DNA from: Sphingobacterium psychroaquaticum
GTDB taxonomy: Bacteria > Bacteroidota > Bacteroidia > Sphingobacteriales > Sphingobacteriaceae
Assembly (NCBI RefSeq): GCF_900177625.1
Contig: NZ_FXAU01000001.1
Coordinates: forward strand, 984,644-1,048,643
DNA length: 64,000 nucleotides
Direction: 5' to 3'
The notes under the pieces were generated by a model. It was not told the DNA's origin, did no database searches, and saw only the letters and a list, made by a program, of their open reading frames with translations. Positions 1-64,000 of this stretch are shown piece after piece. Position numbers and translations under genes: made by a program. The number at the start of each line of letters is the position of its first letter. Position 1 is the first letter of the stretch.

Positions 1-106
1 TGAAATTTAGGATGGTTGCTCGGTCGTCTCGCTCTTGGGCAAAACTTGCTGTGGTTAGGGTGGAGCAGCTCAAGGCGGCAAGAAATATCTGTAACTTTAT
101 TTTCAT
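1..106 (-). CDS. N-terminus of a secreted protein (partial)
   Basis: Reading leftwards from an ATG at 106, an open frame of 35 codons runs off the window edge. It starts MKIKLQIFLAALSCSTLTT and continues ASFAQERDD, a clean signal peptide with a likely signal peptidase I cut after SFA. The mature part is too short to name. It is divergent from dinB, with the 119-base gap holding both promoters. A cysteine inside the hydrophobic stretch is not followed by a convincing lipobox, so I favour a periplasmic or outer-membrane protein over a lipoprotein. Confidence 0.6.
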   Translation of the reverse strand, partial: MKIKLQIFLAALSCSTLTTASFAQERDDRATILNF

Positions 107-210
107 GTCGTGTTTATACGCGCTTAGTCGGTTTTTTACCGAATGCAAACATAAATAAATTAGTAGAGAGTACAAAGAAGTGAGCCCTTTCAAAATTTTG
201 CTAAAAATCT

Positions 211-218
211 TATCTTTG
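211..218 (+). promoter_or_regulatory. TAnnTTTG -7 element of dinB
   Basis: TATCTTTG matches the Bacteroidota -7 consensus. By comparison with the rnpB promoter, transcription should begin near base 223, only about 3 bases before the dinB ATG at 226. No convincing -33 TTTG at the usual spacing is visible. Confidence 0.45.
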
Positions 219-225
219 TTTGTCG

Positions 226-1308
226 ATGGAAGTCAAGCGGAAAATAATACACATAGATATGGATGCCTTTTATGCATCGGTAGATCAACGTGACTTCCCC
301 GAGTTGCGCGGCAAACCTATTGCCGTTGGCGGATCGCCGGATGGGCGCGGTGTCGTTGCTACGGCCAGCTATGAAGCACGGCGGTTTGGTGTGCGTTCGG
401 CTATGCCTTCCAGGCAAGCACTGCAACTGTGCCCTGATATAATCTTTACTGTGCCGCGCTTTGATGCATATAAGGAAGTATCCCTACATATACGGAGCAT
501 CTTTAAACGTTATACGGATTTGATAGAACCGCTATCCCTGGATGAGGCCTATCTCGATGTCACGGAGGACAAGCTTGGGATAGGTTCGGCCATCGATATC
601 GCAAAAGCCATTAAGGATGCTATTTATAATGAACTCGACCTCACCGCTTCAGCCGGAGTTTCTGTAAATAAGTTTGTTGCCAAAATTGCATCAGATTACC
701 AAAAACCCAATGGTCTAACATTTATAGGGCCATCTAAAGTGCTTCCTTTTTTGGAGCAACTACCCATAGAAAAGTTTTTTGGCGTCGGTAAGGTTACTGC
801 CCAAAAAATGAAGGGCATGGGTATTCATAACGGTTTTGATCTCAAGCAAATTAGTGAGGAGCAGTTGCGACGGAAATTTGGGAAGTCAGGTGCTTTTCTT
901 TATCAGATGGTGCGGGGGGAGGACAAGCGTGACGTTAAACCGAATCGCCTTTCGAAGTCTATCGGTATTGAAGATACTTTTGCCGTAGATTTACGTGAGC
1001 CAGAAGATATGATGAAGGAGCTTAATAGCTTGTGCATGAGGTTGGAAAAACGTTTGTCAGGTAAGTCCAAGGAGGGGAGGACCGTTACTTTAAAGATTAA
1101 ATATGCCGACTTTACGTTGGTGACACGCAGTAAGACATTGACCTACTATATCAATACGGCAGAGGATCTTTCTCGCATTATAGGCGAGCTGTTTGCCAAA
1201 GTGGATCTACACGATAGTAAGGTGCGCTTGCTAGGGGTTGCCCTCTCCAATTTCTACGATACAGACCTTGAAAAATACAGCAGCCCCCAGCTGCGTTTGT
1301 TCGAGTAA
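226..1308 (+). CDS. dinB: DNA polymerase IV (Y-family translesion polymerase)
   Basis: Error-prone polymerase that copies past damaged bases. The 360-residue protein has the Y-family palm motifs: the metal-binding DMD at residues 11-13 and the catalytic SLDEAY with Asp106/Glu107. Helix-hairpin-helix and little-finger regions follow. The C-terminus has QLRLF at about 355-359, a match to the beta-clamp binding pentapeptide. A TTG at 220 also opens the frame, but the ATG at 226 begins the conserved IIHIDMDAFYA core at the right distance and fits the promoter. It converges with the SRPBCC gene 18 bases away. Confidence 0.95.
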   Translation: MEVKRKIIHIDMDAFYASVDQRDFPELRGKPIAVGGSPDGRGVVATASYEARRFGVRSAMPSRQALQLCPDIIFTVPRFDAYKEVSLHIRSIFKRYTDLIEPLSLDEAYLDVTEDKLGIGSAIDIAKAIKDAIYNELDLTASAGVSVNKFVAKIASDYQKPNGLTFIGPSKVLPFLEQLPIEKFFGVGKVTAQKMKGMGIHNGFDLKQISEEQLRRKFGKSGAFLYQMVRGEDKRDVKPNRLSKSIGIEDTFAVDLREPEDMMKELNSLCMRLEKRLSGKSKEGRTVTLKIKYADFTLVTRSKTLTYYINTAEDLSRIIGELFAKVDLHDSKVRLLGVALSNFYDTDLEKYSSPQLRLFE

Positions 1309-1326
1309 ACTAATCGGTGTAGATGT

Positions 1327-1773
1327 TTATTCACACAACTCCTTAAGGCGTTGCAATGCCTTCGGCCAGGTGCTGTCAAAATAATTTTCAAATTCGGCAT
1401 TTACATCCACTTCAATAGCCACGGTCGTTACCCCATCGTTTTCGGTCAATGTATAGTTCTCAAATAGTCCGACCCATTCCTCGACCATAGGGCCTTCGGT
1501 GATTTCCGTATTCTGATGTATAAGACCAATATATTGGATGGAGATATGTTTATTTGGGGTGTATGCGGCAATCTTTCCGAGCATACCTTCTTTTTCTCCT
1601 TCTTTGTTGTAGCCTATAAATGAAATTTTTTCTCCAAGTTCCCAATGGCCTTCAAAATCGGAAGTAGGATTGAACTCCGCGGTCCATTGCTTATAGGTGG
1701 TTTTGCCGAGCATGGTCTCAAAGACGTGCGCTGCGCTGGCGTCGATTTCGATACTGTAATTTTTTCTTTTCAT
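1327..1773 (-). CDS. SRPBCC / AHSA1-like (START superfamily) protein
   Basis: A 148-residue soluble protein that starts with the typical KNYSIEIDASAAHVFETM strand and has a W-T-x-F-N-P region (about residues 30-38), as in polyketide-cyclase/AHSA1 helix-grip folds. These proteins enclose a hydrophobic ligand, and the substrate cannot be told from sequence. It follows rpoN on the same strand after 147 bases and is probably a separate unit; a stable hairpin lies just upstream of its start. Its end faces the end of dinB. Confidence 0.75.
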   Translation of the reverse strand: MKRKNYSIEIDASAAHVFETMLGKTTYKQWTAEFNPTSDFEGHWELGEKISFIGYNKEGEKEGMLGKIAAYTPNKHISIQYIGLIHQNTEITEGPMVEEWVGLFENYTLTENDGVTTVAIEVDVNAEFENYFDSTWPKALQRLKELCE

Positions 1774-1793
1774 TGTGTCTGGGTTTATGAGGC

Positions 1794-1834
1794 ACTGCCA
1801 TGCTCAAGTCTATGGAAGGCCGGAGCACGGCAGT
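1794..1834. other. stable hairpin between rpoN and the SRPBCC gene
   Basis: ACTGCCATGCTC at 1794-1805 pairs with GAGCACGGCAGT at 1823-1834, 11 of 12 positions, around a 17-base loop. No T-run follows on either strand, so it is not an ordinary intrinsic terminator. On the minus strand it sits about 20 bases before the ATG of the SRPBCC gene. Confidence 0.4.
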
Positions 1835-1920
1835 ACGTCTGGTTCTACACCGCTAAGATACGGCGAAGTAGGGAGCCAAGACTTGCCAAATGACAAGAAA
1901 TAAGTTGTAAAGCCGCTTGT

Positions 1921-3384
1921 CTACAGTTCTTTACGTAGTCGAGCCACAGGGATGTTCATCGCTTCCCGATATTTCGCTACCGTTCGGCGCGCAATACTAT
2001 ATCCTTTTTCTTTTAAGATTTCGGTCAATTTTTCATCTGCCAGAGGTTTACGCTTATCTTCATTAGCGATACATTCCTCTAGGATTTTTTTCACCTCTTT
2101 GTTTGATACTTCTTCGCCGGAGTCGGTTTGGATAGCTTCTGAGAAGAATGACTTCAGTAAGAAGGTTCCAAACTCGGTCTGTACATATTTAGAGTTCGCT
2201 ACCCGTGATACCGTTGAAATATCCATTTCGATACGGTCGGCTATATCCTTTAGGATCATCGGTTTAAGAAGTCTTTCGTCGCCGGTCAAGAAATACTCAT
2301 ATTGGTATTCCATAATGGCATTCATCGTCTTTAAAAGTGTTTGCTGGCGTTGCTTAATCGCATCGATAAACCATTTTGCTGAATCCAGTTTTTGTTTGAC
2401 AAACTGAACCGCTTCTTTCATCTTTTTATCGTTCTTCTCTGCTTTCTCATAATGTTCAAACATCTCCTGGTAAGAACGTGATACACGCAGCTCGGGCGCA
2501 TTTCGGCTGTTTAAGGTTAAGTGTAAGACACCGTCATTATTCGTGATATGAAAATCTGGAATGATATGCAGCTGCTTACCCGCAGAAGCACCAGAGTCTC
2601 CCGGCTTAGGGTTTAATTTTAAGATTTCATTGATAATATCCTTTAGCTCTGCAGAATCTATACCCAGCTGCTTCTCAATTTTATCGTAATGCTTTTTAGT
2701 AAACTCTTCCAGGTAGTTTTCTACAATGCGTATAGCCTGTTTAATGATCGGATTTGCGGTATCTTTTCGATGTAATTGGATCAGTAAGCATTCCTGTAGG
2801 TCACGAGCCCCAATTCCCGATGGTTCAAAGTCTTGTATAACTTTCAGGACGGCTTCCACTTCATTTTCATTGACGTCGACATTTTGCGAAAAGGCTAAGT
2901 CATCAATCAAAGAGAGGGTAGACCGGCGTAAGTAACCATCGTCGTCCAAGCTACCGATAATCTGTTGTCCGATCTGGTAGTCGCGATCCGATAAGGCTAA
3001 GAGGTCCAGTTGGTTCTGTAGCGATTCGAAGAAAGAATCCTGCACAGCGATGGGCATTTCCTTTTTATCTTCGTCGTCATCATTTCCGTAATTGCTGGAG
3101 TAATCGTTGTAATCATCCTCTTGGATATATTCGTCGACGGTAAACTCATCATCAAATTCGCCAGACTCCTCATTGAATTGCTCATCCGGATCTCGGTCGG
3201 GGTACTCCTCCACGGGATCGTTCATGTTGGCAAGGCTTCCATCTTCGAGCGCAGGGTTTTCTTCAAGCTCTTCTTTAATACGGGCGTCCAAAGACACCGT
3301 GGGTACCTGTAAGAGTTTGATAAACTGTATTTGCTGTGGCGAAAGCTTTTGTAATAGCTTTTGTTGTAAAGTCTGTTTTAACAT
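1921..3384 (-). CDS. rpoN: RNA polymerase sigma-54 factor
   Basis: Alternative sigma factor that depends on AAA+ activators to open promoters. The 487-residue protein has the glutamine/leucine-rich N-terminal activator-interacting region (start MLKQTLQQKLLQKLSPQQ), an acidic linker at about 45-105, the core-binding domain, a helix-turn-helix, and the C-terminal RpoN box ARRTVAKYRE near residues 463-472. Length is normal. A probable cognate activator, an NtrC-type regulator, is 15 kb away at 18008-19384. It is divergent from the PBP1A gene across an AT-rich 223-base gap in which I see no strong signal. Confidence 0.96.
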   Translation of the reverse strand: MLKQTLQQKLLQKLSPQQIQFIKLLQVPTVSLDARIKEELEENPALEDGSLANMNDPVEEYPDRDPDEQFNEESGEFDDEFTVDEYIQEDDYNDYSSNYGNDDDEDKKEMPIAVQDSFFESLQNQLDLLALSDRDYQIGQQIIGSLDDDGYLRRSTLSLIDDLAFSQNVDVNENEVEAVLKVIQDFEPSGIGARDLQECLLIQLHRKDTANPIIKQAIRIVENYLEEFTKKHYDKIEKQLGIDSAELKDIINEILKLNPKPGDSGASAGKQLHIIPDFHITNNDGVLHLTLNSRNAPELRVSRSYQEMFEHYEKAEKNDKKMKEAVQFVKQKLDSAKWFIDAIKQRQQTLLKTMNAIMEYQYEYFLTGDERLLKPMILKDIADRIEMDISTVSRVANSKYVQTEFGTFLLKSFFSEAIQTDSGEEVSNKEVKKILEECIANEDKRKPLADEKLTEILKEKGYSIARRTVAKYREAMNIPVARLRKEL

Positions 3385-3607
3385 CTTCAGTTACTTATCT
3401 AGGTAAAAATACTTAAATAAATTAAATTATTAAACTGGTACGTTTTTTGTGCGCATATATATACCCATTCCACTAATTTAATCCGATTTTACATACAGGT
3501 TTTAAGAGCTTTATAGCAAATGTTAAATATAGTTAATATTTACTATTGATACTTGTTTTTTGCGGTGGGATGACGGTTTTTTGGAAAACAATTTCCATCT
3601 TTACGCC

Positions 3608-5923
3608 ATGTTTAAACGGGTTAAAAACAAATACCTGCGATTTTTTGTTATCGCTATTTATAGCCTAATTATTTTTATTTGTGCTGTTCAATTGAACTTT
3701 TTGGGATTGTTTGGGTATTCACCTACCAAACAAGACATTATCATGCCCTCATTGAATGTTGCCTCTGAAGTATATACCGCAGATTCCGTCTTAATAGGTC
3801 GTTATTTTGAAGAAGATAGAGATCCTGTGCCTTATGATAGTATTTCGAAAAATATTATAGATGCTTTAATTGCTACCGAAGACGTCCGTTTTTACAAACA
3901 TCAAGGTGTCGATTTTATTGGTTTGTTTTCAAGTGCCGTTTCTACCTTAAAAGGAGACCGACGAGGGGCCAGCACCATCACACAACAGCTCGCAAAAAAC
4001 CTGTACCGTACGCGCTATACACAAGCGCAGGGGCTGCTGGGGCGTATTCCGGGGGTTAAGATTATAATCACAAAATTTAAGGAGTGGATGACCGCTGCAA
4101 AGCTGGAATCTAAATATAGTAAGGATGAAATCCTGACCATGTACCTCAATACGGTTTCTTTTGGAAATAACGCGTATGGTATAAAATCTGCCGCTGTTCG
4201 TTATTTTGATAAACTTCCGAATGCCCTTACGGTGCCTGAAGCAGCTGTTTTAGTCGGCATGCTGAAAGGAACAACGTTGTACAATCCGATTCGGAATCCC
4301 GAGAAATCGTTGGAGCGTCGGAATGTTGTATTATCCCAAATGCAAAAAGAAGGTTTTATTACCGCTGCGGAGATGGCTTCTTTTGCGAAGCAACCGTTGA
4401 ACTTACATGCGAATACACAAGAAACGGGAGGGAACAATGACTCCTATTTACGTACCGCGGTAGAGCGGTGGCTCGAAAAATGGGCGGAAGAGAATAATAT
4501 CAATATCTATACAGCCGGACTTAAAATTTATACCACGATCGATTCTCGTATGCAAGAGATTGCAGTGGCTGCGGCGGATGAGCACATGAGGGATCTACAG
4601 CGCCGGTTGGATAATACATGGGGCAGTGAGCTTCCTTGGCGGGATAAGAGTGGTGCGGTAATACCTAACTTCCTAGAGGACCGTGTGCGTAAATTGCCTA
4701 TCTATGCCGAGTTGATGAAGAAGTATCAAAACGAAGATTCTGTGTTCCGGGAGCTGAACCGTCCAAAGAAGATGACTGTCTTTACCTGGGATGGTGAAAA
4801 AGAGAAAGAATTGTCGACCATGGATTCGTTGAAGCACTATCTAACGATGTTAAACACGGGGATGATGGCAATGAATCCAAACACGGGGGCAATTAAAGTG
4901 TGGGTTGGTGGGATCAATCACAAGCATTATAAATTTGACCACGTAAATCAAGCGAAGCGGCAGGCAGGCTCTACATTTAAGCCTTTTGTTTATATAACAG
5001 CGCTAGAACAAGGGATGTCGCCGTGTGATACGTACGATGATATTCCGGTACGGATAGATTTCGTCAATAAAAAGGGAGAAAAAGAGGTTTGGGAGCCGAA
5101 AAATGCAGATTGGAATTTTTCACATCGTTCCATGTCGTTGCGTTGGGCGATGGCACGCTCTTTAAATACCATAACCACGCAGGTGACGCGTGATGTGGGC
5201 TGGGATAAAGTCGTTGAGATGGCGCACCGCTTAGGGATTGGTAGTCACCTGGAGTCTGTTCCTTCTGTAGGGTTGGGCTCTAATGATGTAACGGTATATG
5301 AGATGGTAAAGGCCTATGCCGTGTTTATGAATGAAGGCAAAACAATTGACCCAATCTTGGTATCAAAGATCTACGATAGCGAGGGAAAATTGATTGCTTC
5401 ATTTGAGCCGAAACAAAAACAGGTCGTAACACCGGAGAATGCGTGGTTGATGAGTTATATGCTGCGCGGTACCATTGAAGAGCCTCGCGGTACTTCACAA
5501 GCGCTGTGGGAATGGGATTTGTTTAAGAACAATAACCAAATCGGCGGGAAGACGGGAACTTCCTCTGACTATGTGGACGGATGGTATATGGGGGTAACTA
5601 AAGATCTGATTGCTGGCGTCTGGGTTGGTTGTGATGAACAAAGTATACACTTTAAGAATTCAGCCAGCGGTGAAGGGTCTAAGACAGCATTGCCTATCTA
5701 CGGGAAGTTTATGGAAGAACTGTATAAGCATCCGAATTTAGGGGTGACTATGGGGCCGTTCCCTGATCCTAAAGTTAAGATCACTAAAAACTATACCTGT
5801 CATAGTGTTTATTACGAAGAATCAACTACAGTGGATAGTACCGATACGGTGGAAGAGCCCATGGGTGAACTAGATAGTGAAACTTTACCTAATTTACCGG
5901 AAATATCTGAAAATGAGTTTTAA
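3608..5923 (+). CDS. class A penicillin-binding protein (PBP1A-like)
   Basis: Bifunctional peptidoglycan glycosyltransferase and transpeptidase anchored in the inner membrane. From the ATG at 3608 the 771-residue protein has a short basic N-terminus, one membrane segment (about 10-33), the GT51 domain with ATEDVRFYKHQG and the STITQQLAKNLY motif, and a transpeptidase with SxxK (STFK), SxN (SLN) and KTGT motifs. An upstream TTG at 3560 would add 16 residues before the charged membrane anchor and is unlikely. The C-terminal tail is acidic and low in complexity. The next gene follows after 45 bases. Confidence 0.93.
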   Translation: MFKRVKNKYLRFFVIAIYSLIIFICAVQLNFLGLFGYSPTKQDIIMPSLNVASEVYTADSVLIGRYFEEDRDPVPYDSISKNIIDALIATEDVRFYKHQGVDFIGLFSSAVSTLKGDRRGASTITQQLAKNLYRTRYTQAQGLLGRIPGVKIIITKFKEWMTAAKLESKYSKDEILTMYLNTVSFGNNAYGIKSAAVRYFDKLPNALTVPEAAVLVGMLKGTTLYNPIRNPEKSLERRNVVLSQMQKEGFITAAEMASFAKQPLNLHANTQETGGNNDSYLRTAVERWLEKWAEENNINIYTAGLKIYTTIDSRMQEIAVAAADEHMRDLQRRLDNTWGSELPWRDKSGAVIPNFLEDRVRKLPIYAELMKKYQNEDSVFRELNRPKKMTVFTWDGEKEKELSTMDSLKHYLTMLNTGMMAMNPNTGAIKVWVGGINHKHYKFDHVNQAKRQAGSTFKPFVYITALEQGMSPCDTYDDIPVRIDFVNKKGEKEVWEPKNADWNFSHRSMSLRWAMARSLNTITTQVTRDVGWDKVVEMAHRLGIGSHLESVPSVGLGSNDVTVYEMVKAYAVFMNEGKTIDPILVSKIYDSEGKLIASFEPKQKQVVTPENAWLMSYMLRGTIEEPRGTSQALWEWDLFKNNNQIGGKTGTSSDYVDGWYMGVTKDLIAGVWVGCDEQSIHFKNSASGEGSKTALPIYGKFMEELYKHPNLGVTMGPFPDPKVKITKNYTCHSVYYEESTTVDSTDTVEEPMGELDSETLPNLPEISENEF

Positions 5924-5968
5924 ATTTTGCTGAAAATTTCTATTTTTAGTGAAATTTAATCTTCAATT

Positions 5969-8900
5969 ATGGATGTAAATCTCGCTGTTTTTTTTAAGAA
6001 GTACTGCTATTCTCTTCTTGGTGTTTTTCTACTAGCGCTCTTGCCAAATTTAGTGCAGGGGCAGTATTTTGGGCAAAACAAGATGAGGTATAAAAAGCTC
6101 AATTTTAAGGTTTTGGAAACGCCTCACTTCGAAATGTATTCCTACCTTAAGAATGATAGCATGACCAGCCGCTTGGCAAAAGAAGCAGAGGTGTGGTATG
6201 AAATGCATCAGCAGGTATTCCAAGATACCTTTTTACGTAAAAATCCATTAATTATTTATAATAATCACCCTGAATTCCAACAGACAACGGCAATCTCAGG
6301 TGAGATTGGTGTTGGGACAGGTGGGGTGACTGAGGCGTTCAAGCAACGTGTTGTGATGCCGGTGATGCAAATCAATCAGCAAACGCGACATGTACTTGGC
6401 CATGAGTTGGTCCACGCTTTTCAGTATCGTATACTGATGGAAGGGCGCGATACCACGCGCTTGGAAAGTGTAGCTAATATTCCGCTTTGGATGGTGGAAG
6501 GTATGGCGGAATATTTATCCATCGGTAAGAAAGATGCTTTTACAGCGATGTGGATGCGTGATGCCTATGCGCGACAGGATATTCCCTCGCTCAAACAACT
6601 GACAGAACAATCGTACAGCTATTTTCCGTATCGCTACGGACAGGCTTTTTGGGCCTATGTGGGTGCTACCTATGGGGATACGGTGATTATGCCGTTATTT
6701 ATGGAGACGGCAAAGTATGGGTACGAAATGGCTATGCGTCGTGTCTTTGGTTACGATGCACAGACCATGTCTACGCTATGGCGTAACAGTATGGAGTCGA
6801 CTTTTAAAAGCTTAGGGAAAGACACGGTTTCGAATCCGATCGGACAAGCGTTGATCACGGCTAAAAATGGTGGACGTATGAATGTTGCCCCGGCGATATC
6901 CAGAGATGGGCGCTTCCTTGCATTTATGTCGGAGAAGGATCTCTTTAGTATTGACCTCTTTTTGGCGGATGCCAAAACCGGACGAATTATTCGAAAGCTA
7001 GGAAGCCGAACGACAAACAAGGATATCGATGAATTTAGCTACTTGGAGTCGGCGGGAGATTTCTCGGCCGATAGTAAGCGCTTTGCATTTAGTGTCTTTA
7101 GTGCCGGTAAGAATAAGCTCATGACAATTGATGTGGAGACAGGGAAAACGCTTTCTGTCGAAGCTATGGGGGATATTGTGGAGTTTACTAATATTACCTT
7201 TGCGCCAGATGGTGATCGGGTGGCTTTTTCGGGCTTGCGGGATGGGCATAGTGATATCTATATTTATAATCTTAAGACGAAAGAACTACAGCAGCTGACG
7301 CATGATAAGTATTCTGATTTTCAGCCTAGTTTTTCGGGCGATGGAAAGAAGATCGTGTTTAGTACCGATCGCGTATCCTATGAAAGTGCTTCTCGATCGG
7401 TAGATATTCCGATGGGGTTGGCCGTTATTGATTTGGAGACTAAGATTATAACCAATATCGATGTGTTTCCAGGGGCAAATAATTTAAATCCACACTTCTC
7501 TGGCAGTGATAAATTTATCTATTTCCTATCCAATGGGGATGGTTATCGTAATATGTTCCGCTATAATGTGTCAACAAAAGGTGTGGAGCAGCTTACCGAT
7601 TATTTTACCGGGATTAGTGGTATTACGGAGTATTCTCCAGCGATGAGCATTTCGCAGCATGATGATATCGTCTATTCATATTTCAAAGGAAATCAATACA
7701 ATATTTATAAAGCAAAAGCGGAAGATTTTACACCGAAAGGTATCGATGCTAGCGTGAGCGACTTTACTGCTGCAATGTTGCCGCCCAATGTTAACCGTGG
7801 GGTGAACGTGGTGAATACAAATTTGCAGAATTTCAATTCGTATGCAAGGATTGGGGATGGACAGATTAATCCTGTTCCATATCGTTCTAAATTTAAACTT
7901 GATTATCTAGCGAATTCAGGTGTCGGTATGACGGTCGGTTCCCGCTATGGCGCGGGAATGTCTGGCGGGATCTTTGGAATATTCTCGGATATTTTAGGCT
8001 ACAACCAGATCTATTCGACCTTGAATATTAACGGCGAGATCTACGATTTCGGAGGTCAGGTAGCGTATATAAACCAAAAGAACAGATGGAACTGGGGTGG
8101 TGCGATTTCACATATTCCGTATCTCTCTTCGTTTAGCATGTATGATATACGGGACATAACGGGGCAAGGGCAGGAGTATGTGCTGGATACCTACTTGATT
8201 CGTAGTTTCCAGCAACAGGCGGAGGCATTTGTAGCGTATCCGTTTAATAGAAATCATCGTGTGGAGATGGGGGCGGCTTTAGCCCGATATAGCTATCGCG
8301 TTGATCGGTGGAGCCAGGGGCGTTCTTCTTACTATGCTACACGAGAAAAGATATCAAATGAACTAGCTGGAGAGATGTTGGGCGCTAACCTTAATTCTTT
8401 CTTTGTGCAGCAAGTGAATGCCGGTTTTGTTGGTGACCGTTCTGTTTTTGGTATGGCAGCACCGATTGAAGGATTCCGCTATAGATTGGGTGTGGAACAA
8501 TATTTTGGTGATTATACGCTGACAGCATACAATATAGACTTGCGTAAATATTTTAGATTTAAACCTGTGACTTTGGCCTTTAGAGCCTATTCGTATATGC
8601 GTACCGGAAAAGATGATCAGCAGCTTTATCGTTTGTATATCGGTTATCCTTATTTGATACGTGGATATGATAATATCTCAGGCGAAAATATTGGAGATGT
8701 GACGATAAACGATTTGATGGGGTCACGTATGGCTGTTGGAAATATAGAGTTAAGGTTGCCATTTACCGGGCCTGAAAAGCTTGCTGCCGTGAAGTCTGAT
8801 TTCTTGTTTACCGATTTGAACCTTTTCTTTGATGCGGGCTTGGCATGGAATAAAGGAAATAAAATCGTCGGTAGTACAGATAAAAGACCGCAAGTGCCGC

Positions 8901-9115
8901 AGCTGGATAAAGATGGTCAGGAGATGCATGATCCGAATGGCAATCTTATTATGGGGCCAGACAAGAATTACAAGGTGCCCGTATTTAGTGCAGGTATTTC
9001 TTTGCGGGTGAATTTATTTGGAGCGATGATCCTGGAGCCGTATTATGCGGTGCCTTTTGTGAAGTCGCGCACAAAATTTGGAACCTTTGGATTAAACTTT
9101 ACGCCGGGTTGGTAG
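5969..9115 (+). CDS. secreted gluzincin-like domain + TolB-type propeller + outer-membrane barrel
   Basis: A 1048-residue exported protein. A signal peptide (about 1-31, cut near VQG) is followed by a peptidase-MA-like metalloprotease region with HELVH at 145-149 and WMVEGMAEY, whose Glu177 fits as third zinc ligand. Residues about 280-600 hold repeats of the TolB/PD40 beta-propeller type (for example FAPDGDRVAFSG and FSGDGKKIVFSTD). From about 640 the sequence alternates aromatic strands and ends in FGTFGLNFTPGW, as in Omp85/surface-antigen barrels. The parts are each recognisable; the function of the whole is unknown. It may form a unit with the PBP gene 45 bases upstream. A strong terminator follows. 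Confidence 0.8.
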   Translation: MDVNLAVFFKKYCYSLLGVFLLALLPNLVQGQYFGQNKMRYKKLNFKVLETPHFEMYSYLKNDSMTSRLAKEAEVWYEMHQQVFQDTFLRKNPLIIYNNHPEFQQTTAISGEIGVGTGGVTEAFKQRVVMPVMQINQQTRHVLGHELVHAFQYRILMEGRDTTRLESVANIPLWMVEGMAEYLSIGKKDAFTAMWMRDAYARQDIPSLKQLTEQSYSYFPYRYGQAFWAYVGATYGDTVIMPLFMETAKYGYEMAMRRVFGYDAQTMSTLWRNSMESTFKSLGKDTVSNPIGQALITAKNGGRMNVAPAISRDGRFLAFMSEKDLFSIDLFLADAKTGRIIRKLGSRTTNKDIDEFSYLESAGDFSADSKRFAFSVFSAGKNKLMTIDVETGKTLSVEAMGDIVEFTNITFAPDGDRVAFSGLRDGHSDIYIYNLKTKELQQLTHDKYSDFQPSFSGDGKKIVFSTDRVSYESASRSVDIPMGLAVIDLETKIITNIDVFPGANNLNPHFSGSDKFIYFLSNGDGYRNMFRYNVSTKGVEQLTDYFTGISGITEYSPAMSISQHDDIVYSYFKGNQYNIYKAKAEDFTPKGIDASVSDFTAAMLPPNVNRGVNVVNTNLQNFNSYARIGDGQINPVPYRSKFKLDYLANSGVGMTVGSRYGAGMSGGIFGIFSDILGYNQIYSTLNINGEIYDFGGQVAYINQKNRWNWGGAISHIPYLSSFSMYDIRDITGQGQEYVLDTYLIRSFQQQAEAFVAYPFNRNHRVEMGAALARYSYRVDRWSQGRSSYYATREKISNELAGEMLGANLNSFFVQQVNAGFVGDRSVFGMAAPIEGFRYRLGVEQYFGDYTLTAYNIDLRKYFRFKPVTLAFRAYSYMRTGKDDQQLYRLYIGYPYLIRGYDNISGENIGDVTINDLMGSRMAVGNIELRLPFTGPEKLAAVKSDFLFTDLNLFFDAGLAWNKGNKIVGSTDKRPQVPQLDKDGQEMHDPNGNLIMGPDKNYKVPVFSAGISLRVNLFGAMILEPYYAVPFVKSRTKFGTFGLNFTPGW

Positions 9116-9170
9116 TCCAACATTCGGATAGTGAGTTAGATTAGTGAGTTAAAAGGATAAGGTTGTTGAG

Positions 9171-9209
9171 GTCGTTGTTTCGTGTAATGCGCAAACAACG
9201 ACTTTTTTT
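9171..9209 (+). terminator. intrinsic terminator
   Basis: GTCGTTGTTT at 9171-9180 pairs perfectly with AAACAACGAC at 9193-9202 around a 12-base loop, followed by seven Ts. It ends the transcript of the protease/propeller/barrel gene. Confidence 0.85.
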
Positions 9210-9257
9210 ATTCTATGGTCATGGCGAACCTAAGGTATTTATGATGTAGTAGGGACA

Positions 9258-9272
9258 CGAGCCACAGGCTCG
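9258..9272. repeat. short palindromic motif, copy 1
   Basis: CGAGCCACAGGCTCG is an interrupted palindrome in non-coding DNA. A near-identical sequence in inverted orientation lies at 47445-47459. Confidence 0.35.
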
Positions 9273-9334
9273 CGCCAGCAAGAGCGGGTAAAGGAGTTAA
9301 GAGGTGCAGTGTAAATTCTTATATGTGCCCATTT

Positions 9335-9661
9335 TTAGCATTGCGCAAAAGAAGCTGGTTGATGTTTGTTTTCCTGAATAAAACCATGATAAAGGTTGAG
9401 CCAGTTAGGGTTTTTTAAGCGTATAAGCTTCTCGCGCTGCATGCGTGTAAACTGCTGTAGCTGCGTAGCGCGTGCTTGCGCTTGTTCGGCGGTTTGGAAA
9501 ACTTCGATATATACTAAGTTCGTGAGCTTAGCGGCGTTTGGAAATAAAGCAGATTTCGCATCTTTGATCACATTAATTTGTGTCACAATGTCGGTGCATT
9601 GTCCTACTTCTAAATAAGCACGATTGCTGTCTGTCAGTATATATACGATATTTCTTTCCAT
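9335..9661 (-). CDS. degenerate GIY-YIG family protein
   Basis: A 108-residue protein with the outline of the small YhbQ-like GIY-YIG domain: NIVYILTDSN as the first strand, YLEVGQCTDI in place of LYIGxTxDL, NLVYIEVF, then MQREKLIRLKNPNW. In the family the catalytic Arg lies about nine residues into the second motif and the metal-binding Glu in the RxE helix. Here these positions read as Gln and Ala. I infer an inactive or altered fold, perhaps DNA-binding only. It is divergent from the XRE/S24 repressor gene, sharing a 113-base control region. Confidence 0.7.
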   Translation of the reverse strand: MERNIVYILTDSNRAYLEVGQCTDIVTQINVIKDAKSALFPNAAKLTNLVYIEVFQTAEQAQARATQLQQFTRMQREKLIRLKNPNWLNLYHGFIQENKHQPASFAQC

Positions 9662-9734
9662 GTTGTTTTGAATTAAATGCTGCTAATATATTTGGTGAAC
9701 ACAATTATATTTACTAATTTTATTGGCACAATAT

Positions 9735-9751
9735 TACTAATTAATTTAGTA
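9735..9751. promoter_or_regulatory. palindromic operator candidate upstream of the XRE/S24 repressor
   Basis: TACTAA-TTAAT-TTAGTA is a perfect 17-base palindrome with 6-base arms, 24 bases before the repressor ATG. A half-site TTACTAAT also occurs at about 9711-9718. Its position fits autoregulation by the adjacent HTH protein and possibly control of the divergent GIY-YIG gene. Confidence 0.45.
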
Positions 9752-9774
9752 TTTCAAAAATATTTAGAAAAATT

Positions 9775-10548
9775 ATGTCAAACATTGCATCAAACCTTAA
9801 GTATCTAAGAAAAAAGAAAGGACTTACCCAACAACAGTTTGCGGAGGCCTTGGAGATAAAACGCGCGTCTGTCGGCGCGTATGAAGAGGATCGTGCAGAA
9901 CCGAAATATGAGTTATTAAAGAAGATCGCTGAGTTTTATGAGTTATCGATGGATGAATTGGCGAATGATGAGATTAACGAGAAGTGGAAACCGACACCGC
10001 GTAGCAACGCATCCAACCTTCGTGTATTGAGTGTAACGGTCGATGGAAACGATAGGGAAAACATTGAGCTGGTACCCGTGAAAGCCAGTGCCGGTTATTT
10101 GAATGGATACGGTGATCCGGAATATGTAGCGGAGTTGCCGAAATTTTCATTGCCGATGTTTAATCAAGGGAGCTATCGTGCTTTTGAGATTAAGGGGGAC
10201 TCGATGTTGCCACTGCCTTCTGGTAGTATCATCATTGGGGAGTATGTAGAGAATTGGCATGATATAAAGGCTGGACAGACCTATATAATAGTTTCCAAAG
10301 AGGATGGTGTTGTATATAAACGTGTAGCTTTCAAATTTAAAGAAGATAAGGGTTTAAAGCTGGTGTCCGATAACCGCAATTACGATCCATACTGGGTGGA
10401 GTCTAATGACATCATTGAGGTGTGGAAAGCCAAAGCGTATATAAGTACCGAGATGCCAGAGCCGAATCCGGAGCCAACGATGGAGACATTGACAGCGATG
10501 ATGAGTCAGATGCAAAAGACCATTAATTCGGTTGTAGATAATAAATAA
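9775..10548 (+). CDS. XRE-family repressor with S24 (LexA-like) self-cleavage domain
   Basis: A 257-residue cytoplasmic regulator. Residues about 6-60 form an HTH_3 domain (LRKKKGLTQQQFAEALEI). The second half is a LexA/S24 peptidase domain with a candidate Ala106-Gly107 scissile bond (KASAGYL), Ser143 in GDSM and Lys182 in VVYKRV as the Ser-Lys dyad. All parts needed for RecA-stimulated or unassisted autoproteolysis appear to be present. The 40-residue C-terminal tail is proline- and methionine-rich. It sits just before the rimP operon with no sign of a prophage nearby, so it is probably a resident host regulator. Confidence 0.85.
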   Translation: MSNIASNLKYLRKKKGLTQQQFAEALEIKRASVGAYEEDRAEPKYELLKKIAEFYELSMDELANDEINEKWKPTPRSNASNLRVLSVTVDGNDRENIELVPVKASAGYLNGYGDPEYVAELPKFSLPMFNQGSYRAFEIKGDSMLPLPSGSIIIGEYVENWHDIKAGQTYIIVSKEDGVVYKRVAFKFKEDKGLKLVSDNRNYDPYWVESNDIIEVWKAKAYISTEMPEPNPEPTMETLTAMMSQMQKTINSVVDNK

Positions 10549-10579
10549 GGGCAGATTTGTTTGTTTAAAAAAATATGTT

Positions 10580-10587
10580 TACCTTTG
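10580..10587 (+). promoter_or_regulatory. promoter of the rimP-nusA operon
   Basis: TACCTTTG is a perfect TAnnTTTG element, with TTTG at 10560-10563 at a plausible -33 position (16 bases between). Start of transcription is expected near 10592, upstream of the hairpin at 10604-10622. Confidence 0.65.
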
Positions 10588-10603
10588 TATTATCTGAAGA
10601 AGA

Positions 10604-10628
10604 GGGGGCATGTTATGCCCCCTTTTTT
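10604..10628 (+). terminator. terminator-like hairpin in the rimP leader
   Basis: GGGGGCAT (10604-10611) pairs perfectly with ATGCCCCC (10615-10622) over a 3-base loop, followed by six Ts. It lies after the predicted operon promoter and 20 bases before the rimP ATG. It may therefore act as a leader attenuator as well as ending read-through from the repressor gene. Confidence 0.75.
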
Positions 10629-10647
10629 AATTCTTTATAAGATAATT

Positions 10648-11112
10648 ATGCAAATAGAAGAGCGTGTTAAACAGCTGGTAGAAGAGAAAATTGCCGATCG
10701 AGCGGATTTATTTATTGTGCGCATTAAGATGCACGGAAATGGTTTGTTAGAAATTTTGCTTGATGGAGATCAAGGTATAGCTATTGAGGATTGTGCGAAA
10801 GTGAGCCGTCACGTAGGTTTTCACTTAGAAGAAGAGAATGCAATCGACAGTGCTTATCGCTTAGAGGTTTCTTCACCTGGTTTAGATCAGCCCTTGTTAT
10901 TGGAGCGCCAATTCCTGAAAAATATCGGACGTAGTGTTCGTATAAAAATGGAAGATGGCACCAAGCGAGAAGGTAAATTGGTTTCCGCTTCTAACAATGC
11001 GATTGTTATCGAAGAAAAGAGCAAAGAAAAAGGGAAAAAAGCAACCCTCGAGGAAGTAGAGATCCCGCTAGAACATATAAAAGAAACAAAGGTGTTAATT
11101 TCATTTAAGTAA
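10648..11112 (+). CDS. rimP: ribosome maturation factor RimP
   Basis: Assists late assembly of the 30S subunit. From ATG 10648 it has 154 residues, the normal length, with the N-terminal alpha/beta domain (LEILLDGDQGIAIEDCAKVSR) and the signature YRLEVSSPGLDQPL, then a small SH3-like C-terminal domain. A longer frame from 10561 would read through the promoter and hairpin and is rejected. nusA begins 1 base after its stop, giving the widely conserved rimP-nusA-infB order. Confidence 0.94.
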   Translation: MQIEERVKQLVEEKIADRADLFIVRIKMHGNGLLEILLDGDQGIAIEDCAKVSRHVGFHLEEENAIDSAYRLEVSSPGLDQPLLLERQFLKNIGRSVRIKMEDGTKREGKLVSASNNAIVIEEKSKEKGKKATLEEVEIPLEHIKETKVLISFK

Positions 11113-11113
11113 A

Positions 11114-12352
11114 ATGAGCAGCAATATCAATTTGATAGACTCCTTCCAGGAGTTCAAAGATTTTAAAAATATCGACCGTCCAACCGTTATTACGGTTTTA
11201 GAAGAAGTATTCCGTAGTATGATTCGGAAGCGCTTTGGTACAGATGAGAACGTTGATGTTATCGTGAACCCGGACAATGGTGACTTAGAGATCTGGAGAA
11301 CACGTGTGGTTATGGAAGATGGTTTCTCGGAAGATGATGACTTAGAGATCGAGCTAGCTGAAGCACATCAGTATGATCCAGACTTGGAGGTGGGTGACGA
11401 CTATATCGAGCAGATTACCTTAGAGAGTTTTGGTCGCCGTGCCATTTTAGCGGCTCGTCAAACATTGGTCTCTAAAGTATTGGAATTAGAGAAAGACGAA
11501 GTCTTCAAGAAATACAAAGACCGCGAAGGTGAGTTGGTGATTGGGGAGGTGTATCAGATCTGGAAAAAAGAGATCTTGGTGTTGGATGAAGATGGCAATG
11601 AGCTTATTCTTCCGAAAACAGAACAGATCCCTGCGGATTACTTCAAGAAAGGTGATAGCATCCGTGCCGTAGTGCACAAGGTGGATATGATGAACAGCAA
11701 TCCGAAGATCATTATCTCACGTACAGCGCCTGAATTCTTGCAGCGTTTGTTCGAACTAGAGGTGCCAGAGATTTTTGACGGTTTGATTACAATCAAGAAA
11801 ATCGTTCGTGAACCAGGTGAGCGTGCTAAGGTAGCGGTAGAATCTTACGATGACCGTATCGACCCGGTAGGAGCTTGTGTGGGGATGAAAGGATCACGTA
11901 TCCACGGTATCGTTCGCGAGTTACGTAATGAGAATATTGACGTAATTAACTTTACTTCAAACCACTCTTTATATATCACCCGTGCCTTGAGTCCTGCGCG
12001 TATTTCATCGATCAAAATTGATGATGAAAACAATACGGCAGCCGTTTACTTGAAGCCAGATCAGGTTTCTTTGGCTATCGGTCGTGGTGGGCATAATATC
12101 AAATTGGCTGGTAAACTAACTGGTTATGAGATTGATGTGTACCGTGAGAACGATGAGGTTGAGGAGGATGTGGATATCGAAGAATTCGGCGATGAAATCG
12201 ATAGCTGGATCATTGACGAGCTGAAACGCGTAGGTCTTGACACAGCAAAATCGGTGCTTTCATTGACAGCAGAAGAATTAATCAGACGTACAGACTTGGA
12301 GGAAGATACCGTATTGGATATCATCCGCGTTTTACAAGCTGAGTTTGAATAA
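11114..12352 (+). CDS. nusA: transcription termination/antitermination factor NusA
   Basis: Binds RNA polymerase and nascent RNA to control pausing, termination and antitermination. The 412-residue protein has the N-terminal polymerase-binding domain, an S1 domain (about 135-200), and two KH domains with the GxxG-type loops VGMKGSRIHG and IGRGGHNIK. One helical repeat module follows at the C-terminus. It lacks the second acidic repeat of E. coli NusA, as is common outside Proteobacteria. Directly downstream of rimP. A 193-base gap with its own hairpin and promoter separates it from infB. Confidence 0.95.
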   Translation: MSSNINLIDSFQEFKDFKNIDRPTVITVLEEVFRSMIRKRFGTDENVDVIVNPDNGDLEIWRTRVVMEDGFSEDDDLEIELAEAHQYDPDLEVGDDYIEQITLESFGRRAILAARQTLVSKVLELEKDEVFKKYKDREGELVIGEVYQIWKKEILVLDEDGNELILPKTEQIPADYFKKGDSIRAVVHKVDMMNSNPKIIISRTAPEFLQRLFELEVPEIFDGLITIKKIVREPGERAKVAVESYDDRIDPVGACVGMKGSRIHGIVRELRNENIDVINFTSNHSLYITRALSPARISSIKIDDENNTAAVYLKPDQVSLAIGRGGHNIKLAGKLTGYEIDVYRENDEVEEDVDIEEFGDEIDSWIIDELKRVGLDTAKSVLSLTAEELIRRTDLEEDTVLDIIRVLQAEFE

Positions 12353-12463
12353 GCGTCGAAACGCGTTTTGTTTACAGAAAAACGCATGCATTAAATTTGG
12401 TGTACAGAACGACAAACAAGGTGCATGTGTTTTTTTGATCACGACAGGGGCGTACACATGAAG

Positions 12464-12492
12464 AAAAAACAATTGCGCATTAATTGTTTTTT
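12464..12492. terminator. hairpin between nusA and infB
   Basis: AAAAAACAATT (12464-12474) pairs perfectly with AATTGTTTTTT (12482-12492) around GCGCATT. The closing T-run is part of the stem. It can act as a weak terminator after nusA and lies directly upstream of the infB promoter. Confidence 0.55.
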
Positions 12493-12507
12493 CAGTGTAA
12501 AAAAACA

Positions 12508-12515
12508 TATTTTTG
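12508..12515 (+). promoter_or_regulatory. internal promoter of infB
   Basis: TATTTTTG fits TAnnTTTG, with a TTG at 12484-12486 as possible -33 element. It predicts a start near 12520 and a 26-base leader before the infB ATG at 12546. infB can thus be made independently of rimP-nusA. Confidence 0.6.
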
Positions 12516-12545
12516 TAGTACTAAATATTAGAAGGTAAATAATAG

Positions 12546-15500
12546 ATGACAGAAGGAAAAAGCGTAAACTTGCTAAAGGCAGCAAAAGAACTTAATATTG
12601 GAATAGGTACCGCTGTTGATTTCTTGGTGAAGAAAGGGTTTGATGTTGATTCAAAGCCGAGCACTAAGTTAGCTCCAGATATGTATGCTGTTCTTCTAAA
12701 AGAATTTCAAGGAGACAAAATCGTAAAAGACGAAGCTAAGCAAATTGTTATTGGCAAGATTCGTCGTGATGAGTCTACTGCTGGAACAGGTGGAGCAAAT
12801 CCGACTGACGCTTTAGAAGATATTAAGGAAAGTGTTTCCGAAACAACGGAGAGCGCGAAGGTTGAGAAACCAGCGGCTGAGCCCGTAGTTGCGGCTCCAC
12901 TTCCTACAGCGGAATCTAAAACGGAAGAACCGAAGAAGGATGACGAAGTGAGTAGTCCTTTGAAGGTGGTTGGTAAAATTGATCTTGACAGTTTAAACCG
13001 TGGTAAGAAAAAGGTAGAGGAAAAACCACAAGAGAAGAAAGAAGAAGTGAAGGCGGAAGTGGTGGTTCCTAAGGTTGAAGTTACACCAGAACCAACGCCG
13101 GCGCCAGCTCCTGAGCCTGTGAAAGAAACAGTGAAGGTAGAGACTCCAGCGCCTGTTGTAGAAAAAACTGTTGAGCCCGCTGTTGAAGCGAAAACACAAG
13201 AAAATATAGTAAAAGAAGAACCTAAACAGTTGCCTGTGAAGCCACCTGTTCAAGAGGATATTAAACCAGAACCCAAGATAGAAGTGAAAAAAGAACCTTC
13301 TGTAGTAAACAACCCTGTTCAGGAAAAGAAAAGTTCAGCAACCCCAGAGCCTCAGGATGATGTTATCCGCGCACGCTCTGAAACGTTAGCTGGACCAAAG
13401 GTAATTGGTAAGATCCAGTTACCAGTAGAGCGATCTAGCAAACCAGTTGCATCATCGTCTAATGCTAATAACGACAACAAGCGCAAGCGTAAGCGTTCGA
13501 ACAAACCGAACACACCAGTAAGCCCTGGAGCTACTGATGGACAGCAACGTACACCGCAAGAAGGCGGTAATAGAGGTGGCGGAACCGGTGGTGGTTTCAA
13601 TAGAGGCGGCCAGCAGAACAGACCGGGCGGGCAGCAGCACGCACACGGAAAAGGACGCCCTGACTTCAAAGGCAGAGGTAGACAAACGGATAACACACCG
13701 AAAGAAGAACCTTCGGACAAAGAAATCCAAGACCAAATCAAGGCAACACTTGCGCGCTTAAGCGGTGCAGGTAAGTCTGGTAAGTTTGCACAACGTGCTA
13801 AACTACGTCGCCAAAAGAGAGATGATATAGCGCTTTCCGCTGAAGAAGCAGCATTGGAGGAAGCGGCACAATCCAAAATATTACGTGTAACGGAATTCGT
13901 TACCGCAAATGAATTGGCAAACTTGATGGATGTTCAGGTTACGCAAGTAATCTCAACCTGTATGAGCTTAGGTATGTTCGTTTCGATCAACCAACGCTTA
14001 GACGCAGAAACGTTGAGTATCGTTGCTGATGAATTTGGTTACCAAGTAGAGTTTATCAAACCAGAAGATGAGGAGGTAACAGAACTTGAAGAACCAGATA
14101 ACGAAGATACGTTAATCTCTCGTGCGCCGATTGTTACGGTGATGGGACACGTTGACCACGGTAAAACATCTTTACTGGATTATATCCGTAAAGCTAATGT
14201 AACCAAAGGTGAAGCCGGTGGTATTACGCAGCACATTGGTGCTTACGCTGTAAAACTGGATGACGGAAAGAAAATTACGTTCTTGGATACACCGGGTCAC
14301 GAAGCCTTTACGGCGATGCGTGCACGTGGTGCGAAGGTAACGGATATCGTTATTATTGTTATTGCGGCGGACGACGCGGTGATGCCACAAACAAAAGAAG
14401 CGATCAACCATGCGCAAGCAGCAGGTTCACCGATTGTATTTGCATTTACTAAGGTGGATAAACCGGGTGCGAATGCAGATCGTATTCGGGAGCAACTGTC
14501 GGCGATGAATATCTTGGTAGAAGATTGGGGTGGTAAATTCCAAGCGCAAGAGATTTCAGCGAAGACTGGTGAGAACGTTGATCTATTATTAGAAAAAGTA
14601 TTATTAGAAGCTGAATTACTAGAATTAAAGGCGGATCCTAAGAAACGTGCTGTAGGTTCTGTAATCGAGGCTGCTTTAGATAAAGGTCGTGGTATTGTGA
14701 CAACAGTACTTGTACAAGGTGGAACGCTTCGCGTTGGGGATGCAATCCTAGCTGGTTCACACTCTGGTAAAGTGAAAGCTTTGACCAATGAGCGCGGTGA
14801 GCGTGTGAAAGAAGCAGGACCATCTATTCCGGTACAGATCTTAGGTATGTCGGGGGCACCGACTGCTGGTGATAAACTTTATGTATTAGAAAGCGAGTCT
14901 GAAGCACGTCAAGTAGCCAACAAACGTCTACAATTACAGCGTGAGCAAGGTATGCGTGCAACGAAACACATTACCTTGGATGAGATCGGTCGTCGTTTGG
15001 CTATCGGTAACTTTAAAGAGCTTAACGTTATTGTTAAGGGTGACGTGGATGGTTCTATCGAGGCATTATCCGATTCATTATTGAAGCTATCGACAGACGA
15101 AATTCAGGTTAATATTATCCACAAATCAGTGGGTGCGATTTCTGAATCCGACGTATTGTTAGCTTCTGCTTCGGATGCGATCATTATCGGTTTCCAAGTA
15201 CGTCCAACACAAAATGCACGTAAACTTGCGGAGAACGAACAAATTGATATCCGTCTGTACTCGATTATCTACGATGCAATCGAAGAGTTGAAATCAGCTA
15301 TGGAAGGTATGTTGGCGCCGAAATTCGAAGAGAAAATCGTTGCTGAAGTTGAAATTCGCGAAACATTCAAAATTTCGAAAGTGGGTACCATTGCCGGATG
15401 TATGGTTCGTGAAGGTAAAATCAACAGAAATAATGATATCCGCGTGATTCGTGACGGTGTTGTTATTCATACCGGTAAACTAGCCTCTTTGAAACGTTTC

Positions 15501-15626
15501 AAAGACGATGTCAAAGAAGTGGCGCAAGGTTACGAGTGTGGTTTGAATATCGACCGTTTCAACGACATCGAAGTTGGAGATATCGTAGAAGCATACGAAC
15601 AAGTAGAAGTTAAACGTAAACTTTAA
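12546..15626 (+). CDS. infB: translation initiation factor IF-2
   Basis: GTPase that brings initiator tRNA to the ribosome. The 1026-residue protein has an N-terminal IF2_N helix region ([18 protein letters not shown]), then some 350 residues of low-complexity K/E/P/V-rich and G/R/Q-rich linker. The GTPase starts near residue 535 with P-loop [10 protein letters not shown], followed by DTPGHEAF and a T-K-V-D guanine-specificity motif. IF2 domains II-IV complete the C-terminal half. The long linker explains the unusual length and the many long shadow frames opposite it. A strong terminator follows. Confidence 0.97.
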
Positions 15627-15651
15627 TTTTAGCGTTACGTTTTCAAGATAT

Positions 15652-15683
15652 AACCTGACAACAGTTTGTTGTCAGGTTTTTTT
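15652..15683 (+). terminator. intrinsic terminator of the infB transcript
   Basis: AACCTGACAACA (15652-15663) pairs perfectly with TGTTGTCAGGTT (15667-15678) over a 3-base loop, then five more Ts. Confidence 0.9.
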
Positions 15684-15740
15684 ATGGCCTATAGAAGCTA
15701 TCTATTTGACTTTTTTGGTGAAATAAAGTAATTTTAGAAC

Positions 15741-16784
15741 ATGCACAAATTTGAGATTTCCAGTATAACATATCAACCGAATAATAATGTCACCATTGCA
15801 TTTAAGGATCTTACCGGAGAATATCCGACGTATAAAGCCGGTCAGTTTTTAACGTTATCTTTTACATTTGGCGAGCGTGAGGTTCGTCGTTCGTATTCTT
15901 TTAGCAGTTCGCCTGATGTAGATGAACCTCTTGCAATTACGGTGAAGCGTGTCGATAATGGAGAGATTTCAAGACTCCTGCATCATGAAGCAAAAGTGGG
16001 CGATGTTATCGATGTAATGGATCCGCAGGGGCTTTTCTATTATGAGCCTGTGGAAGACATACAACGGACTGTTTTTTTATTTGGAGCAGGAGTGGGGGTT
16101 ACGCCGTTATTTTCAATTCTGAAAACAGCTCTTGTTAAAGAGCGACATACTAAGGTCGTACTCATTTATAGCAACAGTTCAATTCCGCAGACTGTTTTTT
16201 ATGATGAATTGCAACAATGGCAACAGGCGTACCCCGATCGCCTAGAGATTGTTTGGATTTTTTCCAATACAAAGAATTTATTGAAAGCCCGCTTAAATCG
16301 GGATTTTCTGATTGAATTGGTGTGTGCACGTATGCCAGAACATGGAAATACGCTTTTCTTTACCTGTGGGCCGGTTTTTTATATGGATCTTGTCCGATTT
16401 ACATTATTGGGAATGGGATTCCCGGATGCTGATATTCGGAAAGAAACGTTTCATTTTCCTGAAGAAGAAGAGGATGAGGACGAGCGGGACGAGGAACCTG
16501 TGGATATGACCTCTTATGATATTAAACTCCGGTTTCAAGGGGAAGAATACAACCTGACCATTCCGTATAATAAAACGGTGTTGGATGTTGGTTTAGCGAA
16601 TAAGATTAAATTACCATATTCCTGTAAGTCAGGTATGTGCAGTACCTGTGTATCGCAATGTACTTCAGGTGCGGTGCGTATGGATTATAATGAAGTGTTG
16701 ACAGATCGAGAAGTGGAAAATGGTCAATGTTTGATTTGTGTGTCGCATCCCATCGAAGAAGGTACAGTTATTGAGGTACGTTAA
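15741..16784 (+). CDS. PaaE-like ferredoxin-NAD(P)H reductase with 2Fe-2S domain
   Basis: A 347-residue soluble electron-transfer protein. The N-terminal FAD domain has RRSYSFSSSP (FAD-binding RxYS) near residue 51. It is followed by an NAD(P)-binding domain (FLFGAGVGVTPLFSIL) and, after an acidic linker, a plant-type 2Fe-2S ferredoxin with CKSGMCSTC and a fourth cysteine in GQCLIC. This order matches PaaE/Hmp-like reductases. With no phenylacetate genes nearby, a general NAD(P)H-to-acceptor role is more likely. The next gene starts 9 bases after its stop and is probably cotranscribed. Confidence 0.85.
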   Translation: MHKFEISSITYQPNNNVTIAFKDLTGEYPTYKAGQFLTLSFTFGEREVRRSYSFSSSPDVDEPLAITVKRVDNGEISRLLHHEAKVGDVIDVMDPQGLFYYEPVEDIQRTVFLFGAGVGVTPLFSILKTALVKERHTKVVLIYSNSSIPQTVFYDELQQWQQAYPDRLEIVWIFSNTKNLLKARLNRDFLIELVCARMPEHGNTLFFTCGPVFYMDLVRFTLLGMGFPDADIRKETFHFPEEEEDEDERDEEPVDMTSYDIKLRFQGEEYNLTIPYNKTVLDVGLANKIKLPYSCKSGMCSTCVSQCTSGAVRMDYNEVLTDREVENGQCLICVSHPIEEGTVIEVR

Positions 16785-16793
16785 GGAAAAACT

Positions 16794-17432
16794 ATGAAAG
16801 CTGTTGTTTTAGGCGCTACCGGTGCGACAGGAAAAGCTTTAATACAAGCTTTGCTAGCTGATGAACGTTTTGATACGGTCATTGCACTTACTAGACGTCC
16901 TTTTTTTGCGCCACACGCTAAGCTAAAGGAGGTCATTGTAGACTTTACCAGTCCCGATATTTTTAACGATGCTTTTCAAGAAGCCGATATCGCGTATTCC
17001 TGTATGGGAACCACGCTAAAAGATGCGGGCTCGAAGGAGGCACACTGGCGTGTGGACTATGATTATCAGCTTAATTTTGCTGCGTATTGTCGTAATATAG
17101 GAGTGTCTTGTTTTGTGTTGCTTTCGGCTATCGGTTCCAAAGCAACATCACCCTTCTTTTATAGCAGAATGAAGGGAGAGCTCGATCACATGGTTCGTGG
17201 ATTAGGATTTCCTAAACTTCGTATCGTGCAGCCCGCTGCAATTCTTCGCCCGGAATCCACTCGCGCCGTGGAGGTGTTTATGGGGAAAGCGAGTGCTGCG
17301 TTTTCCAAAATAGGTTTATTTCGGGACTATGCACCTATTTCAACAACAGATTTAGCTAAGGTGTTGATTCATATTAGCTTGGTTGAAAGTCCTGGTGTCT
17401 TAATCTGGAAGCGTAAGGATTTTATCTTCTAG
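16794..17432 (+). CDS. NAD(P)-binding Rossmann protein (atypical SDR, HTATIP2/YbjT-like)
   Basis: A 212-residue protein starting with the dinucleotide-binding motif LGATGATGKALIQALL. It contains SCMGTTLKDAGS and FVLLSAIGS segments and a YSRMKGELD motif that carries the usual SDR Tyr/Lys pair. Such short proteins are oxidoreductases or NADPH sensors; the substrate is unknown. Linked to the PaaE-like gene by a 9-base gap. The rnpB promoter begins 25 bases after its stop. Confidence 0.8.
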   Translation: MKAVVLGATGATGKALIQALLADERFDTVIALTRRPFFAPHAKLKEVIVDFTSPDIFNDAFQEADIAYSCMGTTLKDAGSKEAHWRVDYDYQLNFAAYCRNIGVSCFVLLSAIGSKATSPFFYSRMKGELDHMVRGLGFPKLRIVQPAAILRPESTRAVEVFMGKASAAFSKIGLFRDYAPISTTDLAKVLIHISLVESPGVLIWKRKDFIF

Positions 17433-17457
17433 TAACCAAAATCCATCAAAAAAAGAC

Positions 17458-17465
17458 TATTTTTG
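17458..17465 (+). promoter_or_regulatory. -7 element of the RNase P RNA promoter
   Basis: TATTTTTG ends 5 bases before GAAGCAAAC, the 5' arm of the P1 helix. This pairing of box and RNA end calibrates start sites for other TAnnTTTG boxes here. I see no clear TTTG at -33. Confidence 0.7.
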
Positions 17466-17469
17466 TAGC

Positions 17470-17843
17470 GAAGCAAACTGGTTCTATCGCTGCTCTTTGA
17501 GAGGAGAGGAAAGTCCGGGCAACATAGAGCGACACGCTTCCTAACGGGAAGGCACTTGCCTGGTGCAAGTGACAGAAAGTGCCACAGAGAATATACCGCC
17601 ATAGCAATATGGTAAGGGTGAAAACGTGAGGTAAGAGCTCACGGTCTTGTATGGTAACATGCATTACGGTAAACCTCGTGTGTTGAAAGACCAAATAGGT
17701 TGTATAATTCGAAGGCTGCTCGTCTTCTGTTGCGTGCAACATATACAATGGGTAGGTTGATGGAGCTTGTGTGTGAATGCAAGCCTAGATAAATGATAGA
17801 AATCCTGCAAAGGATACAGAACCCGGCTTACAAGGTTTGCTTC
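17470..17843 (+). ncRNA. rnpB: RNase P RNA (class A)
   Basis: Catalytic RNA that trims 5' leaders from pre-tRNAs. Ends pair as P1: GAAGCAAAC at 17470-17478 with GTTTGCTTC at 17835-17843. The universal core is present: GAGGAAAGTCCGGGC near 17503-17518, ACAGAAAGTGCCACAGAGA, the GGGTGAAAACGTGAGGTAAGAG segment, GGTAAACC, and GATAAATGATAGAAATCC near the 3' side. ACAGAACCCGGCTTAC completes P4. A T-run (17844-17850) follows P1 as terminator. Length of about 374 bases is normal for Bacteroidota. Confidence 0.96.
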
Positions 17844-18007
17844 TTTTTTTATTCTTTTACGAGAACCTCTTAGCGGTCGTTCAACAAAAAAATGTAGCTG
17901 ACGAAACTGTAACGTATATCTTAATTGTGGATATTTCTTGTTACGTTTTCTTATGTTTTGTCTCATTATTTTCCTATTTTGTTACTTTATCACCAAGAAA
18001 AAAATTT

Positions 18008-19384
18008 ATGGCAACAATCCTGATTATCGACGATGAACGTCCTATCCGTAGTTCGCTCCGTGATATATTAGAGTATGAAGATTATAAAGTCCTTGACGTG
18101 GACAATGGCGTGGACGCACTGGAAATCCTCAAAAAAGAGAAGATAGATCTGGTTCTCTGCGATATTAAGATGAATAAGATGGATGGGATGGAGGTGCTGA
18201 CCGCTGCTCAGGAGATCTCGGAGTCCCCTTTTATTATGATATCGGGACATGGTACCATTGAGACTGCGGTGGAGGCAGCAAGAAGAGGGGCTTATGATTT
18301 CTTGGAAAAACCGTTAGATTTAAATCGGCTCTTAATTACCGTTCGTAATGCGCTGGAAAAAGGAACCTTGGTCAAAGAAGCGAAAGTTTTAAAGAAAAAG
18401 GTAAAGCGTACCAAGGAAATATTAGGGGAGTCGATTGGTATTAATTTGGTAAAGGAAACCATCGATCGTGTTGCGCCAACAGAAGCCCGTGTTTTGGTGA
18501 CTGGAGAAAATGGTTCGGGTAAGGAACTCGTTGCTCGTTGGCTTCATGATAAATCTAATAGGTCAGGCTTATCCTTAATTGAAGTCAACTGTGCGGCTAT
18601 TCCTTCGGAGTTGATTGAATCAGAGCTTTTTGGACACGAGAAGGGATCCTTTACATCGGCGGTGAAGCAGCGTATCGGTAAATTCGAACAAGCGAACGGC
18701 GGCACACTATTTTTAGATGAGATTGGTGATATGAGTCTTTCTGCGCAAGCAAAAGTGTTACGTGCGCTCCAGGAAAATCGTATTACACGCGTCGGTGGCG
18801 AAAAAGAGATCGAAGTTAATGTGCGCGTAATTGCGGCAACCAATAAGGACCTGTTAAAGGAAATAGAGTTGGGTAATTTTAGGATGGACTTGTACCACCG
18901 TTTGAGCGTTATTTTGATACATGTGCCGTCGTTGAAAGAAAGAGAAGACGATATTCCTTTAATTGCCTCTAGTTTTTGTGAAGAGATTTGTAGCGAATAT
19001 AATGTACCGACCAAGGAGATAACAAAAGATGCGATGGCAGCTTTGAAGAAGCTTCCATGGAGTGGGAATATCCGCGAATTGCGTAATATGGTGGAACGAC
19101 TTGTGATTTTGAGTGATAAGAAGATCACGGATAAAGATGTGCAGTTGTATGCTAACCCAACGGGGCCGACGAACAGCGGTATAGATCGTGAGTGTCAAGA
19201 AACGTTAGATTTAGATCGTTTTGAATCGTTCCAAGATTATAAAGATCATGCGGAGAAGATATACATAACATTCAAGTTGGATAAACACGGTTGGAATGTG
19301 TCAAAAACAGCAGACGAGATAGGCATACAGCGTAGTCACCTGTATCATAAAATAGAAAAATTTGGTCTGAAGAGAGCCGAATAA
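18008..19384 (+). CDS. NtrC-family sigma-54 response regulator
   Basis: A 458-residue activator. Receiver domain 1-120 with DDE near the N-terminus and phospho-acceptor Asp52 in LCDIKM; AAA+ sigma-54 domain with Walker A GENGSGKE and Walker B GGTLFLDEIGD; C-terminal Fis-type helix-turn-helix (SKTADEIGIQRSHLYHKI). The loop that contacts sigma-54, normally GAFTGA, reads GSFTSA. ATG 18008 starts at the receiver; a longer frame from 17837 would begin inside the RNase P RNA and is rejected. No sensor kinase is adjacent, so the input is unknown. A 21-bp bidirectional terminator follows. Confidence 0.93.
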   Translation: MATILIIDDERPIRSSLRDILEYEDYKVLDVDNGVDALEILKKEKIDLVLCDIKMNKMDGMEVLTAAQEISESPFIMISGHGTIETAVEAARRGAYDFLEKPLDLNRLLITVRNALEKGTLVKEAKVLKKKVKRTKEILGESIGINLVKETIDRVAPTEARVLVTGENGSGKELVARWLHDKSNRSGLSLIEVNCAAIPSELIESELFGHEKGSFTSAVKQRIGKFEQANGGTLFLDEIGDMSLSAQAKVLRALQENRITRVGGEKEIEVNVRVIAATNKDLLKEIELGNFRMDLYHRLSVILIHVPSLKEREDDIPLIASSFCEEICSEYNVPTKEITKDAMAALKKLPWSGNIRELRNMVERLVILSDKKITDKDVQLYANPTGPTNSGIDRECQETLDLDRFESFQDYKDHAEKIYITFKLDKHGWNVSKTADEIGIQRSHLYHKIEKFGLKRAE

Positions 19385-19388
19385 TCAT

Positions 19389-19433
19389 AAAACAAAAAAG
19401 GTTGTCGAACTATTCGACAACCTTTTTTGTTTT
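19389..19433. terminator. bidirectional intrinsic terminator
   Basis: A perfect 21-bp stem: 19389-19409 with 19413-19433, centre GGTTGTCGAA-CTA-TTCGACAACC, flanked by A6 and T6. It serves both the NtrC-type gene (plus) and the small membrane protein gene (minus), whose stop codon begins 1 base beyond it. Confidence 0.92.
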
Positions 19434-19434
19434 A

Positions 19435-19620
19435 TCAATCATTGAATCTTCTCTTCTGTCTCCTCACTAACACAATGATGACAACGAGTAGCAAGACAAC
19501 ACCAATACCAATGACCATGGCAGGTGATTCTTTATGTACTGCAGTTGCTATATGTTTTTGGCTTGCCTGTACGAAGTTAATAAGAAGCGTTGATAAAAAT
19601 AATAACGACACTTTTTTCAT
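19435..19620 (-). CDS. small membrane protein, 61 residues
   Basis: Starts MKKVSLLFLSTLLINFVQAS, a signal-peptide-like segment with possible cut after QAS. A polar stretch of about 18 residues follows, then a hydrophobic helix (about 34-53, VIGIGVVLLLVVIIVLV) and a basic tail RRQKRR. I do not recognise a family. The gene is supported by its ATG, the protein-like signal/TM layout, and a stop that abuts a perfect bidirectional terminator. Predicted topology is periplasmic loop with cytoplasmic basic tail. Confidence 0.6.
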   Translation of the reverse strand: MKKVSLLFLSTLLINFVQASQKHIATAVHKESPAMVIGIGVVLLLVVIIVLVRRQKRRFND

Positions 19621-19741
19621 AACTAATCTAATTTAAATTTATAACGAAGTTAATATAGTGAATTTTTCTTGAAAAAAGAAATTTAGTTATGAACAATTAT
19701 TTTTCTATCAAAATTACTGAAAAACAGTGTGATAAAAATTT

Positions 19742-20584
19742 CTAAGCTCTCGCTACAGGTGTGTTTACGAGCTCTTGCGCTTCCCGTAGGACTTCTTCTT
19801 TCTTTTCGTTTTTCAGCTCGATTTGTTGAAGAAAATCGGGACCATTCACCAGATCTTTTACCAAGATACAACCGCGACGAAGGAGCTGGCCTTTATCTAA
19901 ATCGCTTAGTGTCGTGAGGCAAGTTATTGGATATAGACCTTTGTTGTCTACTCGCTCTTTAATACTCGTTTTTTCGGGGTAATCCCACGAAAGTAAATTG
20001 AGGTGGTAGTATCTTCCAAAATCTTTAGAGTCGCTTGTTAGGTGCGCGTTGGTGACAAGCCAGCCATCTGTAAACTGGCGATTCTCATTAAAGAATACAA
20101 AATCTTTGTCTTTAATATCCTTAACACGTGACATGAAGTACATTGGAGTGGTCACCGAGATCTTAGCATCGGGATCATTTCTAAATTTACACTCAATTGC
20201 TAGGAGACTATCTGCTTTAGCAGCGATAACGTCAATTTCATGTGTTACTGCGTGCCCCTGGATCACCTGTCCGGTTACGGTGCGATACCCATCATCGGTA
20301 AATAGTTTACCGATCCATTGTTCAAAATAAAAGCCTTCGGGCCCAAGGTCCCGAAGTGCCTTCTTGAGGGAGTATCGGGCAGCGTAGGTGTTGCGTTGTT
20401 TTTTTAGTGAATCGAAGGCTAGTTCGTAAAGTTCACGCGTAGTGATTCCATCGTGCAATTTAGGGCTGATATCTTGGTATATTAGCTCAACTTGTGCGCT
20501 ACTTGCGCCAGATCGTGTGAGCGATTTTTTTAAGCTGTCGACATCAAAAGGAACCATTTCACCTGAATATTTTGTAACTCTCAT
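19742..20584 (-). CDS. ATP-cone domain fused to Mrr-like PD-(D/E)xK nuclease
   Basis: A 280-residue protein from the ATG at 20584. Residues 1-85 form an ATP-cone (start MRVTKYSGEMVPFD), the nucleotide-sensing module known from ribonucleotide reductase and NrdR. Residues about 90-185 form a Mrr_cat/Holliday-resolvase-like nuclease core with HEID (Asp118) and IECK (Glu131, Lys133), the intact PD-(D/E)xK set. The last ~80 residues are less clear. A longer frame from 20671 has no domain match in its first 29 residues. No methylase or specificity gene is nearby, so it is not a standard restriction system. Confidence 0.8.
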   Translation of the reverse strand: MRVTKYSGEMVPFDVDSLKKSLTRSGASSAQVELIYQDISPKLHDGITTRELYELAFDSLKKQRNTYAARYSLKKALRDLGPEGFYFEQWIGKLFTDDGYRTVTGQVIQGHAVTHEIDVIAAKADSLLAIECKFRNDPDAKISVTTPMYFMSRVKDIKDKDFVFFNENRQFTDGWLVTNAHLTSDSKDFGRYYHLNLLSWDYPEKTSIKERVDNKGLYPITCLTTLSDLDKGQLLRRGCILVKDLVNGPDFLQQIELKNEKKEEVLREAQELVNTPVARA

Positions 20585-20680
20585 GTTATCTGATTTTTTG
20601 TTATGTTTTTTAAAAATAGTAAAACATTTTGGTCCTTTTAGCTGTTGTTTAGTTAAAAAAAAGTATTTCAAATTAATTTT

Positions 20681-20977
20681 ATGGGGATTGTTGATACGAC
20701 ACTGGAGAACGTCAAAAATAGGATAGAAGTAGCCTGCGATGCTGGAGAGATTGAACGCTCAGAGCGCGTTGTCTCGGTGCTTGCGGGGAGTTTAATGGTG
20801 GGTAATAGTTTGACCAATATCGTACGGCATCCGGCGGCTTCGATTACGGGTATGCTCCTTGGCGGAGCATTAGTCGCACGGGGTGTTATGGGCAAATGTT
20901 TACTCAAGGGATTGTTACGTAAAAATGACTACCGCAAAAAGGTAACGGTCATTGAACATAGGTATTTTGTAAAATAG
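20681..20977 (+). CDS. YgaP-like (DUF2892) membrane protein
   Basis: A 98-residue protein with SERVVSVLAGSLMVGNSL and SITGMLLGGALVARGVMGKC, two membrane-active segments in the layout of the DUF2892/YgaP transmembrane domain. This domain often precedes cyclase-like or rhodanese domains; here it stands alone. Role unknown. It is divergent from the ATP-cone nuclease gene with a 96-base gap and ends before a clear terminator. Confidence 0.75.
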   Translation: MGIVDTTLENVKNRIEVACDAGEIERSERVVSVLAGSLMVGNSLTNIVRHPAASITGMLLGGALVARGVMGKCLLKGLLRKNDYRKKVTVIEHRYFVK

Positions 20978-21000
20978 ATTCGTGTTTGTTTTGTAATGCG

Positions 21001-21038
21001 ACAGCTGAACGCCGGGAGGTATTCGGCTGTTTTTTTTG
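21001..21038 (+). terminator. intrinsic terminator
   Basis: ACAGCTGAA (21001-21009) pairs with TTCGGCTGT (21022-21030; one G-T wobble), followed by eight or more Ts. Ends the DUF2892 transcript. Confidence 0.85.
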
Positions 21039-21213
21039 CGCATTACTTCGTTGGGGTGTGATGTGAAGGGTAGGCTCTTTATGGTTGACGGGGTCGCACA
21101 TTGTTGACAGGAAAGACGAGATAAAATTATATGTATATTCGCATCGCAAGAAAGAAGGTGTAAGCAGGTTTTTGACGGAAGACATTTATAACTTTCATAA
21201 ACGATACGTAAAC

Positions 21214-21900
21214 ATGAAAAAGAAACTCGTTGTATTCACTGGCGCAGGGATTTCCGCAGAGAGCGGATTAAAAACTTTCCGAGGGTCTGATGGCTTATGG
21301 GAAGGTTACAATATTGAAGAAGTAGCTACCCCTGCTGGGTGGAAGAAAGATCCGGCCTTGGTGTTGGAGTTTTATAATCTTCGTCGAAAACAATGTGTCG
21401 AAGCGCAGCCCAATGCTGCACATTTAGCGCTAGTAGATTTCGAAGCCCTGTACGATGTAAAGGTTATTACACAAAATATTGATGATCTTCATGAGCGTGC
21501 TGGCAGTAGGTGTGTCTTGCATTTGCATGGTGAGATTCGAAAAGCCCAATCTTCATTGAGTCCTCGCTTTGTGTATCGCATGGAGACGGATGAGATTCGT
21601 ATGGGAGATAGCTGTGAGCTTGGTTCACAGTTGCGCCCGCACGTTGTTTGGTTTGGTGAGGCGGTTCCGAACCTAGAGAAAGCGATCGATATTACAGCAG
21701 AGGCGGATATCTTTGTGGTCATAGGCACTTCTTTGCAAGTTTACCCAGCGGCAACGTTACTACAAGAAACCAATGCAGGCTGTAAAGTTTATTTATTAGA
21801 TCCAAATGCAGATCAAATTTCCGTTCCTTCCCATGTAGTGCGTATTGCGAAGAATGCAGGAGAAGGAGTCGAAGAACTACGTGTTTTACTGGCCGAATAA
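21214..21900 (+). CDS. sirtuin-family NAD-dependent protein deacylase
   Basis: A 228-residue SIR2 enzyme removing acyl groups from lysines with NAD. Visible motifs: GAGISAESGLKTFRG (NAD binding), TQNIDDLHERAG, and catalytic His105 in LHLHGE. Tyr54 and Arg57 (FYNLRR) match the Tyr-x-x-Arg pair of SIRT5/CobB class III enzymes that favours succinyl and malonyl groups. The four zinc cysteines of most sirtuins are missing; only one Cys remains in that region (DSCELGS). ATG 21214 is chosen because the frame from 21085 adds 43 residues with no family match. Confidence 0.92.
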   Translation: MKKKLVVFTGAGISAESGLKTFRGSDGLWEGYNIEEVATPAGWKKDPALVLEFYNLRRKQCVEAQPNAAHLALVDFEALYDVKVITQNIDDLHERAGSRCVLHLHGEIRKAQSSLSPRFVYRMETDEIRMGDSCELGSQLRPHVVWFGEAVPNLEKAIDITAEADIFVVIGTSLQVYPAATLLQETNAGCKVYLLDPNADQISVPSHVVRIAKNAGEGVEELRVLLAE

Positions 21901-21995
21901 TATTCTTTATAAGAACATAAGTTGCTCTTGTTCAGTTTTTTATGTGTTTTATGTGTTATTTGTGTTTATGCAAAAGACGTGTCACTGATGTGTTT

Positions 21996-22034
21996 AAACA
22001 AAGGATTCCGAATAAAATTCGGAATCCTTTGTTT
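21996..22034. terminator. strong hairpin after the sirtuin gene
   Basis: AAACAAAGGATTCCGAAT pairs with ATTCGGAATCCTTTGTTT over AAA, an 18-bp perfect stem with T-rich 3' end. It can terminate the sirtuin transcript (plus) and, reversed, the 81-residue gene (minus). Confidence 0.85.
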
Positions 22035-22086
22035 TTGATTTTTAATAAATTGTTTTTGAGGTGTTTACGTGGTTTTGATAAACTTT

Positions 22087-22332
22087 TTATTCATATCTAT
22101 TATAGGCAGAAATAAAAGATGCGCGCATCTGTTCAAACTGTTTAATGACTTCATTAATAAAGGTTTCATCCAGTAATTCAAATACACCATTAACACCTCC
22201 GATAACATCGGTTTCCGCAATTTTATAAGACTGCTCTAAAGTGCCTTGTTCAAATTTGATTATAAACTTTTGGTTCATACCAAAAATAGAAATCTTACAG
22301 TCGGGGTGAGGTAGTTCAGCTAAAATACGCAT
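22087..22332 (-). CDS. conserved small protein of unknown function, 81 residues
   Basis: Starts MRILAELPHPDCKISIFGMN and continues with a beta-rich first half and a helical second half (FINEVIKQFEQMRASFISAYNRYE). No signal peptide or membrane segment. I do not recognise a named domain. It lies downstream of gdhA on the same strand, but a terminator-like hairpin ends only about 8 bases before its ATG and a TAnnTTTG box precedes that hairpin, so it probably has its own transcript with a structured leader. Confidence 0.75.
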   Translation of the reverse strand: MRILAELPHPDCKISIFGMNQKFIIKFEQGTLEQSYKIAETDVIGGVNGVFELLDETFINEVIKQFEQMRASFISAYNRYE

Positions 22333-22339
22333 AGGATAA

Positions 22340-22381
22340 TAAAAAAAAACAGTAGACTAAATTCGTTATAGTCTACTGTTT
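22340..22381 (-). terminator. gdhA terminator / leader hairpin of the 81-residue gene
   Basis: On the minus strand AAACAGTAGACTA pairs with TAGTCTACTGTTT (plus 22347-22359 and 22369-22381; 13 bp), followed by a run of nine or ten Ts that ends a few bases before the next ATG. Confidence 0.85.
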
Positions 22382-22389
22382 CAAAAATA
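22382..22389 (-). promoter_or_regulatory. -7 element before the 81-residue gene
   Basis: TATTTTTG on the minus strand matches TAnnTTTG. It predicts a start at about 22377, inside the 5' arm of the hairpin, so any transcript from here would begin with this hairpin. Confidence 0.4.
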
Positions 22390-22423
22390 AGTTAAAAAAT
22401 GGAGTATACCTAATGCTACCGGC

Positions 22424-23758
22424 TTAAACCAAACCTTGTGCTTTCATAGCGGAAGCGACTTTGATAAATCCACCAATATTTGCTCCTTTTAAGTAATTCA
22501 CATGACCATCCTCTTCACGGCCATACTTAATACAGGTTTTGTGGATATTCTCCATAATACCTTTGAGTTGGGCATCAACCTTTTCTGATGGCCACTGTTG
22601 GCCGATCCAGTTTTGGGACATCTCGAGGCCTGATACAGCTACACCGCCAGCATTTGCTGCTTTACCGGGAGCAAAATATACTTTTCCTTTGTGGAAAGCT
22701 TTGATTGCATCAGCTGTTGAAGGCATATTAGCGCCTTCGGCAACAAACTTACAGCCGTTCTTAATTAAGATCTTTGCGTCATCGCCATCCAATTCATTCT
22801 GTGTAGCACATGGAAGTGCAATATCACATGGGAAATGCCAAGGTTTTTTGTCGGCATAGAAAGAGGCTGATTTAAATTTCTTAGGGTAATCGGAGATATT
22901 TCTACCTAAAGTATTGATGTAGGTAAGTTTTTCAATGGTAAAACCATCAGGGTCATGTACGCATCCAGTACTATTCGATAAGGTGATAACCTTTCCGCCT
23001 AAATGAATGGCCTTCTCAGCGGCGTAATAGGCGACGTTTCCAGCGCCGGAAATCGTGATTGTCTTTCCGTTAAAGTCGTCATCCAGGCTCTCTAAAATGC
23101 ATTGAACAAAGTAAAGTAAGCCATATCCCGTAGCCTCTGGACGAATATATGATCCGCCCCAGTTTTTGCCTTTACCTGTCAGTACGCCAGTAAAGTTGTT
23201 TTGGATACGCTTATATTGACCAAACATATAACCAACTTCTCGCTCCCCAACACCAATATCACCAGCAGGAACGTCTGTTTCGGCACCGACATGGCGGTAT
23301 AGTTCTGTCATAAAACTTTGGCAGAAGCGCATAATTTCCATGTCTGATTTTCCTTTAGGGTCAAAATCAGAACCGCCTTTACCACCGCCTAAAGGAATTC
23401 CTGTTAAGCTGTTTTTGAACACTTGCTCAAAAGCTAAAAATTTCAGGATACTTAAGTTAACGGTAGGAGAAAAGCGTAAACCACCTTTATATGGGCCTAT
23501 AGCACTGTTCATCTGAACGCGATATCCGCGGTTTACCTGTACTTCATTATTATCATCCAACCAGGTGACGCGAAAACTAATGACACGCTCTGGTTCCACA
23601 ATACGTTCCAAAATCTTTAAATCTTTCCATGTAGGGTGTCTTTCATTGATATAGGGAATTAAATCTTCCGTTACTTCGGCAACAGCTTGTAAGAATTCCG
23701 GTTCATTAGGATTTTTATCCGCAACATGTTTGATGAAATTTTTAAAGTTTAGGGACAT
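22424..23758 (-). CDS. gdhA: glutamate dehydrogenase, NADP-type
   Basis: Interconverts 2-oxoglutarate plus ammonia and glutamate, a main route of ammonia assimilation. The 444 residues match hexameric GdhA: GPYKGGLRFSP with the substrate lysines, PLGGGKGGSDFDPKG with the catalytic lysine region, and a Rossmann GAGNVAYYAAEKA. The GKSD segment and overall length fit the small hexameric NADPH class. Transcribed from a TAAATTTG box at 23796-23803; terminated by the hairpin at 22347-22381. Confidence 0.95.
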   Translation of the reverse strand: MSLNFKNFIKHVADKNPNEPEFLQAVAEVTEDLIPYINERHPTWKDLKILERIVEPERVISFRVTWLDDNNEVQVNRGYRVQMNSAIGPYKGGLRFSPTVNLSILKFLAFEQVFKNSLTGIPLGGGKGGSDFDPKGKSDMEIMRFCQSFMTELYRHVGAETDVPAGDIGVGEREVGYMFGQYKRIQNNFTGVLTGKGKNWGGSYIRPEATGYGLLYFVQCILESLDDDFNGKTITISGAGNVAYYAAEKAIHLGGKVITLSNSTGCVHDPDGFTIEKLTYINTLGRNISDYPKKFKSASFYADKKPWHFPCDIALPCATQNELDGDDAKILIKNGCKFVAEGANMPSTADAIKAFHKGKVYFAPGKAANAGGVAVSGLEMSQNWIGQQWPSEKVDAQLKGIMENIHKTCIKYGREEDGHVNYLKGANIGGFIKVASAMKAQGLV

Positions 23759-23795
23759 ACGTTATTGATTTTTGTTCTTATGATATATGGTATTG

Positions 23796-23803
23796 CAAAT
23801 TTA
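23796..23803 (-). promoter_or_regulatory. -7 element of gdhA
   Basis: TAAATTTG on the minus strand, predicting a start near 23791 and a leader of about 33 bases. Confidence 0.5.
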
Positions 23804-23963
23804 TCAATAAAAAATCACTTTTCATAATGATAAGTTTGTGACACATGTCTTCTGATTAATAAAATTGGATTTTAAGACAGGGGAGACCTGTACGAAGGGA
23901 GTGGAGACTATCTTAAAAATAGCTATATTTAAGATGTTGATTTACAATATTTAACCCGTATTA

Positions 23964-24617
23964 ATGTTTACAGATCATCAATATTTAGATCGTTATCCGG
24001 TCCAACTGGATAGTAGGTTGCTAATCTTAGGGACCATACATCCGCATAATACGGGTGATTTTAAGATTCCTTTTTTCTATGGCAATAAAAACAGCATCTG
24101 GAATCTTTTGAGCGATGCATTTCCGAAACTATTGCCAAAACCTATTGTATTGGAAAATGTATTGTCTTTTTTACAGCACGGACGCATCTCGCTTAGTGAT
24201 ACCATTCGGCAATGTCGACGATTGAGGCATACTGCATTGGATACGGATTTAGTTCCGGAAATCCTAAATTATGAACTGATTGATCAAATTAAGGAGTCTC
24301 AAATTGAACAAATTTTATGTACCAGTGGGTTTGGTAAAAACAATGCGTTTAGGTTGTTTTATGAAGGTTTATTAGGTTTGAAGATTACGCCTGAAATCAG
24401 GGCTAAACGCGAAGTTCTGTTGCCCGATTCAATCTTTGGAAGACCTGTCTTAGTAAAAGCGCTTTATTCTCCTTCGGGATCCTCTAATATATCATTTTCA
24501 CGGCATCCATTATATGTGGCCAACAAGGATAAATACGCCAGCTTCCCAAATCCAGTATATACATTTAAAGTGGATTACTACAGAACGCAATTTGCTGTTT
24601 TGGATTTACAAGACTAA
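23964..24617 (+). CDS. uracil-DNA-glycosylase-superfamily-like protein
   Basis: A 217-residue soluble protein. LLILGTIHPHNTGDFKI followed by FFYGNKNSIWNLLSDAF resembles the first motif of UDG/MUG-type glycosylases (GxxPG...FYxxPxNxFW), and LYSPSGSSN near residue 173 sits where the family has its SPS/HPSP-type loop. The central helix region is divergent. A DNA-repair or base-sensing role is an inference from fold-level similarity; catalytic residues cannot be fixed by eye. It stands alone between gdhA (divergent) and the cys operon (convergent). Confidence 0.5.
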   Translation: MFTDHQYLDRYPVQLDSRLLILGTIHPHNTGDFKIPFFYGNKNSIWNLLSDAFPKLLPKPIVLENVLSFLQHGRISLSDTIRQCRRLRHTALDTDLVPEILNYELIDQIKESQIEQILCTSGFGKNNAFRLFYEGLLGLKITPEIRAKREVLLPDSIFGRPVLVKALYSPSGSSNISFSRHPLYVANKDKYASFPNPVYTFKVDYYRTQFAVLDLQD

Positions 24618-24853
24618 CGTAAACAATGCTTGCCCCAAATAACTTATGTTAAAAATAAGGATTCAGTAATCTATTCACGTATATAGCGGCGTAAAATATA
24701 GATTGTGAGTATTATACATATATAAAACGTTATAATAATAATGTATTATAATTTATATTATGTTAAATAGAATATTTGCGTTTTACCCCCTTCTTGGCTT
24801 TGGTATTGATAATTCATGGTTTGGTTAGATGCTTTGTCACTGCTGTATAAATT
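24618..24853. other. AT-rich intergenic stretch without recognisable gene
   Basis: Very AT-rich DNA with an imperfectly symmetric TATAATA-rich core near 24725-24765. No start-stop frame with protein-like content, no tRNA, no clear promoter. It lies between the ends of two convergent genes. Confidence 0.5.
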
Positions 24854-24882
24854 AAAAAAGCCACCTAATTTAGGTAGCTTTT
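24854..24882. terminator. terminator of the cys operon
   Basis: AAAAGC-c-ACCTA pairs with TAGGT-a-GCTTTT around ATT, with one internal mismatch. On the minus strand the T-run (plus A-run 24854-24859) follows. It lies 36 bases past the cysN stop. Confidence 0.75.
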
Positions 24883-24917
24883 GATGGTATTATGAAGTTA
24901 TGGTTAGGCGTATTAAA

Positions 24918-26168
24918 TTATTCCGCTGTTTCAATCAATGCTGCTGCGACAGTTAGATTTGTACGTGGGTCAATCAATATGGCTCTCGCATTTTCCGGAA
25001 AATCTGAACTTAGATCAAAGACAACATCATTTGCTGCGCGCACGCTGATTCTCGCAATATCATTCAAATGTACTTGTGTGTCATTAAAAATCTTCTCTTG
25101 TGTATTTACATCGTATTTGTACGCGATGTCAGCAATTTTAACCTTTGTTGTGGCGGTATGGTTTTGCAGTAAATAAACTTGTGAATCGTCAAGAGATCTG
25201 GTATCAAACCAACAAATATTGGCGCTAAAACCTCGTGAGGCATGCGGTTGGTTATTTACGGAGGTTATAATATCTCCGCGTGATACGTCTACATCGTCTG
25301 CCAAGTGTAAGATAATAGATTGACCATTTTCTGCCTGTAACAGGTTTTCTTGATTAAGCTCAATGGCCTTGATGGAAGTACGGGTGCCGCTTGGTAAAAT
25401 GACGACCTCTTCCCCTACCTGCAACCCCGCTCCGATTACGCGGCCAGCGTAACCACGGTAGTCGTGTAGTGCATCGGTTTGTGGTCGCACAACCCATTGT
25501 ACCGGAAAGCGCCAGGAAGCGGTCTCTTGTTGCTCTTCGATCACTATATTTTCCAAATATGTAAGTAGTGACGGTCCCTTGTGCCAAGATAAATGCGCTG
25601 ATTCATGGACGATATTGTCACCACGCAAAGCCGATACAGGGATAAAATCGACGTCGGATAGCGCTAAACGTCCCGCGAGTGCTGTATAATCCTTTTTAAT
25701 GTTCTCATAGACCGATTCGTCATAATCAACCATATCCATTTTATTGATACAGACCAATACCTTTTTTATTGACAATAGTTTTGCTAGAAAGGAATGTCGT
25801 TTTGTTTGCTCGATAACACCTTTTCGTGCGTCAATTAAGATGATGATTAGGTCCGAATTTGAGGCGCCTGTAACCATGTTTCGGGTGTACTGAATATGTC
25901 CGGGTGCATCGGCAATAATAAACTTGCGATTTTCTGTCTGGAAATATTTATAAGCCACATCAATGGTTATCCCTTGCTCACGCTCTGCTTTTAATCCATC
26001 TGTTAAAATCGCTAGATCCACTGTGCCATCGTTATTTTTTCGGTTGGCATTTTTGATCGCTTCTAGCTGATCGTCCAAAATAGAATTTGTATCGTATAAT
26101 AGGCGTCCAATCAATGTACTTTTACCATCGTCGACGGATCCTGCCGTAATAAATTTCAGAATGTTCAT
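24918..26168 (-). CDS. cysN: sulfate adenylyltransferase, GTPase subunit
   Basis: With CysD it makes adenosine 5'-phosphosulfate (APS) from ATP and sulfate, driven by GTP. The 416 residues have the EF-Tu-like GTPase motifs: SVDDGKSTLIGRL (P-loop), DAPGHIQYTRNM, and NKMD, followed by two beta-barrel domains. There is no C-terminal APS kinase domain, so the pathway here does not obviously go on to PAPS. Last gene of the sir-cobA-met8-cysH-cysD-cysN operon; 14 bases after cysD. Confidence 0.96.
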   Translation of the reverse strand: MNILKFITAGSVDDGKSTLIGRLLYDTNSILDDQLEAIKNANRKNNDGTVDLAILTDGLKAEREQGITIDVAYKYFQTENRKFIIADAPGHIQYTRNMVTGASNSDLIIILIDARKGVIEQTKRHSFLAKLLSIKKVLVCINKMDMVDYDESVYENIKKDYTALAGRLALSDVDFIPVSALRGDNIVHESAHLSWHKGPSLLTYLENIVIEEQQETASWRFPVQWVVRPQTDALHDYRGYAGRVIGAGLQVGEEVVILPSGTRTSIKAIELNQENLLQAENGQSIILHLADDVDVSRGDIITSVNNQPHASRGFSANICWFDTRSLDDSQVYLLQNHTATTKVKIADIAYKYDVNTQEKIFNDTQVHLNDIARISVRAANDVVFDLSSDFPENARAILIDPRTNLTVAAALIETAE

Positions 26169-26182
26169 GTTTCCTCCTGTAA

Positions 26183-27073
26183 TTAGAAATACCCTTGTTT
26201 TTTGCGTTCCTCCATGGCTGCTTCTGAGACTTTATCGTCTAGCCTTGCTCCGCGTTCACTCACGGTAGACGCCTTTATTTCAGCGATAATATCGTCTAAT
26301 TCTGTTGCTACGGAATCTACAGAGGCAGTACAGGTCATATCCCCTACTGTTCGGAATCGTACGGATTTGTGGTCTACAATATCCTCTTCGTCAATCTGTA
26401 AGAATGGCGCGGTAGCCATCCATTGCCCGTTACGTAGCACAACCTCACGCTCATGACTAAAGTAAATGGAAGGAAGTGCAATCTTCTCGCGTTTAATATA
26501 ATTCCAGACATCTAATTCTGTCCAGTTGGAAATCGGAAATACACGTACATTCTCTCCTTTATGGATCTTTCCATTCAAGATATTCCATAATTCTGGTCTT
26601 TGGCGTTTGGGATCCCATTGACCAAATTCGTCACGCACCGAAAAAATACGTTCTTTGGCGCGCGCTTTTTCTTCATCGCGTCGCGCACCGCCAATACAGG
26701 CATCAAACCCATACTGTGTAATAGTATCTAAAAGAGTGGTTGTTTGCAACGCATTGCGGCTTGCGTTTTTCCCCCGTTGTTCGACCACTTTACCTTGGTC
26801 TATACTGTCTTGTACATAACCTACGATCAGCTTCTCGCCTATTTGTTCAACCAACCAGTCCCGAAAGACGATTGTTTCTGGGAAGTTATGCCCGGTGTCA
26901 ATATGTACGAGTGGAAAAGGAAATTTTCCAGGACGAAATGCTTTTAGTGCCAGATGCACTAATGTTATTGAATCTTTCCCGCCGGAAAATAACAAAGCGG
27001 GATGCTCAAACTGCGCGGCTACTTCACGCAAGATGTATATAGCTTCAGCTTCTAAATGATCTAAGTAATCCAT
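26183..27073 (-). CDS. cysD: sulfate adenylyltransferase, catalytic subunit
   Basis: ATP sulfurylase small subunit of the PP-loop family, partner of CysN. From ATG 27073 it has 296 residues, the family length, with FSGGKDSITLVHLALKAF (PP-loop), HIDTGHNFPET and the conserved GGARRDEEKARAKER segment. A frame from 27115 adds 14 basic residues and is rejected because MDYLDHLEAEAIYILRE is the usual start. Lies 14 bases after cysH and 14 bases before cysN. Confidence 0.96.
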   Translation of the reverse strand: MDYLDHLEAEAIYILREVAAQFEHPALLFSGGKDSITLVHLALKAFRPGKFPFPLVHIDTGHNFPETIVFRDWLVEQIGEKLIVGYVQDSIDQGKVVEQRGKNASRNALQTTTLLDTITQYGFDACIGGARRDEEKARAKERIFSVRDEFGQWDPKRQRPELWNILNGKIHKGENVRVFPISNWTELDVWNYIKREKIALPSIYFSHEREVVLRNGQWMATAPFLQIDEEDIVDHKSVRFRTVGDMTCTASVDSVATELDDIIAEIKASTVSERGARLDDKVSEAAMEERKKQGYF

Positions 27074-27087
27074 TCTCTCTCTTCTTC

Positions 27088-27789
27088 TTATTTCTGTACG
27101 ATATGTAAACCACACTCTTTTTTACTTTTGTCCTCCCACCACCAACGACCGGCACGAAAATCCTCGTCGGGTTGTATCGCACGTGTACACGGCTGGCACC
27201 CGATGCTCGGGAAACCTCTATCGTGCAAGGGATTGTAGGGAACATTATTTGTTTGGAGGAAATCCTCCACATCGCTTTGACTCCAATGAAACAGCGGATG
27301 TATTTTTATTATTTTATTACCTTCATCCCATTCCACCATATTCATGTCCTCACGATTTGCCGATTGGGCCGCCCGAATGCCTGTGATCCAGATCTCATAA
27401 CCGCGAACAGCACGTTGAAGGGGTTCTATTTTTCGGATAAAACAACACTCCTTCCGATTTTCTACCGATTCATAGAAACTCGAAGGTCCTTTTGTTGTCA
27501 CCATTTTCTCTACGGCTTCTGTATTTGGGTAGTAGGCCTTGATCGGTAGATTGTATCGCTCCAGTGTTCTATTCCACACATAATAGGTTTCAGGAAACAA
27601 TCGTCCCGTCTCTAGTGTAAAAAGATGTGCGCGACTGCCGATTTCACCTAATAGATGGGTGATTACTTGATCCTCGATGCCAAAAGAAGTCGAGAACACA
27701 GCACGGTCACCGTAATGTGTGTCGACATATTGTAAAATGTCTAGCGCTGTTAAATTTTCAATAGCTTGCTCTATCTCCGTTATTATCAT
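27088..27789 (-). CDS. cysH: assimilatory APS reductase
   Basis: Reduces activated sulfate to sulfite using thioredoxin-like donors. The 233 residues include the PP-loop-like FSTSFGIEDQ, the catalytic C-terminal ECGLH (Cys226), and the extra cysteine pairs Cys115-Cys116 (ECCFIRK) and Cys198/Cys201 (GCQPC). The CC...CxxC set binds a 4Fe-4S cluster and marks enzymes that act on APS directly rather than PAPS. This agrees with the absence of an APS kinase in the cluster. Its ATG overlaps the met8 stop by 4 bases. Confidence 0.94.
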   Translation of the reverse strand: MIITEIEQAIENLTALDILQYVDTHYGDRAVFSTSFGIEDQVITHLLGEIGSRAHLFTLETGRLFPETYYVWNRTLERYNLPIKAYYPNTEAVEKMVTTKGPSSFYESVENRKECCFIRKIEPLQRAVRGYEIWITGIRAAQSANREDMNMVEWDEGNKIIKIHPLFHWSQSDVEDFLQTNNVPYNPLHDRGFPSIGCQPCTRAIQPDEDFRAGRWWWEDKSKKECGLHIVQK

Positions 27790-28367
27790 ATAGCCCCCCT
27801 TCCCAATATGTCTTCTGTATGCTTATTCAATACCTGAACTTTGTGTTGAAAATCACCCTTTAGCTGGTTTCTGTATTGAGACATCAACTGCAATGTCTCA
27901 TCGATCTCTTCGGGAAGTAAGTCTTGGAGAAACTCCTTGAGACGCTTCGCTATGGTTGGTGATTTACCGTTGGTAGAGATGCCTATTTTCAGGTTGCCTT
28001 TTTGAACCACCGAGCCCAGGTAAAAATCGCATAAAGCAGGCTTATCTGCGACATTGAGTAAAATGTGGTGATGCTGTGCCAATGTTTGAATCTGACTGTT
28101 GAGCACCTCATTATTCGTAGCTAGAATAATAAGATCTTTCCCAAGAATATCACAGGGGTCGAAAGGTCGTTCCGAAATACGAATGTTCAATTTCCCTTTT
28201 ATAAAAGTGCGCAAAGTTTTTGTAAGCGCGGTAGCCACGATGTGAACTTTCGCTTCAGGTGAATTGGTATAAATAGCTGTTAATTTTTCCAATGCAACAG
28301 GTCCACCTCCCACTAACAGAGTTTCTATTTGGGCCATTTTTACATATATGGGGAAAAGCTCATTCAT
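27786..28367 (-). CDS. precorrin-2 dehydrogenase / sirohydrochlorin ferrochelatase
   Basis: Met8/CysG N-terminal type enzyme completing siroheme: NAD-dependent oxidation of precorrin-2, then iron insertion. The 193 residues have the nucleotide-binding GGGPVALEKLTAI, the LIILATNNEVLN motif, NVADKPALCDFYLGS, and ISTNGKSPTIAKRLKEFL, all typical. It lies between cobA and cysH with 4-base overlaps at both ends, so it is translationally coupled and supplies the cofactor of the sulfite reductase encoded first in the operon. Confidence 0.92.
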   Translation of the reverse strand: MNELFPIYVKMAQIETLLVGGGPVALEKLTAIYTNSPEAKVHIVATALTKTLRTFIKGKLNIRISERPFDPCDILGKDLIILATNNEVLNSQIQTLAQHHHILLNVADKPALCDFYLGSVVQKGNLKIGISTNGKSPTIAKRLKEFLQDLLPEEIDETLQLMSQYRNQLKGDFQHKVQVLNKHTEDILGRGAI

Positions 28368-29131
28368 GACAATATAGTTCTAGCTAATTCTTCTTTTATC
28401 CGATTGAAGTCCTGGTGTTTAGCGACTACCTCTCCTAAAACGATGATTGCGGGTACGCCGATCCGTCGTTCTGCGGCAGCTTCTAGTATAGTGTCTATAT
28501 GACCTAATGCTATTTTCTCGTTAGATAGCGATCCATTCTGTATCAATGCAATAGGTAAGTCTCCACGACCATGTGCTTGATACAGGGCGACTATTTCTGC
28601 GAGCTTAGCGTAGCCCATCAGCACCACGACGGTGGCATTGGTTTGTACGGCCGTACGTAGGTCTTCCGATAGATGGCCGTCTGACGTAGCGCCCGTGATT
28701 ACCCAAAAACTTTCGCTTATACCGCGATACGTAAGCGGGATCTGCTGTAATCCCGTCAGTCCTACAGAGGATGATATGCCTGGAATAGCAGCTGTCGGAA
28801 TATTGTATTGGCGCGCAAAATCAATTTCTTCACCGCCACGTCCAAAAACAAAGGGATCTCCACCTTTTAGCCGGACAACATGCCCATGTGTCAGGGCATA
28901 ATCTACCATTAACTGATTGATATAGTCTTGTGATGTGGATAGCCGCTCGGCACGCTTTCCAACGTAAATTTTCGTACAATTCGGTTTTGCGTGCTCCAAG
29001 AGGATCTCATTTACCAGAGCGTCATATAGGATTACATCAGCTTCTTTAATGGCATTGAGTCCTTTCATGGTGATTAGGTCAGGGTCACCTGGCCCTGCGC
29101 CAACTAATGTTATGAATGGTTTGATTTCCAT
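28364..29131 (-). CDS. cobA: uroporphyrinogen-III C-methyltransferase
   Basis: Makes precorrin-2 from uroporphyrinogen III with two SAM methylations, the first step to siroheme. The 255 residues show VGAGPGDPDLITMKG, the YVGKRA motif, VRLKGGDPFVFGRGGEE and the GISS-V-GLTGLQQIPLTYRG segment, all family signatures. It starts 20 bases after the sulfite reductase stop and overlaps the next gene by ATGA. A role in cobalamin synthesis is not supported by the neighbours. Confidence 0.95.
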   Translation of the reverse strand: MEIKPFITLVGAGPGDPDLITMKGLNAIKEADVILYDALVNEILLEHAKPNCTKIYVGKRAERLSTSQDYINQLMVDYALTHGHVVRLKGGDPFVFGRGGEEIDFARQYNIPTAAIPGISSSVGLTGLQQIPLTYRGISESFWVITGATSDGHLSEDLRTAVQTNATVVVLMGYAKLAEIVALYQAHGRGDLPIALIQNGSLSNEKIALGHIDTILEAAAERRIGVPAIIVLGEVVAKHQDFNRIKEELARTILS

Positions 29132-29151
29132 GATTTCTCTTCTCGTATTCG

Positions 29152-31248
29152 TTAGACTTTTAGGGAATCTCTGCGTTCGGCTCCTTCATAGTAGAAAGCG
29201 GTTGCCTGTATGAGGTAGGCTTTCGCAAATTCCGGTGACGGACTGTATTTATTGATTTGAAGCACACGTTCTGAAAATGAAGTTGGAAACGAAAATGTCC
29301 CATCCGCTGTATAGTGATTATCAAACTCTGTAATCACACCCTGCTGTGTGCTTGCGTTAATGCCTTTATCTAGTAGTAAAGCTTTAGCTGTCCATACAAA
29401 TGCGCTGTAGGCGTGGTATATAGCGTCCGCATATTGCTCCTTTTCCAGTGCCTTTTTTGCCCATTCGATCTTTTCTTCTACTTCAAAAAGTAAGGTGGCA
29501 ACCAAATCGATAACGACCCCGGCACATTCACCAACACCGATCGCTGTCGCAAATGTTTCTTGATGCCCCCAATCGATATATTCATCTTCGGTGAGTGTGG
29601 TTAAGTCGGACAAGGGTTTTAGTAAACGATAAAAATAATCCTTGGTCTGCCGATCGTAATAGGCATGGAAATCTTCCTGTTCTGTTTTGTAAGCTTTGTA
29701 ATCCGTTAAGATTAGGTCTACGACCTGCAGTACGCGCTTAGTTGGTACCTTAATAACACGTTCCGCGACTCTTCCTTCCCCATCACCAATGGTACCGCCC
29801 CCCAGCATCACTTGTGCGGCCGGAAGCACTTTGCCATTCGCTTTAACTGAACTACCATGAAAGCCGATATGTGCCAGACCATGTTGACCACAAGAGTTCA
29901 TGCAGCCCGAAATCTTGATCTTCAAATTTTGTTCGTAAATGAAGTCGGTATGAAATTCCTGGATATAACGCTCCAATACGCGGGCCATTTCGGTCGAGTT
30001 GGAGATCCCAAGGTTACAGGTGTCTGTTCCTGGGCATGTTGTGACATCCGAAGTGCTTTCAAAACCGGGGGATGCCAGATCGAGCTCTGTTAATAAGTTA
30101 AATATATGTGGCAACGATTCTTCCCGGACAAACTTTAGAAGAAGTCCTTGGTTTTGTGTGATACGGATATCATCCGCCACATGCCCCTTTAGCCCACTGA
30201 CCAGCACACGTGCCTTTGCGGTACTGATATCGCCAGTTAATACTTTTACATAGACGCCAAAGTAAGCTGCCTGCTTTTGTTTGAAAACATTTGTCGCCCG
30301 CCAAATCTCATAGTTGATATTGTTGATGGGTTCTTCCGCAACGACCGCAGATTGAGGCGGTTCGGGCAATACGACGGCGTTGGTATCGACTGGATACGTT
30401 TTTACTTTATTTGCAATGGCTTCGGCTGCGATAAGACGTTGAACTTCTTCAATCCCTAGTTTTCCGATAAGATATTTAAACCGGGCTTTGTTTCTATTAT
30501 TGCGCTCGCCATGACGATCAAAGACACGAAGTGTAGATTCGATGTATGGAATAAGCTCATCTTCGGGCAAGAAGTCATGTACAGGATAAGCAAGAAATGG
30601 CTGTGAACCAAGTCCGCCACCCAGTAAAACCTTGAAACCCCGCTGGGGCTGGCCATCTGTAATTCTTACTTTAGGAATAAAACCAAGGTCATGGATATAA
30701 GAAAAAGCGGTATCGCGTTCGCTGGATGAAAAAGACATCTTGAACTTTCTACCCATTTCAGCACAAACGGGGTTACGTAAAAAGTAAGAGAAAGTAGCGT
30801 GCGCATACGGTGATACATCAAAGGGCTCTTCCGGGTCTATCCCGGCCGTAGCAGAGGCTGTGACATTCCGTACGGTATTTCCACAAGCCTCCCGCAAAGT
30901 AATATCATCCTGTGCTAATTTTGCCCATAGCTCTGGGGTTTTATCTAAGCTTACATAATGTATCTGTATATCTTGGCGTGTAGTTAAATGTAAGTTCTTG
31001 CTCGCGTACTCGTCGGAAATGTCCGCAATACGCAGCAACTGCTTAAAGGTAACTTTACCAAAAGGAAGCTTGATACGCACCATTTGAACCCCGGGTTGAC
31101 GTTGTCCATATACCCCACGGGCTAAGCGCAATGAACGGAATTTTTCGTCCGTAATTTGACCTGCCTGAAAGGCCTTTATCTTCTTTTCTAGCTCAATAAT
31201 TTCCTGTTCTACCACAGGATTTTCTAATTCAGTGCGAAAGCTTTGCAT
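29152..31248 (-). CDS. siroheme sulfite reductase with C-terminal HEPN-like domain
   Basis: Six-electron reduction of sulfite to sulfide. From ATG 31248 the 698-residue protein has the nitrite/sulfite reductase ferredoxin-like half domains, with siroheme and 4Fe-4S cysteines at 405, 411, 449 and 453 (CPGTDTC and CMNSC). The last ~115 residues (about 580-695) are not part of the reductase: AIYHAYSAFVWTAKALLLDKG and TQQGVITEFDNHY match the HEPN helix bundle. No Rx4-6H motif is evident there. No flavoprotein CysJ is nearby, suggesting ferredoxin as donor. A TTG at 31272 is a weaker start. First gene of the operon, so sulfite rather than nitrite is the likely substrate. Confidence 0.9.
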   Translation of the reverse strand: MQSFRTELENPVVEQEIIELEKKIKAFQAGQITDEKFRSLRLARGVYGQRQPGVQMVRIKLPFGKVTFKQLLRIADISDEYASKNLHLTTRQDIQIHYVSLDKTPELWAKLAQDDITLREACGNTVRNVTASATAGIDPEEPFDVSPYAHATFSYFLRNPVCAEMGRKFKMSFSSSERDTAFSYIHDLGFIPKVRITDGQPQRGFKVLLGGGLGSQPFLAYPVHDFLPEDELIPYIESTLRVFDRHGERNNRNKARFKYLIGKLGIEEVQRLIAAEAIANKVKTYPVDTNAVVLPEPPQSAVVAEEPINNINYEIWRATNVFKQKQAAYFGVYVKVLTGDISTAKARVLVSGLKGHVADDIRITQNQGLLLKFVREESLPHIFNLLTELDLASPGFESTSDVTTCPGTDTCNLGISNSTEMARVLERYIQEFHTDFIYEQNLKIKISGCMNSCGQHGLAHIGFHGSSVKANGKVLPAAQVMLGGGTIGDGEGRVAERVIKVPTKRVLQVVDLILTDYKAYKTEQEDFHAYYDRQTKDYFYRLLKPLSDLTTLTEDEYIDWGHQETFATAIGVGECAGVVIDLVATLLFEVEEKIEWAKKALEKEQYADAIYHAYSAFVWTAKALLLDKGINASTQQGVITEFDNHYTADGTFSFPTSFSERVLQINKYSPSPEFAKAYLIQATAFYYEGAERRDSLKV

Positions 31249-31322
31249 AAAACAATGTGCTAATATTGCCAAACTGTTAAGCTTGTCAATGTAATATTAT
31301 ACTCTTTTCAATAAACGGTAAG

Positions 31323-31330
31323 CAAAGTTA
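31323..31330 (-). promoter_or_regulatory. -7 element of the sir-cys operon
   Basis: TAACTTTG on the minus strand, predicting a start near 31318 and a leader of about 70 bases. It faces the importer promoter 45 bases away, so one regulator could control both. Confidence 0.5.
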
Positions 31331-31374
31331 TAAAATAAATATCTACTAAACATATAAAATCTATCAATTTAATA

Positions 31375-31382
31375 TATATTTG
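31375..31382 (+). promoter_or_regulatory. -7 element of the importer operon
   Basis: TATATTTG fits TAnnTTTG and predicts a start near 31387, 33 bases before the GTG start of the binding-protein gene. Confidence 0.5.
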
Positions 31383-31419
31383 TGAAAATATTTATAAAAC
31401 AGATTGAACCTACTGTCGC

Positions 31420-32391
31420 GTGAAGAGATTTAAATTATTTACATACAGCTGTTTGTGTATTTCCACTTTACTTTCTTGTGCGCCTAAAGTAAAAGAAGGG
31501 TACGATGAGAAGACCGGATATTCGGGCAATATTTCTATTTCAGGAGCCTTTGCTTTGTACCCTATTGTTGTGCTTTGGAGTGAGGATTTTAAAAAAATAC
31601 ATCCCAATGTGCGCTTCAATATTTCAGCAGGTGGTGCGGGAAAAGGAATTACAGATGTGTTGACCAATATGGTCGATATTGGATTGGTCTCCCGGGATCT
31701 GCATCCACAAGAAGTGGCAAAGGGTGCATGGCCTATCCATGTGGCGAAGGATGCTGTTCTGGGTACCGTAAATAGTAATCATCCCAATATTTCGCTTATA
31801 AAGACACGTGGATTTACACAAAAGGAATTAGCGGATCTGTTTGTTTATAAAAAATATAAATCATGGCGCGATATAGATAGTCGTTTTGTCGATGAACCTA
31901 TTGAGGTGTATGTGCGATCGGATGCCGCCGGTGCGGCAGAGACTTGGGCGAAGTACTTTGGAGAACGACAGGAGGATTTGAAAGGTATTGGAATTTTTGG
32001 GGACCCGGGATTAGCACAAGCTATAAAGGAAAAAAAACTCAGCATAGGCTTTAACAACATCAACTATGTGTATGATTTGAAAACAAAGATGCCGACAACA
32101 AATTTAGCGGTGATTCCGATTGATCAGAATGCGGACGGCAAGATTGATAAGTCGGAAGCTTTTTATGGGCATCTGGACCAACTAACTGAGGCTGTAGCTT
32201 TAGGGAATTATCCAGCACCGCCTGCACGTGACTTGACTTTTGTGATACGGAAAGACAAACAGACGAAGTTGTTACAGGCATTTATTCGCTTCGTTTTGGA
32301 GAAAGAACAACAAGGCTATTTACTGGAAAATGGGTATGTACCGCTTTCGGAATCGCTAATACATATAGAATTAAAAAAATTAGATCAGTGA
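31420..32391 (+). CDS. PstS-like oxyanion-binding lipoprotein
   Basis: Periplasmic binding protein of an ABC importer. A GTG start gives a 323-residue lipoprotein with lipobox LLSC (Cys20). It aligns with PstS: SGAFALYP (41-48), SAGGAGKG (69-76), DIGLVSRDL and VRSDAAGAAETW (165-176). In phosphate PstS the first loop has Ser-Thr and the last reads RSDGSGTT; here these contact positions are Ala-Phe and Ala-Ala-Gly-Ala-Ala. With the sulfate-reduction operon divergent 171 bases away, the ligand may be sulfate or another anion. The family assignment is sure; the ligand is inference. Confidence 0.85.
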   Translation: MKRFKLFTYSCLCISTLLSCAPKVKEGYDEKTGYSGNISISGAFALYPIVVLWSEDFKKIHPNVRFNISAGGAGKGITDVLTNMVDIGLVSRDLHPQEVAKGAWPIHVAKDAVLGTVNSNHPNISLIKTRGFTQKELADLFVYKKYKSWRDIDSRFVDEPIEVYVRSDAAGAAETWAKYFGERQEDLKGIGIFGDPGLAQAIKEKKLSIGFNNINYVYDLKTKMPTTNLAVIPIDQNADGKIDKSEAFYGHLDQLTEAVALGNYPAPPARDLTFVIRKDKQTKLLQAFIRFVLEKEQQGYLLENGYVPLSESLIHIELKKLDQ

Positions 32392-33278
32392 ACTGGAGAC
32401 TTTTAAAAGATAAGATTGCGCGTTTTTCGTCGATTACTTTGTTGGTGCTTGCGCTGGCTGTAATTGTGGCTATTGTAGCTGGCTTGGTCGGTAAATCGAC
32501 ACCGCTCTTGCAAGCTGAGTCCTTAGTCGATATTTTATCGGATAGCGTGTGGTCCCCCATGAAAGGACGATTTGGTTTCCTTTCTTTCATTCTGGGTACC
32601 GTGTGGGTCACGCTGATCGCACTGATTGTGGCGACACCCCTTTGTGTATTAGCGTCTATTTATCTCGTTGAATATGCGAGTGATCGATTACGGAACATGG
32701 TGCTCCCGCTTGTCAATGTACTGGCTGCTATTCCGCCCGTATTATATGGTGTCTGGGGTGTGCTCTTTGTTGTTCCGCTTTTGGGAAATTATATAGCACC
32801 ATTTCTAGGTATAGACAGCAGTGGGTTCTCTGTATTTGCAGGTGGATTGGTGTTGGCTGTTATGATTTTTCCGATTATGGTAAGTATCATGGTGGAAGTC
32901 TTATCGACCATTCCAAAGGAGCTGAAGGACGCATCTCTTTCGCTCGGGGCCACGCAATGGGAAACCATCACTAAGGTGGTCTTACAAAAAGCTAAGCCCG
33001 GCCTTATAGCAGCGGCTGTTCTTGGTATTTCGCGTGCCTTTGGCGAGACGGTGGCTGTATTGATGGTGTGTGGAAATATTCCGCAGATACCAAAATCGCT
33101 CTTTGATGCCGGATATCCCCTTCCAGCTTTGATCGCCAATAACTTTGGCGAGATGATGTCTATTCCGCTGTATGACTCCGCATTGATGTTTGCCGCCCTA
33201 CTACTGTTTGTCATCATCTTTGGGTTTAACCTATTATCACGTATCATTTTAAACAGATTGGAGGAGAAAGCCGCATGA
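32388..33278 (+). CDS. PstC-like ABC importer permease
   Basis: A 296-residue inner-membrane protein with about six hydrophobic segments and the PstC-type cytoplasmic EAA loop (KELKDASLSLGATQWETITKV), which docks the ATPase. It starts with GTG inside the stop of the binding-protein gene (4-base overlap) and overlaps the next permease by ATGA, so the four genes form one operon. It works as a heterodimer with the PstA-like protein. Confidence 0.88.
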   Translation: MNWRLLKDKIARFSSITLLVLALAVIVAIVAGLVGKSTPLLQAESLVDILSDSVWSPMKGRFGFLSFILGTVWVTLIALIVATPLCVLASIYLVEYASDRLRNMVLPLVNVLAAIPPVLYGVWGVLFVVPLLGNYIAPFLGIDSSGFSVFAGGLVLAVMIFPIMVSIMVEVLSTIPKELKDASLSLGATQWETITKVVLQKAKPGLIAAAVLGISRAFGETVAVLMVCGNIPQIPKSLFDAGYPLPALIANNFGEMMSIPLYDSALMFAALLLFVIIFGFNLLSRIILNRLEEKAA

Positions 33279-34129
33279 CACATATCCAAAAGAGACTCCT
33301 TAGAGAGCGTCTGGCAAAATACGCCATGCAAGGTTCAGGTATTATCATAACCGGATCTTTATTTTTTATTGTAGGTACAATTCTCTACAAAGGGCTTCCC
33401 TATCTGAACTGGCAGATGGTTTCCGAAAGTCCGAAGGGAGGTTTCTATATTGGAAAAGAAGGAGGAATCTTAAATGCGATTCTGGGTTCTTTATATCTAG
33501 CCTCTTTATCGACGGCACTAGCCACCTTAATTGGTATACCAATCGCTATCTATCTCGATGTTTATGCGAAAAGTGGATCATTTTTGGTACGCACGTGTAA
33601 GTTGCTTTTCGATGTGTTATTTGGGATCCCTTCTATTGTATACGGCGCTATAGCATTTAGTATTATGGTGTGGTTGGGTATCCGGGCTTCTCTTTTAGGC
33701 GGGGTTATCACCATTACACTTTTGACGATTCCTATTGTTGTCCGAACGATCGATGAGCTTCTAAAAACCATACCAATAGACCTGAAGCATGTCACCTTCT
33801 CCTTGGGGACCACACGTTGGGAGACGGCACGTATGATGCTGCGTTATATTCGTCCAGGCATCTTCACTGCAATTTTACTGGCCTTCGGCCGTGCTATTGG
33901 TGATGTTGCTGGGGTGTTGCTTACAACAGGGTTTAGTGACAATTTACCCCAATATCTGGACGAACCTGCAGCCACTTTGCCCCTGGCTATTTTCTTTCAA
34001 CTAAGTAGTCCTATTCCTGAAGTACAGGGGCGTGCATACGCTTCTGCCTTGGTTTTAACTTTTATCATTTTATTCATTGTTATATGTACCCACATCCTAG
34101 CATCAAAACAGAAGAAACACAAAATTTAG
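33275..34129 (+). CDS. PstA-like ABC importer permease
   Basis: A 284-residue membrane protein, second permease of the importer, with six hydrophobic segments and an EAA-like loop (DLKHVTFSLGTTRWETARMML). The segment YGAIAFSIMVWLGIRAS is typical of PstA. It overlaps its upstream partner by 4 bases, and its last 46 bases overlap the start of the ATPase gene. Confidence 0.88.
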   Translation: MTHIQKRLLRERLAKYAMQGSGIIITGSLFFIVGTILYKGLPYLNWQMVSESPKGGFYIGKEGGILNAILGSLYLASLSTALATLIGIPIAIYLDVYAKSGSFLVRTCKLLFDVLFGIPSIVYGAIAFSIMVWLGIRASLLGGVITITLLTIPIVVRTIDELLKTIPIDLKHVTFSLGTTRWETARMMLRYIRPGIFTAILLAFGRAIGDVAGVLLTTGFSDNLPQYLDEPAATLPLAIFFQLSSPIPEVQGRAYASALVLTFIILFIVICTHILASKQKKHKI

Positions 34130-34917
34130 CGGCGCTAAATTCTGCAGGTGTTGTGCCGGTCGCAACCCCACATATAGAGATAAAAGATTTGAATGTTTTT
34201 ATTGAAGGAAATCATATCCTGAAAAATATAAACCTTTCGATTCCAAATAATTCGGTGACTTCTATTATCGGTCCTTCTGGATGTGGTAAAACGACGCTCC
34301 TTAAGACATTGAATCGCCTGGTGGATGACAATAAGGGTGTCACTGTAAAAGGTTCTGTTTTGGTAAATGGAGAGGATATCTACGCTCCGGGAGCGGAAGT
34401 GACACATATCCGTAAAAAAATGGGCCTATTGTCCCAAAAACCATTTCCTTTACCGATGTCGATCTTTGATAACGTAGCCTACGGTCCACGCATTCATGGG
34501 GAACGAAATAAAACAGTATTACGGGGGATCGTTGAAACGCAGTTGCGAAATGTTGGTCTTTGGGATGAGGTTAAAGATCGATTGGAAAGTTCCGCAACAC
34601 GCCTTTCTATCGGACAACAACAGCGGTTGTGCTTAGCGCGCGGTTTAGCGGTCAAGCCAGAGATTATTCTGGGTGATGAATCCACATCGGCGCTGGATCC
34701 AATATCTACACAAACTATTGAAAATCTATTGATTGATCTGAAATCTGATTATACGATCATACTTGTAACGCATATCCTCAGACAGGCACGACGGGTCTCC
34801 GATTATATCATTTTTGTCTACAATGGCGAAATTGTAGAGTTCGGAAAGACAGAGGATGTGCTTTTAAACCCGAAGAATGAGATTACGCAACAGTATGTAA
34901 AAGGATTTATTAGTTAG
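34084..34917 (+). CDS. PstB-like ABC importer ATPase
   Basis: A 277-residue ATPase energising the importer. Walker A is GPSGCGKTTLLKTLNRL and the Q-loop is LLSQKPFPLP. The signature reads LSIGQQQR where PstB normally has LSGGQQQR, and Walker B reads LGDESTSALDP where DEPTSALDP is usual; the catalytic Glu is kept. The annotated ATG at 34084 overlaps the permease by 46 bases and gives about 25 unstructured residues before the ABC core, so a later start is possible. No phoU gene follows, unlike most pst operons. Confidence 0.88.
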   Translation: MYPHPSIKTEETQNLAALNSAGVVPVATPHIEIKDLNVFIEGNHILKNINLSIPNNSVTSIIGPSGCGKTTLLKTLNRLVDDNKGVTVKGSVLVNGEDIYAPGAEVTHIRKKMGLLSQKPFPLPMSIFDNVAYGPRIHGERNKTVLRGIVETQLRNVGLWDEVKDRLESSATRLSIGQQQRLCLARGLAVKPEIILGDESTSALDPISTQTIENLLIDLKSDYTIILVTHILRQARRVSDYIIFVYNGEIVEFGKTEDVLLNPKNEITQQYVKGFIS

Positions 34918-34922
34918 TTGTT

Positions 34923-34965
34923 GAAGCCCCCCTGCGCCAGAGGGGCATCTTGCTTCCTTTTTTTT
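34923..34965 (+). terminator. terminator of the importer operon
   Basis: GAAGC...CCCCT pairs with AGGGG...GCTTC in a two-part stem, followed by eight Ts. It lies between the convergent ATPase and sulfurtransferase genes. Confidence 0.75.
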
Positions 34966-35788
34966 ATTTATTGCGCGACCATTCACTCCATGAACCGATG
35001 TATAACTGCGGCAGTTCAAAACCGGCAATTTCCAGGGCCAATAAAGTCTGGCATGCACTTACGCCAGAACCACAATGTACCACCTTTTTATCTGTAGCGC
35101 GATCATTTACGTATGGACCATAAAGCTCCTTCAACTCTTTTGTTGATTTAAATAAGCCCTTTTCATTGGTGTTATTTGCGAGTGGGATGTTAATCGCAGA
35201 AGGGATATGTCCCGCGATCAGATCAATCGGTTCCTCTATTCCTTCATACCGATGTGCTTCACGGACATCGATAATAAGACTATCTGTATCGGTTGTCAAG
35301 AGCTCAACCTCTTGCATGTTAATGGTTGGTAAAAGCCAGTTATGAGGTACTGGATACGGCTCTTTAGCTGGAGAAACGGGGGGCAATACTCCCGTTTGGA
35401 GCGGATAACCAGACGCTTTAGCCGCTTGAAAACCGCCATCAAGTACTTGGATACTTGGGTGACCAATCGCGCGCATCATCCACCAAAATCGAGAGGCAGC
35501 ATTAGCACCACTTAATCTATCATAAACAATTACACGAGATTGTTTTGTAATGCCCAGTTGAGTAAGGAGATGCCCAAAGTCTAAGATGCTTGGTAGTGGA
35601 TGCCTACCGCCTAGTTTAGGGTCGTCAACAGCTGATAATTGGGAGTCTAAGTCGACAAAAATAGCCTTTTCGAGATGCTCCTCTTGGTATCGTTGGTAGG
35701 TGTTTGCTCCGCCCGTAGCGTCAATAATTATAACATCATCTTGATGGCGGATGGCCATCAAGTCCTGCGTACTAATAATTGTATTCAT
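34964..35788 (-). CDS. 3-mercaptopyruvate/thiosulfate sulfurtransferase
   Basis: Two-domain rhodanese, 274 residues. The inactive N-terminal domain has VIVYDRLSGANAASRFWWMM, and the active C-terminal domain carries the catalytic loop CGSGVSA with GH-P-A-N-P upstream. The loop CGSGV[TS]A is characteristic of mercaptopyruvate sulfurtransferases; rhodaneses proper carry CRKGVT. It moves sulfane sulfur from a donor to thiol or cyanide acceptors. Convergent with the importer operon, it extends the sulfur theme of the region but belongs to a separate unit. Confidence 0.9.
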   Translation of the reverse strand: MNTIISTQDLMAIRHQDDVIIIDATGGANTYQRYQEEHLEKAIFVDLDSQLSAVDDPKLGGRHPLPSILDFGHLLTQLGITKQSRVIVYDRLSGANAASRFWWMMRAIGHPSIQVLDGGFQAAKASGYPLQTGVLPPVSPAKEPYPVPHNWLLPTINMQEVELLTTDTDSLIIDVREAHRYEGIEEPIDLIAGHIPSAINIPLANNTNEKGLFKSTKELKELYGPYVNDRATDKKVVHCGSGVSACQTLLALEIAGFELPQLYIGSWSEWSRNK

Positions 35789-35812
35789 CTATAGATAGAA
35801 GTTCAAATAAGA

Positions 35813-36232
35813 TTAACGCCCGCGTTTAAATAATAAGTAATCTAGGCTGTATTTACCTGGACCTAAAGTGAGTATAGCTACATATCCGATAAGAAAAGCT
35901 GACGCAAGTTCATATTCACCAAAAATAACCCAGTTATGAACCGATAGTGCGACCAACATCGTGACAATCAAAGGTATGGAAGCCAGCCGCGTAAATAATC
36001 CTAATACCAACAAAATAGAGCAAAAGAACTCCGCAAAAACAGCTAAAGAAAGCGAAAGTGTGCTTCCTAACCCCATAAAGTCTGGAAATTGCGATTTCAA
36101 CGTTTGAAAGCCAACCAACTTTGCATAACCATGTTTGGGTATCATCAGGATACCAAAGCCTAGACGCAAGAACAAGGCCGCTAAATTACTTGCAGAACTA
36201 CCTTTTTTAACAGAAAAAAAGAAATTTTTCAT
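35813..36232 (-). CDS. DoxX family membrane protein
   Basis: A 139-residue inner-membrane protein with four hydrophobic helices in DoxX order: LFLRLGFGILMIPKHGYAKL, LSLSLAVFAEFFCSILLVLG, IPLIVTMLVALSVHNW and a final helix. ATG 36232 is preferred over a TTG at 36268, which adds 12 residues. DoxX relatives take part in thiosulfate/quinone or thiol redox chemistry in some organisms, but the function here is open. It precedes the sulfurtransferase by 24 bases on the same strand, so the two may be cotranscribed. Confidence 0.85.
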   Translation of the reverse strand: MKNFFFSVKKGSSASNLAALFLRLGFGILMIPKHGYAKLVGFQTLKSQFPDFMGLGSTLSLSLAVFAEFFCSILLVLGLFTRLASIPLIVTMLVALSVHNWVIFGEYELASAFLIGYVAILTLGPGKYSLDYLLFKRGR

Positions 36233-36280
36233 AGTATAAATGGTGGATAATAAAATGAAATTTGACAAAAGCTAATATAT

Positions 36281-36310
36281 AAAAAAAACGGAAGGTTTTG
36301 CTTCCGTTTT
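36281..36310 (-). terminator. terminator after dps
   Basis: AAAACGGAAG (36285-36294) pairs with CTTCCGTTTT (36301-36310). On the minus strand the stem is followed by eight Ts, 23 bases past the dps stop. Confidence 0.85.
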
Positions 36311-36332
36311 TATGAGTTTCTACTGTGTAGCC

Positions 36333-36806
36333 TTATTTGGTATGGGCGCGCAACATCCAAGCAGTCTTTTCATATCCTGCCATCAGACCGACCAAGAAAT
36401 CTTCCGTACCAGCATCTTTGTGTTTATCTCCAACAGTCTCAATTTGGCTCCTGATATAGATGATAATGGACTCAAAGTCTTCTAAAAGTTCCTTGATATA
36501 GCCTTGACTATCATTTTTCTTATAACGCATCTCCGTAAGTTGTGTCAAAGCTAAGAATTCTTTCATTGTGCCTGCCGCATAATGTCCTATAGCACGAATA
36601 CGTTCCGCAATATCATCGATCGACGTGCTAATTTCATTGTAAATATTTTCAAAGAAAAGATGTTGGGCATGGAAGTCCGGTCCTTCTATATTCCAATGTG
36701 CATTTCGAAGTTTAATGTATAGAACATGTTCATCTGCCAACAATTTGTTTAATATTACGGCCACAGCCTGTGTGTCATTCTCTTTAATACCAATACTTGT
36801 TTTCAT
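36333..36806 (-). CDS. dps: Dps-family ferritin-like protein
   Basis: A 157-residue four-helix protein forming a 12-subunit shell that oxidises and stores iron and shields DNA. The inter-subunit ferroxidase residues are present in AHWNIEGPDFHAQHLFFENIY and IDDIAERIR, the canonical HxxxxGxxFxxxHxxfexxyxxxxxxiDxxAER pattern. The N-terminus lacks a long lysine-rich tail. It starts 17 bases after the aldo/keto reductase stop, so the two probably share a transcript. Confidence 0.93.
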   Translation of the reverse strand: MKTSIGIKENDTQAVAVILNKLLADEHVLYIKLRNAHWNIEGPDFHAQHLFFENIYNEISTSIDDIAERIRAIGHYAAGTMKEFLALTQLTEMRYKKNDSQGYIKELLEDFESIIIYIRSQIETVGDKHKDAGTEDFLVGLMAGYEKTAWMLRAHTK

Positions 36807-36823
36807 AATAAAATTGTTTTAAA

Positions 36824-37789
36824 CTAATATTTACTTGCTTCATTTAATAAAACCAAAATTTCGCTATTTAGTTTTAGGTCAACAGCTTCTACGAACGGTT
36901 TTAGGTGCAATGTTTTGGTCGCACTTGCAATGGGTGCCGCTATAGTAGGTTGATGCAATAGCCATGCCAAGGCTACGGCCGAAGGACTGGTGTGCTGTAT
37001 TTCCGCTACGTGAGTAAGCGCCTTGATAATCCGCTCTCCCCTCGGGTTCCAATATTTACTTTTGACTCCTTCTCCGCGAGGAGACTTTGAAAAATCTGTT
37101 TCCCGTACATATTTTCCTGTCAGAAAGCCACTCGCTAGGGCGTAATATGGAATGACGGCGAGTTGATTTTCTTCAGCTATTTGCTGGTAATTCGATTCAA
37201 AGCCCGACCTGCTGTATAAATTGTATTCCGGTTGTAAAGAGATATAGCGTGGTAGACCGTGTACATCAGCAAGTGTCAACGATTCCGACAGCCTGGTTGG
37301 CGAAAGATTAGACGCTCCAATATAACGTACCTTTCCAGCTTTGACAAGATCCTCATACGCACGCAATGTCTCCTCCACGGGCGTCTCTTCTTGGTCAAAA
37401 TGCGTTTGATAAACATCAATTACATCTGTCTGTAAGCGCTTTAGGGATAATTCTACTTGTTCGTGGATATGCTTCGCTGTCGTATTAGGTGTTGGACTAC
37501 CAGCGAATGCGCCGCCCACTTTCGTCATCAGCACAATCTTATCACGATTACCTCGGTCTTTTAGCCATCGTCCAATGATAGTTTCAGATTCCCCTCCTGT
37601 ATTTCCTGGAACCCAATACGAATATTGATTGGCCGTGTCTATCGCATTGAATCCATAGTCAACAAAGGCATCCAAAATCTCAAACGACTCGTGCTCATTT
37701 AAGGTCCAACCAAAAACATTTCCTCCAAAAACAAGCGGCGCAATGGTTAAATCAGTACTTCCTAATCTTCGTTTTTCCATCTTAATCAT
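36824..37789 (-). CDS. aldo/keto reductase
   Basis: A 321-residue NADPH-dependent TIM-barrel oxidoreductase. Motifs: GFNAIDTANQYSYW (catalytic Asp and Tyr), the lysine in VLMTKVGG, DVYQTHFDQEETPVEETL with catalytic His, and IGASNLSP. It resembles the YajO/Tas-like group; the physiological substrate is unknown. Two possible starts, ATG 37789 and 37780, differ by three residues. Upstream of dps, which suggests a link to oxidative stress, though this is only context. Confidence 0.9.
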   Translation of the reverse strand: MIKMEKRRLGSTDLTIAPLVFGGNVFGWTLNEHESFEILDAFVDYGFNAIDTANQYSYWVPGNTGGESETIIGRWLKDRGNRDKIVLMTKVGGAFAGSPTPNTTAKHIHEQVELSLKRLQTDVIDVYQTHFDQEETPVEETLRAYEDLVKAGKVRYIGASNLSPTRLSESLTLADVHGLPRYISLQPEYNLYSRSGFESNYQQIAEENQLAVIPYYALASGFLTGKYVRETDFSKSPRGEGVKSKYWNPRGERIIKALTHVAEIQHTSPSAVALAWLLHQPTIAAPIASATKTLHLKPFVEAVDLKLNSEILVLLNEASKY

Positions 37790-37869
37790 GTTAAAGTTAA
37801 CGATAACAAGTTACGGCTTTATCGTTTGAAGACATCCATTTTAATGTCACAAATAAAGATTCAACTTCG

Positions 37870-38583
37870 TTATCGACCACGACCAAATAACAACTGTAGG
37901 TACACATTGTTTATGCGGTCGCTTGGTGCATCATAGACATGGGCATTCTCTACAGACCACCGATTGGATCGTAGACCGTACCGATAACCGAGACGGATAA
38001 AGGGATAGATGCGGTCGTTTTTTATGCGCTTTAAACCTAGTGCGAAGTCCAATGCTGTACCGCGGTTATTTAATTTCACCTGATTCGATCGTGTTTCCAT
38101 AAAGTCCAGAAAGTTACCTTCACCACCATCTTTTACCATATATGTTGAAAACCTTTGATACCCAATACCTATTTCGGGACTAATGATAAAACTACGGTGC
38201 TGAATCTTATTGGTTGATATATACGCTCTCCGATAACTTTGCAAACTATTCCGTTGCGCAAATCCCCCTCGATTCCCGCCTGATAAGGAGATGCCGATTA
38301 TGATCGGATTAAAGTTGTAGGCGACGCCAAGCCCGATATGAAATAACCTGAAGTTTGGAGATTCCATATCGTTTGCACGGAGGTACCCTTTTAACGTCGA
38401 AAATCGGTTGAGTTCACCACCAACGGAAGAGGTGATTTCAAAAGGGAGACGAGGTTTGTTGTTTTCCTTTTTTTGGCCAGAAGCGGCTAGGTTCGAGAAT
38501 AAAAGCAATGCAATGTATATAGTGCATTGATTAATATAGGTGAATGTGTTCTTTGGTCTTTTGTTCGATCTTTTGTCAAGCAT
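37870..38583 (-). CDS. secreted beta-barrel-like protein (PorT/outer-membrane type)
   Basis: A 237-residue protein with an N-terminal hydrophobic segment (about 22-36, IYIALLLFSNLAASG) preceded by a long basic start. Alternating strands follow, such as FEITSSVGGELNRFST, LFHIGLGVAYNFNPIIIGISLSG and FALGLKRIKNDRIYPFIRLGYRYGL, ending in LQLLFGRGR. This is the look of small Bacteroidota outer-membrane barrels, but I cannot assign a family. A TATTTTTG box lies at 38653-38660 on the minus strand, giving a leader of about 65 bases. Confidence 0.65.
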   Translation of the reverse strand: MLDKRSNKRPKNTFTYINQCTIYIALLLFSNLAASGQKKENNKPRLPFEITSSVGGELNRFSTLKGYLRANDMESPNFRLFHIGLGVAYNFNPIIIGISLSGGNRGGFAQRNSLQSYRRAYISTNKIQHRSFIISPEIGIGYQRFSTYMVKDGGEGNFLDFMETRSNQVKLNNRGTALDFALGLKRIKNDRIYPFIRLGYRYGLRSNRWSVENAHVYDAPSDRINNVYLQLLFGRGR

Positions 38584-38652
38584 AGTGGATAGTTTAATGG
38601 AAGGTTACACGAATTCATCGTTGTAATTTTCTTTTAAAATCCACAGAAACTA

Positions 38653-38660
38653 CAAAAATA
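38653..38660 (-). promoter_or_regulatory. -7 element of the barrel protein gene
   Basis: TATTTTTG on the minus strand, 70 bases before the ATG at 38583. Confidence 0.4.
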
Positions 38661-38812
38661 CAGTGGCTTACAAAAAATATTTCGACGAACGATGGTATTA
38701 ACATGGCAAAGGCTTTTTTTACTACGATGAAATATTTAAGGGGGCTGTCTTTACTAAAAATGGCAATTTCCGCCTATAGATCAGGAGAAGGTAGAATAAT
38801 TATTATTCTTCG

Positions 38813-38820
38813 TACTTTTG
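38813..38820 (+). promoter_or_regulatory. -7 element of the RluA-like gene
   Basis: TACTTTTG predicts a start near 38825, 22 bases before the ATG at 38847. This supports the shorter start of the gene, since the frame from 38703 would read through the promoter. Confidence 0.55.
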
Positions 38821-38846
38821 TCTCCACAAAAAATGGATACAGTATT

Positions 38847-40532
38847 ATGGGGGCAGGATTACCGACTTTTTTTCATTCTTTTCAAGCCGATATTTCAGAA
38901 ATTGGGAAGGCAGAACGCTTTAATTTCCCTTTCTTTTATGAGCCCGATGCATTAAGTCGATTGGCGGCCGCGGAACTCCAGACATACCTCGAGCAGCAGG
39001 AAGATTTTGTACATAATTTCGGACTTACACCGATGGAGGGCACACCGATCGGCAAAATGTTCGGTGTCCTGGTCGTCGCGACCAGTGATGGAGCATTAGG
39101 TTATCTAGCAGCCTGCTCTGGTAAACTGGCTGGTCGAAATACACATACCCATTTTGTCCCCCCCGTATTCGATATGCTAACAAAAGATAGTTTCTTTCTG
39201 CAGGAAGAAGAAACTATTAATGCCTTGAATTTTCAAATAGCAACGTTGGAATCGGCGGCCGTATTACCTAACAGTAAGATTGAATTGGAGCAGTTGACTA
39301 TAGAAAGTGAGCTGGCATTAAAGCGTAGCCGTGAGGCGATGAAGGTCGCGAAGTCAAAGCGTAAAGAAACTAGGGAACAAGTTTTAGGAACAATAAGCGA
39401 CGAAGCTTATGCACTGCTTATCGAAGACCTCATTAAACAAAGTTATAGAGATCAACATGAGCATGCCGTTTTAAAGGAAACCTGGAAGAATAGCCTTCAT
39501 GCGTTACAGGCAAAAATAGAAAACTTGCAAGCGGAGATCGATGCATTAAAACAGCAACGCAAAGACAAATCGGCTAAGCTACAAGCACGTTTGTTCGATG
39601 AATACCAATTCTTAAATGGATATGGAACGAATAAAAGTTTATTGCAGATCTTTAAAGAGGCGGGAAATATCATTCCTCCGGCCGGTGCAGGAGAATGTGC
39701 TGCGCCTAAGCTTTTGCAGTATGCTTTTGCCCACCAACTTCAACCTATTTCGATTGCTGAATTTTGGTGGGGAAGTTCACCGGCGTCGGCCGTTCGAACA
39801 CACAAGAGCTTCTACCCTGCCTGTAAAAGTAAATGTGAGCCAATTTTGACACATATGTTAGCGGGCATCGATGTGGATCCGAATCCTTTATTGGATAACC
39901 CTGCATTAGACAAGGAACTTCCGATTATTTATGAAGATGAAGCCATCATCGTGGTGAACAAACCCAATGAATTCCTGTCGGTTCCAGGAATACATATTCA
40001 AGATTCTGTCTACACACGGATTCTTGCTCGAAATCCCACCATTGAAGGACCCGTTATCATACATCGTCTAGATATGTCAACATCAGGTATCTTGGTCTTG
40101 GCAAAAACGAAGTTTGCGCATCATTATATCCAGCAGCAGTTTATAAAACATACGATCGAAAAAAGGTACACGGCTCTATTGGATGGTGTCGTGACAAACC
40201 CAATGGGGGAAATCAAACTTCCTCTTCGTGTGGATCTCGATGACCGTCCGCGTCAGCTGGTGTGCTATGAGTATGGTAAAGAGGTACATACCAGCTATCG
40301 TGTAGTTGGCATAGAGCAACACAAGACACGGATTCATTTTTTTCCGCACACAGGCCGTACACATCAGCTCAGAGTACACGCAGCACATAGCTTAGGTCTT
40401 AATTGCCCAATTTTAGGTGATGATTTGTATGGAAAGCGAGCTGATAGACTACATTTACACGCGGGTTATATAAAGTTTGTACATCCACTCACGAACCAAG
40501 AAGTCACGTTTAACGTTCCTGACCCATTTTAA
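38847..40532 (+). CDS. RluA-type pseudouridine synthase with long N-terminal extension
   Basis: Isomerises uridines in rRNA or tRNA. From ATG 38847 the protein has 561 residues. The C-terminal ~210 residues are the RluA domain with catalytic Asp in HRLDMSTSG and the HTGRTHQLRVH motif. The N-terminal ~350 residues include a KFGVLVV-like domain, a lysine/glutamate coiled coil (about 160-255) and a cysteine-bearing AGAGECAAPKLLQYAF...EFWWG segment, as in the long RluA subgroup. The target base cannot be predicted. A frame from 38703 adds 48 residues but spans the predicted promoter. Confidence 0.88.
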   Translation: MGAGLPTFFHSFQADISEIGKAERFNFPFFYEPDALSRLAAAELQTYLEQQEDFVHNFGLTPMEGTPIGKMFGVLVVATSDGALGYLAACSGKLAGRNTHTHFVPPVFDMLTKDSFFLQEEETINALNFQIATLESAAVLPNSKIELEQLTIESELALKRSREAMKVAKSKRKETREQVLGTISDEAYALLIEDLIKQSYRDQHEHAVLKETWKNSLHALQAKIENLQAEIDALKQQRKDKSAKLQARLFDEYQFLNGYGTNKSLLQIFKEAGNIIPPAGAGECAAPKLLQYAFAHQLQPISIAEFWWGSSPASAVRTHKSFYPACKSKCEPILTHMLAGIDVDPNPLLDNPALDKELPIIYEDEAIIVVNKPNEFLSVPGIHIQDSVYTRILARNPTIEGPVIIHRLDMSTSGILVLAKTKFAHHYIQQQFIKHTIEKRYTALLDGVVTNPMGEIKLPLRVDLDDRPRQLVCYEYGKEVHTSYRVVGIEQHKTRIHFFPHTGRTHQLRVHAAHSLGLNCPILGDDLYGKRADRLHLHAGYIKFVHPLTNQEVTFNVPDPF

Positions 40533-40699
40533 TTTTCTTTTCGTCTCTAGAAAAATCAAGAAAAAGTCACATTCCAAAATTAGCTTTGTGTAGGGTTTCT
40601 TTTCTTTTTAAACTATGTGTACATTTGTTCGACTTTTTAAAAGATTAACTTTTTAGGTTTAAAAGTCAGTATGATTGTTTTTGGTTAAAACATTACGCT

Positions 40700-43282
40700 A
40701 TGTCAAAGCATTACTACATCAAATTAACGACACAATTAGGGATAACTTTTGTTTTTCTCCTGCTGTCTCATATAGCATTTGCACAGTCTATTTTCTTGAA
40801 AGGAAAGGTTATGGATGTGACCAATAAGCAACCGATTGGTTATGCCACGGTAGCTGTTATCGGGGGAACGAGTGCGGCCTCTACGGATGATAATGGTAAT
40901 TTTTCCTTGAAGGTAGATCCGCGTTTTTCTAAAATTCGTTTCTCTTATGTCGGCTATGAATCGCAGGACCTAAGTATTACATCTGACCAGTATCAAGAAA
41001 TGAACGTTTATCTTGTGCCTGAAGAAAACACCATTGAGACCATTACGGTGAAGTCTCCAAGACGGTCAAAATATTCCAATAAAAATAACCCAGCCGTTGA
41101 ATTGATTCGTAAGGTTATCGAGCATAAGGATGAAAACCGAATTGAAGCGTACGACTACGCGGAGTACCAACAATATGAAAAAATATCGTTGGGTTTAAGC
41201 AACTTGTCAGAAAAGTTTAAGAATCGTAAGATTTTTAAAAATTATCAATTCCTATTTGAGAAAGAAGATGCTGAAGAAGGGGCTGCTTCAGGTAGCTATA
41301 CCCTACCAGCGTATATCGAAGAACGTCTTTCACAGTTTTATACCCGTAAAAAACCGAATACAACAAAACAGCTGATAAAAGCGGAACAAAAGGCACAATT
41401 CGACCCTAAGTTTGTCGATAACAGTGGCTTGAGTGCCTACTTTAACAAGTTGTATCAGGATATTGATATTTACGAGAGTAATATTGAGTTGGTAACGAAT
41501 CAGTTTTTAAGCCCTATCGCGGGCTCCTCACCTACTTTTTACCGTTTTTATATCACGGATACGATCAAAACGGAGCAACCTTACTTGGTTGAACTTAGTT
41601 TTTTTCCACGCAATAAAGCAGATCTCCTGTTTCAGGGAAAGCTATATATTACGCTGGACGGTAAGTATGCCGTTAAGAAGGCTGAGCTAAGTGTATCGGA
41701 TGATATCAATTTAAACTTTGTTCGTGATTTGGATGTGAAGTTGGATTTTCAACAGGACCTTAATAACCGTTATTATTTACGAACAAGTTCATTAGGCTTA
41801 GATTTTTCGTTGACAGACAAAGGTACAGGTATTAAAGGTAACCGAACAGTCACCTTTGAAGACTTTAAAACAGGTGTTGCACGCCCTGATAGTATCTATA
41901 AAGGCCCTTCGGTCGTTCGTGTTTATGAACAGACAGAAGGAACTCAAACCAGTGAGTTTTGGTCTGCTAATCGCCCTGTTCCTCTGGCAAAGACTGAGCT
42001 TAATATCTACAAAAATATTGATACCCTCCAGTTGATGACTTCGTTTCAACGCTTTATGGATATCAGTGCTTTGCTCCTGTCAGGTTATAAGCAATTAGGA
42101 CCGTTTGAGTTGGGGCCCGTAAATACATTTTACAGTTTTAACCCTGTCGAAGGTTTTCGTCTACGCGTTGGAGGACGTACAACAGACCGTCTGAGCAAAC
42201 GTTTCTATGCAGAAGGATATGGAGCTTATGGTTTCAAAGATGAGAAGTGGAAGTACTTCTTAAGTGGTACCTATTCCTTGAATAATAAATCTGTGTATAC
42301 GTTTCCACAGCATTATTTACGTGCATCGTTTATGCGTGATACCAAAATTCCGGGACAGAATCTCGAATTTGTGCAAGAAGACAACTTCTTATTATCCTTT
42401 AAGCGTGGTGAGAACGAACGGTATTTGTATAATGATATTTACCGTTTAGAATATAAACGTGAATTCCAGAACAATTTCTCCTATACCTTGGGGATTTCCA
42501 AATGGAAACAGCAACCTGCGGGAATTCTAACGTACCAAATGTTGGATGAAAATGGTAATAATAAATTGTTTAATGAGTTGAACACGACGGAGGTATCACT
42601 GAGCCTGCGGTATGCTCCACATGAGGAGTTTTATCAAGGGAAGTTATATCGGACACCGATTTACAATAAGTATCCTATTTTCTACATGAATTATGTGGGA
42701 GGCATTAAAGGGATACTTGATGGGGAATACGACTACCACAACTTTACACTAGGTGCTGATAAACGTTTTTACTTCTCGCAACTTGGATTTGCAGATGTAA
42801 ATATCGAAGGTAACTATATTGCCGGAAGTAATATTCCTTTTCCGTTCTTAAATATTCATCGTGCGAATCAGACCTATGCGTACCAGCTGCGGTCCTATAA
42901 CTTGATGAACTTCTTGGAGTTTGTAAGTGATCATTCTGTGGCAGCAAACGTGCAATACTATATGAATGGTTTCTTGCTGAATAAGATGCCTTTGATCAAA
43001 AAATTAAAATGGCGAGAGGTATTTAGTGTAAAAGCGATATATGGTGGATTGCGTAACGAAAACAATCCGGTATATAACGACAAGGTGTTCCAGTTCCAAG
43101 AGAATGCGGACCACGAAAAAATCACATATGGTTTCGGTAGCAAGCCTTATGTAGAAGCTAGTGTAGGTTTAACAAACGTGTTTAAGATATTACGTGTTGA
43201 CTATGTACGTCGTCTGAATTATTTAGATCAGCCAGACGCACCAAAACACGGTATTCGCGCGCGTATACGCTTTGACTTCTAA
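40700..43282 (+). CDS. DUF5686 outer-membrane protein with carboxypeptidase-regulatory-like domain
   Basis: An 860-residue exported protein. Signal peptide 1-28 (cut after AFA), then a CarboxypepD_reg-like beta-sandwich (FLKGKVMDVTNKQPIGYATV, about 31-115), then the DUF5686 region beginning at PAVELIRKVIEHKDENR, which ends in a beta-barrel-like half (for example YTLGISKWKQQPAG) with terminal HGIRARIRFDF. There is no plug domain or TonB box, so it is not a TonB receptor despite the N-terminal sandwich. Role unknown. A cytochrome c peroxidase gene follows after 5 bases and is probably cotranscribed. Confidence 0.88.
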   Translation: MSKHYYIKLTTQLGITFVFLLLSHIAFAQSIFLKGKVMDVTNKQPIGYATVAVIGGTSAASTDDNGNFSLKVDPRFSKIRFSYVGYESQDLSITSDQYQEMNVYLVPEENTIETITVKSPRRSKYSNKNNPAVELIRKVIEHKDENRIEAYDYAEYQQYEKISLGLSNLSEKFKNRKIFKNYQFLFEKEDAEEGAASGSYTLPAYIEERLSQFYTRKKPNTTKQLIKAEQKAQFDPKFVDNSGLSAYFNKLYQDIDIYESNIELVTNQFLSPIAGSSPTFYRFYITDTIKTEQPYLVELSFFPRNKADLLFQGKLYITLDGKYAVKKAELSVSDDINLNFVRDLDVKLDFQQDLNNRYYLRTSSLGLDFSLTDKGTGIKGNRTVTFEDFKTGVARPDSIYKGPSVVRVYEQTEGTQTSEFWSANRPVPLAKTELNIYKNIDTLQLMTSFQRFMDISALLLSGYKQLGPFELGPVNTFYSFNPVEGFRLRVGGRTTDRLSKRFYAEGYGAYGFKDEKWKYFLSGTYSLNNKSVYTFPQHYLRASFMRDTKIPGQNLEFVQEDNFLLSFKRGENERYLYNDIYRLEYKREFQNNFSYTLGISKWKQQPAGILTYQMLDENGNNKLFNELNTTEVSLSLRYAPHEEFYQGKLYRTPIYNKYPIFYMNYVGGIKGILDGEYDYHNFTLGADKRFYFSQLGFADVNIEGNYIAGSNIPFPFLNIHRANQTYAYQLRSYNLMNFLEFVSDHSVAANVQYYMNGFLLNKMPLIKKLKWREVFSVKAIYGGLRNENNPVYNDKVFQFQENADHEKITYGFGSKPYVEASVGLTNVFKILRVDYVRRLNYLDQPDAPKHGIRARIRFDF

Positions 43283-43287
43283 TTGTA

Positions 43288-44286
43288 ATGCAGCAAAAAC
43301 CGCAGACACAACGTTCTGGAAAGATTGTTATTCTCGTTATTATTGGTATCGTAATATTATTGTTGACGGGTCGTTTTTTTCTCTTAAAAAACGACCCGTC
43401 CATCAGGATACAAGCTCCCTCCCATTTTGGTGCGCCCCTAGATACGGGAAAGATTACGGTTCACGGTGCTTCCCTTGGACGTATATTATTCAATGATCCT
43501 ATATTATCGCGCCATCAAAAGACATCATGTGCTTCCTGTCATCAACAAGGTGCCGCTTATGCCGATCTGCAGAAAAGCAACAGCGTGGGTGATCTAGGAC
43601 ATAAGACATCACGCAATTCACCAGTCTTAACGAATCTGATCTGGAAGTCTTATTTCTTTCAGGACGGGAGAGCGACGACCTTAAAAGAAACAATATTAAA
43701 CGCGATTCGGGATACCAATGAGCTGAATAGTGATATCGACCTGATCCTCGATCGACTGAATAATCAGCATCTCTATCAGGAAAAATTTCAGCGCATTACG
43801 AAAAGAGAAAAAATCGAAGCATCAGACCTATTATCGGTTCTGTCACAATACCTACGAACCCTTAATTCATGGAATACAAGATACGATGAAATGATGCTGG
43901 GCAAAGCTTTCTTTTCGGGCGAAGAGCGCAAAGGTTGGACTATTTTTCAAGAACATTGTCAATCCTGCCATTCCGCACCTTTCTTTACCACGCAAACAGG
44001 GCATGTCGTTGCTGGATCCGGAGCGGATCTAGGTATGTATATTCATTCACATAAAGAAGAAGACCGATACCGTTTTATGTCGCCCACACTGCGCAACATC
44101 CAGTACTCCGCTCCGTATATGCATGACGGACGGTTTGATGATCTACGGGGGCTCCTTCGGTTTCATGGTGATCCAATCAATACGCCCGGTATGGGTAAAA
44201 AGCTAACGGATTCAGAAGTAAGCTCCGTTATCTCTTTTTTGAAGACACTTTCCGACAAAGCCTTTATTTCTACTAGTTCCTATTGA
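43288..44286 (+). CDS. di-haem cytochrome c peroxidase (CCP/MauG family)
   Basis: A 332-residue periplasmic enzyme, anchored by an N-terminal membrane helix (about 11-30) rather than a cleaved signal. Two c-type haem sites are visible: CASCH (near residue 82) and CQSCH (near 230). The LGRILFNDP start and SPTLRNIQYSAPYMHDG segment are typical of the family. It either reduces hydrogen peroxide with cytochrome c or oxidises a protein substrate as MauG does; sequence alone does not decide. Cotranscription with the DUF5686 gene is likely. Confidence 0.92.
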   Translation: MQQKPQTQRSGKIVILVIIGIVILLLTGRFFLLKNDPSIRIQAPSHFGAPLDTGKITVHGASLGRILFNDPILSRHQKTSCASCHQQGAAYADLQKSNSVGDLGHKTSRNSPVLTNLIWKSYFFQDGRATTLKETILNAIRDTNELNSDIDLILDRLNNQHLYQEKFQRITKREKIEASDLLSVLSQYLRTLNSWNTRYDEMMLGKAFFSGEERKGWTIFQEHCQSCHSAPFFTTQTGHVVAGSGADLGMYIHSHKEEDRYRFMSPTLRNIQYSAPYMHDGRFDDLRGLLRFHGDPINTPGMGKKLTDSEVSSVISFLKTLSDKAFISTSSY

Positions 44287-44570
44287 TAGTCAAAATTTAT
44301 GCTGCAGGTATGTGGGCACCAGCTGTTGGCTAGCTTGCTTGTACGCCTGGTTATCTTTTAGGTCCTTTCGGAATCGGAACATCTGAACCTAAGCGTACCT
44401 ACGGTAGTGACGCTCGAATTAGTACGTTAAAAATAGACTTAAACTAGCCACAATAAAGGTCCACTCCTGCTTTATCGTGGACAAAATTGCCTTCGTAAAA
44501 TCCATGAATTTTATTATTTTTACCTACTTTCAGTGCTAAATAGTAAAATACAAAAGAACCTTTGGGGTAA
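44287..44570. other. structured intergenic region upstream of parC
   Basis: No gene found. CCACAATAAAG near 44449-44459 can pair with CTTTATCGTGG near 44471-44481, and the overlapping GTCCAC/GTGGAC can form an alternative stem. Further upstream GTACGC and GCGTAC, and TTAGGT and ACCTAA, are inverted. An AT-rich segment with TATTTTTA near 44514 lies before the parC ATG. Confidence 0.35.
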
Positions 44571-47288
44571 ATGAGCGAAGAAACAAACTTTTCAGAAGAA
44601 TCTCACGACGAAAATTTAAATGGTGCAGAGCATGAATCCAACAGTACGACGATTCCTTTATCGGGGTTGTATGAAAACTGGTTTTTAGATTATGCCTCTT
44701 ATGTTATATTAGATCGTGCTGTACCGCATATTAACGATGGCTTCAAACCTGTACAACGCCGTATCCTTCACTCGTTAAAAGAGATGGATGATGGACGATA
44801 CAATAAAGCTGCCAACGTTATTGGTAATACCATGAAGTACCACCCACACGGGGATGCTTCTATTGGGGATGCCATGGTGCAAATTGGACAAAAAGATTTA
44901 CTGATCGATTGTCAAGGAAACTGGGGTGATCCTATTACAGGTGACTCTGCGGCAGCACCGCGTTATATTGAGGGCCGTTTGTCTAAATTTGCAAACGAGG
45001 TCGTCTTTAATCCAGATACGACCGAGTGGCAATTAAGCTATGACGGGCGTAATAAAGAACCCGTTACCTTACCTGTTAAATTTCCGCTTTTACTTACCCA
45101 AGGTGCGGAAGGTATTGCCGTAGGTTTGGCAACCAAGATTATGCCGCATAATTTTGTGGAGCTAATTGATGGCTCTGTGCAGGTTCTGAAAGGAGAGCGT
45201 CCCAATCTTGTGCCGGATTTTCCAACGGGAGGTTTCGCTGATGTTACAAACTATAATGAAGGACGTCGTGGTGGCAAAATTCGTGTTCGTGCAAAGATTG
45301 AAGAACGAGATAAGAAAACCTTAGCGATTACAGAGATCCCTTTTGGTACAACAACTGGAAGTCTTATCGATAGTGTGATTGCAGCCAATGATAAGGGAAA
45401 GATTAAGATCAAGAAGATCGAGGACAATACCGCCGAGAAAGTAGAGATTATCGTGCACTTGGCACCAGGGATTTCACCTGATGTGACAATTGACGCACTA
45501 TTTGCTTTTACCGGCTGTGAGACCTCCATATCGCCTAATACCTGTGTTATTATCGATAATAAACCACACTTTATGAGTGTGAATGATATCTTAATCGAGA
45601 ATACCAAGCAAACGAAAGCACTTCTAAAGCTGGAATTAGAGATTAAACTACATGAGTTACAAGAGAAGATTTTCTTTAGCTCTTTGTTGAAGATCTTTAT
45701 TCAGGAGGGTATGTATAAGCATAACGATTATGAAAATGCGGGTGATTTTGATACCGTAGTTCAGGTCTTGAATCGCTTATTTGAACCTTTCTTCCCGCAA
45801 TTTTATCGCGAAATACAACCAGAAGACTATAAACGGTTGATCGACAAGCCAATGAGTAGTATCACGCGTTTCGATGTGAAAAAGGCCGACGAGCAGATGA
45901 AAGCGTTAGAGGACGATATTAAAGATGTGCGACGTAATCTTAAGAATTTAACGGAATTCACGATCAATTGGTTCGAGCATCTGCGCAGCAAATATGCGAA
46001 GGGGCGTGAACGCAAAACGGAGATCCGTATTTTTGATAAGGTAGAAGCCGCACAGGTAGCCTTAGCGAATGCTAAATTATATGTAAACCGTGAAGAAGGG
46101 TTTATTGGAACGGGCATGCGTAAGGATGAGTTTGTGTCGGAGTGTTCCGATATTGATGATATTATTGTTTTCCGCGCTGATGGTAAATATGTAGTCACCA
46201 AGATTCAAGATAAAGTATTTGTCGGAAAAGATATTATTCACGTCGCCGTATTTAAGAAAGGTGACGACCGAACGGTGTATAATGCCATCTATAAAGATGG
46301 GGATACGGGCACAAGCTTTATCAAACGCTTTTCGGTAACAGCGGTTACACGAGATAAGGAGTATGATATCGGTAAAGGTGGCAAAGGGACCAAGATTTTG
46401 CATTTTTCGGCAAATCCGAACGGTGAAGCGGAGGTTGTAAATATTCAATTGAAACCACATACAAAGCTGAGAAAGCTTACTTTCGACCTTGATTTTGCTG
46501 AAATAGCGATTAAAGGGCGTGCTTCACAAGGGAATATTGTTTCAAAATTCCCATTGAAGAAAGTAACCTTTAAGAGCGCTGGTGTATCTACACTTGCGGG
46601 ACGTAAAATTTGGTTCGATGACGTGCTGAAGCGCCTTAATGCAGATGAACGTGGGGTTTATTTAGGTGAGTTTAATGCAGAAGATAAAATTCTTCTTGTT
46701 TATCCAGATGGCTCGTATGAGTTTTCTTCTTTTGATCTAAGCAACCATTTTGATACGACCTTGGTCAAAATGGAGAAATATACACCGAAACAAGTTTACG
46801 CAGCCGTACATAAGGACGGCAAGACGGGAACATATTATGTAAAACGGTTTACGTTTGATGACCAGCCGATCGGTAAACGAATGTCCTTTATCAGCGATGC
46901 ACCTGGTTCCGCGCTGATACTGCTTAGCAATGGTGATAATCCAATCGTGAAGCTTGATATTCTTAAAGGGAAATCGCAGACACCAGAATCGATGGAGCAG
47001 CCGCTTAATGAGATTATCGATGTAAAGGGGATCAAGGCACAAGGTAATAGGTTGTCCTTTCATACGGTGAAAGCCGTGACCCTGCTTTCTACGGAGAAAG
47101 ATTTGGCGCGAGGCGATGCAAAGGAGGAAGCAGCGGAGGCCGTGGATACGGGGGAAACACCGTTAGCTTCTGAAGGGACAGAGGAAATAAATTCGGTAGA
47201 AACGACTTCTTCTTCTGATGTAAGTTTAGAAATTACAAATCCAGAGGATATAAATTTAGATGACCAAGGACAGACGTCTTTGTTCTAA
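44571..47288 (+). CDS. parC: DNA topoisomerase IV subunit A
   Basis: DNA-cleaving subunit of a type IIA topoisomerase that separates replicated chromosomes. 905 residues with the ASYVILDRAVPHINDG start of the family, HPHGDASIGDAM (quinolone-determining region), and catalytic Tyr in SAAAPRYIEGR. The tower and coiled-coil domains and a C-terminal propeller with divergent repeats follow; no clear GyrA-box was seen, which favours ParC over GyrA. An acidic tail ends in GQTSLF, which resembles a beta-clamp binding motif. The parE partner is not in the window. Confidence 0.9.
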   Translation: MSEETNFSEESHDENLNGAEHESNSTTIPLSGLYENWFLDYASYVILDRAVPHINDGFKPVQRRILHSLKEMDDGRYNKAANVIGNTMKYHPHGDASIGDAMVQIGQKDLLIDCQGNWGDPITGDSAAAPRYIEGRLSKFANEVVFNPDTTEWQLSYDGRNKEPVTLPVKFPLLLTQGAEGIAVGLATKIMPHNFVELIDGSVQVLKGERPNLVPDFPTGGFADVTNYNEGRRGGKIRVRAKIEERDKKTLAITEIPFGTTTGSLIDSVIAANDKGKIKIKKIEDNTAEKVEIIVHLAPGISPDVTIDALFAFTGCETSISPNTCVIIDNKPHFMSVNDILIENTKQTKALLKLELEIKLHELQEKIFFSSLLKIFIQEGMYKHNDYENAGDFDTVVQVLNRLFEPFFPQFYREIQPEDYKRLIDKPMSSITRFDVKKADEQMKALEDDIKDVRRNLKNLTEFTINWFEHLRSKYAKGRERKTEIRIFDKVEAAQVALANAKLYVNREEGFIGTGMRKDEFVSECSDIDDIIVFRADGKYVVTKIQDKVFVGKDIIHVAVFKKGDDRTVYNAIYKDGDTGTSFIKRFSVTAVTRDKEYDIGKGGKGTKILHFSANPNGEAEVVNIQLKPHTKLRKLTFDLDFAEIAIKGRASQGNIVSKFPLKKVTFKSAGVSTLAGRKIWFDDVLKRLNADERGVYLGEFNAEDKILLVYPDGSYEFSSFDLSNHFDTTLVKMEKYTPKQVYAAVHKDGKTGTYYVKRFTFDDQPIGKRMSFISDAPGSALILLSNGDNPIVKLDILKGKSQTPESMEQPLNEIIDVKGIKAQGNRLSFHTVKAVTLLSTEKDLARGDAKEEAAEAVDTGETPLASEGTEEINSVETTSSSDVSLEITNPEDINLDDQGQTSLF

Positions 47289-47307
47289 CTGGTTAAGATC
47301 TTAGTTG

Positions 47308-47418
47308 GTCGTCATTGCGAAGTCAAGGTACGAAGGCTGTGGCAATCTTTTCAAATGGCTTTAAATGCGCTATTTTTAAGGAAGATTGCCGCGTCGCTAC
47401 ACTCCTCGCAATGACGAC
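47308..47418. repeat. palindromic intergenic repeat element (REP/MITE-like)
   Basis: A 111-base element bounded by perfect 13-base inverted ends (GTCGTCATTGCGA and TCGCAATGACGAC), with inner inverted 9-mers GGCAATCTT (47341-47349) and AAGATTGCC (47382-47390). No coding frame. GTCATTGCGA...TCGCAATGAC ends of this kind are known as dispersed intergenic repeats in several bacteria. It lies between the convergent parC and msrA genes. Confidence 0.7.
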
Positions 47419-47444
47419 TTCTTTTTTTAGATATACATGCTAGT

Positions 47445-47459
47445 CGAGCTTGTGGCTCG
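47445..47459. repeat. short palindromic motif, copy 2
   Basis: CGAGCTTGTGGCTCG is, on the minus strand, 14 of 15 identical to the motif at 9258-9272. Confidence 0.35.
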
Positions 47460-47526
47460 GACTCTTATACCACGAAACACCAAGCTATCAACTACCAAAC
47501 TCTGTCATGTCCTAAAAACTACCAAA

Positions 47527-48045
47527 CTACAAACTACCATTGCTCTTTAAAAACTTGTGGAGTTTCGGTGCAATGACCGCTGCACAGAACGGGTTCCCCG
47601 GATTTTGGTTGAAGTAATCGTGGTGATAGTCTTCTGCTTCCCAAAAAGTAACCGCTGGTTCGACCGCTGTCACAATTGGGTTTTCAAACACACCTTCCTT
47701 CGATAATGCCGCGATAAAATTTGTTGCTTCTTCCTGTTGTTGTTCATCATGAAAGAACACCACAGAGCGATATTGCGTGCCAACGTCGTTCCCCTGTCTG
47801 TTTAGGGTTGTCGGGTCGTGTGTTTTAAAAAAGACAGCAAGCAGATCCTTAAAATCCACTAATGTCGGATCGAAATCTAATTGTACCACTTCGACATGTT
47901 CTGTGTCGCCATTGCAAACCTCTTTATAAGTCGGGTTGTCATTCTTTCCTCCCATGTACCCGGGAAGTACCGTGTTTACCCCTTTTGTATTTTGGAATAT
48001 TACTTCGGTACACCAAAAGCAACCTCCACCAAATGTAGCCTTCAT
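47527..48045 (-). CDS. msrA: peptide methionine-S-sulfoxide reductase A
   Basis: Repairs oxidised methionine (S-sulfoxide form). 172 residues with GGCFWCTE (catalytic Cys9, plus Cys12) at the very N-terminus, GYMGGKNDNPTYKEVCNGDTEHVE, and HDPTTLNRQGNDVGTQYRS, all canonical. Being without a signal peptide it is cytoplasmic. No msrB domain is fused. A TATTTTTG box (minus, 48086-48093) gives a leader of about 36 bases. Confidence 0.96.
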   Translation of the reverse strand: MKATFGGGCFWCTEVIFQNTKGVNTVLPGYMGGKNDNPTYKEVCNGDTEHVEVVQLDFDPTLVDFKDLLAVFFKTHDPTTLNRQGNDVGTQYRSVVFFHDEQQQEEATNFIAALSKEGVFENPIVTAVEPAVTFWEAEDYHHDYFNQNPGNPFCAAVIAPKLHKFLKSNGSL

Positions 48046-48085
48046 ATTCTATTGAATTGTTATTTTAATTTCGTGTTTCTTACTA

Positions 48086-48093
48086 CAAAAATA
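48086..48093 (-). promoter_or_regulatory. -7 element of msrA
   Basis: TATTTTTG on the minus strand; predicted start near 48081, 36 bases before the ATG. Confidence 0.5.
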
Positions 48094-48137
48094 CATATCC
48101 ATAGCGCACCTTTTACCAGTATAAGGTCAAATTCCAA

Positions 48138-49160
48138 TTAAGGCGCCGGAAAAATATGCTTTCCCTTTATTAATAGATCTTGCTTCTCTGCAGTGCATAC
48201 GGCATAACTAAAACCACTTTGGAGTGCATAGGACCCGTATTCTCCTTTCTTGTTTAAGGCTAAGAAGCCCACCTGAATTTCCTTGGCAATGGCTGGTTTT
48301 TTCTTAATGATGCGCTGTACAGCTTCCTTACAGGCGGCCTCCGGAGTGTATCCTTGTCGCATCAGTTCGACAACCAAAAAACTCCCCACCGTACGGATAA
48401 CCTCCTCACCGACTCCTGTAGAAGTGGCCCCGCCAACTTCATTGTCAACATATAAGCCTGCACCAATTATTGGGCTATCTCCTACCCGTCCACGCATTTT
48501 GAAGGCCATTCCACTCGTTGTACAAGCGCCAGATAGATTGCCGTCTGTATCGAGTGCTAACATGCCTATAGTATCATGGTTGTACTGATTACCAGGGAGT
48601 CGCTCCGTTCTAAAGTCACGGTTTTCAATGTTCATTATTGGTTTATATTTCTTCTCTTTTAGCCACTCTTTCCAGGCCGCTTCCGAGGACGGAATAAGGA
48701 GGTTTTCTTTTTCAAAACCCTGCTCTAAGGCAAACTGCAACGCACCTTCTCCGACCAGCATCACATGCGGGGTTTTCTCCATCACCAAGCGCGCGACGGA
48801 AATAGGATGTGCAATGTGTTCCAATGCAGCAACCGAACCGCAGTTTCCTTGGTCATCCATAATGCAAGCGTCGAGTGTTACATGACCATCGCGGTCGGGA
48901 TATCCACCTTTCCCGACGGTTGGGTTTCCTAAGTCTACCTCGGCCACCTTAACACCACGCTCTACAGCATCTAACGCACGACCGTTTGTACGTAAAACCT
49001 CCCAGGCAGCTTTGTTTGCTGCGACACCAAAATCCCATGTAGAAATGACGATTGGTTTTCGGCCTTTTGCAAGGCTATTGCCTTGGGTTATGTGCGGTGC
49101 AACATGCAGTGATGCTACTCCCAACATGGAGTGTTTTATAAAATCTCTTCTCGAACTCAT
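48138..49160 (-). CDS. Tat-exported glycosylasparaginase (N4-GlcNAc-asparaginase family)
   Basis: Ntn-hydrolase that cleaves the N-glycan-asparagine bond or isoaspartyl peptides. 340 residues. The start MSSRRDFIKHSMLGVAS is a twin-arginine signal (SRRDFIK), so the folded enzyme is sent to the periplasm. The self-processing site NHDTIGM places the nucleophile at Thr197, and GGYPDRDGHVTLDACIMD matches the alpha subunit of the family. The GG-T/STGVGEE segment (about 240-250) completes the beta subunit. Alone in its unit. Confidence 0.9.
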   Translation of the reverse strand: MSSRRDFIKHSMLGVASLHVAPHITQGNSLAKGRKPIVISTWDFGVAANKAAWEVLRTNGRALDAVERGVKVAEVDLGNPTVGKGGYPDRDGHVTLDACIMDDQGNCGSVAALEHIAHPISVARLVMEKTPHVMLVGEGALQFALEQGFEKENLLIPSSEAAWKEWLKEKKYKPIMNIENRDFRTERLPGNQYNHDTIGMLALDTDGNLSGACTTSGMAFKMRGRVGDSPIIGAGLYVDNEVGGATSTGVGEEVIRTVGSFLVVELMRQGYTPEAACKEAVQRIIKKKPAIAKEIQVGFLALNKKGEYGSYALQSGFSYAVCTAEKQDLLIKGKHIFPAP

Positions 49161-49313
49161 GAAATCATTGGTATATGCACAATATTACAAAAAAAACGTT
49201 TTAGTAAGTACTTAAATTTGATTGATATGTCCGAACCGTATCAAACGTGCACTGGATCCCTACAGAACATGAAACTATATCATTTTTTACCTATAGAAAT
49301 CGGCGGAAATGTT

Positions 49314-49321
49314 TATGTTTG
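49314..49321 (+). promoter_or_regulatory. -7 element upstream of the NlpC/P60 gene
   Basis: TATGTTTG fits TAnnTTTG; predicted start near 49326 with a leader of about 97 bases before the ATG at 49423. No gene occupies the rest of this 262-base gap. Confidence 0.45.
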
Positions 49322-49422
49322 CAATATGCTGATTGGTTCGAGGTGTTTCAAAGAACAAAATCAAAAACGCATCCTACAATAGATCACCATTAGCTAGTTG
49401 ATGTTTAGATACCTAAGACATT

Positions 49423-50649
49423 ATGATGAAAACAAATTATTTCACACGTACAGTCCTACTCGGTGCACTTCTTTCGGGGTCCTATTTTACGCAGGCACAA
49501 GTTGATTCAACAACTTATTTCCGGGTGCAAAAAATTATAGAACAAACAAAAGCGTCACATGCACCGGATAAACGTCTTAAGCTGGTAGAGCTTGCGCAAA
49601 GCGATGTTTCTACAAATACCTATACCTTACAAACATCTGATAAAGAAATACAACAGTTGTTGTCACAAGATTTAAATGATGTTCAAGGAAATTTTCTAGT
49701 AAAACTTTTACCGGATGAAAGTGTTGGTTCTAAGGTATACGGTGTAGTTAATCTATCTGTTGCAAACTTACGCACCAAGCCAGACCACGCCGCCGAGATG
49801 GCTACCCAGGTACTTTTGGGCGCACAAGTTGATATTTTACAGAAAGACGGCGGAGACTATCGTGTGCGTACGCCGGAAGGATATATTGCATGGGTACCTA
49901 CCTCCTCCATTGTCGCATTAGATGCTGCTGGTATAGCCGATTGGAAGAAAGGTAAAAAAGTAATCTATACCGCGGAGTTTGGGCGCTCCTATTCTGCACC
50001 GAACAAACAGAGTCAACGGGTTTCGGATTTAGTGTATGGCGATATTTTACATATATTGGGTGAAGAATCAGGTTTTTACAAGGTTGCTTACCCTGATCAG
50101 CGCATTGCATACCTTGTAAAAGAAGAAGCAACAGGGCTTGAGAAATGGATAGACACGCGTCGTCCAACACCTCAAAATATCTTAGAAAGTGCAAACTCTA
50201 TGTTGGGGCTTCCATACCTATGGGGAGGTACTTCAGTAAAGGGTGTGGATTGTAGCGGTTTTACAAAGACTTCTTTCTTTATGAATGGTTATGTTATTCC
50301 ACGCGATGCCTCTCAGCAAGTCTTGCATGGTGATGCTGTGGATATTTTAGATAAAGATGGAAACTTTGATGCTAAAAAGGCACTTCAGAACTTGCAGCCT
50401 GCGGATCTTTTATTTTTTGCTGCAGGCAAAAATAAAAGACCAAATGCACGGGTAACTCACGTTGCGCTTTATATTGGTAACGGAACATTTATTCATGCTG
50501 CTGGAACCGTACGTATAAATAGTATGCTAAAGGATGCGGCAAACTACGATGATTTCCAAACGCGAACTGTTGTGGCTGCGCGTCGTTATTTAGGCAGCAC
50601 AGATGGTGCGATACAATTGGTAAAAGAAAATACATATTACACAAAATAA
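49423..50649 (+). CDS. secreted NlpC/P60 peptidase with SH3-like domains
   Basis: A 408-residue exported cysteine peptidase. Signal peptide to about residue 26 (TQAQ), a helical N-terminal part, two bacterial SH3-type repeats (GVVNLSVANLRTKPDHAAEM and GRSYSAPNKQSQRVSDLVYG), and a C-terminal NlpC/P60 domain with Cys in GVDCSGFT, His in RVTHVALYIGNGTFIHAAG and the third polar residue downstream. Relatives cleave gamma-D-Glu-diaminopimelate bonds in cell-wall peptides. The L-Ala-D/L-Glu epimerase gene follows after 13 bases, which supports a murein-peptide role. Confidence 0.93.
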   Translation: MMKTNYFTRTVLLGALLSGSYFTQAQVDSTTYFRVQKIIEQTKASHAPDKRLKLVELAQSDVSTNTYTLQTSDKEIQQLLSQDLNDVQGNFLVKLLPDESVGSKVYGVVNLSVANLRTKPDHAAEMATQVLLGAQVDILQKDGGDYRVRTPEGYIAWVPTSSIVALDAAGIADWKKGKKVIYTAEFGRSYSAPNKQSQRVSDLVYGDILHILGEESGFYKVAYPDQRIAYLVKEEATGLEKWIDTRRPTPQNILESANSMLGLPYLWGGTSVKGVDCSGFTKTSFFMNGYVIPRDASQQVLHGDAVDILDKDGNFDAKKALQNLQPADLLFFAAGKNKRPNARVTHVALYIGNGTFIHAAGTVRINSMLKDAANYDDFQTRTVVAARRYLGSTDGAIQLVKENTYYTK

Positions 50650-50662
50650 GACTTATTTTACA

Positions 50663-51718
50663 ATGAGCACAATGCAATGGACAAGCCTCTCTATGGGGAA
50701 ATTTACCTTGCGGTACATACCGTACACGCTTGAAATGCGCCATGTTTTTACGGTCGCTTCTTTTAGTCGCACCACTACACCGGTTGTATTGATCGAATTG
50801 GAGTATGACGGTGTAATTGGATATGGTGAAGCGAGTATGCCGCCATATTTAGGGGAATCGCAAGAGAGCGTCATCAAGTTTTTAAATCAGGTTAATTTAT
50901 CGCCTTTTAATTCGCCTTTTCAAACGGAGGATATTCTACAGTATGTAGACCAGATTGCCGATAAGAACACGGCGGCCAAAGCGTGTATTGATATCGCATT
51001 GCATGATCTTTTAGGTAAATTGATGGGACAGCCTATCTATAAGATTTGGGGATTAAACCCAACGCTCGTTCCGCCGACATCGTATACGATTGGTATCGAT
51101 ACCGAAGAAGTGATTCGTCAGAAAGTGGCGGAAGCAGATCAGTTTAAGATTTTGAAGGTCAAATTGGGTTTAGAAACCGATAAAATGATTATAGATACCA
51201 TCCGCTCGGTGACAGATGTGCCATTATGTGCGGATGTAAACCAGGGATGGAAGAATAAAGAACAAGCCTTGGAAATGACACACTGGCTAACTGAGCGTGG
51301 TGTGGTATTTTTAGAGCAACCGATGCCTAAGGAGCAGATCGACGATATGGCGTGGCTAACCGAGCACTCTCCTATCCCAACCATTGCAGATGAAGGCTGT
51401 CAACGTTATAGCGATATTCTTAGTCTTAAGGATGTCTATACGGGGATAAATATTAAATTGATGAAGTGTACCGGACTTCGTGAAGCCAAAAAAATGGCAG
51501 AACTCGCTCGTGCTTTAGATATGAAAGTGATGCTTGGTTGTATGACAGAAACCTCTTGTGCGATTTCCGCAGCGGCACAATTGGGGCCCTTAGTGGATTG
51601 GGCCGATCTGGATGGTGCTTTGCTTATTGGGAATGATATTTACGATGGTATGCAGGTTGTGAATGGGCACTGTATCCTTCCGGATAGACCGGGAATTGGT
51701 GTTATAAAGACTTCATAG
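50663..51718 (+). CDS. L-Ala-D/L-Glu (dipeptide) epimerase
   Basis: Enolase-superfamily enzyme, 351 residues. It has the cap domain, then a barrel with catalytic Lys pair in KILKVKLG, metal ligands in CADVNQGW, LEQPM and ADEGC, and the specificity region INIKLMKCTGL with the second catalytic Lys. Members with this DxD-poor C-terminal layout interconvert L-Ala-D-Glu and L-Ala-L-Glu from peptidoglycan. Operon partner of the NlpC/P60 peptidase. A terminator lies 12 bases after the stop. Confidence 0.9.
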   Translation: MSTMQWTSLSMGKFTLRYIPYTLEMRHVFTVASFSRTTTPVVLIELEYDGVIGYGEASMPPYLGESQESVIKFLNQVNLSPFNSPFQTEDILQYVDQIADKNTAAKACIDIALHDLLGKLMGQPIYKIWGLNPTLVPPTSYTIGIDTEEVIRQKVAEADQFKILKVKLGLETDKMIIDTIRSVTDVPLCADVNQGWKNKEQALEMTHWLTERGVVFLEQPMPKEQIDDMAWLTEHSPIPTIADEGCQRYSDILSLKDVYTGINIKLMKCTGLREAKKMAELARALDMKVMLGCMTETSCAISAAAQLGPLVDWADLDGALLIGNDIYDGMQVVNGHCILPDRPGIGVIKTS

Positions 51719-51729
51719 ACAATATATTG

Positions 51730-51754
51730 AACAGCTCCAAAGGCTGTTTTTTTT
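51730..51754 (+). terminator. terminator of the peptidase-epimerase operon
   Basis: AACAGC (51730-51735) pairs with GCTGTT (51743-51748) around a 7-base loop, then six Ts. Confidence 0.75.
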
Positions 51755-51768
51755 ATGTCTTATTCAGC

Positions 51769-51830
51769 TAAAACGGTTTTTTGCTGAACATTATTTCAGT
51801 AAGACCGGTATTTGCTTAACATTATTTTAA
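51769..51830. repeat. two 31-base direct repeats upstream of susC
   Basis: Copies at 51769-51799 and 51800-51830 share the pattern TAAxAC-GGTxTTTGCTxAACATTATTTxA with few differences and no gap between them. They lie about 50 bases before the susC-type ATG, in a position suited to regulator binding. Confidence 0.6.
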
Positions 51831-51877
51831 CAAATGGAATTTAAGAATTATATTAGTATATAATAATCCAACGAATT

Positions 51878-54800
51878 ATGAATAAACATTTACTAACCTC
51901 CATGTGCCTCATGGCTTGTAGTGCGCTGCAAGTGGTCAATGCACAACAATCTGCCGTCGCCGGCAAGATTACGGATTCTAGTGGAAATCCCCTCTCTGGT
52001 GTTACAATTACGATACAGGGTACTAATATGGGTACCTCGACGAATGAGAGTGGTTTGTTCACTTTGAATGCTAATCCGAATGCAACGCTTGTTATCTCTG
52101 CCGTAGGCTACCAAAGGCAAGAGATTAATCTCGCTGGGCGCAAAACGTTGAATGTAACGCTTAATAGCGACGACCAATCTCTTGACGAGGTGATGGTTGT
52201 TGCATACGGTACCGCGAAGAAAAGTACATTTACCGGTTCGGCTGCTACAGTGAATTATGGTAAGGATGCTAAGGATGTACCGGTTACATCCTTCGAAAAC
52301 GCTTTAAATGGACGCGTTGCGGGTGTGCAGATAACGAGTACTTCTGGACAAGCGGGATCCACATCTAGTATTCGCGTTCGCGGTATTGGATCGATGAATG
52401 CATCTAATGAGCCGCTATATGTAATAGATGGTGTACCTGTAGTTTCCGGAAACGTAGGGCAAATGAGTGGTCAAATTTATTCCACCTCCAATGTAATGAG
52501 TACCTTGAATCCGTCGGATATTGAATCTATTACGATATTGAAAGACGCTGCAGCTTCCGCTCTTTACGGTTCTCGCGCGGCTAATGGTGTCGTCGTTATC
52601 CAGACCAAGCGTGGTAAAGTAGGAAAGCCTACGATCAATTTACGCTCTTCTATTGGTTTCACGCCATCATGGGCAACCGATAACTATGAAATTGCAGATC
52701 CTCAGGCACAAATTAATATGGAATATCAGATATTCCATGATTACCGGACATCCAATAAAAACAATGCCACCGGCGTAAATTATACGGATGCTGAAGCGAG
52801 TGCTTATGCATTAGGACAAATTAACAATCGTTTTAATAAGCATGGGTATCGTTTTACTGTGGATGATGTCGCTCGGATGTCTAATGTGAATATTTTGGGA
52901 ATGACCGATGGGATTGAAAATCGAGAAGGTAAGTTTTTTGATTGGGAAGATTATTTATTCCGAACCGGAGTTTTTCAAACCAATGATCTTTCGCTTAGTG
53001 GCGGTACAGAAACTACGAAGTACTTCACCTCGTTGTCTTATACAAAAGATAAAGGTCGTGCTATCATGAATGATTACGATCGTGTATCGGGACGCGTTAA
53101 TCTTTCGCAAAAGGTTTTCAATAACGTGAATTACGATGTAAACCTAAATATTGGTAACACAAGAAAAACAGGTTTTAATGATACCCGGTCGACGGGGTCA
53201 AATCCCTTCTTTCAAGCAAGAAACTTGTTGTTTCCTTTCTATTGGCCAACGGATTATAAAACCGGAAACCCATGGACGGCGCAATATGGAAGTTTAGCCT
53301 ATAATTCGGACTATTATAATAATGAATGGGATAACAATAGTAAAACATTAAAGCTTTCAGCGATTCAGTCCTTGTCTTGGGAAATTGTTAGTGGCTTAAC
53401 AGCGAAGACTATTTTCTCGTTTGACAACAGTGAAGTTAAAGAAGATTTATATTTCTCAGCATTACACTTTAATGGTTTAACGGATAAAGGGTCTTCCAGT
53501 AAATGGAGTACCAATATTCGTAAATATGTATCGTCGAATACGTTGAATTATACAAAGAGCTTTGACCTACATAACATCAGTGTCTTAGCTGGTTTTGAAG
53601 CGGAAAAGAATACAACGGACTACCAATATAGTAATAGCGTTAACTTAGGTTCAAGTTCTTCAACAGCAATCGGTACCGGAGCGAACTTCAAAGCGGAGGC
53701 TTATTCGTGGGGAAACAATCTGTTATCAGGATTGGGGCGTATCGACTATAACTACAATGAGAAATATTTCTTAGGCGCTTCGTTGCGTCGTGACGGTTCA
53801 TCACGGTTTAGCCCTAATAACCGTTGGGGTACATTCTGGTCCGTCTCTGGAGCCTGGAGCTTGCACAAAGAAAACTTCATTAAGGATGAAATTCCAGCAA
53901 TCAGCAGCTTACGTGTACGTGCTTCATACGGTGTAAATGGAACCCTGCCTACCGATCTGAATGGATGGCGAACGTTGATGTATTTTAACAACAACTACAA
54001 AGCAAACCCTGGTGCCATAATTCGTGGTGGAATTGGAAATAAAGATCTTCGTTGGGAAAAAAGTAATACCTATGATGTAGCTTTGGAATTTGGACTATTT
54101 AATAACAGACTATCGGGGTCGGTGGAGTACTTTAATAGAGATTCCAAAGATTTATTACAGGATGTACCAACGTCAGGTACAACAGGTTTTACCTCCGTTC
54201 TTCAAAATGTGGGTGTTATCAATAATCGTGGTGTAGAGCTTACGATAGGTGGTGATATCATTTCCAATGACAAATTCAGATGGAATGCAAGTGTCAATGG
54301 CGCATTTTTGACGTCCAAAGTTAAGAAGCTAAATGCGGGTGAAGATATTAACTGGTCCGACCCTACCGGAGGTGATGCTCGTGCTGAATTTATCTATCGT
54401 GAGGGTGAATCTGTGTTATCTTACTTTGGTTATGAATGGGCAGGCGTAAATAAAGAGAATGGTAAAAATGTATGGTATACAAACAATGCCGTTTCAGACT
54501 TTGAATACAACGGACGCAATGCCACCTACGCTTATACCAAAGCAGACCGTGTAATCATTGGCAGCGCAATTCCAAAAGTGGCTGGCGGTTTAAATACTGA
54601 TTTTGAATACAAAGGTATTTCATTAGGATTTAACTTCAATTACAAAATTGGGGGTAAATTATACGATGGTGCCGAAAAAGATGTTAACGATGATGGCTAC
54701 TACTGGGAGCGTATTCGTTCGCAACAATACTACGACAATATGTGGTCACCTAATAATACTGAAGGTACACAACCAAAAATCGACGGTAACGACTTAACCG

Positions 54801-55060
54801 ATGCTATACAACAAAGTAGTCGCCATTTGTACGATGCTTCGTTTATACGTTTGAAAAACATCAACTTGTCCTACCGCATACCAACGGAATTTTTGCAGAA
54901 GGCAAAGATTACCAACGCGCGTGTATTCTTTAATGGAACAAACCTGCTGACAGCTAGCAAGTATAAAATGGCCGATCCAGAGGTAAACCAATATGGAACA
55001 CGTGGTTGGGAAATGCCTTACGGGAAGACCTATACATTTGGTGTCGAGTTTAGTTTTTAA
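51878..55060 (+). CDS. SusC/RagA-type TonB-linked outer-membrane transporter
   Basis: A 1060-residue receptor that forms the barrel of a SusCD import complex. Signal peptide to about residue 22 (VNAQ), a CarboxypepD_reg-like domain (AVAGKITDSSGNPLSGVTI), the SusC box SLDEVMVVAYGTAKKS, the plug (NALNGRVAGVQIT, YVIDGVPV, ITILKDAAASALYGSRAANGVV) and a long barrel ending in YTFGVEFSF. No N-terminal signalling domain of the FecA type is present, so there is no sign of anti-sigma control. The SusD partner follows after 6 bases. No glycosidase or sulfatase is nearby. Confidence 0.96.
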   Translation: MNKHLLTSMCLMACSALQVVNAQQSAVAGKITDSSGNPLSGVTITIQGTNMGTSTNESGLFTLNANPNATLVISAVGYQRQEINLAGRKTLNVTLNSDDQSLDEVMVVAYGTAKKSTFTGSAATVNYGKDAKDVPVTSFENALNGRVAGVQITSTSGQAGSTSSIRVRGIGSMNASNEPLYVIDGVPVVSGNVGQMSGQIYSTSNVMSTLNPSDIESITILKDAAASALYGSRAANGVVVIQTKRGKVGKPTINLRSSIGFTPSWATDNYEIADPQAQINMEYQIFHDYRTSNKNNATGVNYTDAEASAYALGQINNRFNKHGYRFTVDDVARMSNVNILGMTDGIENREGKFFDWEDYLFRTGVFQTNDLSLSGGTETTKYFTSLSYTKDKGRAIMNDYDRVSGRVNLSQKVFNNVNYDVNLNIGNTRKTGFNDTRSTGSNPFFQARNLLFPFYWPTDYKTGNPWTAQYGSLAYNSDYYNNEWDNNSKTLKLSAIQSLSWEIVSGLTAKTIFSFDNSEVKEDLYFSALHFNGLTDKGSSSKWSTNIRKYVSSNTLNYTKSFDLHNISVLAGFEAEKNTTDYQYSNSVNLGSSSSTAIGTGANFKAEAYSWGNNLLSGLGRIDYNYNEKYFLGASLRRDGSSRFSPNNRWGTFWSVSGAWSLHKENFIKDEIPAISSLRVRASYGVNGTLPTDLNGWRTLMYFNNNYKANPGAIIRGGIGNKDLRWEKSNTYDVALEFGLFNNRLSGSVEYFNRDSKDLLQDVPTSGTTGFTSVLQNVGVINNRGVELTIGGDIISNDKFRWNASVNGAFLTSKVKKLNAGEDINWSDPTGGDARAEFIYREGESVLSYFGYEWAGVNKENGKNVWYTNNAVSDFEYNGRNATYAYTKADRVIIGSAIPKVAGGLNTDFEYKGISLGFNFNYKIGGKLYDGAEKDVNDDGYYWERIRSQQYYDNMWSPNNTEGTQPKIDGNDLTDAIQQSSRHLYDASFIRLKNINLSYRIPTEFLQKAKITNARVFFNGTNLLTASKYKMADPEVNQYGTRGWEMPYGKTYTFGVEFSF

Positions 55061-55066
55061 TTTTAA

Positions 55067-56545
55067 ATGCGTACGAACATGAAAAAGTATTTTAATATAT
55101 TCTTAGCATCAGCAGTACTAGCCACAAGCTTTTCGTGTAAAGGCTTTCTCGATGTAGAGCCTACAAATGCTACCGATGCAGATAAAGCGGTCAAGACCGC
55201 TAACGATGCCCAGATTGTAATCAATGGTATTCAACGACAGATGACCAGTTCATCGTATTATGGTCGTAATTTTATATGTTATGGGGATGTAAAAGGTGGT
55301 GATGTCACTTTATTCTCGCAAGGCCGTGGTCTAGATCAATTCTATACCTTTAACCATAACCCACAGGCGAATAGTTTTTCGTCTTTTTGGACGGGTATCT
55401 ATGGTGTTATTTACCAAGCGAATAGTTTATTAGAGAACATTGAGAAATTAAAAGCAGAGGGAACAACAGAAAATTTTGATTTAGCAAAATCGGAAGCACT
55501 GACGATTCGTGCCTTAAGTTATTTTGATCTTGTTCGCATATATGGGAAATCATATACGGATGATAAAAATGCGTACGGTGTTCCCAATGTTATTCAAACT
55601 TTAGCGTATAATGAAAAACCTTTACGTGCCACGGTTGATGAAAACTACAAGCAGATTCTAACGGACTTAGTTGCGGCTGAGGCGGGCCTGCCAAAGACGA
55701 AACGGGAAGGTTACTTAAACTATTATACCAATAAAGCTATTCAAGCACGTGTATACTTAACGATGGGCGATTTCGATAAGGCATTGGCTGCTGCCGAAGA
55801 GATTATTAATAGTAAGGTTTACACCCTTTATGAGAACGATCAATGGGTGAACTCATGGAAAAGTCAATTTGGATCGGAATCTATTTATGAATTAGTAATT
55901 GAACAGAACCAAGCAGATTTGGCTCGTGCATCACTCGGTTTCTATTTTATGCGTAGAAGTCATCAGACGGGTGCTTTAGGAAACTTCTTGGCAGCAACGC
56001 CGTTTTTGAATGCGCTGAACCAAGATGCGGCTGATGTTAGAAAGGGTGTGATGTTACGAGATGAGTCGTCTACGCAGCGAATGGGATCGTGTTATAAATA
56101 TTTAGGATCAACGACCTTCAGCGGTGATAAAGGATCATCCAATTATACGGCTGTAAATATTAAGGTCATTCGTTTATCTGAAATCTATTTAATAGCAGCA
56201 GAAGCGGCGTTGAAAGCATCGACCCCAAATCCAACAAAAGCAGCGACGTATGCGCAGGCAATTCATAAACGATCGCCGAATCTACCGGCAATTACAGCTG
56301 CAAATGTTACGGAAGCTTTAATCCTAGCGGAAAAAAGTAAAGAGTTTTATGGTGAAGGGCTTCGTTACTTCGATATGCTTCGTTTGAACAAGACTATCAC
56401 GTTTGATGATGCGTTTGCAGGAATTAGTGTTCCTACACGCGAGACCTCCATCAATAGATCTTTTAGTCGTACTATTTTGCCAATTTCGCAAGACGAAATC
56501 AATGCAAACCCGGCAATAAAAGCACAACAAAACCCAGGTTATTAA
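55067..56545 (+). CDS. SusD/RagB-type nutrient-binding lipoprotein
   Basis: Surface lipoprotein that closes over the SusC barrel and captures substrate. 492 residues with lipoprotein signal (FSC, Cys at about residue 24), the typical CKGFLDVEPTN start, TPR-like helices (ALTIRALSYFDLVRIYGKSYT) and the C-terminal EKSKEFYGEGLRYFDMLRLN motif. A second in-frame ATG at 55079 begins MKKYFNIFLAS, a more usual lipoprotein start, and may be the true one. A clean terminator follows, so the operon contains only the pair. Confidence 0.95.
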   Translation: MRTNMKKYFNIFLASAVLATSFSCKGFLDVEPTNATDADKAVKTANDAQIVINGIQRQMTSSSYYGRNFICYGDVKGGDVTLFSQGRGLDQFYTFNHNPQANSFSSFWTGIYGVIYQANSLLENIEKLKAEGTTENFDLAKSEALTIRALSYFDLVRIYGKSYTDDKNAYGVPNVIQTLAYNEKPLRATVDENYKQILTDLVAAEAGLPKTKREGYLNYYTNKAIQARVYLTMGDFDKALAAAEEIINSKVYTLYENDQWVNSWKSQFGSESIYELVIEQNQADLARASLGFYFMRRSHQTGALGNFLAATPFLNALNQDAADVRKGVMLRDESSTQRMGSCYKYLGSTTFSGDKGSSNYTAVNIKVIRLSEIYLIAAEAALKASTPNPTKAATYAQAIHKRSPNLPAITAANVTEALILAEKSKEFYGEGLRYFDMLRLNKTITFDDAFAGISVPTRETSINRSFSRTILPISQDEINANPAIKAQQNPGY

Positions 56546-56552
56546 CCGATAC

Positions 56553-56579
56553 AGCCCCTCTGCAAAGAGGGGCTTTTTT
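56553..56579 (+). terminator. terminator of the susCD operon
   Basis: AGCCCCTCT (56553-56561) pairs perfectly with AGAGGGGCT (56566-56574) over GCAA, followed by five Ts. Confidence 0.92.
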
Positions 56580-56647
56580 ATTCCTTTTCGACCGATTTAC
56601 ACCCTTTTATACGGCTAAAACCGACTATTTTCAATATCTTCGTTCCC

Positions 56648-57823
56648 ATGGCTAAACTAATTAATCTACGAAGCTTTAAGGAATTCTTAAACTCGAGTAC
56701 TGGCGGCGGAATATTACTATTCGCCTGCTTAATTATTTCGTTGACCATTGCCAATAGTCCCTTGGCAGAGTCATTCAATAAACTCTTATCCACACAGCTA
56801 GGGTTTGAGAATGAGAGCGTCCATCTCCATTATAGTATTGCGGCCTGGATAAACGATGGGCTTATGGCCATTTTCTTTTTATTGGTTGGTCTGGAGATCA
56901 AACGCGAGCTGGTGGAAGGTGAACTTTCCTCTCCTAAACAAGCGGCGCTACCAATCCTTGCCGCGATTGGTGGTGCGGTCGTTCCTGCTTTGATCTATGC
57001 CGCTTTCAACTTCGATCAAGAAACACATCACGGTTGGGGAATTCCAATGGCGACTGACATTGCCTTTGCCCTGGCGGTAATCAATATGCTGGGTAAGCGT
57101 GTGCCTGCCAGCCTAAAAGTCTTTTTAGCAGCACTTGCTATTGTCGACGATCTATTGGCTATTCTCGTGATTGCCATCTTCTACTCTACCGAATTACACT
57201 TTACGTACCTACTCTATGCCGGAGCGCTAATGGCCCTGCTTATTGCCTTCAATCGATTTGGTGTAAAAGCAATTTGGATGTACTTAGTTCCGGGGGTATT
57301 TATTTGGTACTTTGTGCACCACTCCGGAATCCACGCAACGATCGCGGGCGTATTGGTCGCGATGACATTACCCACCACCGTGGACGACAAGGAATCACCT
57401 CTGGAGAAATTGGAGCACCTATTGGTAAAACCCGTGAACTTCATTATTGTACCTTTATTTGCTATCGCCAATACCAATATTACTTTTCACGAAGAGATGG
57501 TTGGTGGATTGACTTCACCAATGGGTCTAGGCATCATTCTCGGCCTCTTTGTGGGTAAAACTCTTGGTATATTTACCACCTGTTGGCTGTGTGTGAAGGC
57601 GGGGTTAGCGAAGCTTCCCGAGTTATCCAATTGGAAACATATTGTCGGGGTTGGCATGTTAGGCGGTATTGGTTTTACGATGTCCATTTTCGTTTCTCTG
57701 CTGTCCTTTCAAGATCCTGTTCACATCGAAGAAGCTAAACTAGCCGTGTTGGTCGGATCATTGCTTTCTGGTCTATGCGGGTATATGTTCTTAGCCAGTC
57801 TAAGTAAGAAAACGAGTAAATAA
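56648..57823 (+). CDS. nhaA: Na+/H+ antiporter NhaA
   Basis: Inner-membrane antiporter that expels sodium in exchange for protons at alkaline pH. 391 residues with 11-12 hydrophobic segments, the FFLLVGLEIKRELVEGEL motif, PMATDIAFALAV, and the ion-binding Asp pair in ALAIVDDLLAI. The C-terminal GGIGFTMSIFVS segment is also typical. Standalone gene between two terminators. Confidence 0.96.
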   Translation: MAKLINLRSFKEFLNSSTGGGILLFACLIISLTIANSPLAESFNKLLSTQLGFENESVHLHYSIAAWINDGLMAIFFLLVGLEIKRELVEGELSSPKQAALPILAAIGGAVVPALIYAAFNFDQETHHGWGIPMATDIAFALAVINMLGKRVPASLKVFLAALAIVDDLLAILVIAIFYSTELHFTYLLYAGALMALLIAFNRFGVKAIWMYLVPGVFIWYFVHHSGIHATIAGVLVAMTLPTTVDDKESPLEKLEHLLVKPVNFIIVPLFAIANTNITFHEEMVGGLTSPMGLGIILGLFVGKTLGIFTTCWLCVKAGLAKLPELSNWKHIVGVGMLGGIGFTMSIFVSLLSFQDPVHIEEAKLAVLVGSLLSGLCGYMFLASLSKKTSK

Positions 57824-57851
57824 CATGTAGGTTTTGAAGCCTACTAACTAA

Positions 57852-57899
57852 AACTGCCACGTCGTAGCGCTTATCGCTTGACGTGGCAGTTCATTTTTT
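57852..57899. terminator. terminator after nhaA
   Basis: AACTGCCACGTC (57852-57863) pairs perfectly with GACGTGGCAGTT (57880-57891); the loop contains a small AGCG/CGCT stem. A T-run follows on the plus strand. Confidence 0.85.
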
Positions 57900-57987
57900 A
57901 TATTTGGGATAAGATCTAGCTGCGGCCTTCGGCGTTTGGGTCTCTACAGACGACCCAACTACCATCTACAATCTACCCAACTACTTG

Positions 57988-58863
57988 CTACAAAGTTTCT
58001 TCTTTCGAAGACTCCGGTGCTTTATCGATCAACTCCATAAACTGATCTAGTTTAGGTGTGATAATAATCTGTGTACGACGGTTTCGTGCTTTACCGTCCG
58101 GTGTATTATTTTCTGCTATCGGATTGTATTCACCACGACCGCCCGCTGTTAAGCGCTTAGGATCTACACCATACTGGTTTTGAAGGGCCTGCACCACAGA
58201 AGAGGCACGAAGCGTACTTAAATCCCAGTTGTTACGAATGTTCGGTTTCGAGATTGGATCTGAATCGGTATTACCTTCGATCAACACTTCATAATCCTTG
58301 TAATCTTGGATAATCTTGGCAATCTTACTCAGCGTCTCCCCTGCTTTATCCGAGATTTCATAACTACCTGATTTATATAACATATTATCTGATAGTGAAA
58401 TGTAAACAACGCCTTTAAGTACTTTTACATCCACATCACGAAGCTCTTCGCGGCTTAGCGAACGTGTCAAATTGTTTGTTAACACCACATTAAGGGAGTC
58501 ACTTTTGTTTTTGGTGTTCACTAAGTGTTGGATATACTTGTTCGATGCGTTAATCTCATCCACCAACTTGGAAATGTTAACATTGCCCTGAGTATTTTGG
58601 CTAATACTTTTATCCAACGTATTTTGAAGCGTCGTTAATGCATCCTTTAATGTTGCGTTATTTCTGCGCTCAAACTCCAGCTGGTCTTCTAAACTCTTTA
58701 CGCGTGCACGACTTTCCGTTAGGTCTAACTGTCCTTTTTGGTAAAGTGTTGCTAAATCTTGGTGTTGCGTTTGAAGGGCTACATATTTCTTATTGCTTAC
58801 GCAACTGCTTAAGAACAAGCCCGATGCCAAGACTGATAGGGTAATCATTCTTTTGTTTATCAT
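57988..58863 (-). CDS. OmpA-family peptidoglycan-binding lipoprotein
   Basis: A 291-residue lipoprotein (lipobox LSSC, Cys at about 21). Residues about 27-130 form a coiled coil with leucine/glutamate heptads. The C-terminal half is an OmpA_C domain: SYEISDKAGETLSKIAKII, VLIEGNTDSDPIS, LRASSVVQALQNQYGVD and RLTAGGRGEYNPIAENNT...RNRRTQIII, with the Asp/Arg that bind diaminopimelate. Probably tethers the outer membrane to the cell wall, like Pal. A near-consensus TATCTTTA box lies at 58891-58898 on the minus strand. Confidence 0.92.
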   Translation of the reverse strand: MINKRMITLSVLASGLFLSSCVSNKKYVALQTQHQDLATLYQKGQLDLTESRARVKSLEDQLEFERRNNATLKDALTTLQNTLDKSISQNTQGNVNISKLVDEINASNKYIQHLVNTKNKSDSLNVVLTNNLTRSLSREELRDVDVKVLKGVVYISLSDNMLYKSGSYEISDKAGETLSKIAKIIQDYKDYEVLIEGNTDSDPISKPNIRNNWDLSTLRASSVVQALQNQYGVDPKRLTAGGRGEYNPIAENNTPDGKARNRRTQIIITPKLDQFMELIDKAPESSKEETL

Positions 58864-59032
58864 ACCATCACATTTAAATGTATCTACTGCTAAAGATACG
58901 AAAGTAAAGTCTAAAGCCGAAGCGATAGAACTGCTAATTAATGTTAAACAATCGTGAAATAGGTTTGTTTGACACTGTTACGACCAAGACATTTGCAACA
59001 GCCTAGATGCCTTGAAATCTCGATCCATAATC

Positions 59033-59425
59033 TTACTTTTCGTAAAATTCGATCGGTAGACCGTCCGGGTCTGCTGTAAAGAAAAATCGCTTTCCGGTCT
59101 CTGGATCAATACGTATTGCTTCGCATGCCTGCCCGAGGTCTTGAAGCTCTTGCGCCGTGCGAGCGACGTCATTGACCTCAAATGCCAGATGTCTTAAGCC
59201 CAACGCTTCGGGCTGCGAAACACGCGCTGGTGGATCGGGAAATGAAAACAACTCGATAATATAAGCACCATTAAGTGCCAAATCAGCTTTGTAGGAATCG
59301 CGTTCTTGTCGATAAATTTCGGACACGAGTTCCAGTCCAATTACGGTTGTATAGTAATGTAAAGATCTGCTATAATCCTTGCAGATTATAGCAATATGAT
59401 GAACTTTATTGACCTGTATGCCCAC
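59033..59425 (-). CDS. VOC-family (glyoxalase-like) protein
   Basis: A 130-residue vicinal-oxygen-chelate protein, similar to YaeR/GloA2-type proteins: VHHIAIICKDYSRSLHYYTTVIGLEL with metal-ligand His, ELFSFPDPP, LRHLAFEVNDVARTAQEL with second His, and FFFTADPDGLPIEFYE with the terminal Glu. It uses a GTG start that shares its G with the bshB1 TAG stop (TAGTG), so translation is coupled to bshB1. A role in detoxifying an aldehyde or bacillithiol adduct is inference from this link. Confidence 0.85.
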   Translation of the reverse strand: MGIQVNKVHHIAIICKDYSRSLHYYTTVIGLELVSEIYRQERDSYKADLALNGAYIIELFSFPDPPARVSQPEALGLRHLAFEVNDVARTAQELQDLGQACEAIRIDPETGKRFFFTADPDGLPIEFYEK

Positions 59426-60147
59426 TATATAAGGTGAAAGAGATCGGTAACGCCAAGTAATTTTCGGGATGTAAATCCTTCCGCATAACGAACCTGTATA
59501 TTGCGCCCAAATTCCGCAGCACGACCCCGGGTCGACTCCATAAAGTCGGGGTTTGAAATATATGTTTGCGGTTCCTTATCGTCTTCTGACACATTAAATT
59601 GAGTGGTATATGCTAAGACCGAACGTTCTTTAATATCCCAAAAGTCGGTTATATCTAAGATGATATCCGGTTGGATGTATTTATCCTGGATCAGTTGAAG
59701 TTGTAAGCGCGGACGGAATGCCTCTTGCGGAGCACCCGTTTCATCAAAGGTCTCGATACGTCTTAACCCACTCAAGAACAACGCATCATACACCAACTTG
59801 CTTGCGCGTCCGTGATCTGGGTGTCTGTCATCTAACGCATTGGTGATAACCACTTCCGGTCTATATTTGCGAATACTTCGTATAATGGCGTGTTGGCTTT
59901 CTTCATCGTTCTGGAAAAAACCGTCTCGAAGTTCCAAATTTTCACGCACATGCACACCTAGAATTGCCGCCGCTGCAGCAGCTTCTTGCGCACGCGTCTC
60001 TGCGGTACCACGCGTGCCAAGCTCGCCACGTGTCAAATCCACAATTCCAACTGTCTTACCTTCAGCTACATATTTAGCAACAGTACCACCAGCGCCGAGT
60101 TCGGCATCATCCGGATGTACCGTCATTACCATTAAATCTAACTTCAT
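59425..60147 (-). CDS. bshB1: bacillithiol biosynthesis deacetylase BshB1
   Basis: Zinc-dependent LmbE-family enzyme removing the acetyl group from GlcNAc-malate, the second step in making bacillithiol. 240 residues with HPDDAELGAGG (metal ligands His11, Asp13/14), VDLTRGELGTRG and DDRHPDHGRAS, the BshB1 signatures. The organism therefore probably uses bacillithiol in place of glutathione; bshA and bshC must lie elsewhere. Promoter TACCTTTG at 60170-60177 on the minus strand. Confidence 0.93.
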   Translation of the reverse strand: MKLDLMVMTVHPDDAELGAGGTVAKYVAEGKTVGIVDLTRGELGTRGTAETRAQEAAAAAAILGVHVRENLELRDGFFQNDEESQHAIIRSIRKYRPEVVITNALDDRHPDHGRASKLVYDALFLSGLRRIETFDETGAPQEAFRPRLQLQLIQDKYIQPDIILDITDFWDIKERSVLAYTTQFNVSEDDKEPQTYISNPDFMESTRGRAAEFGRNIQVRYAEGFTSRKLLGVTDLFHLI

Positions 60148-60169
60148 ACTTATATTATTGACCTTAAGG

Positions 60170-60177
60170 CAAAGGTA
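60170..60177 (-). promoter_or_regulatory. -7 element of bshB1
   Basis: TACCTTTG on the minus strand; start near 60165, leader about 18 bases. Confidence 0.55.
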
Positions 60178-60194
60178 ATGATAAAAGGAAGGTT

Positions 60195-60686
60195 TTATTC
60201 CGAAATCAATTGTTCGATTTTTGTCATAAGACGACTTGCCGTCGGGTTTGTCGTACTATAAAAATAGTCCACCACCTCTCCTTCTTTGTTTATCAGGTAT
60301 TTATGAAAATTCCATAAAGGTTTCTTGTCGAATCGTCCATTTTTCGAACGTTCAGACAAGTATTGGTATAAAGGTTCACTGTAAGGTCCAATTACATGGA
60401 CGCGTCTGAAAACAGGAAAAGTCACCTGTTGCTGTATTCGGCAGAAAGTCTCTAGTTGTGAGCCCGTCATGGGTTCCTGTCCACGGAAATCGTTGGACGG
60501 GAAAGCTAGTATTTCGAAACCTTGATCTTTATATTTTTGATACAGCGCTTCTAAAGCTTTAAACTGCTTCGTGAAAAAGCAGCGACTGGCCGTGTTTACA
60601 ATCAATAATACTTTGCCCGAATAGTCCTGCAACGATTTCTTTTCGCCATTAAACTGAAGCGCATGAAAATCATAAACCGTTTGCAT
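60195..60686 (-). CDS. glutathione-peroxidase-family thiol peroxidase
   Basis: A 163-residue thioredoxin-fold peroxidase with peroxidatic Cys36 in NTASRCFFT, the conserved FPSNDFRGQEP with catalytic Gln, the resolving-position Cys in LETFCR, and WNFHKYLINKEGEV with the catalytic Trp-Asn. Bacterial members usually take electrons from thioredoxin. Without glutathione here, thioredoxin or a bacilliredoxin is the likely donor. It starts 15 bases after the DUF4294 gene stop and is probably cotranscribed with it. Confidence 0.93.
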   Translation of the reverse strand: MQTVYDFHALQFNGEKKSLQDYSGKVLLIVNTASRCFFTKQFKALEALYQKYKDQGFEILAFPSNDFRGQEPMTGSQLETFCRIQQQVTFPVFRRVHVIGPYSEPLYQYLSERSKNGRFDKKPLWNFHKYLINKEGEVVDYFYSTTNPTASRLMTKIEQLISE

Positions 60687-60701
60687 TATTATCCTTCCTT
60701 T

Positions 60702-61343
60702 TTAATTGTTATACAAATTTTTTATAGGTCGTAGCCTCTCATAGCCACGAATAATATTTTCTATTTCAAAATCCTCTTTTGGATCGTAGGCCGATTTTAG
60801 GTTGTGCCCAAAAACCTTGGCTACAGATTGGTAGAAGAAAGCTGATATACTTCCCTTCATTTCTTTTACCAACTCATAACTGGTGTTGCCTGTTTGTCGC
60901 TGAATCAATTTAATCAAAATCTTTCCTTGCGACACGCTTAAATTCTTGATTTCGGCATTAAATTTACTTTTAATCTCATTCTCGCAGGCCTCTACCAATC
61001 TTTTCTCTTCTTTTTTAGAAGATACCAACGCCAATTCGCGGTCTAACTGCTCATAACGCTTTTGTGCGTAAATCGCATACGGTAAAACCCGTAATACGTT
61101 GCGTTCTAATCGCAAGTAACGTTGTCGGTCCTCTTCGGTCTTAAATGTGCGGCGAGCAACAACTACAATATCTTCGATTAAAAACCAGGGTAAAACCTCC
61201 CCTGTTTCCGTGCGATTTGTTAGGTATTTAGCCAGTACTTTTCCCTCTCCTTCTCCATAATGCGGCACCTGCAAATCTTGCCCTACGCTACACAGGGGTA
61301 GCATAAGAAAGGCTGATACAGCAAAAAATAACCTACACTTCAT
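60702..61343 (-). CDS. DUF4294 secreted protein
   Basis: A 213-residue protein with a signal peptide (about 1-21, cut near VGQ). The segments LPWFLIEDIVVVARRTFKTEEDRQRYLRLERNV and GKILIKLIQRQTGNTSYELVKEMKG are typical of the Bacteroidota family DUF4294. Mostly helical and basic; function unknown. Probably periplasmic. Cotranscribed with the GPx gene. Confidence 0.85.
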   Translation of the reverse strand: MKCRLFFAVSAFLMLPLCSVGQDLQVPHYGEGEGKVLAKYLTNRTETGEVLPWFLIEDIVVVARRTFKTEEDRQRYLRLERNVLRVLPYAIYAQKRYEQLDRELALVSSKKEEKRLVEACENEIKSKFNAEIKNLSVSQGKILIKLIQRQTGNTSYELVKEMKGSISAFFYQSVAKVFGHNLKSAYDPKEDFEIENIIRGYERLRPIKNLYNN

Positions 61344-61494
61344 TACGCAAATAAATTACCTTACGGTGTTTTATAATCTCCTAAAAAATCACTATATTTA
61401 TATGTTATTAGCATCTGTTTATGTAACAGCAACTTAAACAGTAATAAATATACGGAACAAAAACTTTAAAAGCAATTTTTTTTGGAGCCTGTTT

Positions 61495-63702
61495 ATGGGA
61501 GAATATGTGATTGACATTGAAGCGGAAAACAAGGAAATAAGGAAGCGATACCGCGCATTATTGAGGGCCTGTAAGCCGACATTACAACGCGGAGATAAAC
61601 AAGAAATCAGAAAGGCTTTTGACCTGGCGTTGGAATGCCACAAAGATATGCGGCGTAAGTCGGGCGAGCCTTATATTTACCACCCTATAGCTGTAGCACA
61701 GATTGCAGCGGAAGAGATTGGTTTAGGTACCACCTCTATTGTGTGTGCCTTACTGCATGATGTAGTCGAAGATACACCGATCACGTTGCAGGAAATTGAG
61801 ACGCAGTTTGGTAAAAAAGTAGCGCGCATTATCGATGGATTGACTAAAATATCAGGGATATTTGACCCGAATAGTTCAATGCAGGCGGAAAATTTCCGAA
61901 AGATGCTCCTTACCCTGGCTGATGATGTGCGCGTTATTTTAATTAAGCTAGCCGATCGCCTGCACAATATGCGGACGATGGAATTTATGGCACGTCATAA
62001 ACAGCTTAAAATAGCCTCCGAGACCAGCTATCTCTATGCACCTCTTGCGCATCGCCTAGGTTTGTATGCTATAAAATCTGAATTGGAAGATCTGTCTATG
62101 AAGTATACAGATCCCGATACGTATAAATTTATCGCGAAGAAACTGAATGAAAAGAAAGCGGAACGGGAGAAATTTGTTGCCGATTTTATCGCTCCGGTAA
62201 AAGATATATTGGAAGAGCAAGGCATAAAAGCAGATGTTTTCGGTCGTCCGAAATCGATTCATTCGATTTGGAATAAGATGCGTAAAAAATCGATTCCTTT
62301 CGAAGAGGTCTACGATCTTTTTGCTATCCGTGTGATCATCGACACTCCTACTGAGCGTGAGAAAACGGAATGTTGGAAAGTGTATTCTATCATCACAGAT
62401 CTTTATCGCCCAAACCCGGATCGATTACGAGATTGGATTTCGTCTCCTAAAGGAAATGGTTATGAATCTTTGCATACCACCGTGATGGGGCCTCGTGGAC
62501 AATGGGTAGAAGTGCAAATTCGGACTAAGCGGATGAATGAGATTGCGGAAAAAGGTTTTGCGGCACACTGGAAGTATAAAGAATCGAATTCAGATAGTGG
62601 TTTGGATCAGTGGATTCAGAAAGTACGTAATATGTTGAGTAGCCAAGAACAAAGTGCACTCGATTTTGTGGACGACTTCAAGATGAACCTCTTCTCGGAC
62701 GAGATCTTTATTTTTACACCAAAAGGAACGTTGGTGCAGCTGCCGAACGGTGCTACTGCGCTAGATTTTGCTTTTGAGATACACTCGGATATTGGGGCAA
62801 CTTGTATTGGTGCTAAGGTGAACCATAAATTGGTGCCATTAAGTTATCCGCTCCAAAATGGAGATCAGGTGGAGATTATTACGTCGAGCAAACAAACACC
62901 AAAAGAAGATTGGCTCAACTTTGTAATTACGGCGAAAGCAAAATCCAAAATCAGGTCTTCCCTAAAAGAAGAAAAACGACGCGTTGCTGAAGATGGTAAA
63001 GAGATTTTAGAACGTAAGCTGAAATCGCTTAAAATAACGTACAACACAGATAATATCAACAAGATTGCGAACCACTTTAAATATCCAAGTTCGCAGGACT
63101 TGTTCTATAATGTCGCAAAAGGCATCATTGATACCCGAAGTTTACGGGAATATGCCGCCAGTGAGAAACAGCCAGAGCACGGTAATAGTCACTTCTCTAC
63201 CCATATTTCGGGGCTTGTAGAGAAAATCAATAAAAAGGAGGTTGATACCATTTTGATTGGTGACGATTTGCAAGAAGTGGACTACACGCTGGCGCCTTGT
63301 TGTAACCCGATTCCTGGGGATGACATTTTTGGCTTCTTGACGGTGAACGATGGGATTAAGATACACCGTACCAGTTGTCCGAATGCTTCCAAATTGATGG
63401 CTAACTACGGTTACCGTATCCTAAAGGCCAAGTGGGCCTCACAACAGAGTACGGCATCTTTCTTAACGGGATTGCGCATTATTGGTATTGATGATGTAGG
63501 CTTAGTGAATAAAATCACCAACGTGATTTCTCAAGAATTTAGTGTGAATATTCGCTCCTTGGCTATCACGAGCAACGAAGGTATCTTTGAAGGAAATATT
63601 ATGGTCTTTGTCAACAACACGGAACAGTTGGAAAGTCTCATGAAGAACCTCAAGGAAATCAGTGGGATAACAAGTGTTACGCGTTATGATGCGGAGAATT
63701 AA
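61495..63702 (+). CDS. bifunctional (p)ppGpp synthetase/hydrolase (Rel/SpoT)
   Basis: Controls the stringent response. The 735-residue protein has an intact HD hydrolase domain (YHPIAVAQI, LLHDVVEDTPIT, LADRLHNMRTM), a synthetase domain (GRPKSIHSIWNKM, DLFAIRVII, GNGYESLHTTVMGP, EVQIRTKRMNEIAE), a TGS domain (FTPKGTLVQLPNGATALDFAF), a zinc-finger-type region with CCNPIPGDDI, and a C-terminal ACT domain. Both activities look intact, so this is probably the single long Rel of the organism. Confidence 0.95.
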   Translation: MGEYVIDIEAENKEIRKRYRALLRACKPTLQRGDKQEIRKAFDLALECHKDMRRKSGEPYIYHPIAVAQIAAEEIGLGTTSIVCALLHDVVEDTPITLQEIETQFGKKVARIIDGLTKISGIFDPNSSMQAENFRKMLLTLADDVRVILIKLADRLHNMRTMEFMARHKQLKIASETSYLYAPLAHRLGLYAIKSELEDLSMKYTDPDTYKFIAKKLNEKKAEREKFVADFIAPVKDILEEQGIKADVFGRPKSIHSIWNKMRKKSIPFEEVYDLFAIRVIIDTPTEREKTECWKVYSIITDLYRPNPDRLRDWISSPKGNGYESLHTTVMGPRGQWVEVQIRTKRMNEIAEKGFAAHWKYKESNSDSGLDQWIQKVRNMLSSQEQSALDFVDDFKMNLFSDEIFIFTPKGTLVQLPNGATALDFAFEIHSDIGATCIGAKVNHKLVPLSYPLQNGDQVEIITSSKQTPKEDWLNFVITAKAKSKIRSSLKEEKRRVAEDGKEILERKLKSLKITYNTDNINKIANHFKYPSSQDLFYNVAKGIIDTRSLREYAASEKQPEHGNSHFSTHISGLVEKINKKEVDTILIGDDLQEVDYTLAPCCNPIPGDDIFGFLTVNDGIKIHRTSCPNASKLMANYGYRILKAKWASQQSTASFLTGLRIIGIDDVGLVNKITNVISQEFSVNIRSLAITSNEGIFEGNIMVFVNNTEQLESLMKNLKEISGITSVTRYDAEN

Positions 63703-63754
63703 TCACGACAATGTTATGCTTCTGAAAACGGTCGTTTTTTAAGCAAGAATTTAA

Positions 63755-63762
63755 TAAATTTG
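63755..63762 (+). promoter_or_regulatory. -7 element of the Fur-family gene
   Basis: TAAATTTG predicts a start near 63767, 15 bases before the ATG at 63782. Confidence 0.5.
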
Positions 63763-63781
63763 TAGATTAGTAAAATTGAAT

Positions 63782-64000
63782 ATGAATTTAGCAGAAAACT
63801 ACCAAACGGTAAAAAAGATATTTGAAGCTTACTTAGAGAATAAAAATCTAAGAAAGACACCAGAACGTTATGCTATTCTGGAGGAAATATACTCCCGTTC
63901 GGATCACTTCGATGTGGAATCTTTGTATATCCACATGAAAAACAAAAAATATCGGGTGAGCCGGGCGACGGTTTACAACACCTTGGAGCTTTTGGTTTCC
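63782..64000 (+). CDS. Fur-family transcriptional regulator (partial, N-terminus)
   Basis: 73 codons before the window ends. [18 protein letters not shown] followed by [48 protein letters not shown] is the winged-helix DNA-binding domain of Fur/PerR/Zur proteins, with the invariant [12 protein letters not shown] recognition helix. The metal-binding half lies outside, so iron, zinc or peroxide sensing cannot be decided. Confidence 0.9.

Follow-up and report, generated by a model that had tools for sequence, protein, structure and literature searches.

A probable assimilatory sulfite reductase carrying a C-terminal HEPN domain in Sphingobacterium psychroaquaticum and other Bacteroidota

A survey of HEPN domains published in 2013 lists, in its Table 1, a HEPN-T family designated Cpin_6617, which lacks the Rx4-6H motif, occurs in Bacteroidetes and Nitrospirae and, under the listed accession gi 381187024, is described as having 'fusions to a dyad of ferredoxin domains' (PMC3710099). 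The table entry gives no sulfite reductase name, no context and no residue analysis (PMC3710099). Among openly licensed papers, none was found on the function of a Cpin_6617-type fusion, and none relevant was found on HEPN together with sulfite or nitrite reductase, siroheme or sulfate adenylyltransferase. The closest solved relative of the HEPN tail described below is AF0298 (2hsb), a UPF0332/HEPN-T protein; AF0298-like proteins stand alone. On the reductase side, M. tuberculosis NirA (1zj8) is a ferredoxin-type sulfite reductase. CysIJ, the NADPH sulfite reductase, catalyzes the same reaction and likewise contains a siroheme/4Fe-4S hemoprotein, but it requires CysJ. A plasmid-encoded nitrite/sulfite reductase of Thermus oshimai (WP_015065284.1) has a core 38% identical to the one analyzed here, a GECAV terminus and a locus that also adjoins sulfate-assimilation and siroheme genes, but it has no HEPN tail.

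The window examined was a stretch of 64,000 nucleotides from the genome of Sphingobacterium psychroaquaticum. An ORF of 698 codons occupies positions 29152-31248 of the window on the minus strand, a strand that the earlier note on this DNA had not given, and its product could be aligned end to end with homologues. The reductase core, from about residue 15 to residue 540 (29629-31206, minus strand), matched the Pfam families NIR_SIR_ferr (E 2.5e-30) and NIR_SIR (E 6.9e-44), in two stretches each. The four Fe-S/siroheme cysteines noticed earlier are present as a C-x5-C pair (C405 and C411) and a C-x3-C pair (C449 and C453; 29890-30036, minus strand), and are invariant in all 121 aligned homologues. 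These domain pairs and ligands are those of the siroheme nitrite/sulfite reductase superfamily. The predicted structure of the core shares its fold with NirA 1zj8 over 475 residues (Z 36.5, about 24% identity), while the best CysI chain scored lower (Z 30.9). The protein reached 222 bits against the NirA model PRK09567, below the curated cut-off of 523, and 107.6 bits against the CysI model TIGR02041, for which the cut-off is 756.55. The core is NirA-like without being a member of the PRK09567 equivalog, and it falls outside CysI. The closest named relatives mostly belong to Sphingobacterium species, at 72-79% identity. Y47 (31108-31110) and C122 (30883-30885, both minus strand) are also invariant in the alignment, and may match the Cys-Tyr pair of M. 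tuberculosis NirA.

The alignment with NirA 1zj8 stops at residue 540, and solved NirA, plant nitrite/sulfite reductase and CysI chains in general extend only to about residue 519-546. Beyond the core lies a segment of about 120 residues (579-697; 29158-29514, minus strand), which the earlier note had read as a HEPN helix bundle; profile, profile-to-structure and predicted-fold evidence all agree with that reading. PF05168 was matched at 25.3 bits with the whole protein and at 28.5 bits with the tail alone, above the cut-off of 22, and 58 of 63 homologous tails matched it individually, so that a chance run of helices is not the explanation. When a profile of the tails was compared with solved structures, 2hsb was found with an E value of 2.5e-7, and two more HEPN chains with values of about 4e-6. 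The AlphaFold model of the tail has five helices at a mean pLDDT of 93, and HEPN entries headed the Foldseek list. VIA-align superposed the model on 2hsb with Z 15.2 over 118 residues, as against Z 7-9 for unrelated helical bundles; in the full-length model the HEPN match, at residues 579-697, had Z 15.8. All of these models are cofactor-free monomers. The alternative that the tail is a known reductase subdomain of other topology, named in the earlier note as the outcome that would overturn its reading, was excluded by the match to HEPN chains. The tail is a true HEPN domain and belongs to the PF05168/UPF0332 (HEPN-T) type; its fold is predicted, and structures of relatives have been solved.

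Residues at the sites of HEPN catalysis were compared between 58 tails and 17 stand-alone HEPN-T proteins found with the same tail profile. The site of the catalytic Arg...Asp-Tyr motif corresponds to residues 664-671 of the fusion protein, QINKYSPS (29236-29259, minus strand), and has the consensus QINKNEPS/T across the tail family. The motif Arg, present in 16 of the 17 stand-alone proteins, is mostly Asn or Lys in the tails; the Asp and Tyr, found in all 17, are replaced by Pro in 55/58 and by Ser or Thr in 54/58 tails, respectively. The Arg of helix 2 (16/17 stand-alone) is mostly His in the tails. The His of the alternative site (16/17) has become Gln in 40 tails, including that of the window, and is retained in 10 of the 58. 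Thus the nearest stand-alone relatives of the tail, of the same kind as AF0298, keep the His, the Arg and the Asp-Tyr that the tail has lost. The earlier note was right that Rx4-6H is missing; the Arg, Asp and Tyr positions have gone as well and the alternative His mostly so, and neither Rx4-6H nor the alternative His/Arg site that marks HEPN RNase toxins is found in the window's protein. Because the RNase and AMPylation residues are replaced across the tails, the domain is almost certainly catalytically inactive, judging from these columns. Other residues are held firmly: D581, Y614, A621, K622, F642 and F674 are fixed in 58/58 tails, and K593, Y611 and P670 nearly so. Y614 and F642 are common to stand-alone HEPN proteins, but most of the other fixed residues are specific to the tails. 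The tails are acidic, with a median net charge of -8 and a median pI of 4.7.

The Cpin_6617 family, as tabulated, fits this protein in three respects: it too lacks Rx4-6H, is found in Bacteroidetes and is fused to a ferredoxin dyad, which fits because siroheme reductases hold two ferredoxin-like NIR_SIR_ferr half domains. The table entry very probably refers to the present fusion, and for that reason the novelty of the fusion is probably modest, being of a kind already listed (PMC3710099). The earlier note had found a HEPN domain in sulfur metabolism surprising; the association is real and somewhat surprising, but it is a trait of a whole family of proteins that was probably tabulated in 2013 (PMC3710099).

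Core and tail meet at a junction motif, G-V-G-E-C-A-G (residues 571-577; 29518-29538, minus strand), that was identified from the alignment of homologues. The 121 homologues, whether they carry the tail or lack it, all share its GECA portion (residues 573-576), which includes a cysteine, C575, that is separate from the cluster ligands. The tail-less enzymes terminate one residue past this sequence, as GECAV or GECAA. Since GECA is also found where the tail is missing, the junction cysteine belongs to the core, and the HEPN domain has been joined onto the end of the core. In the cofactor-free full-length model, internal positions with pLDDT below 50 occur only at residues 571-580 and at 121-125, the latter including the invariant C122. 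Our guess would be that GECA lies near the active site.

To ask how widely the tail is found, as the earlier note had proposed, 395 genomes drawn from the phylum Bacteroidota were searched with the tail profile. Strong matches, of at least 104 bits, were found in 57 of them, one per genome and each within a reductase ORF of 694-811 residues; the tails in these 57 genomes were always fused. No copy of this tail standing on its own was found in the 395 genomes, the best non-fused matches (about 45 bits or less) being ordinary small HEPN proteins. Carriers include Sphingobacterium, Mucilaginibacter, Pontibacter, Chitinophaga, Siphonobacter, Emticicia, Tenacibaculum, Polaribacter, Echinicola and Algoriphagus. 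In Persicobacteraceae, the fusion is plasmid-borne together with cobA and sirC (L127 and L193, on Aureibacter and Persicobacter plasmids), and public annotation calls these plasmid fusions only nitrite or nitrite/sulfite reductase. The survey revealed no tail-less close match, apart from a gene in G200 that is cut by the end of its contig, and no loss of the tail inside the main clade. Relatives further off, at 33-38% identity, have tails that diverge (L111-L113, L115 and L116); for the most remote tails (L115 and L180), sequence gives weak support for homology to those of the main clade, with E values of 0.01-0.2 at a nominal database size. The same core without a tail was found in four genomes of genus g72 (L114 and L170-L172) and in Thermus oshimai (L126), from which it follows that the tail is dispensable for catalysis in some lineages. 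A tree of the cores requires two changes and fits a single gain with later losses as well as other orders of events; the tail-less forms could represent losses or the state before fusion.

Between closely related pairs, dN/dS was 0.02-0.22 for the tail and 0.01-0.08 for the core, with the tail higher in all scorable pairs; the second half of the tail, its last 60 residues, is the most variable part. The tail evolves faster than the core, yet is under clear purifying selection. An origin as chance helices or as an assembly artefact was ruled out by this selection and by retention in 57 genomes. The fusion is a real, long-conserved trait of a large part of the Bacteroidota, and no local oddity.

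The fusion gene is the first of a run of genes on the same strand: cobA, for uroporphyrinogen-III C-methyltransferase (TP_methylase; 28364-29131); sirC, for precorrin-2 dehydrogenase/ferrochelatase (Sirohm_synth_M; 27786-28367); a cysH-like APS/PAPS reductase gene (PAPS_reduct; 27088-27789); cysD, for sulfate adenylyltransferase subunit 2 (PAPS_reduct, and its position beside cysN; 26183-27115); and cysN, for the GTPase subunit of that enzyme (GTP_EFTU; 24918-26168), all on the minus strand. When loci were compared, cobA followed the fusion gene in most, making it a near-universal neighbor, and sirC and cysHDN were usually nearby. As the gene adjoins those for sulfate assimilation and siroheme synthesis, its substrate is probably sulfite. 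The CysH-like protein contains CC...CxxC cysteines (ECCFIRK, GCQPC, KKECGLH), like iron-sulfur APS reductases, and the cobA-to-cysN run contains no cysC kinase gene. On the other side, 171 bases from the reductase start, are divergent genes of the phosphate-transport type, for a PstS-like binding protein, two permeases and an ATPase (31420-34917, plus strand); PstS/PstC neighbors recurred in 23 of the examined loci. No minimal nucleotidyltransferase, as in MNT-HEPN pairs, lies beside the fusion gene, whose neighbors are the cobA-cysN run and the Pst-type operon, and no riboswitch or other RNA family was detected near the operon at the gathering threshold.

No CysJ match was found in the S. psychroaquaticum genome. 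CysJ is missing from 55 of the 57 fusion genomes and present in 20 of 23 genomes with another siroheme reductase, a contrast that is inflated by shared ancestry and comes from genome lists hand-compiled from tables. The tailed NirA-type reductase and CysIJ look like alternatives in Bacteroidota, with both found only in G182 and G219. That the tail causes the absence of CysJ was ruled out: the pattern tracks the type of core, and G039, with a tail-less enzyme, also has no CysJ.

The explanation we favor, with a probability of roughly one half for the whole, is that of a HEPN-fused NirA-like sulfite reductase whose inactive HEPN domain is kept as a structural contact module. The gene product would be the host's assimilatory sulfite reductase, supplying the sulfide from which cysteine is made, and a single-chain siroheme enzyme probably fed with electrons by ferredoxin or flavodoxin. 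A HEPN domain of the HEPN-T type would have been joined to an ancestral GECA C-terminus early in the evolution of the Bacteroidota, would then have shed the residues for RNase and AMPylation activity, and would have been retained for its structure, most likely for a protein-protein contact by which it dimerizes the reductase or docks a partner; it might also keep a flexible GECA arm near the active site. A contact role is preferred because the fold and several tail-specific residues persist, the catalytic and basic ones have disappeared, and the tails are acidic. The tail would then be a domesticated HEPN domain, presumably structural or partner-binding, and it may be the regulatory or assembly module suggested in the earlier note. 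A specific form of this contact role would have the tail serve as a dock for ferredoxin or flavodoxin as electron donor, or for a neighboring enzyme of the pathway, for instance CysH, assisting electron delivery or the channelling of sulfite. Genomes without CysJ need another donor and the gene keeps its place beside the siroheme and sulfate-assimilation genes, but the absence of CysJ follows the NirA-type core, even in the tail-less case of G039. Moreover, ferredoxins are acidic and would be repelled by acidic tails, and we consider this specific form unlikely.

An allosteric role, in which the tail senses a nucleotide or sulfur nucleotide (such as APS, PAPS, ATP or GTP) and thereby modulates the reductase, is suggested by the HEPN domain of sacsin, which binds GTP at about 0.8 uM in a pocket of positive charge on the surface of its dimer (PMC4569058), by the use of HEPN domains for substrate binding in nucleotidyltransferases, among them kanamycin nucleotidyltransferase (1kny, Z 9.2 with the tail), by an operon that both makes and consumes APS, and by the conserved set of tail-specific residues. 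Basic residues conserved in stand-alone HEPN proteins have nevertheless been replaced in the tails, whose acidity is unlike the positive pocket of sacsin; the binding of APS or NTPs, raised in the earlier note, is disfavored on these grounds (PMC4569058), and a sensor of this kind seems quite improbable. We give still less weight to a passive relic of the fusion, retained only since its loss destabilizes the protein. The variable last 60 residues, the raised dN/dS of the tail and the existence of tail-less relatives would suit such a relic, which is nonetheless hard to reconcile with dN/dS values far below 1, with columns fixed in every tail and with a main clade in which no loss was seen. HEPN domains often cut or bind RNA (PMC3710099), and the tail might moonlight in RNA binding, or keep some RNase activity, and so tie sulfur status to RNA. 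With the canonical site replaced throughout, the alternative His left in only the 10 tails mentioned above, acidic tails, and surrounding genes that include neither a toxin-antitoxin nor a nucleotidyltransferase partner, this appears very unlikely. A bolder reading would have a former RNase-toxin domain fixed in the primary sulfur metabolism of much of the Bacteroidota, where it controls a redox-active GECA cysteine arm that is active in sulfite reduction. The analogy is with DsrC, whose C-terminal cysteine serves dissimilatory sulfite reductase, and we regard this idea as a long shot.

A type of domain familiar chiefly from conflict and RNA systems has here lost its catalytic residues and become locked into a housekeeping enzyme across a large bacterial lineage. 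Public annotation misses the HEPN domain, the fused proteins being called 'nitrite reductase' or 'nitrite/sulfite reductase'. The tail-less natural relatives, together with the invariant junction cysteine, offer a ready comparison for the role of both parts.
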